A stretch of DNA of 36,084 nt, from positions 1 through 36,084 of the IMG/VR virus record IMGVR_UViG_3300025128_000010; one strand, 5' to 3'. Source of the DNA: a virus. Positions 1 to 36,084 of the stretch are shown here, piece after piece. Both the position numbers and the translations under genes were made by a program. The number at the start of each line of letters is the position of its first letter. The first letter of the stretch is position 1. Under the pieces are notes generated by a model. That model did no database searches. It was not told the DNA's origin and worked only from the letters and a program-made list of their open reading frames with translations.

Positions 1-20
1 TGTCTGTGTCTCTGTCTGTG
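1..20. repeat. Terminal direct repeat (left copy), circular assembly overlap
   Basis: These 20 bases are identical to 36065-36084. The terminase small-subunit frame passes across the junction without interruption once one copy is removed. The repeat therefore marks the overlap of a circular or circularly permuted assembly, and is not a biological long terminal repeat. It is rich in the repeated TGTCTGTG pattern. Confidence 0.9.
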
Positions 21-441
21 CCTCTTTGCCGTCTGCTGAAGGCTGTCCCCAGACCAGCGTGATCTGTCCATTGGCACTGTCAGCATCAACGTCAGCTTTC
101 TTGTGCCGCACACCTCTGGGCTGCATACGTGCAAATGTCCACTTCAATGTATCCACCTCCAACCGTCTGCGTTGCACTTCTGCGTTCGCATGTCTTGGGT
201 CGAGTCCATCAGGCAATGGCGAACTGGCAAGGTCGTGCATGTGATCAGCTAACACCTCTGCCCCAATCGCTCTGGCTCTGGCATACATCTCATAGGCATC
301 TTCATCACGCTGCACAGTTTGCAGCACAGTAGACCACCCAGGCATTTCAGCATTGTTATCACAAATGCTTCGCAACGATTTGCCTTTGGCAAGTTCATCG
401 CACACCATTTGCATACGTTTTTTGGATAATCTTCCAGCCAT
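1..441 (-). CDS. terS: Terminase small subunit, N-terminal part (continues at 36064-36011)
   Basis: This is the DNA-recognition subunit of the packaging motor. The frame starts at ATG 441, reads 147 codons to position 1 and continues in frame at 36064 for 17 more residues, giving 164 aa in the circular genome. The N-terminus (KKRMQMVCDELAKGKSLRSI) looks like the helix-turn-helix of Sf6 gp1-type small terminases. A helical segment with YARARAIGAEVLADHM resembles the oligomerisation region of that family. The upstream gene's stop TAA shares one base with this ATG, which suggests translational coupling. The large subunit lies three genes downstream in the same direction. The tail is rich in Q and T because it is encoded by the TGTCTGTG-type repeat. 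The family assignment is from motif resemblance; the reading frame itself is certain. Confidence 0.85.
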   Translation of the reverse strand, partial: MAGRLSKKRMQMVCDELAKGKSLRSICDNNAEMPGWSTVLQTVQRDEDAYEMYARARAIGAEVLADHMHDLASSPLPDGLDPRHANAEVQRRRLEVDTLKWTFARMQPRGVRHKKADVDADSANGQITLVWGQPSADGKEAQTETQT

Positions 442-701
442 TATCTATTTTCTTTTGCACCATCTAAATGCGTCAACTGCAAAATCATCGCCACAGGAAT
501 GATCATTTCACCGCTGATGTATGTTGTTGTCTGTTGTGTGTTTGAGGTGTCCACACTTGCTGCAATGATAATTTTTTCGTCATCTTCGTGAACAAGAAAC
601 CCTGCGGATTCGATTGTTGGCAAATCCTGTAAAGCAATGTCATTCAGGTCAACCCAATGACCCTCTGGGTGTGAGGCATCTTGCCAAACAACGTGGCAAA
701 T
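441..701 (-). CDS. Small conserved phage protein upstream of terS, start codon unclear
   Basis: The function is unknown. The frame is open from just after a stop at 723-725 down to TAA 441-443, whose last base overlaps the terS start, so it is probably co-translated with terS. The coded sequence (HVVWQDASHPEGHWVDLND, then a beta-rich IIIAASVDTS segment and ISGEMIIPVAMI) has the look of a small all-beta phage protein often found near packaging genes. There is no ATG or GTG before the conserved-looking part. The only in-frame candidates are ATT at 701 (86 aa) and TTG at 623 (60 aa), which would remove the first conserved motif. No good ribosome-binding site precedes either. I give 701 as the upper limit. 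A lost start or initiation at ATT is possible. Confidence 0.55.
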   Translation of the reverse strand: MCHVVWQDASHPEGHWVDLNDIALQDLPTIESAGFLVHEDDEKIIIAASVDTSNTQQTTTYISGEMIIPVAMILQLTHLDGAKENR

Positions 702-743
702 TCTGTGTTTCTGTTTGTGTTGTCACGCAAAAAACAATCCCCA

Positions 744-783
744 TAAAAAAGCACCAGACTGCGTGAGGCTAACAGTCTGGTGC
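744..783 (-). terminator. Rho-independent terminator of the leftward early operon
   Basis: A perfect 10-bp inverted repeat (751-760 GCACCAGACT with 774-783 AGTCTGGTGC, loop of 13) is followed on the minus strand by a run of at least six T (745-750). It lies just beyond the DUF7220 gene and before the late genes, which are read in the same direction. Transcripts from the early operon must stop or be antiterminated here. Confidence 0.85.
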
Positions 784-787
784 GAAG

Positions 788-834
788 TTTGGAAACCTAA
801 AGGGAGGAGAAATAAAATGAATTTCCAAAGGTAA
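788..834 (+). other. Inverted repeat enclosing a ribosome-binding site and a five-codon ORF
   Basis: TTTGGAAA (788-795) and TTTCCAAA (822-829) are perfect complements. The loop between them, on the plus strand, holds a strong Shine-Dalgarno (GGGAGGAG, 802-809) and ATG 817, which opens a frame of only five codons (MNFQR, stop 832-834). It lies between the early operon's last stop and its terminator. It could be a leader peptide, a small RNA structure or chance. The sequence does not decide. Confidence 0.3.
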
Positions 835-864
835 AGATTTTATGCACCAAATCGGGCAATCGCG

Positions 865-1119
865 TCAAAGGTTTTTTGTGCCTCTTTTTTCATGCAGCAC
901 TTTTGTCCTGTAAATTGTCAGTTGATTAAAAAGCCGTCTGAGCAGGTAGCTTCTAATCAGGCTAATCCCTGTGAAAATCATGCTAATCCAAAGAGTTGCC
1001 ATCACCGTTGGTTCGTAGCCAAACAATGGAAAGACAAGCCATGTTGCCGCCCAGGAAACTCCCAACCCACATATGACATTTACGGTGGCTTCAACTAGCG
1101 AGGCTTTGTGAGACTGCAC
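865..1119 (-). CDS. Small membrane protein, DUF7220-like
   Basis: This is an 84-aa protein with two predicted membrane segments, about residues 12-33 (VNVICGLGVSWAATWLVFPL) and 38-58 (TVMATLWISMIFTGISLIRS), and a basic C-terminus (YLLRRLFNQ). The SLVEA...NV...VFPLFG...IFTGISLIRSY.LRRLF pattern is the signature I recall for DUF7220, a phage inner-membrane family of unknown function. Its start overlaps the end of the preceding gene by 29 nt, so it is the last member of the leftward early operon, right before the terminator. The function is unknown. Confidence 0.75.
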   Translation of the reverse strand: MQSHKASLVEATVNVICGLGVSWAATWLVFPLFGYEPTVMATLWISMIFTGISLIRSYLLRRLFNQLTIYRTKVLHEKRGTKNL

Positions 1120-1528
1120 GACTCCAATCCCTTGCGGTTAAAATCACAATTCGTTCATACCTGTTTTTCAACGCTCTGCGGTTCGTGTGAAACCTCTTTG
1201 CAACCTTTGTCCATTGGGGCTTCTTTCGATACGCTGCGGATTTGGCAGTCGCCCATAGGATGTGGCGTTCTTCAATGTCTGACATGCTGGCAATGACCGT
1301 CAGGACAAAATCAAAGTCATCAATATCTTTTGGACTCGCCCTGTGTTTGTTATGTGTGTGTGCAGAGTCATTTTCCTGTGTGTAGCCGTATGCTGACCAT
1401 TCAGGCAAAACGTCAAGCCACCATGAACCTTTTGCTTTCTTGATGGCAGGGGGCAAGCAGCGTTCTGTTTCAGCTGCGGTCAGCAATAAGTCGTGTAACT
1501 CGGTGGGTGAGATTTTTCTTTTCTTCAT
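1091..1528 (-). CDS. DUF6362-like protein with helix-turn-helix
   Basis: This 145-aa protein has a WL..LPEWSAYGY motif (about residues 37-49), a SPKDIDDFD segment and a C-terminal HTH-like part (WTKVAKRFHTNRRALKNRYERIVI, residues 104-127). The arrangement matches my memory of DUF6362, common in alphaproteobacterial phages and prophages. The HTH suggests DNA binding. Its place late in the early operon, just before the late genes, would suit a late-gene regulator, but that is inference. It overlaps the upstream gene by 59 nt and the downstream gene by 29 nt. Confidence 0.7.
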   Translation of the reverse strand: MKKRKISPTELHDLLLTAAETERCLPPAIKKAKGSWWLDVLPEWSAYGYTQENDSAHTHNKHRASPKDIDDFDFVLTVIASMSDIEERHILWATAKSAAYRKKPQWTKVAKRFHTNRRALKNRYERIVILTARDWSRAVSQSLAS

Positions 1529-2024
1529 CTGTCATCTCCATTACTTCTTGCCAAAAATCAGATTGATTTGAACGTGACAAGCCACTCGCATAGACCTGCA
1601 ATGGGTCTTTACGGGCTTTCTTGCCAGACACTACGGCTTGGTATTGGGGGCTAAAATTTCTTCTGTCAGTGGTGCGTTTGACTAACGCTTTTGTGGCGTT
1701 GGTAAGCTTTCCAGCTTCGGATAGCTTACCAGTGGTAAGCTTACAAGCTTCGGGTAATGTATGTGTTTTTTGGGTGTGTGAAGCTTTTGTCTGTTCAGAA
1801 ACTACAAGGCTGTAAGCTTTCCAACTGACCAAACCTTTCTGAACTTCTAACAAACCGCTGTCAATACAAATTTGAAAACAGTCACAGAAAGTTCCATTGA
1901 GTCTATCACCTATTTGATTCTTTATGTCGTTCTTTGATGCAGTTTGATTCTTTGATAGAATTTGCTGAACCGTGTGCAAGATCAAAAACGAATCGTGCGT
2001 CATTTTGCTGCTATGTGTTGTCAT
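1470..2024 (-). CDS. Winged-helix protein, candidate replication or regulatory protein
   Basis: This protein of about 184 aa was not recognised as a known family. I chose ATG 2024 because it overlaps the methyltransferase stop as ATGA; a TTG 18 nt upstream is weaker. Residues about 8-65 (DSFLILHTVQQILSKNQTAS, then NDIKNQIGDRL and LLEVQKGLVSWKAY) look like a winged-helix domain. The middle holds two copies of an 11-residue repeat (PEACKLTTGKL and SEAGKLTNATK), encoded by 33-bp DNA repeats described separately. The C-terminus is helical and basic. A winged-helix N-terminus with repeats inside its own gene recalls lambda O and its origin iterons, but no sequence similarity to O was seen. The replication role is speculative. 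Confidence 0.6.
   Translation of the reverse strand: MTTHSSKMTHDSFLILHTVQQILSKNQTASKNDIKNQIGDRLNGTFCDCFQICIDSGLLEVQKGLVSWKAYSLVVSEQTKASHTQKTHTLPEACKLTTGKLSEAGKLTNATKALVKRTTDRRNFSPQYQAVVSGKKARKDPLQVYASGLSRSNQSDFWQEVMEMTDEEKKNLTHRVTRLIADRS
1700..1826. repeat. Iteron-like AAGCTT repeats inside the winged-helix gene
   Basis: Two 24-nt copies start at 1700 and 1733, a 33-nt period, with 3 mismatches; both begin TGGTAAGCTT and contain AGCTTCGG. An inverted partial copy lies between them (TAGCTTACCA, 1722-1731). Another copy, TGTAAGCTTTCCA, is at 1811. AAGCTT occurs four times in about 115 bp. The copies are in frame in the protein, so they may be protein repeats, binding sites (an origin) or both. 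Confidence 0.55.
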
Positions 2025-2521
2025 TGTGTCGCACGACTCCAAATTTCATAGCTGCATGTTTGTGCGTGTGGTGTCTCCCAAATTGAAATTGCTAACGCTC
2101 TGTCAGGACTTCCGCCTTTGTTTAAATAATCCTCACGCCAAGACAAATTTACAAAGCAAGACGGTCTGTGTCGCTCCCACTGATCAAAACCTTTGCCACA
2201 TGCCCACAGTCTTTCATTACAAACCAACGCCATGCGTTTGACACCGATTGAGAAGGCGTGATCAATAAATTGCCGTATGATTTTAAAAGGAGGGTTTGTG
2301 ACAAGTGCTTGTGCCTGTGCTTGTTTCCAATCAAAAAAATCATGCCCCGTTTGTATGTCATGTGAGATTGTTTGATGCCCTAAACCATTAAACACTTTTG
2401 CAAGCCGACCATCACCTGCACATGGTTCCCAAATAAGCTGTCTTTCCCAAGTTAATTTCGCAACTAAAACATTAATGATCGAATGTGGAGTCGGGTAAAA
2501 ATCCCTGTCAATCCTAGTCAT
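2021..2521 (-). CDS. Phage DNA adenine methyltransferase-like protein
   Basis: This is a likely DNA N6-adenine methyltransferase using S-adenosylmethionine. From ATG 2521 (166 aa) the motifs are FYPTP (residues 8-12), WEPCAGDG as the AdoMet-binding motif I (31-38) and TNPPF as the catalytic motif IV (75-79). These are in the order seen in compact phage methyltransferases. ATG 2521 was preferred to a TTG 18 nt upstream because AGG lies at a usable distance before it. It overlaps the double-XRE gene by 8 nt and the next gene as ATGA. No restriction partner is present, so it is probably an orphan enzyme for self-protection or regulation. The target site cannot be read from the sequence. Confidence 0.8.
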   Translation of the reverse strand: MTRIDRDFYPTPHSIINVLVAKLTWERQLIWEPCAGDGRLAKVFNGLGHQTISHDIQTGHDFFDWKQAQAQALVTNPPFKIIRQFIDHAFSIGVKRMALVCNERLWACGKGFDQWERHRPSCFVNLSWREDYLNKGGSPDRALAISIWETPHAQTCSYEIWSRATQ

Positions 2522-3059
2522 GTGTCTGTTGCCTAACAATTTTCAGCTTATAGCCGATGCCGTTGAGTGTGGCTTCAAAGTTTAGGAGATTTGGGTTTCG
2601 ATTGTAGCGCCAAGATGAAATTGATGCTGATGGAACCCCTGATCTTGAAGCTACATCTTTAAGGGTCAGTTTATGCGTGTTCATTACTTTAAAAAGTTCT
2701 TTGACAAGAGGGTGTGCAGATTTCGGAACAGGCAAACGACCCCCCCATCGCAACCTGCCTCTGCCAAATGCTAAACCACGATTTTGACGTTTTTTTGAAA
2801 TGCTTGGTGTGCGTGACAAACGACAGGGCTTTAAGAGTTCTTCAACGGAACAATCAAACAGCTTTGCAAATTTCAGCATATTTGCAGCTGACATATCCAT
2901 TGTGCCGAGTTCAATTTTGACAAGTGTAAATTCTGCAATCTTGCTTTTTTCAGCAAGGGTCGGCAAATCCCATCCTTTTCGATACCTCATTTTGACCAGC
3001 GAGTTTGGATGCTGACGGTAAGCCTGTTGTCTGTTTTTTTTATCTGTGTGTGTTGACAT
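2514..3059 (-). CDS. Transcriptional regulator with two XRE-type helix-turn-helix domains
   Basis: This 181-aa protein carries two DNA-binding domains. The first, about residues 18-78 (VKMRYRKGWDLPTLAEKSKI, then a region ending FAKLFDCSVEELL), is a typical XRE/Cro domain. The second, about 118-173 (LTLKDVASRSGVPSASISSW), is another XRE-like HTH. A basic linker rich in G and R (FGRGRLRWGGR) joins them. No ligand or peptidase domain is present. It follows the VRR-NUC gene with a 20-nt overlap. It could bind two half-sites as a monomer or bridge operators. The exact role in the lysis-lysogeny circuit is not visible. Confidence 0.75.
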   Translation of the reverse strand: MSTHTDKKNRQQAYRQHPNSLVKMRYRKGWDLPTLAEKSKIAEFTLVKIELGTMDMSAANMLKFAKLFDCSVEELLKPCRLSRTPSISKKRQNRGLAFGRGRLRWGGRLPVPKSAHPLVKELFKVMNTHKLTLKDVASRSGVPSASISSWRYNRNPNLLNFEATLNGIGYKLKIVRQQTHD

Positions 3060-3441
3060 CTTTAAGACTAACCAAAGGCGTCAAACACCGCTTCAAATCC
3101 TCAATGCTGCGGCAGGTAAAAGTGTAGCAACCCGCGACATGCAAATCCTCAAGCACTTTCTTTTGTTTGCTTGACAAGCGACCATGCGGGGCTTTGACTT
3201 CGACAAAGATAGGCGACCACTTTGTGGCATCTTTCCAGAAATTTGGGATGACGATGATTTGCAGATCGGGAAACCCAGGTTGCATCCCCATTTTAATTTG
3301 ATGGCTGCGATACCACGGCTTGTGTTTTCCTTCATTGGGGCTGTGATGCACAATAGACCCCATCGGCAGCACAAGTTTTAGATACTGCACCATGTTGCAT
3401 TGCAGGGTCGCTTCAGGTGTTTTTCTCTTGCCATGCCCCAT
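3040..3441 (-). CDS. VRR-NUC domain nuclease
   Basis: This 133-aa protein has the arrangement of VRR-NUC nucleases of the PD-(D/E)XK fold: E10 in an early helix (PEATLQCNMVQYL), GFPDL with D59, then FVEVK (E81, K83) and the SxKQ motif (S91-Q93). Such stand-alone phage proteins are structure-specific DNA nucleases and may act on branched DNA during replication or recombination. It overlaps the Cro-like gene by 29 nt and the next gene by 20 nt, so it is an early-operon member. The catalytic residues are seen in the sequence; the DNA substrate is inferred from the family. Confidence 0.8.
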   Translation of the reverse strand: MGHGKRKTPEATLQCNMVQYLKLVLPMGSIVHHSPNEGKHKPWYRSHQIKMGMQPGFPDLQIIVIPNFWKDATKWSPIFVEVKAPHGRLSSKQKKVLEDLHVAGCYTFTCRSIEDLKRCLTPLVSLKDVNTHR

Positions 3442-3622
3442 CCAGAAAATCCTCTAATTTGACTTGTCCATTTGTCAAAAATTCAATTTTGTTCAGAATG
3501 GGTAAGCTTGGTCTGCGTTTTTGGTTGCAAATCATGCTAACGGCAGCTGGTGATATTTCGAGTTGTTCAGCCATCTTGTGCTGTGAAATATTGTTGGTTT
3601 TTAGCCATTCTGATAATTTCAT
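3413..3622 (-). CDS. Cro-like XRE repressor
   Basis: This 69-aa protein is essentially one helix-turn-helix domain: WLKTNNISQHKMAEQLEISP followed by AAVSMICNQKRRPSLPIL. It is the first gene of the leftward early operon and faces the CI-like operon across a 116-bp intergenic region with operator-like repeats. By position and size it is the Cro equivalent, a dimeric repressor that would shut off the opposing immunity promoter. The start ATG 3622 is the only one that keeps the full domain. Confidence 0.8.
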   Translation of the reverse strand: MKLSEWLKTNNISQHKMAEQLEISPAAVSMICNQKRRPSLPILNKIEFLTNGQVKLEDFLDGAWQEKNT

Positions 3623-3738
3623 ACGTCACTGATAAGTTAACTTTAAGTTATCCACAAGGCTTGTAGTGGACAATTTCATAACATATCAGTAGACTTCATC
3701 AAAATTAATCAAGTAAGACAGCAATGAAGGGAATACCA
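3623..3738. promoter_or_regulatory. Divergent promoter and operator region between Cro-like and CI-like operons
   Basis: This spacer holds the perfect palindrome AAGTTAACTT (3634-3643). TAAGTTA occurs twice as a direct repeat (3633-3639 and 3644-3650), 11 bp or one helical turn apart. These are suitable operator half-sites close to the cro start. A leftward promoter may be TTGATG, 16 nt, TATGAA (minus strand, about 3698-3671). No convincing plus-strand -35/-10 pair was found. The operator assignment is inferred from symmetry and position. Confidence 0.55.
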
Positions 3739-4386
3739 ATGGGCGATGTTATTGAACTAAATCGGGCTAGTACTCAAAAACACTCCTACCCCGACAGAAT
3801 CAAACTTGAAGATGCACACATAATTGACCCTGCACACGACCCAGAGCTAAAAGCACTCGGCAGAAGATATTTTAGTCTGAGGTATCGCAACACGCCACCA
3901 AGGGTGGGCGAATCGTGGTTAGCGAGTTGCTATCCACCTGTGTTGTTTCAAAACACACCTGCCGATTACACTAAAACGGATGCCTCTGATGCTTTCACTA
4001 AAAACCCAACATCAAAACCGATTGCACTTTTAGTGACGGCAGGGTGGGCGCATAACCGGTTTGTTACGAAAGATGATTTGGTGAACGCAACGCCTTACGA
4101 AGCAGACATTGTTTCATGTTTGATAGATTATTGTGTGAAGCACAATGCAATCGAAACACGCCATCGCATCCAATGTCGGCTTTATGTGCCGACACGGTTG
4201 TTTTTTTATCGCTGGCTTGAACTGGTGGAGTGGATGTCTAGTTTTTACATGGGGATGCCTCCCTACATGGCACAAAGCAAGTCCATGCAATTCCGCAACA
4301 ACTGGGTTGACATCAACAAGCCGATGCCGCGAACAACAGGTAATGCAAATTCTAGCGGAAAATTTGGAGCAGAGATTAATGATTAA
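3739..4386 (+). CDS. Unknown protein, first gene of the rightward immunity operon
   Basis: This 215-aa protein was not recognised. I chose ATG 3739 over ATG 3724 because AAGGGA sits seven bases before it. The sequence is soluble and mixed, with motifs such as GRRYFSLRYRNTPPRVGESW near residue 45 and a tryptophan- and tyrosine-rich stretch (FFYRWLELVEWMSSFYMG) near residue 155. The middle part (VTKDDLVNATPYEADIVSCL) looks like a small helical, possibly winged, domain. It overlaps the CI-like gene by 8 nt, so the two are translated together. It might be a partner or modulator of the repressor, but nothing in the sequence proves it. Confidence 0.65.
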   Translation: MGDVIELNRASTQKHSYPDRIKLEDAHIIDPAHDPELKALGRRYFSLRYRNTPPRVGESWLASCYPPVLFQNTPADYTKTDASDAFTKNPTSKPIALLVTAGWAHNRFVTKDDLVNATPYEADIVSCLIDYCVKHNAIETRHRIQCRLYVPTRLFFYRWLELVEWMSSFYMGMPPYMAQSKSMQFRNNWVDINKPMPRTTGNANSSGKFGAEIND

Positions 4387-4780
4387 AAGTAAACTCACAA
4401 AAAATTCTCTTGGTGCTTACATGCGGCTTGCCCGTGAAAAGCATCGGGTAAGTGGTGTGCAAATGGCAGAAGATTTAAAAATCTCAGCAGCACAATACCG
4501 TAGATATGAAAGAGATGAGGTTGACCCACCTGTGCGGGTCATTCGCAACATGGCAAAAATTCTGAATGTCTCTACCGAAACCCTCATCAATGGCACGACT
4601 GATGACAACCAAGATGTTCAGTCAAATTTAACGATTGACGTTTCTGCTGGTGAAACAATACAGATTGCTGTGCGTGGTCGGAGTGGTGAAGAAGAAAATT
4701 ACAAAATGAGAAGATACAAAGATGGGATTGAGGGCATTGATGTCAGAAACCCACCAAAGCCTAAAAAACAAGTCGTGTAA
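4379..4780 (+). CDS. CI-like XRE repressor without a peptidase domain
   Basis: This 133-aa protein has an XRE helix-turn-helix at about residues 10-65 (LGAYMRLAREKHRVSGVQMA, then ISAAQYRRYERDEVDPP) and a short C-terminal part with a beta-like segment (LTIDVSAGETIQIAVRGR). The S24/LexA-type autocleavage domain of lambda CI is absent. ATG 4379 follows a good ribosome-binding site (GGAGCAGAG). The same frame is open further upstream only because it overlaps the preceding gene. Its place opposite the Cro-like gene and before a terminator makes it the likely maintenance repressor. Prophage induction would then need an antirepressor or another signal. Confidence 0.7.
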   Translation: MIKSKLTKNSLGAYMRLAREKHRVSGVQMAEDLKISAAQYRRYERDEVDPPVRVIRNMAKILNVSTETLINGTTDDNQDVQSNLTIDVSAGETIQIAVRGRSGEEENYKMRRYKDGIEGIDVRNPPKPKKQVV

Positions 4781-4800
4781 ATTTCAACACATAAGAGCAT

Positions 4801-4826
4801 AAAGGGGCATATACGCCCCTTTTTTG
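4801..4826 (+). terminator. Rho-independent terminator after the CI-like gene
   Basis: GGGGC and GCCCC (4804-4808 and 4815-4819, loop ATATAC) are followed by a T run (4820-4825). The hairpin ends the immunity operon 20 nt after its last stop and separates it from the recombination operon. Confidence 0.85.
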
Positions 4827-4926
4827 TGTGCTTTTTTAGACACTTATGGTCTTATTTATGATGTTTGTTGACTTATCTGTTCTCTTTTTGTAGCTTTTAT
4901 GCACACTTTGATTCGGGATAAGTGAC

Positions 4927-5841
4927 ATGAACGGTTTTGACGAACTGCCCGATTGGGCGACACGATTTCATTTTCACGCACACTCAGCAAGTGCGATTGC
5001 TCGACCTGACTCAAAAGAGTTTTTTGAAAAGGTCATTGCCCGCCCTCAAGAACTGTATGATCGTGCGGGATGTCCCGCACTGGCGGGCAAACTTGCAGAA
5101 AAATTTGCAAAAGATGTTGTGATTAAAAATGCAGACAGGTCAGAAAGTTTCAGACATGCAGTAAGTATTTTTGACACACACAATCCGCTTGATCATGTGT
5201 CAGGGGATGCTGACAAATTTTTTGTGATTCGTGATGCAGTTTATACAGTTCCAAAAACTGACCCAAAAATTGAGGGGAGCGTTTTTGAACTGACTTTAAA
5301 TCACACGGCAGAAGGTCTTGCCGCAGCCACACAGGGTCAAAACCAAATTACCGATGGTCGATGGGTCAGTGTTCACCTTGAAGGCGTAACCCTGCCCTTT
5401 ATTGGTCAAATTGATGTTGAAGATGCGGGGGTTGTGGAAATTAAAACACGTTATCCTTCTATCTCAGCACGAACAAAACGCGGCTGGCAAATCAATTCAT
5501 TGCCTTCAAAGCCCATGCCCGACCATGTGGCGCAAGTTGCCATATATTGGAAGTGGCTGAAACAACAGGCTGACAATGTGCCTGTAAAATTGGTCTACGC
5601 AAATTGCAGGGGCTACAGAATTTTTACAGATCAAGACACGGAGCAGTTAAGCCCTGCAAATCTTTGTGCTGCATTAGACCGCATGAGAACTGTGGCGAGA
5701 ACACGGGAAAAGCTCATGCAGAAAGCACAAAACATTAACGATTTATTTGAACTGGTTGCCCCCGACTTTTCACATTTCATGTGGCGAAATGTGCCACCCG
5801 AATATCGGGAGGCAGCGGAACAAATTTGGAGTTCAACATGA
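4927..5841 (+). CDS. PD-(D/E)XK exonuclease, lambda Exo/Cas4-like
   Basis: This 304-aa protein is probably a 5'-3' DNA exonuclease that makes single-strand tails for the ERF annealing protein encoded five genes later. The catalytic core is visible: GQIDVED with D163, EIK with E171 and K173, and QVAIY (Q203, Y207). This order is typical of phage RecB-like or Cas4-like PD-(D/E)XK exonucleases. ATG 4927 follows GGGATAAGTGAC. The region 4827-4926 before it must hold the operon's promoter; TTGACT near 4870 could be a -35, but no good -10 was found. Its stop overlaps the next start as ATGA. Confidence 0.85.
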   Translation: MNGFDELPDWATRFHFHAHSASAIARPDSKEFFEKVIARPQELYDRAGCPALAGKLAEKFAKDVVIKNADRSESFRHAVSIFDTHNPLDHVSGDADKFFVIRDAVYTVPKTDPKIEGSVFELTLNHTAEGLAAATQGQNQITDGRWVSVHLEGVTLPFIGQIDVEDAGVVEIKTRYPSISARTKRGWQINSLPSKPMPDHVAQVAIYWKWLKQQADNVPVKLVYANCRGYRIFTDQDTEQLSPANLCAALDRMRTVARTREKLMQKAQNINDLFELVAPDFSHFMWRNVPPEYREAAEQIWSST

Positions 5842-6086
5842 AAACAAAACAAATTTGGAATTTTAAAGAACGGACTTTTACACGAGATGATCTTCAAACA
5901 ATCATTGAATATTTGGAAAGGCGGCAAGCTTTTCTAAGAAGTGAAATTAATTTTCACGAAGCTGACGACAAGGCAGCAACCAAAGGTCTGCTTGATCACA
6001 TCTACAATTTAAAATCTGAAAAGTTTGCACTCGAAAATACCATCAACACAGCTGTTGACCAGCTTGAGCAGGTCGATGCTGCATAG
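5838..6086 (+). CDS. Small coiled-coil protein
   Basis: This 82-aa protein starts at ATG 5838, with GGAG seven bases upstream and an ATGA overlap with the exonuclease stop. It is largely helical and charged (LQTIIEYLERRQAFLRSEIN, then LKSEKFALENTINTAVDQLE), so a coiled coil is likely. No family was recognised. Its place directly after the exonuclease suggests a minor role in early DNA metabolism. That is context only. Confidence 0.65.
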   Translation: MKTKQIWNFKERTFTRDDLQTIIEYLERRQAFLRSEINFHEADDKAATKGLLDHIYNLKSEKFALENTINTAVDQLEQVDAA

Positions 6087-6213
6087 AATACGCATACGCG
6101 ATGTCTTGGGGATGTTGATGATTGCTGCCTTTATCTACGTTGGTTTGGTTTTTACGTGTGCGATAGACGATTCCTGTTCAACATTTTTTATGGAGGTAAC
6201 AGATAATGACTGA
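6076..6213 (+). CDS. Small single-pass membrane protein
   Basis: This 45-aa protein begins at ATG 6076 after GAGCAGGTCG and overlaps the preceding gene by 11 nt. It has basic residues first (RIRIRD), then one membrane segment (VLGMLMIAAFIYVGLVFTCA), then a short acidic tail. This is an inside-positive topology with the C-terminus outside. No family was recognised. Overlaps at both ends place it in the operon. Confidence 0.55.
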   Translation: MLHRIRIRDVLGMLMIAAFIYVGLVFTCAIDDSCSTFFMEVTDND

Positions 6214-6508
6214 CACAGGTTTAATGATGTATCCAGAACAACCAGGCTTTAAAAATACCCAGACCAGTTTTGTTGCAGCTTTGGATGCTGCCAGTGAAGC
6301 CCCCAAGCTTCGATTGCTGACCCTACGGGCAATCAAGGCAAGTGAAAATGGTTTGACAGCTGACGAAGCTGCTGCGGTCACAGGCGAAAGTGTTTTGTCC
6401 ATTCGCCCACGCGTAACGGAGTTAGTGAAAAAAGATTTAGTCTTTGATTCAGGACAACGCAGACCAAATGTTTCGGGGCGTAAAGCGATTGTGTGGGTGG
6501 CAGCATGA
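6206..6508 (+). CDS. Winged-helix DNA-binding protein
   Basis: This 100-aa protein is preceded by a strong ribosome-binding site (GGAGGTAACAGATA). Residues about 33-98 form a winged helix of MarR-like pattern (LRLLTLRAIKASENGLTADE, then AAVTGESVLSIRPRVTELVK and a short wing before KAIVWVAA). The first 30 residues are poorly structured. It lies in the recombination operon and may regulate it or a late function. No specific target is visible. Confidence 0.7.
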   Translation: MTDTGLMMYPEQPGFKNTQTSFVAALDAASEAPKLRLLTLRAIKASENGLTADEAAAVTGESVLSIRPRVTELVKKDLVFDSGQRRPNVSGRKAIVWVAA

Positions 6509-6684
6509 CCAACAGCAGCTACACGTTGGGTCAAGTGGTCGTTGTGACAAACTGGAAAGGTCAAACTGAGAACGCAACTGTTTCAGGTCGAACGATTGAA
6601 AAAACCCCCCGATATGATGTCACGATTGAGTCAGGTGAAATTTTAAAAAATTTAGAGGGGGAACAAATCAGTGCAATTAATTAG
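6505..6684 (+). CDS. Small beta-rich hypothetical protein
   Basis: This 59-aa protein starts at ATG 6505 (ATGA overlap with the previous stop) and overlaps the ERF gene by 14 nt. The sequence (YTLGQVVVVTNWKGQTENAT, then SGRTIEKTPRYDVTIESGE) suggests a small SH3-like beta barrel as found in short phage accessory proteins. No function is assigned. Confidence 0.6.
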   Translation: MTNSSYTLGQVVVVTNWKGQTENATVSGRTIEKTPRYDVTIESGEILKNLEGEQISAIN

Positions 6685-7336
6685 CAAAGCTCTGGTTGCT
6701 GCATTGGCAGAGATTGAAAACCCACCTCTGGCAGGTCGTGCCAATTACGGAAAGTATGCCCTGCTGGTTGACTGTTTAAAGGTTTCACGAAAAGCACTGT
6801 CACCACACGGGCTGGCACTGACACAAATGGTCAGCACAGATGCCGAAGGCGATAAACTGGTCACACGGATTGTCCATATTTCAGGTGAATTTATCGAAGA
6901 TGATGGAACGCCTCTGCTGTGTGACAACAAATCTAACCCGCAAAAAATGGGTTCGGCAATTACCTACGCAAGACGCTATGGCTTATGCTCAATCTTAGGG
7001 ATAGTTGGCGAGCAAGATGACGATGGACAGGCTGCAACGCCTGTTTCTGAACTGCCAAAAAAATCAGTTCAAAAGCCAACAGCAAATAAATCAAGCAAAC
7101 CTGTTCAAACTCTTTCAGAGGCACAAAACAGAATTGAATGGGCGAGTTGGGTGGATAACCACATTGAAGGGTTTAAAAAACATAAAAATATTTCAGAACA
7201 TACGGCTTGGTCAACCTTTACAAAAAAAGACAGAGCCATCTGTGCTGAAGAAAATCCTGAAGCTTTAGACGCTTTAGAAAAAGCGTATATCACAAGGAAA
7301 AACGAACTACTAAACCACCGAAAACAGGAAGGATAA
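6671..7336 (+). CDS. erf: ERF-family single-strand DNA annealing protein
   Basis: This 221-aa protein is a phage recombinase of the ERF superfamily, which anneals single strands during genome circularisation and recombination. The family block is clear: GKYALLVDCLKVSRKALSPH early, then QKMGSAITYARRYGLCSILG (about residues 91-110), followed by the acidic DDD. The C-terminal third is rich in K and S and less conserved. It starts with GTG 6671 after AGGGGG. It pairs with the PD-(D/E)XK exonuclease of the same operon, as Red beta pairs with Red exo in lambda. Confidence 0.88.
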   Translation: MQLISKALVAALAEIENPPLAGRANYGKYALLVDCLKVSRKALSPHGLALTQMVSTDAEGDKLVTRIVHISGEFIEDDGTPLLCDNKSNPQKMGSAITYARRYGLCSILGIVGEQDDDGQAATPVSELPKKSVQKPTANKSSKPVQTLSEAQNRIEWASWVDNHIEGFKKHKNISEHTAWSTFTKKDRAICAEENPEALDALEKAYITRKNELLNHRKQEG

Positions 7337-7341
7337 AAATA

Positions 7342-7563
7342 ATGGCTAATAAATACACCGAAGTTGCACGATTCAATTTGTTTAAAGAAAAAGACAAAGA
7401 GATTGGGTCAAAACGCCCTGACTATGGCAACGGTAAAGTTCTTCTGGATGTTGACCTCCCTGCGGGTCGCTATTCCGTTGGTGGCTGGCAGTATACTGAT
7501 TCTGGCAACATTGGCTTAAAAATTGAAAGGGTTGAAACGGTGGATGACGGGGGGTTTGATTGA
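7342..7563 (+). CDS. Small hypothetical protein after the annealing protein
   Basis: This 73-aa protein begins 5 nt after the ERF stop, behind AGGAAGGATAAAAATA. The sequence (KVLLDVDLPAGRYSVGGWQY) is beta-rich with an acidic end. It resembles small phage proteins that commonly follow recombination genes, but I know no function. Its stop overlaps the next start as TGATG. Confidence 0.65.
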   Translation: MANKYTEVARFNLFKEKDKEIGSKRPDYGNGKVLLDVDLPAGRYSVGGWQYTDSGNIGLKIERVETVDDGGFD

Positions 7564-7850
7564 TGGAGCAACACGCGATTGTGAAAGACCTTCCTCGTGA
7601 AAAAAGTGCTGTCCAAGAGCAGCAAAAGCTTTTGAGGCAGCTGCGTGAAGGGCGTTTGCCTCTCCTGGTCGAAACGCGACACGCTGCAATTATCTTGTTT
7701 GGGGAAGCGAATCGAAAAAATTTGTATCGGCTTTATAAGTTAATTAAATCTGGTGCAATTAAATCAAAAAAACTTGGTGCAAATTATTGGATTTTGAAAA
7801 GTGAACTTGAACGGTTAGCTGACGATGAAACGCATGAACCCAAGCACTAA
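7563..7850 (+). CDS. Excisionase-like helix-turn-helix protein (Xis candidate)
   Basis: This 95-aa protein starts at ATG 7563, coupled to the preceding stop. After a charged helical N-terminus, residues about 40-90 (VETRHAAIILFG, then NLYRLYKLIKSGAIKSKKLG and NYWILKSELERL) have the pattern of MerR/excisionase-type winged helices (HTH_17-like). Phage excisionases are of this size and often lie near the integrase, here about 800 bp away on the other strand. The excisionase role is inferred from fold and place. Confidence 0.6.
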   Translation: MEQHAIVKDLPREKSAVQEQQKLLRQLREGRLPLLVETRHAAIILFGEANRKNLYRLYKLIKSGAIKSKKLGANYWILKSELERLADDETHEPKH

Positions 7851-8118
7851 ACTTGAAAAAATCAGTGGCATTATTAAGTCACGCGGTGTGACACACGGTG
7901 GCTGGCAAGAAAACATGGACAACACAGCCGCCCTTTGGTCGCATTTTTTAGGCATACAAATTTCAAGCTGGCAAGTCTGCGTGATGCTCTGCTTGCTCAA
8001 GGTCAGCCGCATGACCTGTGGCGGTAAATTCAACATTGATGACTTTGACGACCATGTGGGCTATGCAGCGATGGCAGCTGCCTGTGCAGAGAATGAAAAA
8101 AAAGAAAAAGAAGTTTAA
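7825..8118 (+). CDS. DUF6378-like protein
   Basis: This 97-aa protein overlaps the preceding gene by 26 nt. The pattern is one I recall for DUF6378, a phage family of unknown function: GVTHGGWQENMDNTAALWSH, then a VMLCLLKVSRM helix, then DDFDDHVGYAAMAA. The conserved histidines and aspartates suggest a helical bundle with a metal or nucleotide site. A nucleotide pyrophosphohydrolase (MazG-like) role is an untested idea. ATG 7834 is an alternative start. Confidence 0.7.
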   Translation: MKRMNPSTKLEKISGIIKSRGVTHGGWQENMDNTAALWSHFLGIQISSWQVCVMLCLLKVSRMTCGGKFNIDDFDDHVGYAAMAAACAENEKKEKEV

Positions 8119-8323
8119 ATCTGTTCCTAAAATTCCTGAGGAACCCTGCAATTTTTGCAACAAACCTGTCGGCTTGAATGATTGGGTTATCAATGCAGCA
8201 GAAAAACTCTTGCATTATCCCGATTGTTTTAGGCAAAATTTAAATTCAATTACTTTATCGGGAGGTAAAAATGGCAGTCGAAACAGAAGTATTCATTCGC
8301 GTGAAAAATCACATTACAAATGA
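8093..8323 (+). CDS. Small zinc-finger-like protein
   Basis: This 76-aa protein starts at ATG 8093 with a lysine run (MKKKKKKFK) and overlaps its neighbours by 26 and 53 nt. The motif CNFC followed 20 residues later by HYPDC (CxxC...HxxxC) can bind one zinc ion. The C-terminus is basic. The long downstream overlap lowers confidence, but the cysteine-histidine pattern is unlikely by chance. The function is unknown; DNA or RNA binding is possible. Confidence 0.55.
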   Translation: MKKKKKKFKSVPKIPEEPCNFCNKPVGLNDWVINAAEKLLHYPDCFRQNLNSITLSGGKNGSRNRSIHSREKSHYK

Positions 8324-8606
8324 AGTTACCGAAATTGTGCCTTTGAAAGAAATTGTTGAGGCAATGGACATTGTAGACCCAACCACTCCTAAACCTAAAA
8401 ATTGGAGTGACGCTGAAAACACTTTTAAATATGAACAGGCGTTATCCAAAATTCAAAAAATTATGATTGGCACGCCTTTGGAAGAAATCGCACCAGATGC
8501 AGCCAAAATGTTAAAAGAAGAATTTGGTAAGGGCGACCCGATGAAAGATCATGCTACTATTTACAACATTAAAGCTCTAAATGAAGTGGAGTTGCTTACC
8601 TTGTAA
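8271..8606 (+). CDS. Hypothetical protein, last gene of the recombination operon
   Basis: This 111-aa protein follows an excellent ribosome-binding site (GGGAGGTAAAA). It is acidic and helical, with no recognised domain (VKNHITNEVTEIVPLKEIVE, then KYEQALSKIQKIMIGTPLEE). It ends just before the hairpin at 8612-8631. The strong translation signal suggests it is made in quantity. The function is unknown. Confidence 0.7.
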   Translation: MAVETEVFIRVKNHITNEVTEIVPLKEIVEAMDIVDPTTPKPKNWSDAENTFKYEQALSKIQKIMIGTPLEEIAPDAAKMLKEEFGKGDPMKDHATIYNIKALNEVELLTL

Positions 8607-8631
8607 AAAAAGGGGGGGCTAAATGCCCCCC
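8604..8631 (-). terminator. Terminator between the recombination operon and integrase
   Basis: GGGGGGC (8613-8619) pairs with GCCCCCC (8625-8631) around an AAAT-containing loop. On the minus strand it is followed by seven T (8604-8611), so it ends integrase transcripts. On the plus strand it is followed only by mixed sequence, so it may stop the rightward operon less well. Confidence 0.8.
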
Positions 8632-8634
8632 GAA

Positions 8635-9912
8635 TTAGCTGACTTTTTCAATTCTGAACTGCCCTAATCGCTCACCCGCGTTTCTATCACGCTCTGGGTC
8701 ATCGAGCCAATGCACGTAATGTTCTCGCGTCACCTTTTCAGAGGTATGCCCCATGACCTCGGTGATGTAAGTCCAATCGGCTTTCAAATCTTTTGAGAAC
8801 ACAGCGACACACATGGTCGCAAAAAAATGTCTAAGTTCATGCCAAGACAAGCTATAACCTAACTGAGCTTTGATCAAAGAATGGTTAAGGCTGAACCTTC
8901 GCCAGTGATCAGAAGTTCGATAGTGATTACCGCATTGCTGTGGAAACACTAAGTCATTTGCCTGGCTGTAGGGCGAACGCAAACGCCACTCTTTTAACTC
9001 TGTAATCAAACTTGGCGACAAAGGCACACGTCTATGCCGACAGTCCGACTTCGCAACATCTTCAATGTGAAAACAGTTTTTTTGAACTTGACGCACAACA
9101 TCACGGACAATCAAGCGTGAATGGTCAAAGTCAATTTGTTTCCACGTCATGGCAGCTTGTTCCTGAAAGCTTAAGCCCGTCTGACAGGCAAAACTTAACG
9201 CTTCAGCGTCACACCATTTTTTTCCAAAAATTTCGTATGCTGAGTCAATCAGCTTTGACATATCACTAAGTTTAAATGTCTGAAGTTTTGTGTCACGCTC
9301 AACCTCAACCCCCACACGATTATACCTGACTTTGTGAATTTCAATGCCAAGGGCAGGGTTTTCACGTAAATTGCCATCACGGATAGCTTGTTTAAACACG
9401 CCCTGCAACGCAGTTCGTCTTGCCTTCATAGACTTGTGACCCAAGCCTATTCCACCACGCTTATTAGGGCGGTTTTTCATTTGTGACATTACGACATCTT
9501 CAAGCACACCTAAAGTGATGTCAGGCAATTTTGCTTTGGCAAACGGCTTGTTGTTCCACATCGTTTCACATGCCAAGTCAGCAGATTTCGACAGTTCACT
9601 CTTGTAGGCATAAACAATTTTACCTTCGTCAAATCTCTGTTGTAAATGTTGCTTGTATCTTTTAGCAGCTTCGCCAAAAGTATTGTTGTTCGTGCGGTCA
9701 ACAACTGAACCTGATTTCTGCTCAACGCGAATGGTGGCTGCAAAATCTTCTGCCTCAGTTTCAGTCTTGAAAGTTCGTGTGTGGGTTGTTGTTTTTTCAG
9801 AAGCTAAATCTCTGATCTTCATCACGACCGCGTGTGCTGCTTCATTTTTTGCAGCCCGTGATTTGTGGAATTTAATCTTCACATTTTCAACAACTTTTCT
9901 TGAATCGTGCAT
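8635..9912 (-). CDS. int: Tyrosine-family site-specific integrase
   Basis: This protein of about 425 aa catalyses integration into the host chromosome. ATG 9912 is preferred because GAGGG lies at good spacing; a GTG at 9927 would add five residues. An AP2-like or arm-binding N-terminus and a core-binding domain (about 80-195) precede the catalytic domain. Visible catalytic residues are K288, HELR with H358 and R361, GH with H389, and the nucleophile Y399 in EHYVHW. The usual first arginine (TGLR..E) is serine here (TGLSFQEQ, S248), which is odd. The gene is followed by its own terminator and preceded by the box array and tRNA-fMet gene that probably form attP. Confidence 0.88.
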   Translation of the reverse strand: MHDSRKVVENVKIKFHKSRAAKNEAAHAVVMKIRDLASEKTTTHTRTFKTETEAEDFAATIRVEQKSGSVVDRTNNNTFGEAAKRYKQHLQQRFDEGKIVYAYKSELSKSADLACETMWNNKPFAKAKLPDITLGVLEDVVMSQMKNRPNKRGGIGLGHKSMKARRTALQGVFKQAIRDGNLRENPALGIEIHKVRYNRVGVEVERDTKLQTFKLSDMSKLIDSAYEIFGKKWCDAEALSFACQTGLSFQEQAAMTWKQIDFDHSRLIVRDVVRQVQKNCFHIEDVAKSDCRHRRVPLSPSLITELKEWRLRSPYSQANDLVFPQQCGNHYRTSDHWRRFSLNHSLIKAQLGYSLSWHELRHFFATMCVAVFSKDLKADWTYITEVMGHTSEKVTREHYVHWLDDPERDRNAGERLGQFRIEKVS

Positions 9913-10007
9913 GTTACTTACCCTCACTTAGTTTACACATAAGTAAAGAATATAGTAACTGACAGTTATTTTCAACCCTTAAATGCTACCAGACAGAAAA
10001 GGGGTCT

Positions 10008-10367
10008 GTAAGGGAGTTGTAAGGACAACACTTACAGAATTATCTAAGTCATTGATTTTATTGAAGGTGCTAAAGATTATGAGACTGTAGCCCCTTCGGA
10101 AATCTTTGATGATTTATGACTCAATGTGATGCTCTGTGTCGTTCTACACCATGTAAATCTTGAAGTTTTTGCCAGTCACTAATATTCCCTTGATTGTATA
10201 TGATTGTTTATACCACAGCTTGATTGTTTAAACAAAAAAATATTTTGTAAGGGAGTTTGTAAGGGAGAAAAAACGGCAGTTTTCTGCCATTCCTCCCTTA
10301 CGGTTTCTAAAAAATGGCGGTTTTCTGCGATTCCTCCCTTACAGTTTTTGCCCTATTTTTCCCTTAC
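10008..10367. repeat. Array of GTAAGGGAG boxes, direct and inverted
   Basis: Forward copies lie at 10008-10016, 10247-10255 and 10259-10267; the last two are 12 bp apart. Inverted copies lie at 10293-10301 and 10334-10342, with 8 of 9 bases at 10360-10367. The inverted copies belong to a 41-bp imperfect tandem repeat starting at 10275 and 10316, each with a small GGC(A/G)GTTTTCTGC hairpin. The arrangement suits arm-type integrase sites or a repressor array. Confidence 0.8.
10018..10080 (+). promoter_or_regulatory. Promoter-like block sharing sequence with the late region
   Basis: TTGATT (10052-10057), a 17-nt spacer and GATTAT (10075-10080) look like a sigma-70 promoter reading towards the tRNA gene. 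The -35 lies inside a 21-nt stretch (10043-10063) that recurs with one mismatch on the minus strand at 35590-35610. Both are preceded by TTGTAAGGA. The promoter is inferred. Confidence 0.45.
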
Positions 10368-10456
10368 AATACACTAAAAAGTTGTAAAATAGAGGTGTGC
10401 AGATAAGTCAACTAATAGACTTTTTTTGAAAAATGATTTACAACCCAAAACTCTGA

Positions 10457-10533
10457 CGCGGGGTGGAGCAGTTTGGTAGCTCGACAGGCTCATAACCTGT
10501 AGGTCGTAGGTTCAAATCCTACCCCCGCAACCA
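10457..10533 (+). tRNA. Initiator tRNA-fMet (anticodon CAT), complete with CCA
   Basis: The 77-nt sequence folds as a full cloverleaf. The acceptor strands are CGCGGGG and CCCCGCA, with the first-pair C/A mismatch that marks bacterial initiator tRNA. The D-stem is GAGC/GCTC, the anticodon stem ACAGG/CCTGT with loop CTCATAA, and the T-arm GTAGG/CCTAC with TTCAAAT. The encoded CCA ends the gene. The sequence is of the alphaproteobacterial type. It lies beside the integrase region, so it is probably the attP copy of the host's initiator gene and restores a whole gene after integration. It could also be expressed. Confidence 0.95.
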
Positions 10534-10536
10534 AAT

Positions 10537-11592
10537 TTAATTTTTAAATTGGTTTCGTTTCCATCGAAGAAACTCAGCACCCTCTTTTAAATCTGCAAAA
10601 GGTTTTACCCGTGTCTCAGGCGATGCTGTTGGGTCAATCACAAAAAGAATAGTTGCTCCAAAATTGTCCTGTCTAAACCCGCCACGCTTGCCGTATTCGT
10701 CATCCCACTTGTAGCCCCTTGCCCTCGCCATTGTGATGACGCGATTGTCAGCAGCTTCTTCTTGCGAAATAGCCCATGTGTGGTGATGCCCTGCAATGTA
10801 AATGTCTGCTTGATCATCCCACAGTGATGCACGTTTTTGACCTTGAAGAGGATTATAAATAGACGTTCCTTTGTGATTGTGGGCGGCATCAATTTTAACC
10901 TCACACGATGGAAAGCACAGTTTAAAATTTGCTCTCCAATCCAGCATTGGAATTTGATGCACGTTGATTGCTTTAAGGTAGGTTGAAAATTCAGTGTGCA
11001 TTGTGTCATGGTTTCCATGTAGCCAAACGACCCAAGGAATACCCGCCCCATCATCTTCCTTTTTGTTTAAAAACCATTGTGCTAACCGTCTTTCAGTCTG
11101 TCTGCTAATGTCGCTGTCAGCATACAGTCGAATTAGACGACCCCCCCAATTATCGACTGTATCCCCAATGTTGACTGCACCAACCCCCTCTGTTGTGGCT
11201 AAGATTTCAACATCTCTCCGCAAAAGCGGAATGTTGCAATGAACGCCCAGATGCGGGTCGCCAATAACTGCCAGCCCATAGGGTGCATCACTTTTGATTT
11301 TTACTTTGAACCAATGCTTGGCTGCCTCATGCTCACTTTTTTTGAGAAATGCAGATTCTAAATGATTCAAAATATCATTTACAGGTAAATCCTCGTCAGG
11401 AAACGTGGGAAGCTGTGCTTCTTCTTGCAGATGACGAACAGGCTGCAAGAGTTGTTTTGCTCGCCTTAATCTGTTTTGCAACGTGCCATAAGGCATATCC
11501 AGTTCCACAGCAGCAGCAGCGATTGACCCTGCCCTCTCCACTGTTTGCAAAGCCATTTGAAGTTCTGTTTCGGTTAAAGGTTTTTGAGGCAT
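10537..11592 (-). CDS. Metallophosphoesterase with N-terminal helix-turn-helix
   Basis: This protein of about 351 aa joins a DNA-binding helix-turn-helix (about residues 8-48, ERAGSIAAAAVELDMPYGTL) to a calcineurin-like phosphoesterase. The metal-binding motifs are in order: DPHLG (D112, H114), GDTVD, GNHD (193-196), HNH and GHHHTW (268-273). Phage proteins of this architecture are probably nucleases or phosphodiesterases acting on nucleic acid. The HTH suggests a sequence or structure preference. ATG 11592 follows a GGGG stretch and lies directly after the lysozyme stop. This is the last late-operon gene, ending 4 bp from the tRNA gene on the other strand. The substrate is not known. Confidence 0.82.
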   Translation of the reverse strand: MPQKPLTETELQMALQTVERAGSIAAAAVELDMPYGTLQNRLRRAKQLLQPVRHLQEEAQLPTFPDEDLPVNDILNHLESAFLKKSEHEAAKHWFKVKIKSDAPYGLAVIGDPHLGVHCNIPLLRRDVEILATTEGVGAVNIGDTVDNWGGRLIRLYADSDISRQTERRLAQWFLNKKEDDGAGIPWVVWLHGNHDTMHTEFSTYLKAINVHQIPMLDWRANFKLCFPSCEVKIDAAHNHKGTSIYNPLQGQKRASLWDDQADIYIAGHHHTWAISQEEAADNRVITMARARGYKWDDEYGKRGGFRQDNFGATILFVIDPTASPETRVKPFADLKEGAEFLRWKRNQFKN

Positions 11593-11594
11593 CA

Positions 11595-12020
11595 CTACCC
11601 CCTTTCAATCATAGCTGCAATGCGTTGTGATCGTGCAGGTACTTGTTTTGCAAACTTGCTATCTAAAATTTCAGCCGCAGCTTGAGTAAAATTATTTTCA
11701 GACATTGCCTGAATATGTTTTGCAAATTTTTTGTATCGAGGCAGCCCAAGTTGAAAAATTAATGAAACAATGGCGACCTGTCTGGTCTGTGTTAGTGCTG
11801 TGAACCAATCAAAAGTTTTTGCCTCGACCAAAACACGGTCTATGTCATTGGCAAGCAAAAAATCAATTTCGCTTTCGCTGAGTCCGATGCCTCCATTTGC
11901 ATCAATGTTACGACCCACACCGATGGTGATTTTGTTGTTGGTGCAACGGTATGCAAATTTTTTAACACCTTCTTCTGCCTTCAAATGTTCAATCATTTCA
12001 TTAACTGGAAATAAGATCAT
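11595..12020 (-). CDS. Endolysin, GH24 lysozyme (T4-like)
   Basis: This 141-aa protein is a muramidase that cuts peptidoglycan at lysis. The catalytic triad spacing of T4 lysozyme is kept: E17, eight residues, C26, five residues, T32 (EEGVKKFAYRC...ITIGVGR). Cysteine replaces the usual aspartate, a known variant. The length is typical for a single-domain enzyme. No signal peptide is present, so release needs the holin encoded upstream. ATG 12020 has AAAAAGGGAAAAA before it. Confidence 0.88.
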   Translation of the reverse strand: MILFPVNEMIEHLKAEEGVKKFAYRCTNNKITIGVGRNIDANGGIGLSESEIDFLLANDIDRVLVEAKTFDWFTALTQTRQVAIVSLIFQLGLPRYKKFAKHIQAMSENNFTQAAAEILDSKFAKQVPARSQRIAAMIERG

Positions 12021-12155
12021 TTTTTCCCTTTTTTAAAAAACGCCAAAAACCCCACCAAGCTTTTTTTTCAAAAAAATAAACCTTTGATTTCTTTACATAA
12101 ATTTTCTGAAAACAGTAGAAAACAGCCGTTTTTTGGAAATTTGAAAAACTCAATG

Positions 12156-12164
12156 TGTTATAAT
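12156..12164 (+). promoter_or_regulatory. Extended -10 promoter for the lone plus-strand gene
   Basis: TGTTATAAT is a perfect extended -10 (TGnTATAAT). It lies 89 bp before the start of the cysteine-peptidase-like gene. There is no consensus -35 at 17 bp, which extended -10 promoters can tolerate. The rest of 12021-12240 is AT-rich with runs of A and T and no gene. Confidence 0.55.
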
Positions 12165-12252
12165 GTGCTGTTAGTTTGAATTTAATGGCTCTTTGAAATT
12201 GTGAATAAAAATCGTTTTTAACGTGGATGCCTCTATTTAAATGGAGGTAACT

Positions 12253-12990
12253 ATGAAATTAAAATTGCGTTCAATCAAAGACGGTAAAGACAGCAACAGG
12301 TGGTGTGGAACCGCTGTGGTTTCAGCAGTAACCAAACTGACTACAGGAGAAGCTGCAAGGCTAATTCGTATTCAGTCAAATAAAAAAATGGTCACTGGAA
12401 CAACATCACGGCAAATCCATATGGCTATGAATGCCTGTAACATTAAAATGGTAAGCCATCGTGCCAGTGTGTATGGAGAAGAGGCTCGTTTCAGTCGCTC
12501 AAACGGTATAACTTTAGCTAGGTGGTTGAAACTTTCTGTGCGACATAGGACAGAAGGTAAAGTTTTTCTTATTAGTGCAGGTCGGCATTGGCAACTCATT
12601 TCTGGTAGGCGTTACACCTGCGGAAGAATACGAGAAATTGTATCTATACGAGATAAACGTATTAAACGTAGATCAAAGGTTAGAGCAGTTTATGAGTTAA
12701 TTTCCGATAATGTTACCAAGCCTGATTTTGACGTCAGCAAACCAAAATATGTTGACGTTTTTGCAAGCACTAAAGCTAAAGCTAGAAGGCTGGCAAAAAA
12801 AATAGGTGCGGAAATTGAAAAATCTGACCATGACTCAGATTATATTTACGTTAGTCCACCACCCATCTGGGAATACATGGTTGACCCACTAGACCTTGAT
12901 ACTAATGGGTATGGTGTTTGCGGCTGGGAAGAAGTCTTAAGTAGGCTTGAAGAATTTAAAGAAATAATTGATAAAACTCTTAACCGATAG
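12253..12990 (+). CDS. Cysteine-peptidase-like protein, isolated gene on the opposite strand
   Basis: This 245-aa protein sits alone on the plus strand inside the leftward late region. ATG 12253 is chosen because GGAGGTAACT is ideally placed; ATG 12241 is part of that site's leader. The sequence NRWCGTAVVSAVT (C18) and, about 95 residues later, FLISAGRHWQLISGRR (H112) follow the Cys/His pattern of papain-like (C39-type) folds seen in several phage proteins. The C-terminal half (KPKYVDVFASTKAKARRLAK and an acidic end) was not recognised. A private promoter and opposite strand suggest a moron, perhaps expressed in the lysogen. Activity is inferred from motifs only. Confidence 0.6.
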   Translation: MKLKLRSIKDGKDSNRWCGTAVVSAVTKLTTGEAARLIRIQSNKKMVTGTTSRQIHMAMNACNIKMVSHRASVYGEEARFSRSNGITLARWLKLSVRHRTEGKVFLISAGRHWQLISGRRYTCGRIREIVSIRDKRIKRRSKVRAVYELISDNVTKPDFDVSKPKYVDVFASTKAKARRLAKKIGAEIEKSDHDSDYIYVSPPPIWEYMVDPLDLDTNGYGVCGWEEVLSRLEEFKEIIDKTLNR

Positions 12991-13017
12991 GAATTAACAA
13001 GGCATCCACAAAACGAT

Positions 13018-13278
13018 TTACTTATAAAAATTACTCACAGACTTTCCCAAATCCATTTCGTAATCTTCTAGCAAAGGGATGCAAAACAAATTGCCTAGCA
13101 CCCACCCTTGTGGTGCAAATCGTGTCAGGTAAATTTCCATGCCCTGTTCTGAAATTGATTTTTGACAAAGTTTGACAGTTGCAAAAGGGGGGCTGCTGAT
13201 TGAATGAATTGAATTTTTAAATTGGCTTTCAGTTGAACCAAACATTAACACAATTCCAACCCAAAGTTCCATAACCAT
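13018..13278 (-). CDS. Small hypothetical protein of the lysis region
   Basis: This 86-aa protein begins immediately after the preceding stop (TAAATG) and has a hydrophobic start (MVMELWVGIVLMFGS) that could be a signal or membrane anchor, followed by ordinary soluble sequence (ISEQGMEIYLTRFAPQGWVL). No family was recognised. Its place next to spanin-like and holin genes suggests a membrane or lysis role; it could be an outer-spanin analogue, but no lipobox is visible. Confidence 0.55.
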   Translation of the reverse strand: MVMELWVGIVLMFGSTESQFKNSIHSISSPPFATVKLCQKSISEQGMEIYLTRFAPQGWVLGNLFCIPLLEDYEMDLGKSVSNFYK

Positions 13279-13605
13279 TTAGTGTGAACCCCCGTTTATC
13301 TTTTCACGAAGGCTTTGGTATTTTTGATCTATCTTTTCCAAAACAGCATCGAATTTAGACAGTGTTTTTTCGTGAGCATCCCAAAGGCTAGAGATGTTTG
13401 AATTGCTATGTTTTTCAATGGCATTAACTTTAGCATCGAGTTTTACGTGCTGAGTGTAAGTGTCACGCTGCTCAAGGTTTTTCATCAACTGAGATAAATC
13501 TTTTTCAAGCTCAACAACACGGGCACTAAGTTTTACCAATGCAATTAGACCTGTTAGTGCCAAAACTAAAATTGGCAAAAGTGATTTTAAATCTGAAATG
13601 TCCAT
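13279..13605 (-). CDS. Membrane-anchored coiled-coil protein, inner-spanin-like
   Basis: This 108-aa protein has one N-terminal membrane segment (LLPILVLALTGLIALVKLSA, about residues 9-28) and then a long charged coiled coil (VVELEKDLSQLMKNLEQRDT, then FDAVLEKIDQKYQSLREKI). That layout is that of Rz-like inner spanins, which join the inner and outer membranes for the last step of lysis. No sequence family was recognised, so the role rests on topology and on the neighbouring holin. The start overlaps the holin stop by one base. Confidence 0.6.
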   Translation of the reverse strand: MDISDLKSLLPILVLALTGLIALVKLSARVVELEKDLSQLMKNLEQRDTYTQHVKLDAKVNAIEKHSNSNISSLWDAHEKTLSKFDAVLEKIDQKYQSLREKINGGSH

Positions 13606-14132
13606 TATTTTTTATTCAATGCTTGTGCCTTGTCCTGACCAGCAGAACTTCCAAAATAATAGGCTACGACAGTTGAGGCTGTTCCACCCAACCATCCAAC
13701 AGCTAGGTTTAAAAAGCCCTCGCTAACCATCATGTGTTCAGGCAAAAAAGTGACCGCACCGATATACCCAAAAAAACTGAACAAAGTTAAAATAGCTAAT
13801 ACAGCAGGGATTTTATCTTTGATAGCGATTTCACGCTGCCTTGCTGATGCTCGATCATCAGCTGCAATTCGTGCTGTCTCAATACGTTCTTCTGAAAGCT
13901 GCATCCTTAATTCTGTTTGCAGTTGAAAATCAGATTTCAATATTTGTTGTGCGTGTTTTAGTTGTTCAGTAGTTTCAATTTCTTCTAAACCTGTCACATC
14001 CTTTGCAACTTGAACAACTTTTTGAGCTATTTTTTCAGCTTGTTTTTTGTCAGTTCCAGTTATTGAACTTACTAAATCTGGAACAAACGAACTTGCTAAA
14101 TCAAGTGCCAGAGGAATTAATGAGGCAATCAT
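13605..14132 (-). CDS. Holin of the 3TM (GTA-type) family
   Basis: This 175-aa protein has a hydrophobic amphipathic N-terminus (IPLALDLASSFVPDLVSSI), a helical cytoplasmic middle with ARQREIAIKDKIPAVL, and two C-terminal membrane segments (about 110-132 and 140-165), ending VAYYFGSSAGQDKAQ. This matches the gene-transfer-agent/3TM holin family known in alphaproteobacteria. It would open the inner membrane to release the lysozyme encoded downstream. It overlaps the previous gene as ATGA. Confidence 0.75.
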   Translation of the reverse strand: MIASLIPLALDLASSFVPDLVSSITGTDKKQAEKIAQKVVQVAKDVTGLEEIETTEQLKHAQQILKSDFQLQTELRMQLSEERIETARIAADDRASARQREIAIKDKIPAVLAILTLFSFFGYIGAVTFLPEHMMVSEGFLNLAVGWLGGTASTVVAYYFGSSAGQDKAQALNKK

Positions 14133-14329
14133 CTGCTACACTTACATTTTCCATCGGATTGCAAAATGCTGGCAGCAGCTACCCCTAAACCAATCCAAGC
14201 TAAAATGGAAAAGCCAAAAATGATTGAAAGACTCAACAGGATAATAGCTGCACCTCCTAATGTGGAGGCTTCATTGATGCGTGACCAAATCCAATTTTGT
14301 ATTCGATGAATGGGGGTGTGATGAGACAT
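14129..14329 (-). CDS. Small membrane protein before the holin
   Basis: This 66-aa protein has a hydrophobic region at about residues 24-57 (GAAIILLSLSIIFGFSILAW then IGLGVAAASIL), enough for one or two membrane passes, and a short cysteine-containing basic end (CKCSR). It overlaps the holin gene by 4 nt. It could be an antiholin or second holin component. There is no sequence proof. Confidence 0.65.
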   Translation of the reverse strand: MSHHTPIHRIQNWIWSRINEASTLGGAAIILLSLSIIFGFSILAWIGLGVAAASILQSDGKCKCSR

Positions 14330-14344
14330 AATAACTCCTATGAT

Positions 14345-14674
14345 TTAAGATTTTTCTGGAAAATTATCTGCAGATCGAACTTGATCTCGCTTTGTCTTTA
14401 GATCATTTGCTTTGCCATCTGACCCCTCCATAATTTTGTCCCACAAAGCGTCTAGGCGTTCTTCATCACTGACACCTGCAGCACCATAGAGAACGCGCCT
14501 TGCTGATTTGTATGGGGCTTTAAATACCCAGGTTCCATCCACCCATTTCGCTTTGCCACTGGGGGGCTTTGGGCTTTCAATCGCACCGACAGGAACGTCT
14601 GGATGATCACCTGATTCAGTGATAAAACTTCCAATGTAGTTGCCTTTTAAATCACGATAATGCTTTGTAGCCAT
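14345..14674 (-). CDS. Hypothetical protein after the tail fibre
   Basis: This 109-aa protein follows the tail fibre gene by 10 nt with GGAAG before its ATG. The sequence (YRDLKGNYIGSFITESGDHP, then SGKAKWVDGTWVFKAPYKSA) has a short beta-rich start and a charged helical end. Proteins of this place and size are often fibre assembly chaperones or minor fibre parts. That is inferred from context. No family was recognised with certainty. Confidence 0.7.
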   Translation of the reverse strand: MATKHYRDLKGNYIGSFITESGDHPDVPVGAIESPKPPSGKAKWVDGTWVFKAPYKSARRVLYGAAGVSDEERLDALWDKIMEGSDGKANDLKTKRDQVRSADNFPEKS

Positions 14675-14684
14675 TTTTTTCTTC

Positions 14685-16037
14685 CTAACTCATTGTGCCG
14701 GTCGGAGCGTACGCAACCACAACAAAATCCCATTTGCTGGCGGTCAACGATATTTCATTTAAGGTGCTAGGATTGTGGGCGCGTATCGCGCCCCCTGCGA
14801 CAACCGAAATTGCTGAATTTGTGCATTTTACAGAATAGCCATAATCTGCACTTCCCCCGGCTCCATTCGCTTCAAGTTTTATGTATTCGCCTTGCGAATA
14901 GCCTCCATCACCACCGCTGTCTGTGCATTTCACAAAAACTTGAACAACCGATGGAACTGCACTCAAGGAGTGTGAAAAACTATGAACACTGTCGTAGGTG
15001 ATGTCAGTAGCACTTGATATAAATTCCCCTGTCAGTTTGCCGCCACCAGCATATGTTTTTAATTGGCTGGCATTGACATATTTGGTCGTGCCACCGTCAT
15101 CGACCAAAAATTTATCTGCATCAACAATCGTGATGCTTGTGCCATCGGTTCCAGAATCAATCTGGATTGCACCACCCGCAACCTTATCGGCTGTGCTGAT
15201 TGTCGATAATTTGCTGTCAGCAATCGAACCCGCCAACTTCGCATTAGTGATGCTGCCCGCCAACATCGCATTTGTTACGGTTGACCACGCAGGGTCTGTT
15301 CCATCGGTTGTCAAAACTGTGTTAGCACTTCCAATCGCAAGCCTTGTGGATGTCGAGGCGTTCCGAACAATAATGTCACCTCTGGTGGTCAAAGCATCAT
15401 CGACATCACCCGCTGCACCCGTTGCCCCCGTGTTTCCCGTCACAACCCCAAGGGCTAAAGCCCCTGTCGTATCGTTGTAACTTACTGTTGGGTCACCACC
15501 CGCTGCAACAGCCGAAACTGTCACAGTTGCAACTTTTCCTGTGGTTGCTTCGATGGAGTTACCATCACTACTAAAGCCTAAAAGCTTTGAAGCTCTTGTG
15601 GTCGGTGAATCAACAAATTCAGGCGTTGTAATTGTAGTGGTTTTGGAAACCTTAAAACTACGATCTAATTCTTCTTGAAGCTCTTGAGTGATACTTGTGA
15701 TTTTATCCAAGCTGGTTTCAAAACTGTCTGCACTAAATGGGTCGTTTTCAACAAGGTCAAAGGTTTGGGTTTTTGTTGTTGCCCTTCGCAGCACAATTTG
15801 CTGTGCGTCTGTTGGAATATTTCCAGAAGTGAAAGTAACAGTTCCACCTGAATCAGCCCCAGCACCAGAAACCGTGTAATGTGTATCAAGCGTTTTTAAT
15901 GCCTCTGCACCTGTGGCAATCGTTCTGATGTAAACTTTGATGTCAGCATTTGCAGCTATTTTGAATGTGTAGGCAAAAGCGTCAGTGCTGCCATTGCCCG
16001 TATATGTGTTGACAATAGAAGTCGTGCTAATAGTCAT
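14685..16037 (-). CDS. Tail fibre protein with T7 gp17-like N-terminus
   Basis: This 450-aa protein is the likely receptor-binding fibre. Residues 1-150 (TYTGNGSTDAFAYTFKI, then IVLRRATTKTQTFDLVENDP and a helical SLDKITSITQELQEELDRSF) match the virion-binding domain of T7 gp17-type fibres. The middle has repeats of the LTTRGDIIVRNAS...NTVLTTDG type and short repeats (MLAGSITNAKLAGSIADSKL) typical of trimeric beta-fibres. The C-terminal 120 residues (FISSATDITYDSVHSFSHSL onward) probably form the tip. It is shorter than T7 gp17 (553 aa). It lies after the internal virion genes, as in T7-like phages. Confidence 0.85.
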   Translation of the reverse strand: MTISTTSIVNTYTGNGSTDAFAYTFKIAANADIKVYIRTIATGAEALKTLDTHYTVSGAGADSGGTVTFTSGNIPTDAQQIVLRRATTKTQTFDLVENDPFSADSFETSLDKITSITQELQEELDRSFKVSKTTTITTPEFVDSPTTRASKLLGFSSDGNSIEATTGKVATVTVSAVAAGGDPTVSYNDTTGALALGVVTGNTGATGAAGDVDDALTTRGDIIVRNASTSTRLAIGSANTVLTTDGTDPAWSTVTNAMLAGSITNAKLAGSIADSKLSTISTADKVAGGAIQIDSGTDGTSITIVDADKFLVDDGGTTKYVNASQLKTYAGGGKLTGEFISSATDITYDSVHSFSHSLSAVPSVVQVFVKCTDSGGDGGYSQGEYIKLEANGAGGSADYGYSVKCTNSAISVVAGGAIRAHNPSTLNEISLTASKWDFVVVAYAPTGTMS

Positions 16038-16050
16038 CTAAATTTAATCC

Positions 16051-19000
16051 TTATTCATAATCAAGTTTTCCGCCAGTTGGCTCTTGTTTTAATGTTTTTC
16101 GTGTAAAATAAAAATCAGCTATTTTTCTGCCAACATCTGGATATTTTGCTACAACTTGACCTTGTGCATTTGTTACAAGTTTTGGCTCACCTGATTTTGT
16201 TGTGTCCCATCCAAAAACATTACGAATAGCGATTGCTTTTTTTTCAGCATAAATACCCGCCAAAATATTATGAGCAGTCAAGGTTTCGGGGGGGTCTTGC
16301 CTCCATGCCTTTTGATACTCTTTACTTGTTGTTGTTTTGCTGTTTGGGTCAACTGCAATGTTTAATTCATATTCGACACCAGACAGATTTATTTCTTCTA
16401 ACAAGCTGTCATATTGTTTTGCTGTAAGATTTACCCCTGCAATGTTTTTTGCTGGAAAAGCAAAAGGGGCTTTGCCATTTGCTTTTTCTAATTTTAAATA
16501 TTCTTGTTCCCACGCAACTGTCTCAACAATGGTTTTTTTGAAAGGAAAAATCATTTGCTCGATAGGTTTATTTGCATCGTGATACATTTTGTTGCCTACG
16601 ACAGACCGCAAATATGGTATGTCCTCACTTAGACCGGGTGTTTGTGAATAAAACCTATTCATCGAATTAATTAAAATACCAAACATAGGCGTAGTGGTTT
16701 CAGGTGCATCTTCTGTTGGCATTGAATAAGTTGTTAAACTGCGTTCAGGGTGAACGGCTCTTTCACCCCACCGCCTCCATGCAGAAAACGGTATTGTGTT
16801 TCCCGGTACGTCAGCAATACGACCTGCAAACCTATCAAATTTTTTGACAATATCCTCTGTTTTTGAGTCAGGGTCAGCAATACTTGTAAAGATGCCTGTC
16901 ACCGCAGTTAAACCCTGTGAGAAAGGAAGTTCACCGACATAGTTTGCTGGAAGCATCGCAATAGCTGCCAGCATATTTTCCCACTCTTGCCCCTCTGGTG
17001 AACCGTATCTATAGGCTTCACCTGCGGTAACACCCATAGCAATCAGTCCACCAAACGGCTCTAAACCCGCATAAGAACGCCAAACTTCGTTACCGTTTTC
17101 ATCAAGACCAAACATACAACTAAATCTTGGTCTTGTCGTTTTCAATCCAAGCTTTTCATGTTTCCGTTGTTTTGCCCCATGCACACCTGCACCTGTGCAT
17201 GTTCCATTCAAACCTAGTTCAAAAAATTGATACATCAGAGCAGAACCAAAAGCCAAACTTCCCATAGCCTTGTCGCGTCTTGCACCACCAGCTGCCACAT
17301 CTGCCCGCCAACTTGGAAGAATTGGAGCTAAAGGTGAACGCCTGTATGTTTCTCTGAAAGAATTTACGGTTACTCTCCAAAAAGTGTTGTATGCCATACC
17401 CCCAATAGTTAAGACCTTTGTTGAAATTTTAGTTCCATCAAGCAATCGCCAAGGTTGACCAATCATGCCAAGTGTTCGCCCGACAGGTGCAGTCAAGGTT
17501 GCACGTTGACCCATCAATTCAACACGTTTTATGATTTCTTCATAATTAGCCCCTGCCTCTGTTAGTTTGGGGTCAACTAACATTCGTGTTGCTTCGTCAA
17601 TAATTTGTTCGTTTGTCATATTTGGGTTTTGACGCAGCCGTTGCATATGCTCAAAGACCGCTACATTTAATTCGCCTCTGGCAATTAATGTCTTGGTAAA
17701 AGCATCAACCGTTGTCATCAATCGCGTGTTAAAACGAACACCTTGACCAAAGCGATGTATTGCTTCAGCAAAAAAATACCCTGTAATGTCTTGTTTGAAT
17801 TTTTCGCTAAATTGTTCCCGTGATAAAGCGGGGGGTCTGTTATAATCCAAACGCCCCATAGCATCCACAGGTGCTTCAGTTAGAAAAGCTTGTGAGGCTG
17901 CCCGTAAACCATCACGAAAAGCACTATTCCACCCTGCTGCTCTGACAAGGGGGGCATAGATTGTAGCGTTGTCTGTAAATTCACGTTTGCCAATTTGACC
18001 AATGACACCCGCCATAAAGTCATCCCACGGCTGCAAAACAAAATGTTGTAGATTTCCCAATAAAACTTTTGTCGTTGTTCCTGGCAAAGCTATCATACCG
18101 TGAACATAAATTTCCATTAACCCGTCTAGTGTTTTACCCGCTGCACTTTGTGCATTGACCAAAAATTTATTTGCGTTGCTTTGTCGAATGTCAGGATTGT
18201 CAACTAAGTTGTTAAACATTTTTATTTTTGCTCTAGTTGTCGCTGCACCTCCAATAGAGTCTAAAGCATTTTCAACGCTTGCAATGTCAGAGCCTACTGG
18301 AATCCGATTTGCTTGTAAGGTTCTGCCAGATTCTGCTCGTAAATTTCGCACTTGCAACACAAGTGAACGATGAATGTTAGCGGCTCTTTCCCATTCTAAA
18401 AGCTTTACATTATCTTTAGTAACCTCACCCGCCTCTGTAATTAAATCTTGTGTAATTCTTCTTATATTTTCGGCACTGGTTGCCAACAACAACCTCGAAG
18501 CCACAAGGTTGCGAGGCGACAAATTAAGTCTGCCTTGAATTGCATCTTCAACAATTCCAAGTTCGTCAGCGATTGCTTTTTTTGCGTCTGCAAGAATCTT
18601 GCTATTTTTAACCACTGTTTTTTCTGGCAATGATCTAGCTACAATTTCAATCGCTTCGTATGCGTCTGACCCTGCATCAAAGTTAAAATGTTCTAAGTTA
18701 ATTCCAGAATCACTAGTTAAAGCACTCCCTGCTCTTGTCTTATTAATTCCATCCAGCGGGTCTGCTACGTCATTTAATTCGTCTAAAAATTTTGTTGGGT
18801 TAAAATCATCATTGATCAATGGGACAACTTCGACAGGTTTTGTAATTACAGGGTCAACCGTGTCCTGTCTTACTTCAATGTCTTTTTTAAGTTCGTCTGT
18901 CGTTTTCAAAAGTGGTAGTGCTGTGTCTGGTAAAAATATTTTTGCGATTTCCTTGGCAAGACCAGCAGTTTGAACTGGCTGTTGTTCAGTCTGTTGAGGC

Positions 19001-19260
19001 AACACAGCTGACGGGTCTGCATCTGTCATTACATTAGCATTAGGTAAGCTTGCCATTTGCACAGGCTCTGCCTGTATATCTTCAACAGAAACAGGTGCTT
19101 TTTCTTCTGGCATTTGCTTTGTTTCTTCAACAGCAACAGGGGCTTCTTCTTGTGGCTCAAACCTAACTTTGGCTTTTTGCTGAAGCGGGTTTTTTGCATA
19201 GTCCGTCACCCCGCCCTGCTGAACATTAGCAGCGGCTTGGCGGTTCTCATTTATCGCCAT
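16051..19260 (-). CDS. Large internal virion protein (1069 aa)
   Basis: This protein is probably ejected with the DNA or held in the inner core. The N-terminal 190 residues are disordered and rich in P, Q, E and V (PQQTEQQPVQTAG). A helical region follows, then a part resembling phage large polyvalent protein domains (TKVLLGNLQHFVLQPWDDFM around residue 400). Hydrophobic stretches (GGLIAMGVTAGEAY) might contact membrane. It lies where T7 gene 16 would end, suggesting that the T7 gp16 role is shared between this gene and its upstream neighbour. No transglycosylase motif was seen. The functional call is from position and size. Confidence 0.75.
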   Translation of the reverse strand: MAINENRQAAANVQQGGVTDYAKNPLQQKAKVRFEPQEEAPVAVEETKQMPEEKAPVSVEDIQAEPVQMASLPNANVMTDADPSAVLPQQTEQQPVQTAGLAKEIAKIFLPDTALPLLKTTDELKKDIEVRQDTVDPVITKPVEVVPLINDDFNPTKFLDELNDVADPLDGINKTRAGSALTSDSGINLEHFNFDAGSDAYEAIEIVARSLPEKTVVKNSKILADAKKAIADELGIVEDAIQGRLNLSPRNLVASRLLLATSAENIRRITQDLITEAGEVTKDNVKLLEWERAANIHRSLVLQVRNLRAESGRTLQANRIPVGSDIASVENALDSIGGAATTRAKIKMFNNLVDNPDIRQSNANKFLVNAQSAAGKTLDGLMEIYVHGMIALPGTTTKVLLGNLQHFVLQPWDDFMAGVIGQIGKREFTDNATIYAPLVRAAGWNSAFRDGLRAASQAFLTEAPVDAMGRLDYNRPPALSREQFSEKFKQDITGYFFAEAIHRFGQGVRFNTRLMTTVDAFTKTLIARGELNVAVFEHMQRLRQNPNMTNEQIIDEATRMLVDPKLTEAGANYEEIIKRVELMGQRATLTAPVGRTLGMIGQPWRLLDGTKISTKVLTIGGMAYNTFWRVTVNSFRETYRRSPLAPILPSWRADVAAGGARRDKAMGSLAFGSALMYQFFELGLNGTCTGAGVHGAKQRKHEKLGLKTTRPRFSCMFGLDENGNEVWRSYAGLEPFGGLIAMGVTAGEAYRYGSPEGQEWENMLAAIAMLPANYVGELPFSQGLTAVTGIFTSIADPDSKTEDIVKKFDRFAGRIADVPGNTIPFSAWRRWGERAVHPERSLTTYSMPTEDAPETTTPMFGILINSMNRFYSQTPGLSEDIPYLRSVVGNKMYHDANKPIEQMIFPFKKTIVETVAWEQEYLKLEKANGKAPFAFPAKNIAGVNLTAKQYDSLLEEINLSGVEYELNIAVDPNSKTTTSKEYQKAWRQDPPETLTAHNILAGIYAEKKAIAIRNVFGWDTTKSGEPKLVTNAQGQVVAKYPDVGRKIADFYFTRKTLKQEPTGGKLDYE

Positions 19261-19360
19261 TAATTAAACCTTTTTGACAATTTTGAATTTTTAATTGATA
19301 ATTACAAATGTGGGTTAGGTGTTCTTGGCGTGAATATAGATGCCCTTCATGGTTCGCCAT
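19247..19360 (-). CDS. Possible 37-residue protein between two large virion genes
   Basis: In the 168-bp gap between the two largest virion genes, ATG 19360 opens a 37-codon frame (MANHEGHLYSRQEHLTHI then CNYQLKIQNCQKGLINGDK) that ends 14 nt inside the next gene. The ribosome-binding site is poor. The composition is protein-like and the overlap would allow coupled translation. The rest of the gap (19361-19428) holds a GC-rich partial inverted repeat and nothing else seen. Confidence 0.4.
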   Translation of the reverse strand: MANHEGHLYSRQEHLTHICNYQLKIQNCQKGLINGDK

Positions 19361-19428
19361 GTTGGATTCTCATATGAGGTAAACATACAGCTTACGCTTG
19401 AAACCCGAGCGAACCCTGCCCACACTTT

Positions 19429-22359
19429 TTACTTTTCTATTTCAGAACCAGCAGTTGCTGCTCCCGCGACACCAAAGAACGGAACACCTTTTTTCAACAA
19501 ACTGGTTCTCATCTTCTTTGTGATTGGAATTTTCCAAACCTTTTCTGTCCCTGCGGCAAAGTCACTCTCACCACCACCAACATTAATGTCTGTCACACCA
19601 ACTTTTGCATCAAATTTTTTCCCAAATTTTTGTGCATAGTTTTTCAACATCTTATCATAAAAGCCCTTCATGCCGCTGCCGCCAATTTCTAAATCTAAGC
19701 CATCGTAATTAACAACTTCTTCGTTTTGTCCACGTATTTTTTCAGCTAAATCCTTGCCTACAAAATCTTCCAATTCAGAGTCTGGAACATTTGATTTTAA
19801 TGCCTGAATGTTTACAGGAGATAATTTATAACCACGCGGGACATACTTTAAAGTTACAGTTCCGTCATCGTGTTTTAGTGCTTGGATTGCTCTTGCAAAC
19901 CGACTTAAATTATAACGCTCGTTTTGAATTTTACCCGGTGTCCACGCAACAGCGTCATATCCTTCTTCTGCTGCCATTCTCAAAACCCTGCGGAATGACA
20001 TTTCGTGCCAAGTCTTTTTAAGCGGTGCGTCAGGAACTTTGCCACTTTCAGAAATTTGCCTCGACTCATATTTTTGACGTTCCAGCCCAGTCAGCCAATT
20101 TGCAAAATACTTACGTGCGTTTTGTTCATTTGAAACAGTGTCTTTACCAACAGAACGCGAAATCCCATTGCGATCAGTCGTGACATATTGCGTAGCCGTT
20201 TGCCTTATCTCAAAATCGTTGGGCGTATATGCTGCAAACGGTTCTATTTGTTCAGTTTTATACCCACGCTTGCGACCCTTCTGATGCCAGTCGCTTTGAA
20301 TTTCCTCGATTAATAAAAGGCTTTCGCCATCTGAGCCGCTTCTGTCGGTTAATCTGATATGCGAAACCACATTTGGTTCTGAAAAATGACCGCTTCTAAA
20401 TTCATTAGGCACATCTGGCACCATTCCAGCGTCATCTACGTCAACCGCAGCGCCCTGGTTATTAGTCGCGTAGCCACGTTCCAACTCTGTTTGCGTTGCT
20501 TTGCGTTTGCCGCTGGTTGGCAACCGCAACAACACTTCTCTATAATTCTCTCCAGCAGGTAGAGTATATTCGGAAAACAACGTATCGCCTTCGTCTAATG
20601 CCATACTTGCATAACCATAATCTTGAGCATCAACTTGTGCCTGAATTTTTGCTTCCTCAAGATTATAGATGTCACCACTACCCCTAACTTGGCTGCCTTG
20701 TCTATGAATTGAATAACCTATGTCATCGTTGCCGTAAATTTCATACTTACCATCAGCACTTTTCAAAGAGATGTATGGATTGTCCATATATTCTTTTTTG
20801 GCAATTTCATCTGTTGCTTCAAAGACTTTGTAACGGATGTTATCATCTAATTCACCAATAATTTCCCCACCTTTTAAATACTCTTTTAAATTAAAGTCAT
20901 CTCCAAGCATGTCGTCTACCGCATCCACATAATAATCCTCACCACTTTCTAATTCATATGTAATATCTTCTGCCCTATGCCTGTAAGCCTCATAATCGTC
21001 ATCTATTTGAATTTCATCCCACTCATATTCGCCCATGTCACCTGTTGTTCCATATGACTCTCTAGTTGTTTCATCAATTTCAACTTTGTTCATGTCTATA
21101 TAGTCTTGAATTTCTTGTTTGGTCACATTTTTACGACCCTTCAAAAACTCATCTAGTCCTGTCCATTGTAATTCCTCGGCTTTGACATTTGGACTCTTTT
21201 CAATCATTGACCGCATTTGTTGTGCGTTGCCTTTATCCATTGGCAATTCATCAACTGCACGACTGACAGCAGAATAAAAACCTTGTTGGTCAATATCTGT
21301 AAATTCTTTTTCTGCCTCTGGAACAGGGGCTTCAGTTGCTACAGGTTTAACTTCTGGTGCAGGTAGCCTATTTTCAATTTGCCCTGTTAAATTTTTACCG
21401 CTTTCTAAATTTAATGTGCCTTCAATAGTCCCTGTTTTTTTTTGAGGAATTATTTTGTTGAAGGGAATATTTTTAACGACAGTTTTTAAACCAGGAACAA
21501 AAAATTCAAACAAAGTACCTGCAATCATTCCATCAACTGCCATTTTTGACCGTCTTTGAAACTCGCTGTGATGACCCTGAACTTTTACTGCATCCAAAAT
21601 AGCATTGCCAAAGGCTGACCTGTCTTTTTTTGACGAACCTTCCAAACCTTCAACCAGTGCAGCTGTCAGTGTCTGGTCATCTGGCTGTGCGTTAATAAAA
21701 TCAGCCATATAGCCCCACCCTAATCCTCTTAAAATAGGGTTATTTGGGGCAAACACTTTTAAAACTTTTGCAGGTGTAAATGCCTGAAAACCAAATTCTG
21801 CAAACCCTTGCACGATTGCTTGCAAAGCAGGGGTCTGCGGTGTTTCATCCATGAATTTTTGTATTGGTTGATTGATGTTTGCCTGATAAATTTCTTTTAC
21901 TGGCTCTGGAACAAACGCATTAGTTGACTCAACAATAAAGTTTCTAACGTCTTGCACGTTTTCTTTACCACCAACAAAGCCCATGAAATCCCACATATTT
22001 TCACCAGCCTGTTCTAAGCCAGTTGTTACACCTCTAACAATGTCACGCCCAATTCCACCTTGGCTTTCCATGAAAGCTTTTTCAGCTTCACGGTCAGGTT
22101 CTAAAGAAGGTTTGCCAATTTGGTCGGACAATCTGTATTCTTCGCCATTAATATTGAGGGTATCGTCACCAATATAAAAATTTAGCCCGCTGTCACCTTT
22201 AAAATATGCTCTGCCATCTTCTGTGAATCCCATTGATTCAATGTCTTTTAAAGAATTAAGATCATTGTTTTGTAAAGCAGAACGTGCTGTGCCTGTTAAA
22301 CTTTCATATAACCCAATTTCTTCATATGCGTTTAAAAGTTTGTCATTAGCATTACTCAT
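19429..22359 (-). CDS. Large polyvalent-type virion protein (about 976 aa)
   Basis: ATG 22359 overlaps the stop of the preceding gene (ATGAGTAA); a GTG at 22368 is less likely. The N-terminus is acidic. Near the middle is a very acidic part (residues about 440-560) rich in D, E and Y. The C-terminal 350 residues carry blocks recurrent in phage large polyvalent proteins: LLIEEIQSDWHQKGRKRGYK, TWHEMSFRRVLRMAAEEGYD and YNLSRF. It follows the gp15-like gene, so it is a candidate ejected core protein. The enzymatic function of the C-terminal block is unknown to me. Confidence 0.78.
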   Translation of the reverse strand: MSNANDKLLNAYEEIGLYESLTGTARSALQNNDLNSLKDIESMGFTEDGRAYFKGDSGLNFYIGDDTLNINGEEYRLSDQIGKPSLEPDREAEKAFMESQGGIGRDIVRGVTTGLEQAGENMWDFMGFVGGKENVQDVRNFIVESTNAFVPEPVKEIYQANINQPIQKFMDETPQTPALQAIVQGFAEFGFQAFTPAKVLKVFAPNNPILRGLGWGYMADFINAQPDDQTLTAALVEGLEGSSKKDRSAFGNAILDAVKVQGHHSEFQRRSKMAVDGMIAGTLFEFFVPGLKTVVKNIPFNKIIPQKKTGTIEGTLNLESGKNLTGQIENRLPAPEVKPVATEAPVPEAEKEFTDIDQQGFYSAVSRAVDELPMDKGNAQQMRSMIEKSPNVKAEELQWTGLDEFLKGRKNVTKQEIQDYIDMNKVEIDETTRESYGTTGDMGEYEWDEIQIDDDYEAYRHRAEDITYELESGEDYYVDAVDDMLGDDFNLKEYLKGGEIIGELDDNIRYKVFEATDEIAKKEYMDNPYISLKSADGKYEIYGNDDIGYSIHRQGSQVRGSGDIYNLEEAKIQAQVDAQDYGYASMALDEGDTLFSEYTLPAGENYREVLLRLPTSGKRKATQTELERGYATNNQGAAVDVDDAGMVPDVPNEFRSGHFSEPNVVSHIRLTDRSGSDGESLLLIEEIQSDWHQKGRKRGYKTEQIEPFAAYTPNDFEIRQTATQYVTTDRNGISRSVGKDTVSNEQNARKYFANWLTGLERQKYESRQISESGKVPDAPLKKTWHEMSFRRVLRMAAEEGYDAVAWTPGKIQNERYNLSRFARAIQALKHDDGTVTLKYVPRGYKLSPVNIQALKSNVPDSELEDFVGKDLAEKIRGQNEEVVNYDGLDLEIGGSGMKGFYDKMLKNYAQKFGKKFDAKVGVTDINVGGGESDFAAGTEKVWKIPITKKMRTSLLKKGVPFFGVAGAATAGSEIEK

Positions 22360-24157
22360 CGGCAGCACTTTCTTGAGCAGCTTTGTATATCTTATACAAT
22401 TCTTCTAAATTTCTTTTAATTATGGCTGTTCTTGTTAAATTTATCGCTTCTTTAACTTTTGTATCATTTGGTAATGTATCTGCTTTATCAGCAGCCTTAT
22501 TAACATTATTAATAAGCTCATTTAAAAGTTCGGTATTAACTTGTCCGTTTTTGAATAATGTTAACCAGCTTTCAATAACGGGAATACCTTGACTGTCAAC
22601 GGCTTGTTCAAGTTTTTGGAGGACAAAATCTGTATCATAGGCATTAGTGAAAGCATCATTAAAAGTTTCTGTAACTGAAATTTTAATATTAGCTTTTAAT
22701 TCTCGAACTTTATCTTGACGAGCTTCAAATGACGCATTTGGGTTTTGTAAATCCCATTCATTCCATGCGTTGACGTTATCCACAATTTGTCGATACGCCT
22801 CATCATCGTCACCTAAAAAATCTCTGACTTGCTCTAGCGTTTCATTGCCCCCTTGCAATATTTTGATAATACTGCGGTTGCGTTCCTGTCTTAAACTTTT
22901 TCTTTGTTCTAATAATTTTCCAAGACCATAAGTTCCTGTAAACGGTAAAATATCTGCATATTTATCAAAAATTTCATTATCTGTAAGTCCATAATCCACA
23001 TGGTTTGGGTCTAGCTGTTGCAGTAAAATTGCTTGATATTCCTGTGGGTTTTGAAATTCATCTGCTGGTTTTGCCCTTGCTAAATTTTGCATTTTATTAA
23101 AAATGCTTAGTCCATTTTTTAGGTCGGGGTTTGCTTCTATAAAAGCTTTTGCTTCTATTAAAACTTGATTTCTGTCTTGTAAATTTTCTGGTGTGGGGGG
23201 TAAATTTGATAAAGCTGACATTTCTAAATATATGTCTGTAAAGATAGCACGATTATCATTATCTTGCTGTTCTCTATTTTCTTCTGCAACTTTTGCTAAA
23301 TCTTTTCTTTGTTTGTAAATTTCATTAATTATATCTTGCCGCTGTTCAGCATCTGCCATTTTCCAAAATTCATGGGTTACAGCATCATTTGTAAAAGCGT
23401 TTTCGGAGTTTGATGTTAACGTGTCTATCCAATCTGCCTTGATAACACCTTCCCCGTTCAAATGCTCAGATGCCAAAACGATCATACGGTTTGTAAGTAT
23501 TTGTTTGTAAAATTCTTTTTTTCTTTTTGCTAAATCTTTGCCTGTAATTGACCCAATATTTACCTGTTCACCCCAATTTTGATTTTGTTCTTCAATAACC
23601 ATTTTAGCATAATGAGAATCTATATTACGGTCAGATAAATCAGCTACACGTTTATTTTCCTGATCAATCTGTGCTGCGACATACTCATTTTTGGTGCGTT
23701 TATTTATTTCGGATTCAAAGCTTTTTCTTGTAACGGCAAGTGATTTTTTAAGTTCATTTGCCAAGAACCCCTTTGATGTTTTTGTTCCCAACAACGGTGT
23801 ATATTTATCAATATATTTTTTTTCTAAATTTTCTACAAAACGATTAAAACGCCCTTCACGAAGCTTTGTAGTCAAGCGATATGAAGCTATATCGTCTTTG
23901 TCAGGATATAAAAGTCTGCGTTCTTCAAGTCGCAGTTCTTCTTCAAAAGCAACAGTTGCCTTTCTAATTTCTGATTGATCTTGCAGTTCTTGTTTTTTTA
24001 CAGCCCATTCAGAAACAGTGTCTAAAAATTTACTTGCACCACTAGCCGCCTCTGCTTGAAAATTAGCGAGGTTTTGAGGAATCCTAACACCAGGGTTAAA
24101 GATGCTGCCTGACTCTCCGCTAACCTGTGCTTGTGAACGATAAGGGGTTATTTTCAT
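22352..24157 (-). CDS. Internal virion protein, T7 gp15-like
   Basis: This 601-aa protein is almost wholly helical and charged (KTSKGFLANELKKSLAVTRK; DLAKRKKEFYKQILTNRMIV), as expected for the inner-core and ejectosome protein gp15 of T7-like phages (747 aa in T7). The N-terminus PYRSQAQVSGESGSIFNPGV, ending near an A-rich helix, resembles marine podovirus homologues. It overlaps its neighbours by 4 and 8 nt. Its order after the gp14-like gene supports the call more than motifs do. Confidence 0.75.
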   Translation of the reverse strand: MKITPYRSQAQVSGESGSIFNPGVRIPQNLANFQAEAASGASKFLDTVSEWAVKKQELQDQSEIRKATVAFEEELRLEERRLLYPDKDDIASYRLTTKLREGRFNRFVENLEKKYIDKYTPLLGTKTSKGFLANELKKSLAVTRKSFESEINKRTKNEYVAAQIDQENKRVADLSDRNIDSHYAKMVIEEQNQNWGEQVNIGSITGKDLAKRKKEFYKQILTNRMIVLASEHLNGEGVIKADWIDTLTSNSENAFTNDAVTHEFWKMADAEQRQDIINEIYKQRKDLAKVAEENREQQDNDNRAIFTDIYLEMSALSNLPPTPENLQDRNQVLIEAKAFIEANPDLKNGLSIFNKMQNLARAKPADEFQNPQEYQAILLQQLDPNHVDYGLTDNEIFDKYADILPFTGTYGLGKLLEQRKSLRQERNRSIIKILQGGNETLEQVRDFLGDDDEAYRQIVDNVNAWNEWDLQNPNASFEARQDKVRELKANIKISVTETFNDAFTNAYDTDFVLQKLEQAVDSQGIPVIESWLTLFKNGQVNTELLNELINNVNKAADKADTLPNDTKVKEAINLTRTAIIKRNLEELYKIYKAAQESAADE

Positions 24158-24660
24158 CCGTAAGCATCCTCATACATAATAGCAGTTTTGGCTGCTCCAC
24201 CGAGAAGGCTTGCAAAGCCTTGTTGTCTAAAGGCAGAACTTTGTGCTTCAGCAGTCATCAAACCAATGTCACGCTCCATGCGTTTAAAACTTTGAAACTG
24301 CGTTTGCTTTTGAATTTGTAAATCTTTTTCACGTTCTGCAATAAGTTTATCAAACTCATATTCTTCAACATTTCTGGTCAGCATGTCCAAGGGTGTGCCT
24401 TCTGATAAATCCACACCACGAAAGCGATACGCCATAGCCGTTTCTGCTTGCAAACCTTTGAACTCAATGTCAGCCCGTTCTGTATCAAGTTGAAATTTTT
24501 GTTCAATCGCTGTTTTGTTATGGTCTGCAACCTGAATGTCAAAATCACTCAATGCGGCATTTGCTGCTCCAATACGTGAAGCAGTTTGAGATGCTGCCAT
24601 GTTTCCCATAAATCCAATTAATGAACTGGCAGCCGTTGCTGCTATAGCTATTGCTGTCAT
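24154..24660 (-). CDS. Internal virion protein, T7 gp14-like
   Basis: This 168-aa protein begins with a hydrophobic, alanine-rich segment (MTAIAIAATAASSLIGFMGN), then becomes a long helix (IEQKFQLDTERADIEFKGLQ; REKDLQIQKQTQFQSF), and ends with GFASLLGGAAKTA. This is the pattern of gp14, which inserts in the outer membrane during ejection in T7. The length is near that of T7 gp14 (196 aa). ATGA overlaps on both sides show coupled translation. Confidence 0.75.
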   Translation of the reverse strand: MTAIAIAATAASSLIGFMGNMAASQTASRIGAANAALSDFDIQVADHNKTAIEQKFQLDTERADIEFKGLQAETAMAYRFRGVDLSEGTPLDMLTRNVEEYEFDKLIAEREKDLQIQKQTQFQSFKRMERDIGLMTAEAQSSAFRQQGFASLLGGAAKTAIMYEDAYG

Positions 24661-25100
24661 AGTTCAATCCTTGCAAATCGAATATAGTCAAACCCATCTT
24701 GGTCGTATTTTTTCATAAGCCCTTCTTCTTCAAACTTTAAAAACTTTGCAAATTTAATCCCAATATCAAAATCGCTTCTGACCGCACATTGAACACGTCT
24801 AAAACATCCAGCAAGAATAATAAGATCAAAATATTCTCTCACAGATTTGGCTGTCCGATAGCCTGACTCCGCTGCTTCTGGTGCAATTACAATCCATGCT
24901 TCACCTACGCTATGCCAGAGGGTCATTACACCCCCTGCTAAAATCGGCTTACCATTAAACAAAACGCAAACTGTTTTGCCTTTTTTGTAAGCGTCATAAT
25001 TTTTAACAAGGCAATCTTTTTCATTTGGCGTTTCAATAAAGCTGTGTTTTTCAAGTTCTGCCAAATGCCAGATTTCAAGTGGCTCAAGTTCAATCTTCAA
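24657..25100 (-). CDS. GNAT-fold-like protein, T7 gp13-like
   Basis: This 147-aa protein occupies the position of T7 gene 13, between tail tubular protein B and gp14. Its sequence (VCVLFNGKPILAGGVMTLWH, SVGEAWIVIAPEA, then FRRVQCAVRSDFDIGIKFAK) follows the beta4-beta5-helix order of GNAT acetyltransferases, a fold shared by gp13-like virion assembly proteins. The acetyl-CoA P-loop (Q/RxxGxG/A) is not evident, so enzymatic activity is doubtful. It overlaps the tubular B gene by 11 nt. Confidence 0.72.
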   Translation of the reverse strand: MKIELEPLEIWHLAELEKHSFIETPNEKDCLVKNYDAYKKGKTVCVLFNGKPILAGGVMTLWHSVGEAWIVIAPEAAESGYRTAKSVREYFDLIILAGCFRRVQCAVRSDFDIGIKFAKFLKFEEEGLMKKYDQDGFDYIRFARIEL

Positions 25101-27420
25101 AGACTGTCAACTCAGGATAAAGAGCTAACAAGGTCATCGGTAATGCTTGTTCTTGAACAACTGTGATAAAACCATCGCTGTCAAAATCCCCGTCAAATTC
25201 AATTTGTTTATCACCTGTGAACATTGCGGGTGGCTCATCCATTTCATCAGCTGATGAACGAAAAGGGATTATGTCTGCTGTTGAACTGCTTGTGCCAACC
25301 TTTGCCCCTAATGTTTTTAACAATCTCAATGTGACTTCGTGAATCCGTTTTGATTTACCCTGTGCAGTTCCAGATTGCGCCCCACCCTCAATTCGCATGG
25401 TTCGTAGAGTTGATGTAAACCTTAACCCTGCTACACCTACGGTCATGGCGTAATCTGCTGTGATTGCACCAGAGGCAACAATCTTGTCAGACTGTGCAGC
25501 CCCATTCGATGTTACCGCGACTGTTTCACCTTCAAGGTGCGACAAACCTGACATAGACGTTGCTGAACTGCCCGCATAACTCAAGCTTGAATCTACAAAA
25601 ATTGCATCTTCTAAATCTGTGCCAAAATCAAACGATGTAAAATATTCGACAAAGCGTTTTGTTGCTCCATTAATTGTCCGTTGCACAATCATCCAAACCT
25701 GATATTCAGCACCATCCTGTGGAATACAGGCAACGCTTTCAACCAGTGCATGACTTTGATTTGTTGTTGCTAGTCGTGTTGTGTCAAAAGATTTTACAGA
25801 CAAAAACCCTGTTCCCGCCCGTTGCGTTTCTTCAATGGTCACAACATTTGCCGCAGGGTTCGCTACCGTAAAATCTGCATGTGCATTGATGCAGGTAAAG
25901 ATGTTGTCTGCAGTAACATCATTAGAGGTATTTGGTCTCCAACCCGTAGAGCTTGCAGGTGACGACGCCCCCGCAGCTTCAGAAGTAAAGGTCACTGTAT
26001 TGCCATCAGATTTTGTAAAAATTAGTTTAGTTCCAGTGGCTATGTTGGCAAAGTCGGTCACTGTAACCGTGCAAGCACCTGAAACACCACCAAGTAAATG
26101 TTTACCCCACGCCACAACCTTTTCTTCACGCCTGTATGTCAGGCTTAACAAAACGCCATCGCCTCGCACCGCCCAAACTACAGAATCTGGTTCTTGTTGA
26201 TAGGCAAGCTCATCAATGCCATTTTCCGTGACATCTTCTGCCAAGATTGTTAGGTCAGGGGCAACATAGGAGTCTGTGTCAAATTCGTATGCCAGTTCTC
26301 TGAGTTTTCGTTTTGCCCGTTGCACAAACAATGTGACGTTTGCCACCTGCACAGGCTGAATGTCAGCTGACCCATAATTAGATTGTTTCCGTATCAAAAT
26401 GTTTGTTGGTGTAATGGCTGCATCTGTCCCAGACGACACAATAAATTCACCACCTGATGTTCCGACAATAAGGTTTCTTCCAGAAGATATATAGCGAATG
26501 ACATTGACATCATTTGCACCAATCGTAAAAATCAATGCGTCATCAGCATCCGTTCCCTGTTTGAAGTTTTCAAAATCTCCTGACTTTGAAAAGAAAACGG
26601 TTTGCGGTTGTTCGCTTGTCCCACCAAATACCAGACGTTCTTCAAAAAATGCAACTGCTCTTGGATGCCCTGTCGTATCGCTGAACGCACCTAACGACCA
26701 TTCTGTGCTTGTGCCTGTTCCAGAAAAATCCTCAAGAATTGTAATGGTTGCACTGGTAGTAGAAGCAACTGCTGTGATTTGTGCATACCCTGCAAGAAAC
26801 GTCACTAAACGACCCACATCAGTCGATTGCAGACCGTCACCGCCATTCACACCTGCGGTTGCTGAAACGGTCAGTGTCCGACTGCTGCCAGTTGTGTGAG
26901 AACTGGTCATGGTTGTCGTCGTTGTGTTTTGACTGAGATAAGCTCCATCTGTCAGTGTCACTTCTGTTAAAGTCCAAGACGTATGGGCTGTTCGTGAAAG
27001 TTTAGAGATTTCGTGTTCAGGATGAACGATATACATTACGTCACCCGTCTGAGCGAATTTTAAGGCGGGAAGTTGTGCAGTCGTGTAGCTTGTTGAAATT
27101 TCATAGGCTGCACTTGGTGAACCAGAAACAATCTGTCCGTTATTACGATAAAAACGAATATAATTGTTTCCAAATTCTAAGATGTAAGTGTCCTCAACAC
27201 CAAACTGAAATGGAATTAACCGTGTTTTGGCAGAGCTTGTTTTGACTTCAGCAACATGGCGTGTCCCTGGTCTGCGTGTCACACCGCCTGTCGGATGGAC
27301 TAAAAAGTTTTCAAGGGTTGAGCAACTTGAAAAATACTTTTGTAAATCTGTTCGACCATCGAGGCGGGGGCTGACAAGCCCTGTCTGAAACCCCGCAAAC
27401 GCAGGTGAAAAACGTGCCAT
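25090..27420 (-). CDS. Tail tubular protein B (nozzle, T7 gp12-like)
   Basis: This 776-aa protein is close in length to T7 gp12 (794 aa). The N-terminus (MARFSPAFAGFQTGLVSPRL, then VHPTGGVTRRPGTRHVAEVK) is the diagnostic block of podovirus tail nozzle proteins: GG..RRPG..FVA. The phrase GHPRAVAFFEERLVFGGTSE around residue 250 and KSGDFENF shortly after are also typical. It forms the hexameric nozzle below tubular protein A and fixes the fibres. It overlaps its neighbours by one and 11 bases. Confidence 0.92.
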   Translation of the reverse strand: MARFSPAFAGFQTGLVSPRLDGRTDLQKYFSSCSTLENFLVHPTGGVTRRPGTRHVAEVKTSSAKTRLIPFQFGVEDTYILEFGNNYIRFYRNNGQIVSGSPSAAYEISTSYTTAQLPALKFAQTGDVMYIVHPEHEISKLSRTAHTSWTLTEVTLTDGAYLSQNTTTTTMTSSHTTGSSRTLTVSATAGVNGGDGLQSTDVGRLVTFLAGYAQITAVASTTSATITILEDFSGTGTSTEWSLGAFSDTTGHPRAVAFFEERLVFGGTSEQPQTVFFSKSGDFENFKQGTDADDALIFTIGANDVNVIRYISSGRNLIVGTSGGEFIVSSGTDAAITPTNILIRKQSNYGSADIQPVQVANVTLFVQRAKRKLRELAYEFDTDSYVAPDLTILAEDVTENGIDELAYQQEPDSVVWAVRGDGVLLSLTYRREEKVVAWGKHLLGGVSGACTVTVTDFANIATGTKLIFTKSDGNTVTFTSEAAGASSPASSTGWRPNTSNDVTADNIFTCINAHADFTVANPAANVVTIEETQRAGTGFLSVKSFDTTRLATTNQSHALVESVACIPQDGAEYQVWMIVQRTINGATKRFVEYFTSFDFGTDLEDAIFVDSSLSYAGSSATSMSGLSHLEGETVAVTSNGAAQSDKIVASGAITADYAMTVGVAGLRFTSTLRTMRIEGGAQSGTAQGKSKRIHEVTLRLLKTLGAKVGTSSSTADIIPFRSSADEMDEPPAMFTGDKQIEFDGDFDSDGFITVVQEQALPMTLLALYPELTVFED

Positions 27421-28016
27421 TAAAAACGACTTTCAATAAATGTTTCAGCCATAATGCGATCAGGCATACCCTCTGCTGCATCCGTAAATCGTGCCTCTTT
27501 TAATTTTTCTTCGTAACTGACCAGCATAGGATTGAGCAAGGCAGCAGACCCTGTGACGGCATAACACAGTTCTGCACTTAATCGGGCTGCTATGGTTTCA
27601 ATCAACAAAGAGTCGTATTCGTTGGGGTCTGTCACTCTGGCAATGTAAATAATTTTAGCCGTTGATTCATTTGTTAAAAGTTTACGCCCTTCAATTTTGA
27701 ACATAATTTCGCCATTGTCATAGGCAGCAGCATCTGAATTAGTTAAGCCTGTCCACAATGTCAGAACTCTTAAACAAAATGGGTCAACGGGAAGCTGGTA
27801 TTGATATGAAAAACCAAAACTTGGTGTGTCAGCCTGAGCAAGCTCAACACGTTGAATGAGACAATTCCACGGGTGTGCCCGAAACACAGTATCCCGCACA
27901 AACTCATAGCGTTGATTGCATAATCTGCCTGACTTTGAATCCTCAGTAAGGCTGTTAATGTTTGATGCACCTAAATTATTCAATGCAATATTGCAAATAT
28001 CGACTTCACTTGCCAT
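27420..28016 (-). CDS. Tail tubular protein A (adaptor, T7 gp11-like)
   Basis: This 198-aa protein is the size of T7 gp11 (196 aa). The start (EVDICNIALNNLGASNINSL), the LCNQRYEFVRDTVFRAHPWN block and SYQYQLPVDPFCLRVLTLW are characteristic of the gatekeeper family that joins portal and nozzle. It begins right after the oxygenase stop (TGAATG) and ends on the first base of the nozzle gene. Confidence 0.92.
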   Translation of the reverse strand: MASEVDICNIALNNLGASNINSLTEDSKSGRLCNQRYEFVRDTVFRAHPWNCLIQRVELAQADTPSFGFSYQYQLPVDPFCLRVLTLWTGLTNSDAAAYDNGEIMFKIEGRKLLTNESTAKIIYIARVTDPNEYDSLLIETIAARLSAELCYAVTGSAALLNPMLVSYEEKLKEARFTDAAEGMPDRIMAETFIESRF

Positions 28017-28466
28017 TCATTCTGTTCCTAAAAATAGTAGCAATGCAAGACGCTCTCCCTCATGTGGAGTAACGCGATGAATTTGGTCTGAACTGTATGT
28101 CACCAAATCCAAATAATGTTTGTATCTTTCGGCAGGGTTTTGAAACTCAAACCATCCACCTGTAAATTTTTCTGGCTCTGATAACAAAACAGAACCTGAA
28201 ACCACACACCATGCCATGTGATTTGTGTCGCCCGTGTCTTTATGCCAATCGTGTCCGTCTTGGTGACTTTCCACACGGCAATAACTTGGGCTTTCAAGGC
28301 TGATATTAGGCACTTCACGCCTAATCCATTCCACAACTCGATAAATAACAGGGTGTGCAAAAGTGTGCTTACCTACCGCCAGTATCGAGGCTTCGTTTGG
28401 AGTAATGACGGATGGCACAACTTTTCTAAAAGAATTAGGGGAAGCCAAAACAAGCTTCCCCATCAT
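28017..28466 (-). CDS. 2-oxoglutarate/Fe(II)-dependent oxygenase
   Basis: This 149-aa protein shows the prolyl-hydroxylase-type iron site: H75 and D77 in DWHKDTGD, distal H130 in DQIHRVTP, and R139 (HEGERLALLLF) for 2-oxoglutarate. The beta-strands VVSGSVLLS and FTGGWFEF lie at the right places. The enzyme would hydroxylate a protein, nucleic acid or small molecule. It lies between head and tail genes, so a virion protein is a possible substrate, but this is inference. The start is ATG 28466 or 28463; the ribosome-binding site is weak. Such oxygenases are known from marine phages. Confidence 0.82.
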   Translation of the reverse strand: MMGKLVLASPNSFRKVVPSVITPNEASILAVGKHTFAHPVIYRVVEWIRREVPNISLESPSYCRVESHQDGHDWHKDTGDTNHMAWCVVSGSVLLSEPEKFTGGWFEFQNPAERYKHYLDLVTYSSDQIHRVTPHEGERLALLLFLGTE

Positions 28467-28474
28467 CTTTGTTT

Positions 28475-28978
28475 TTAGTCAACAACATATGTGATTAAGA
28501 ATGATAAATCCCCTGCTGTGTCACCAGCAGCATCAAACTTTAATCCTATAAAATAATGACCACCCGGGTCAGTAGAATCACCTGCATCCTCAAAAACTTT
28601 TTGACCCATAACATTTATGTTACGAGCTTCAAAAGCTACTTCAGTGCCTGTAATTACCGCAGCCCGCAAATCTGTAATTGCAGACGCATAGCAATCGTCA
28701 TCCTTCGCAGTCACTGTCGAAGAATTTGCATATAAGCCTACATCACACGTATTTGTCGTGCCAGAGTCTAGGTCGTCATTGTAAAGTTTAATGCTGACAA
28801 CCGAAGCATTAGTTGGAATTGGCGCTAACATAACTGTGTCAGTAGCCGATAAGTCACCTGCTGCAAGAGCAATAGTTCCACAAGCAATCCTCATGCGCCC
28901 ATGTAAATTACTTACATCATTTTGAGCATGTGGTGTTGCTAAGAAATTGGTGACAAGTGTTTGATTAACATTAGCCAT
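28475..28978 (-). CDS. Second head protein, probable capsid decoration or stabilising protein
   Basis: This 167-aa protein follows the capsid gene by 13 nt with a strong AGAAAGGAG site, so it is made in high amounts. The sequence is beta-rich with small residues (IALAAGDLSATDTVMLAPIP, then NASVVSIKLYNDDLDSG) and ends FIGLKFDAAGDTAGDLSFLI. Proteins of this type lie directly after the major capsid gene in many marine podoviruses. A decoration or minor capsid role is inferred from place and composition. Confidence 0.7.
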   Translation of the reverse strand: MANVNQTLVTNFLATPHAQNDVSNLHGRMRIACGTIALAAGDLSATDTVMLAPIPTNASVVSIKLYNDDLDSGTTNTCDVGLYANSSTVTAKDDDCYASAITDLRAAVITGTEVAFEARNINVMGQKVFEDAGDSTDPGGHYFIGLKFDAAGDTAGDLSFLITYVVD

Positions 28979-28991
28979 TTGTCACTCCTTT

Positions 28992-30238
28992 CTACTCGCT
29001 ACAAATGATTTCAACGACTTTATCTTCATCCATTCGCGTAGCCCCTACTGACATGCAGTAGTAGATTTGATTAGAATAAGATTTATCGCTTCTTTCGCTG
29101 ATACGAGCAGTAATATCTTTACCCACAGCGAGTTTTAATCCATCTTGCGCCCAAGCAATAACCCTGCGTTGGGAGCTTGCATTTGCGTCAAGACGGTTAG
29201 TTATAATGAACTTGAAACCAACAAACGTGTCAATTTCACCCTGCACTAGAGCCTTTCATACCACTACGGTTTTCACCGCCAAAAACATTGTTTGTGGTCT
29301 GGACTATCCCTTCACCCCGTAGGGTGTCGCCCGTCTAGTCTCTACACCTTCCATATGGCTTGGCTCGGGATTAGCATGTTAAAGCCTTCCCCGAATTTGA
29401 GCGAGTTTCGTCTAAAGCTTTCACTTTAGATAGGCAAAGAATTTACCGTGTTAAAGTCTGCACTAGTCACAGTAGTCGAGTTCAGTAAGTCCTCAAGCTG
29501 CTCTGGTGCAACTGCAATATAGGTCTGTATGCTAGGGTCAACATTATTCTCTAAGAGAATTTTTCGTGCTGACACTAATTTTGCAATAGTCAGACCTGCC
29601 GCAGGTGAGCCAACAGCAACTTGATTTGCAGCTGGAAATGAGGTCGTGCTTGACCCATCTTTTCCTGTGCTGCTGTCTGCGAAAGCGGCTGAGATAATTT
29701 CATCATCGACCGCCCTTCCCATAGCCGCTGCCGCAGCTTTTGCATAACTGCTGGTTGGATCAGCAAGTGTTTTGACCTGATCAACACTATCTATCAAGTC
29801 AGCCCACTCATAGTCGACCAATGTTACCATCCGTCTGCTATGGGGGGTCGTCACCAATGGAGTATCTTGGTGGCGACTTGTGCGCTTCCTTCACACTACG
29901 GTTTTCACCGCCATAAAATATGTTTGTGCGCTGGACTTTATCTTCATCTTAAAAAGATGCTGCCCGTCAAGTCTCTACACGTTCCCAAATTAGGGCTTCG
30001 CTCGGTATTAGCATTTCAAAGCCTTCACCGAATTTGAGCAGTTTTCGGCTAAAGTTCACACTCTAGCTAGGCGAAAATTCACCGCAGCTGCTGAACCGAC
30101 TTGATCAAAAAAAGCTTTTTCACCAGTTACAGATTCTTCATCGACAGCAGACCGCAAAAGCGACCCCATCTGTTGACTCAGCATCTGCACGTTTGCACTA
30201 AACTGGTTGACAAAAGCTGTTGTAATTTGCGTAGACAT
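28992..30238 (-). CDS. Major capsid protein, split by two group I introns
   Basis: This is the shell protein of the head. The gene has three exons: 30238-30081, 29891-29445 and 29256-28992, totalling 870 nt or 289 aa. Exon 1 ends FDQVGSAAAV, and splicing restores RKRTSRHQDTPL at the start of exon 2 and NTV/KALVQGEIDTF at the second junction, which is the order I know from related podovirus capsids. Unspliced, exon 1 meets a stop after ARV, exon 2 is preceded by an in-frame TGA and ends after PI. Both introns interrupt codons after the second base (GT|A). Exon 1 has GAAAGGG before ATG 30238. Scaffold precedes and a second head protein follows. Splice sites were set by P1 pairing, ending G and frame; they agree with each other. 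Confidence 0.9.
29257..29444 (-). ncRNA. Group I intron 2 in the capsid gene, 188 nt, no ORF
   Basis: The RNA core is textbook. Q and R elements are AAUCCCGAGCCAAGCC and GUGUAGAGACUAGACGGGC, and S is GGGAUAGUCC. Helices are P1 (exon GGU with GCC, U.G at the splice site, loop UUC), P2 CUAAAG/CUUUAG, P3 UCGCUC/GGGCGA, P4 UUCGGG/CCCGAG, P7 GACUA/UAGUC, P8 CACCC/GGGUG and P9 CGGU-GAAA-ACCG. The guide segment UUCUUU also pairs with the 3' exon AAAGG (P10). It ends in G. There is no homing endonuclease. Confidence 0.92.
29892..30080 (-). ncRNA. Group I intron 1 in the capsid gene, 189 nt, no ORF
   Basis: It has the same core as intron 2: AAUACCGAGCGAAGCCC (Q), GUGUAGAGACUUGACGGGC (R) and GAUAAAGUCC (S). 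Helices are P1 (exon GGU|GAA with UUCGCC, U.G at the splice site), P2 GCUAGAG/CUUUAGC, P3 CUGCUC/GGGCAG, P4 UUCGGU/ACCGAG, P7 GACUU/AAGUC, P8 CAUCUU/AAGAUG and P9 CGGU-GAAA-ACCG. Compared with intron 2, P2, P3, P4, P7 and P8 differ by paired changes that keep the helices. It ends in G (GUAGUGUG). No ORF. Confidence 0.92.
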
Positions 30239-30391
30239 GCAAATACCCTTTCATCATTAGTAGGTTAAGTTAAAAAATTACGACTGCGGGGGTTGTCAGT
30301 ATAAATACTGGCTCCCATACATTTACGATGCTACTCGGACAGTTCACACTGTCAGTGTTGGAGGGGCTACTCTCAGCAGCTTATCCTACAA
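30239..30391 (-). promoter_or_regulatory. Structured spacer between scaffold and capsid genes
   Basis: This 153-nt spacer is the longest in the head module. On the minus strand it has a perfect hairpin GACAGT-GTGA-ACTGTC (30338-30353) with a GNRA-type loop, and a second inverted repeat CAGTAT/ATACTG (30297-30310). The capsid ribosome-binding site follows. It may control capsid mRNA processing, stability or expression level. The function is inferred. Confidence 0.45.
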
Positions 30392-31267
30392 CTATGGAGA
30401 CAGCACATCATCATTTTCACTTGGCAAAGCCTGTTCTCTCAACGCCAACGCTTGATCAATATAGCTTTGGTGCTGTGGGTGTCGCTTGTCCCAATAAGGT
30501 GAATTTGGTGCTGTCAATTCTGCTACCCGCCTCATCGCTTCATCAGGTGTCATTACCTGTTCGCTACTGGCGGTTTTAATGGTATCTTCTGGTAATTGTT
30601 CGGCAAGTTTAGCAAACATTTTAATAATCGCGGGGTGATCTCCTAACATGCGACCATCGTCAAGTTTAACCTGATCAAACACGTCTCGATCATCCAGCAA
30701 AATGCGTGACGCATCTACGGCTTGTTTTGCTTTTTGATCAAATGCCCTGCCCCATTCTTTTTTCAAATCTGCAAGACCATCATCTGTTGCCTGACCTGCG
30801 GCTTCTGTCATGCTTTCCACAGAGTCGGTTGCCAGCTTGTTGTAAAATTCTAACAAGCCCTGTGCCTGTTTGTTGTTTAATCCAAGACCATGTGCAGTTT
30901 CTGCAAACGCCCCGATTAGCTGGTCGTCAGATTCCCCTTCATATTTTAGATCATAGTTTTTTGCATCTTGGGGGCGACCGAGTCTGTCATAGACCTCTAA
31001 CCACTCATCGTCAGTTGCGTGTTCAGATGGTAAAGCAATTTTATCTGCACCAATCAATCTTTGTGCATTTACATAAGACTTAGCAAGTGAGGGAACATCA
31101 TTAAATTTTAAAAGGCTGGCATCCATCTTTAATTCGTCAGGCAAGCCGTCACGCCAATTACTTTCATTTGTTGTTGTGTCTTGTTCTGTGCTAGGTGCAG
31201 CTGTCTGTTGTTCGACAGGCTGCGTGTTCTGTTGTGCAACAGTTGTCTGTCCTTCATCAACTGACAT
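30392..31267 (-). CDS. Scaffold protein
   Basis: This 291-aa acidic protein lies directly before the capsid gene, as in T7 (gp9) and relatives. The N-terminus is disordered and rich in Q, T and E. The block WRDGLPDELKMDASLLKFND (about residues 38-57), then SLAKSYVNAQRLIGADKIAL, is typical of podovirus scaffolds. The rest is helical. A basic C-terminal capsid-binding end is not clear; the last residues are acidic. AGAAAGGAC precedes the ATG. The role is temporary, guiding capsid assembly. Confidence 0.85.
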   Translation of the reverse strand: MSVDEGQTTVAQQNTQPVEQQTAAPSTEQDTTTNESNWRDGLPDELKMDASLLKFNDVPSLAKSYVNAQRLIGADKIALPSEHATDDEWLEVYDRLGRPQDAKNYDLKYEGESDDQLIGAFAETAHGLGLNNKQAQGLLEFYNKLATDSVESMTEAAGQATDDGLADLKKEWGRAFDQKAKQAVDASRILLDDRDVFDQVKLDDGRMLGDHPAIIKMFAKLAEQLPEDTIKTASSEQVMTPDEAMRRVAELTAPNSPYWDKRHPQHQSYIDQALALREQALPSENDDVLSP

Positions 31268-31279
31268 TTTATGTCCTTT

Positions 31280-31525
31280 CTATTTTTTCGTGTTTGCAAT
31301 CATGTTTTCAATCGTCAGCACAACTGACCGCTGACCTTCAAGAAACGCACTCTCATGGGAATCCCCTGCTACAAAGGTAGGGGTTGTCATGTGAAAGCGT
31401 TTTCTTAAATCATCTAAAATCGTTGTGCCATCTTCACTGTTAAAGACCAACTTATAAGCAGCATACAAATCATTCAGCTGCTTGGGTGGTTTGTTGTCCT
31501 GTGTCTGTCTGCTGTTGTTGCTCAA
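31280..31525 (-). CDS. Bbp19-like small protein
   Basis: This 81-aa protein overlaps the portal gene end by 56 nt. It starts with TTG 31525, chosen because GGGAGGTAG lies seven bases before it and no ATG exists before the conserved part. The block LYAAYKLVFNSEDGTTILDD, then TFVAGDSHESAFLEGQRSVV, is the pattern of the Bbp19-like phage family found between portal and scaffold genes. Its function is unknown. The unusual start may keep its output low. Confidence 0.8.
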   Translation of the reverse strand: MSNNSRQTQDNKPPKQLNDLYAAYKLVFNSEDGTTILDDLRKRFHMTTPTFVAGDSHESAFLEGQRSVVLTIENMIANTKK

Positions 31526-33170
31526 AATTTGCTACCTCCCGTAATGCAGGGGCTGCCTGACCTGCGGCTTGTGCTATAGCCATTGCTTCCTGAAGTTGTG
31601 CCTGTTCTTGTGCCTGTGCTTCCTGTTCTTCACGTTCTTCAATCATTTGTGATTGAGATTTCCGCACCACAGCGGGAACATCCAATGTATCTAGCAGATA
31701 ATCTGCCAACCCATCGACATCAACATGATCAAGAATAGGAGCAATTTGTGCCACCTGACCCATAACTTCTAATGCCCGCATGATGCTTTCCAGATCACCC
31801 TGCTTCTGAGCTTTTGCCAAAGGCGAAACATAGCGAATGTCTAAGTCCATGCCCGCAAGAAACTCTGGTGCTTCTGCAAACAAACCTTGGCGTGACATCA
31901 ACATGAATGACCGTGTTATCAATGGCTGGAGTAATTCAGCCTGTAGGCGACCTAACACAGGAGCCATAATACGCATACGGCTTTCCTGTTCGCCTAAAAT
32001 TTGTGTCGCTGTTTTTCGTGGAGCATCCATTGGCGGGAACAGCTGGTCAACATAGAAGGCATTGCGTATTGCCTGTCGCCTTTGTTCTTCCATGTTAATA
32101 CTGACAGGAATATTTGCCCCGATTTGCAACGGCTCGATACGGTCACGGGTTCCGCTGCGGTAATAATTTAAACCACCTGGTCGAGTGCGAACAGGTTGGA
32201 CAAATCCATCATCTGGAACCATGAGTGGCGGGTCTATAAGTTTTTGTGCCGCACGAATAGATGTTTCGGACATCTTGTTTAACATTTTCACATCTGAAAG
32301 GCACGACATCGCGGGACTTCTTCCATAGGTGCTGATGCTGTCTTTCAAAAACCTGCACACTAAAAACGCCTGTTCCTCAAAACCGCTTTCCCGCAAAATT
32401 GTTTTTGAGTCAGGGTCATAATGCACAGAAGCAATCGGCATGTTTTCCTGTCCGATTTTTCCAATCTGTCGATCTTCACGGGGCTGGATAACCTGCATGA
32501 TGTCAAATTCTTCCAGCGGGTTTTTCTCCGCAGCTTCTGCAATTTTTCTTGGCAAAATAGACAGACCAAAATCATCAGCGGCTGCTCTGGCAGAGAGTTT
32601 GTATTTACGGTAAATCGTATCGACAATGCCGCGAGAATTTTCGGTAATATACATTTCTGCAATGTGGCGGGTTGAAAACCGCAACCCAAACTTGGCATCG
32701 CTCTCAACATAAATACAGCCTGTGCCAAACGTCACCAGATCATAATACAGTTCATGCACTTCTTGCTGAAAGTTTGAGTGGTGAAATGCCTCATACATGC
32801 GTGTCGTGACAGTCTGTAGCCACTCCATAGCATCAATATTATCGGCAAGTGTTTTATCCTGATATGCCAGTGTGAACCAAGGGCTGCTGGCATTTGTCAG
32901 CATCCCATGTAAAGAGGAGGCTAACAATTCAACAGCATGAATGGCGGTTGCATCAAAAATTAATTCTGTCCGTTTGTCACCTTCTTGCCGTTTCTTTGTA
33001 ATGTCAGCCTTTCTGGGGAGGCAGTAATCTGCAATTTCCTGCCAATGACTTTCCCAAACAGACCTGTTTGACTGAAGCTTTGTAAAACGTCTGTGCAACG
33101 CTTCTGCTGTTTGACCTGCCTGAGAGTTGTTTGTCTGTCTGTTGGTGTTGTCTGAGTATGCTTCTGCCAT
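31470..33170 (-). CDS. Portal protein (head-tail connector, T7 gp8-like)
   Basis: This 566-aa protein is close to T7 gp8 (536 aa). It forms the dodecamer through which DNA passes. Diagnostic parts are WESHWQEIADYCLPRKADIT near residue 38, VELLASSLHGMLTNASSPWF near 80, MQVIQPRED and RTRPGGLNYYRSG. The C-terminal 60 residues are rich in Q, A and E, a coiled-coil-like tail that overlaps the Bbp19-like gene. The gene sits two packaging-related blocks after the large terminase. Confidence 0.93.
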   Translation of the reverse strand: MAEAYSDNTNRQTNNSQAGQTAEALHRRFTKLQSNRSVWESHWQEIADYCLPRKADITKKRQEGDKRTELIFDATAIHAVELLASSLHGMLTNASSPWFTLAYQDKTLADNIDAMEWLQTVTTRMYEAFHHSNFQQEVHELYYDLVTFGTGCIYVESDAKFGLRFSTRHIAEMYITENSRGIVDTIYRKYKLSARAAADDFGLSILPRKIAEAAEKNPLEEFDIMQVIQPREDRQIGKIGQENMPIASVHYDPDSKTILRESGFEEQAFLVCRFLKDSISTYGRSPAMSCLSDVKMLNKMSETSIRAAQKLIDPPLMVPDDGFVQPVRTRPGGLNYYRSGTRDRIEPLQIGANIPVSINMEEQRRQAIRNAFYVDQLFPPMDAPRKTATQILGEQESRMRIMAPVLGRLQAELLQPLITRSFMLMSRQGLFAEAPEFLAGMDLDIRYVSPLAKAQKQGDLESIMRALEVMGQVAQIAPILDHVDVDGLADYLLDTLDVPAVVRKSQSQMIEEREEQEAQAQEQAQLQEAMAIAQAAGQAAPALREVANFEQQQQTDTGQQTTQAAE

Positions 33171-33406
33171 TAGCTGTATGCCTTGTCTGAAATACGATTC
33201 ATTAAGCTTGTCTGTCCAAAACTCTGTGCAGCTTTTTCTGCACGACCACTGGTTTTCTGACCAAAACGTATCAAAGGATTGACCGCAGTTGTTGATGCAG
33301 ATTTGTTACCCAACATCGGCTGTGGCGACACACGCCCCATTGCCCCCGCCAATTCCTGACTATCTGGCAACACAGACAGACCATGACCTGCTACACGGTG
33401 TGTCAT
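33170..33406 (-). CDS. Small hypothetical protein before portal
   Basis: This 78-aa protein shares one base at each end with its neighbours. It is rich in G, S and R (SVLPDSQELAGAMGRVSPQP, then RFGQKTSGRAEKAAQSFGQT) and probably disordered. No domain was recognised. Tight packing between TerL and portal genes indicates co-expression with head assembly. Confidence 0.65.
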   Translation of the reverse strand: MTHRVAGHGLSVLPDSQELAGAMGRVSPQPMLGNKSASTTAVNPLIRFGQKTSGRAEKAAQSFGQTSLMNRISDKAYS

Positions 33407-33657
33407 TACTGACCTAACAATGTCTTTTTCGTTGTTTCGACAGGCTCACCCATAATGGAGCGTTTCTTTAAACCGCCCTGCCCTGATGAACGCCCTAAAA
33501 CCCGTCTGCGTTTATCCTCATCTTCTGCAAACTGTTCTGCGGCTTTTTGGTCTGCTTCCGCTTGACTGACCTGTGGTGCAGGTGAGGCGGGTGCTTGACT
33601 GACGGGTGCAATCGCACTGAAATGCTTACTGATAAAACTGATAATTTTTTTACTCAT
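33406..33657 (-). CDS. Small A/P/Q-rich hypothetical protein
   Basis: This 83-aa protein has a short basic start (MSKKIISFISKHFSAI), an A/P/Q-rich linker and a basic part RRRVLGRSSGQGGLKKRSIM. The end (LLGQ) and the RRRVLGRSS motif resemble those of the next small protein upstream (RRASILTSPTG...RSLLGKSKD), suggesting that the two arose by duplication. It overlaps that gene by 4 nt. The function is unknown. Confidence 0.65.
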   Translation of the reverse strand: MSKKIISFISKHFSAIAPVSQAPASPAPQVSQAEADQKAAEQFAEDEDKRRRVLGRSSGQGGLKKRSIMGEPVETTKKTLLGQ

Positions 33658-33890
33658 GTGTCTTTACTCTTACCTAAAAGACTGCGTGTTTCAATATCTG
33701 CATCATCGTCTGCCAGACCTGTTGGTGACGTTAAAATAGAGGCTCTACGCCCTTGCTGTCGGGCAATGCGTCTGCGTTCTTCCCGTTTTGCCTGTGCAAT
33801 CGACTCATCTTCGCGTGTTGGAATAGGTGGAGGGGGTGCAGGTGGTGGCGGTAAGGGGGGCATACTTATTTTAGGCATTAAAAAACTCAT
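33654..33890 (-). CDS. Proline-rich small protein after terminase
   Basis: This 78-aa protein has an N-terminal run of prolines (MPPLPPPPAPPPPIP, about residues 10-24), then a charged helix (AQAKREERRRIARQQGRRAS) and an acidic end with RSLLGKS. It overlaps TerL and the next gene by 4 nt each. Proline-rich small proteins in this place are frequent in podoviruses related to pelagic phages. Their function is unknown. Confidence 0.65.
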   Translation of the reverse strand: MSFLMPKISMPPLPPPPAPPPPIPTREDESIAQAKREERRRIARQQGRRASILTSPTGLADDDADIETRSLLGKSKDT

Positions 33891-35224
33891 GCAAAAACCT
33901 CCCTTCCAAGAGGGTTGTATTTGTTATCGGCAAAGGGAGCCATGGGTTTGCGAAAGTCGTCATGGTCACGCAGGGACATGCAGAGATAGCGAAACGCATC
34001 TGCACCATGTGTCGCCCATGTTCGTTTCGGACTCGCTGCAAACACGCGGGTCTTGTCATTGTAACTTCTGTGATACTGGCGTAACGCCTCTATGCCACGC
34101 TTGCAGTTATCATAATCAAAGTAACAGCGTGACAGACTGACCTGTGCATTGTGAATCCCATCTTCCAAAGGCAGCTTTGGCAGGGTAATAAAATCCAGCC
34201 CAAGTTCGTAGGCAATTTCCCTGCGACTTTTGCCACTTCCTAGCTCACGCACTTCAATGTCGTGGGGGGCAAAGTGCCGCCCCCAGAGATACTTTTTTCT
34301 TGCCAGTTCTGACACATAATAGGGCAAGCCTTCGTTACGGGCTTCCAAGTAATCGACAAGGTGTATGGCGTGTCCAATTTGCTGATACATCCATACGCTG
34401 GTTGCGTCATTGACACCTAAATCCCACGCTGTATGCACCTTCCGCGACATATCAATCGGCACACGGGTAATGCGGTTTTCTTCCTGTGCCTTCTCCATCT
34501 CAGCCCCATAAATTGCTCCTGGTATTGCGGCTAGGAAGCTGCACTCAAATTCTTGTGCATACTGGCTCTCTGACATCATGCTTTTGGCTTCTGTCAGTTC
34601 GCTGTAGGGTAACACCTGTGTCTGTGATGCTTTATGAAGTGACACAAACCATTCTGTCGGTTTCTGCTTTGCCTGTTCGTAAAGTTCGTAAAATGCGTTA
34701 TGCCCTTTCGGTGTGCCGATAAATATACAATAGGCATCCCGAAACCCCCCACCTTTTCTATCTGACAAGGCAGGGCGTATAATTTCAGGAAAGACGTTTT
34801 CACCAATGTCGGCTACTTCATCTATTACAATGCCATCGCAATACAGACCCCGTAATCTCTCACCACCATCGTCAGCACCCAACAGCTGCAAGCGTGACCC
34901 GTTTGGTAAATCACACCGCAGTTCTGTTTCGTTAAACTTAACTTTGGGTATCTTTTCGCAAAATTCTTTTACATATCCCCATGCTATCGACTTTGCTTGC
35001 TTATAAGTTGGGGCAAGGTAGTAGAAACGGGCATTAGGTCGCTGGCAGGTAATAGCATCACGCAGCAAATGGTTAATCGCCATAACGGTCTTGCCAAACC
35101 TGCGGTGGCAGACCACGACAGACCAACGGGATTCTGTCATTGCCTTGTGTAGCTCTGCTTGCAAAGGTCGGGGCGTATAGGGAATACGCACAACATTAGC
35201 AGATTGTCTGTGGCTAGTGGACAT
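33887..35224 (-). CDS. terL: Terminase large subunit
   Basis: This 445-aa protein from ATG 35224 is the ATPase-nuclease that packages DNA. The frame is open upstream, but ATG 35224 overlaps the previous gene's stop (TATGTCCACTAG) and begins just before the conserved part. Walker A is CHRRFGKT (39-46), Walker B is GIVIDEV (131-137), and the coupling motif IFIGTP follows. The nuclease part has AWDLGVNDATSVW, DIEVRELGSGKSRREIAY and HGADAFRY with the acidic metal ligands. The length is normal for podovirus TerL. Together with the Sf6-type small subunit this suggests headful packaging, in agreement with a permuted circular assembly. Confidence 0.93.
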   Translation of the reverse strand: MSTSHRQSANVVRIPYTPRPLQAELHKAMTESRWSVVVCHRRFGKTVMAINHLLRDAITCQRPNARFYYLAPTYKQAKSIAWGYVKEFCEKIPKVKFNETELRCDLPNGSRLQLLGADDGGERLRGLYCDGIVIDEVADIGENVFPEIIRPALSDRKGGGFRDAYCIFIGTPKGHNAFYELYEQAKQKPTEWFVSLHKASQTQVLPYSELTEAKSMMSESQYAQEFECSFLAAIPGAIYGAEMEKAQEENRITRVPIDMSRKVHTAWDLGVNDATSVWMYQQIGHAIHLVDYLEARNEGLPYYVSELARKKYLWGRHFAPHDIEVRELGSGKSRREIAYELGLDFITLPKLPLEDGIHNAQVSLSRCYFDYDNCKRGIEALRQYHRSYNDKTRVFAASPKRTWATHGADAFRYLCMSLRDHDDFRKPMAPFADNKYNPLGREVFA

Positions 35225-35438
35225 ACCGTGAGGAAGTATAAGGGTTAAAAAGCAGACTATCTTCATCTGCCTGTTCTTCAGACAACTGGCTGTCATCACT
35301 GGTAGGCATGATTGTTTCAAAGGCAACCAACGCCATTTCTTCAGACACTAGCCCCCGCACAGAGATCAACAGCTGCCAATCACCTTCAGGCATCTGCATG
35401 GTGTGGGCGGTAAAAAAAGGTTTGTTTGTTGTTGGCAT
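35214..35438 (-). CDS. Small hypothetical protein before terL
   Basis: This 74-aa protein ends 11 nt inside terL, so it is probably translationally coupled to it. It has a beta-rich first half (FFTAHTMQMPEGDWQLLISV) and an acidic second half (SDDSQLSEEQADEDS). No family was recognised. It follows the promoter-containing spacer 35439-35640 and may be the first gene of a transcript. Confidence 0.65.
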   Translation of the reverse strand: MPTTNKPFFTAHTMQMPEGDWQLLISVRGLVSEEMALVAFETIMPTSDDSQLSEEQADEDSLLFNPYTSSRYVH

Positions 35439-35644
35439 GGAGTTGACCTGCGTTAGAGTGAATGGGTGGTATTCGGGAGTATTATCGTATTAGCAGGGGC
35501 GGGCAAAAATGGGCGGGGTGGGGTCGCAGAAAACTGCCAAAAAATAAAGTGCCACGCCCATGCGTTAGGTATTATACCTGTAGCCACCCCAATAATATCA
35601 ATGACTTAGACATTAAATCCTGTGGTAATCCTTACAAACTTTAA
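35439..35644 (-). promoter_or_regulatory. Late-region spacer with promoter and repeat block shared with the att region
   Basis: On the minus strand, TTGTAAGGA and a 21-nt block (35610-35590) match 10018-10063 with few changes. The block includes TTGATA (35601-35596) as a possible -35. A perfect TATAAT follows at 35576-35571, with a long 19-nt spacer. A GGCAGTTTTCTGC hairpin (about 35539-35526) also occurs, with small changes, at 10275 and 10316. A common activator or repressor is suggested. Confidence 0.5.
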
Positions 35645-35871
35645 AAGCTTTGGGGGGATGTTCCCCTTTGGTTCTTGTCTTTCATGCGTAGTGCTGCGCC
35701 TTGAGCAATGTGCTTAGTATGGGTCTTTTCCACCCTCTCGCCCTGACAACAATCGTCAACCACTTGACCGCAGACACTACATTGTGAATGACCATGCACC
35801 TCGATAGCTGTCGCATTGCTTTGACAATAGCCACAGACGATCGCGGGAAAGACTGTCAGTGAGAGCGTCAC
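35641..35871 (-). CDS. Small zinc-ribbon-like protein
   Basis: This 76-aa protein starts at GTG 35871, coupled as GTGA to the previous stop. It contains CGYC near residue 13 and, 15-20 residues later, CSVC followed by CC, with histidines between (EVHGHSQCSVCGQ): a CxxC...CxxC zinc ribbon. The end is basic. The function is unknown; nucleic-acid binding near the packaging genes is possible. Confidence 0.65.
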   Translation of the reverse strand: MTLSLTVFPAIVCGYCQSNATAIEVHGHSQCSVCGQVVDDCCQGERVEKTHTKHIAQGAALRMKDKNQRGTSPQSF

Positions 35872-35999
35872 TTCTTCTTGAAGCCAGACTTCATGTTCTT
35901 ATAGGCTTTGGCACTCACGGTGCTTTTCTTCTTGCTGCGTGAAGTCCCTGCCTTCTTTCGAGCATTGATGTTGTCATACAACCCAGGTTTCTTTTTCAT
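35868..35999 (-). CDS. Small basic protein downstream of terS
   Basis: This 43-aa protein (MKKKPGLYDNINARKKAGTS then SKKKSTVSAKAYKNMKSGF) starts at ATG 35999, with AGGTAGG upstream formed by the end of terS. KKKPGLY.NI.A.. is a very common small phage protein pattern near terminase genes. It is strongly positively charged, so nucleic-acid contact is likely. The exact role is unknown. Confidence 0.8.
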   Translation of the reverse strand: MKKKPGLYDNINARKKAGTSRSKKKSTVSAKAYKNMKSGFKKK

Positions 36000-36010
36000 A
36001 TCAATAAGAC

Positions 36011-36084
36011 CTACCTATTATCATTCAAATCAATGACGTTTGTCTGTTTGTGTTGTCCGTTGCTTGTCTGTGTCTCTGTCTGTG
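36011..36084 (-). CDS. terS: Terminase small subunit, C-terminal end (continuation of the gene at 441-1)
   Basis: When the 20-base overlap is removed, the frame that leaves position 1 continues at 36064 with SNGQHKQTNVIDLNDNR and stops at TAG 36013-36011. The last codons supply the AGGTAGG ribosome-binding site of the next small gene. Confidence 0.85.
   Translation of the reverse strand, partial: QTETQTSNGQHKQTNVIDLNDNR
36065..36084. repeat. Terminal direct repeat (right copy)
   Basis: It is identical to bases 1-20. See the left copy: this is an assembly overlap of a circular sequence. Confidence 0.9.

Follow-up and report, generated by a model that had tools for sequence, protein, structure and literature searches.

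Two small group I introns in the major capsid gene of an uncultured phage and their relatives in homologous capsid genes

Introns of phages are usually discussed in genes of DNA metabolism and lysis, where their presence is explained by endonuclease homing. The gene considered here encodes a major capsid protein and would rank among those with the strongest expression. The locus described here raises the question of what two segments are that interrupt a capsid reading frame, whether they leave the message, and how they arrived. It lies in IMG/VR record IMGVR_UViG_3300025128_000010, a metagenome assembly of an uncultured phage, all 36,084 bases of which were analyzed (the window). On its minus strand, the capsid frame is interrupted at two places within 28992-30238. 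A sequence-only reading had assigned both segments to small group I introns. Our analysis led us to the view that the capsid gene is very probably split by two ORF-less, IC3-like group I introns, which are predicted to splice themselves out and to have spread through recombination at the capsid locus.

Two group I introns in the capsid gene

The gene, its introns, and the elements of their exon contacts and cores are arranged as follows:

28992..30238, minus strand: major capsid protein gene, three exons, 288 amino acids when spliced (PF19821 / phrog_3437)
30081..30238, minus strand: exon 1, 158 nt, ATG at 30238, ending ...GCGGT inside codon 53 (profile-guided spliced alignment)
29889..30080, minus strand: intron 1, a type A group I intron of 192 nt with no ORF, at site 53 (RF00028, homologues, splicing profile, L135)
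30073..30076, minus strand: P10 strand UUUC of intron 1, partner GAAG of the 3' exon at 29885-29888 (P10 count, type A introns)
30070..30072, minus strand: guide (IGS) GCC of intron 1, P1 partner GGU of the 5' exon at 30081-30083 (P1 kept in 35 of 35)
29969..29973, minus strand: P7 5' strand GACUU of intron 1, partner AAGUC at 29934-29938, guanosine-binding helix (helix 9)
29445..29888, minus strand: exon 2, 444 nt (homologue alignment and profile-guided splicing)
29257..29444, minus strand: intron 2, a type A group I intron of 188 nt with no ORF, in the Val codon at profile site 199 (RF00028, R2, homologues)
29436..29439, minus strand: P10 strand CUUU of intron 2, partner AAAG of the 3' exon at 29253-29256 (P10 count)
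29433..29435, minus strand: guide (IGS) GCC of intron 2, partner GGU of the 5' exon at 29445-29447 (alignment of 35 introns)
29336..29340, minus strand: P7 5' strand GACUA of intron 2, partner UAGUC at 29302-29306 (alignment of 35 introns)
28992..29256, minus strand: exon 3, 265 nt with the stop codon counted (homologue alignment and profile-guided splicing)

Removal of both introns yields a 288-aa capsid protein matching 80 intronless viral contigs; almost all of these matches span residues 1 to 289 of an earlier 289-aa version. Scored in that version, the spliced protein matched PF19821 (Pfam) over its full length with 303.4 bits (profile positions 1-293) and phrog_3437 (PHROGs) with 309.1 bits. 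Pelagiphage isolates, e.g., HTVC034P and HTVC010P, show a capsid match of ~64% that is uninterrupted. Judged by these matches, the gene encodes a PF19821 major capsid protein, kin to that of pelagiphage HTVC010P; the locus holds the sole PF19821 match among the scanned window proteins. That two segments break the frame was borne out, and the homologues do not run on through either insert.

Profile-guided spliced alignment placed intron 1 at 30080..29889 (192 nt) and returned a protein of 288 aa. The sequence-only reading had let this intron end at 29892, with a length of 189 nt and a spliced protein of 289 aa, which we rejected: this end adds an arginine (R54) for which none of the 80 intronless homologues has a counterpart. 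The intron instead closes with ...GTGTGAAG at 29889 and is followed by GAAGCGC. Intron 2, at 29444..29257 (188 nt), lies exactly where it had been proposed, with a junction in agreement with homologues and splicing profile. Direct DNA evidence of the exact insertion of intron 1 came from L135, a near-identical natural allele in which intron 2 is present and intron 1 absent. L135 aligns with the window in two parts, of 96.9% and 92.2% identity, on either side of the intron 1 segment, and the L135 exon runs straight across site 53 (GCTGCGGTTAAACGC, compared with GCTGCGGTGAAGCGC in the spliced window).

Both segments exceeded the gathering cut-off of 50 bits in a search with RF00028, intron 1 with 69.0 bits (E 1.2e-15, 30090-29912) and intron 2 with 59.6 bits (E 7.3e-13, 29454-29280), each over model positions 1-253. 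The family model R2, which includes the window rows, scored them at 203.7 and 211 bits, respectively. An Rfam scan of the whole window reported these two group I introns and one tRNA, and no further group I introns outside the capsid gene. Neither intron (192 and 188 nt) contains a homing endonuclease ORF.

For evaluation of the fold, 35 related introns, including both window introns, were aligned and counted over P1, P2, P3, P4, P5, P6, P6a, P7, P8, P9.0, and P9 (12 helices). Standard pairs filled 97.9% of the structure cells compared with 81.0% for shuffled partners, 28 of 49 pairs had changed on both sides, and none of 500 shuffles reached the real structure on any measure. Sliding the partner by 1-3 columns lowered pairing to 29-43%. 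Across this set, covariation maintains both the P3-P8 domain and the P4-P6 domain, together with the P3/P7 pseudoknot; P7 of intron 1 (helix 9 of the counted structure) is 100% paired with a U-A/A-U exchange. The compensating changes described earlier between the two window introns in P2, P3, P4, P7, and P8 were seen in the alignment, and the U.G pair at the 5' splice site and the terminal G are present in both.

P1 is constant, exon GGU pairing with intron GCC and leaving a U.G at the splice site in 35/35 introns. Across 63 unique introns, T precedes every one and a terminal G closes 62; the sole exception is a site-84 intron of L138, whose boundary is probably misplaced, given that its match to R3 starts at a different point. 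The bases immediately before GCC form P10 with whichever 3' exon adjoins, amounting to 75 of 88 pairs over distinct type A cases (shuffled mean 56.5, maximum 66 in 10,000 shuffles). Because P10 played no part in placing the boundaries, it provides independent support for them. Single-sequence folding also beat shuffles for both window introns (z about -2.6). Two ORF-less group I introns with exact boundaries and functional constraint are present in the window capsid gene; besides RF00028, the P1-P9 covariation, and the P1/P10 exon contacts, the restored PF19821 protein and the natural empty allele back this claim. Removal of both introns from the capsid RNA in the cell is predicted from sequence. 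The intron alignment has no P5abc extension, and the nearest outside relatives are tRNA introns; the type A introns may belong to subgroup IC3, with a likeness to the Azoarcus tRNA intron.

An intron family in homologous capsid genes

A P7 pattern derived from the window introns led to 84 viral contigs, mostly capsid genes of the PF19821 family. Resolution of these contigs by spliced alignment, together with an exon-2 search, resulted in a tally of 82 introns in 62 homologous capsid genes (contigs), distributed over 15 sites. One intron was found in 45 genes, two in 14, and the maximum of three in 3, with 17 of the genes being partial. No ORF was found inside any of the 82 capsid introns, the longest of which has at most 266 nt. 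Among the best 80 exon-2 matches, a non-random sample, about 9 carry introns. A scan for the 3'-end pattern contributed only one extra capsid locus (L180), and the spliced alignments of L243 and L257 were discarded as artefacts.

The introns fall into two types, which RF00028 recognises alike. Type A occupies six sites, always after GGU, at capsid-profile residues 53, 65, 91, 199, 206, and 279. Type B occupies nine sites (residues 43, 61, 64, 66, 69, 84, 107, 159, and 259), and its guide varies along with its exon.

Extension of the search to 50 whole records of the lineage gave 37 RF00028 matches in 28 of them, all 37 representing capsid introns; record by record, the count equals that of the introns mapped before in the capsid gene, which leaves no match for other genes. 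The remaining 22 records had zero matches, and model R2 agreed with RF00028 for the records it covered. As the records were selected via the capsid gene or the intron, absence elsewhere holds for these records and is no phage-wide census. The same records, many of them fragments, were searched for the endonuclease families HNH, GIY-YIG, and HNH_3: HNH and GIY-YIG were absent, and HNH_3 occurred in 2 of the 50, but not in the window.

Small introns free of endonucleases recur in this way at 15 sites of one capsid gene, and the marine phage lineage concerned has many relatives in the environment. Since such genes are split by gene callers, surveys of uncultured phages that rely on the capsid may miss or misread them.

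Splicing, spread, and competing explanations

In the proposed splicing pathway, the end of the 5' exon (GGU) in the capsid pre-mRNA would dock on the guide GCC in P1, and a guanosine bound in P7 would cut after the U of the 5' exon. P10 would then align the 3' exon for ligation, and the joined exons would provide a continuous capsid message of 288 codons. The introns would represent a lineage living in capsid genes without an endonuclease of its own. Their spread between phages would proceed by recombination of the capsid locus plus flanking exon, as the data for intron 1 suggest, with occasional moves to new GGU sites, to which the intron tree points.

The evidence on movement derives from alleles and from this tree. 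Coding differences between the window and L135 concentrate beside site 53, with 31 in 191 nt compared with 26 in 673. L106, which carries an intron at site 53 too, shares 20 of these 31 differing bases with the window and 6 with L135, while away from the site it shares 8 with the window and 13 with L135. The exon flanking intron 1 looks as if it had been co-converted with the intron. This tract, known from one allele pair and compatible with intron loss in L135, looks to fit endonuclease homing or ordinary recombination, gain or loss alike. The intron tree separates the capsid introns, as one clade (support 100/99) in which an intron from an SU10-type capsid is nested, from those of phage tRNA genes. 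A single clade is rejected for the site-199 introns (AU p 0.0033), and introns of sites 53, 65, 91, 206, and 279 are placed among them; site-53 introns occupy three positions, with a single clade not being rejected (p 0.10). Support in the interior of the tree is poor. That one window intron arose from the other by recent duplication is not favoured, because each is closer to introns of other phages than to the other copy. We infer transfer by recombination and ectopic moves to GGU sites.

Several other explanations were weighed. The record being a metagenome assembly, the segments might be assembly or chimera artefacts, but a separate record (L123) matches the window at 99.99% identity along 10,635 bases, with both introns unchanged, and related introns sit at exact sites in 62 contigs, which leaves this explanation with next to no probability. 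Inactive remnants, staying in the RNA and breaking the capsid gene, would be conceivable as long as splicing is read from sequence; nevertheless, across 35 introns the catalytic core, P1, and P10 have been kept or show compensating changes, the exons have remained open, most codon differences between the window and L135 are synonymous (35, compared with 10 nonsynonymous), and the scanned window proteins include no second PF19821 match, rendering this highly improbable. More weight is due to collaborative homing, in which intronless capsid DNA would be cut by an endonuclease whose gene lies at another locus of the same phage or in a co-infecting phage. The process is known for ORF-less phage introns (PMC3984707), the tract adjoining site 53 resembles co-conversion, and capsid introns with endonuclease ORFs exist (a LAGLIDADG frame in L083). 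The endonuclease search outlined above speaks against it, and 15 different sites would demand many specificities, so that we consider it rather unlikely.

Movement at the RNA level is, in our estimation, a slightly weaker candidate. A free intron would reverse-splice into capsid mRNA at GGU via its GCC, followed by reverse transcription and recombination into DNA. All six type A sites in the PF19821 capsid family follow GGU with a constant guide, introns of five sites lie among those of site 199, and no endonuclease is intron-encoded. However, splicing itself needs GGU and GCC, so survivors would show both whatever their arrival route; no reverse transcriptase was identified, the resolution of the tree is weak, and the pathway in general is without direct experimental support (PMC3984707). 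Still more doubtful is its wider form, an endonuclease-free intron lineage specialised on capsid genes of unrelated families that reaches GGU sites by guide-directed RNA-level insertion; if this were true, the capsid transcript would be a natural arena for reverse splicing. Spread by recombination of the capsid locus is the reading we prefer, and the matched filled and empty alleles allow both endonuclease-free intron movement and the tolerance of the capsid gene to be tested.

Known phage introns and relatives in other genes

The sequence-only reading had considered two such small, ORF-less introns in the structural gene with the highest expression unusual. This stands for a capsid-restricted, endonuclease-free, multi-site family, but not for capsid-gene introns as such, which have been published for LittleE and Tuc2009 (PMC3706429) and which dozens of uncultured relatives and unrelated capsid families carry. 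The mycobacteriophage LittleE contains a group I-type intron in its major capsid gene, with splicing proven by RT-PCR (PMC3706429); as in the window, a U ends the 5' exon and a G ends the intron. It differs by having one intron with a putative endonuclease on the opposite strand, in another phage and capsid, whereas the window gene has a pair of small introns, both ORF-less, that belong to a multi-site family. As cited in the same paper, the lactococcal siphovirus Tuc2009, outside the window lineage, shares a group I intron in a capsid-subunit gene. Staphylococcus phage Twort, as cited in PMC3888941, resembles the window in having two group I introns in one gene, its host being the ribonucleotide reductase gene nrdE rather than a structural gene. 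In the Jug huge gut phages (360-402 kb), small group I introns of about 206 nt are numerous, and metatranscriptome reads confirm part of them; they are spread across terL, nrdD, and polymerase, together with many endonucleases (PMC12363816), whereas the window lineage has introns in one gene only and hardly any endonuclease. No report of capsid introns in the window lineage was found in a literature search that reached few subscription papers. As far as found, the capsid-restricted, endonuclease-free, multi-site family is new, and capsid genes emerge as a recurrent, little-noticed home for introns without a mobility gene.

Beyond PF19821 capsids, further matches to the P7 pattern were largely phage tRNA genes (ARAGORN), and 45 of 118 bacterial pattern matches lie inside intron-bearing tRNAs called by the same program. 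The type A model scores IC3-like tRNA introns at about 130-160 bits. These phage and bacterial introns have the same P7 motif as the capsid type A introns, but sit in anticodon arms, with the capsid introns being a separate clade. All remaining identified protein genes with a match were capsids. In another phage, the SU10-type capsid gene at L147:386-1435 (-) (PF17236, 121.5 bits) is split by three introns, one of type A and two of type B, the kinds also seen in PF19821 capsids, and L083 and L096 match other major head families. In L083:3571-4946 (-), of capsid family phrog_9953, a type A-like intron lies near the start, with the LAGLIDADG frame nearby within the split gene. The type B pattern was found in 105 contigs, the host genes of which were counted by cluster, not singly: 8 of 44 upstream-exon clusters were SU10-type capsids (phrog_1328), others including ribonucleotide reductase and further head proteins. 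Capsid genes are therefore a recurrent, non-exclusive home of type B-like introns.

Two loci were recorded in addition. L108:3556-5017 (+), from a 281-kb phage record, contains three type A-like introns within 1.5 kb; no tRNA was called there by ARAGORN, and the introns probably sit in three neighbouring tRNA genes, because their flanks resemble anticodon arms. L393:3563-4254 (+), from a 38-kb record, has two type B pattern matches ~650 nt apart in one apparent capsid gene.

Elsewhere in the window, a tyrosine integrase gene (PF00589, 8635-9927, minus strand) lies near a tRNA-Met gene (10457-10530, plus strand); this proximity suggests that the phage, whose pelagiphage relatives are lytic, might follow a temperate life style with integration at a tRNA. 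An Erf-like single-strand annealing protein (PF04404; 6671-7336, plus strand) is a recombinase that could aid the swapping of capsid alleles between co-infecting phages. A 97-aa frame (7825-8118, plus strand) matches PHROG families labelled phosphofructokinase (phrog_474), which is odd for so short a phage protein.
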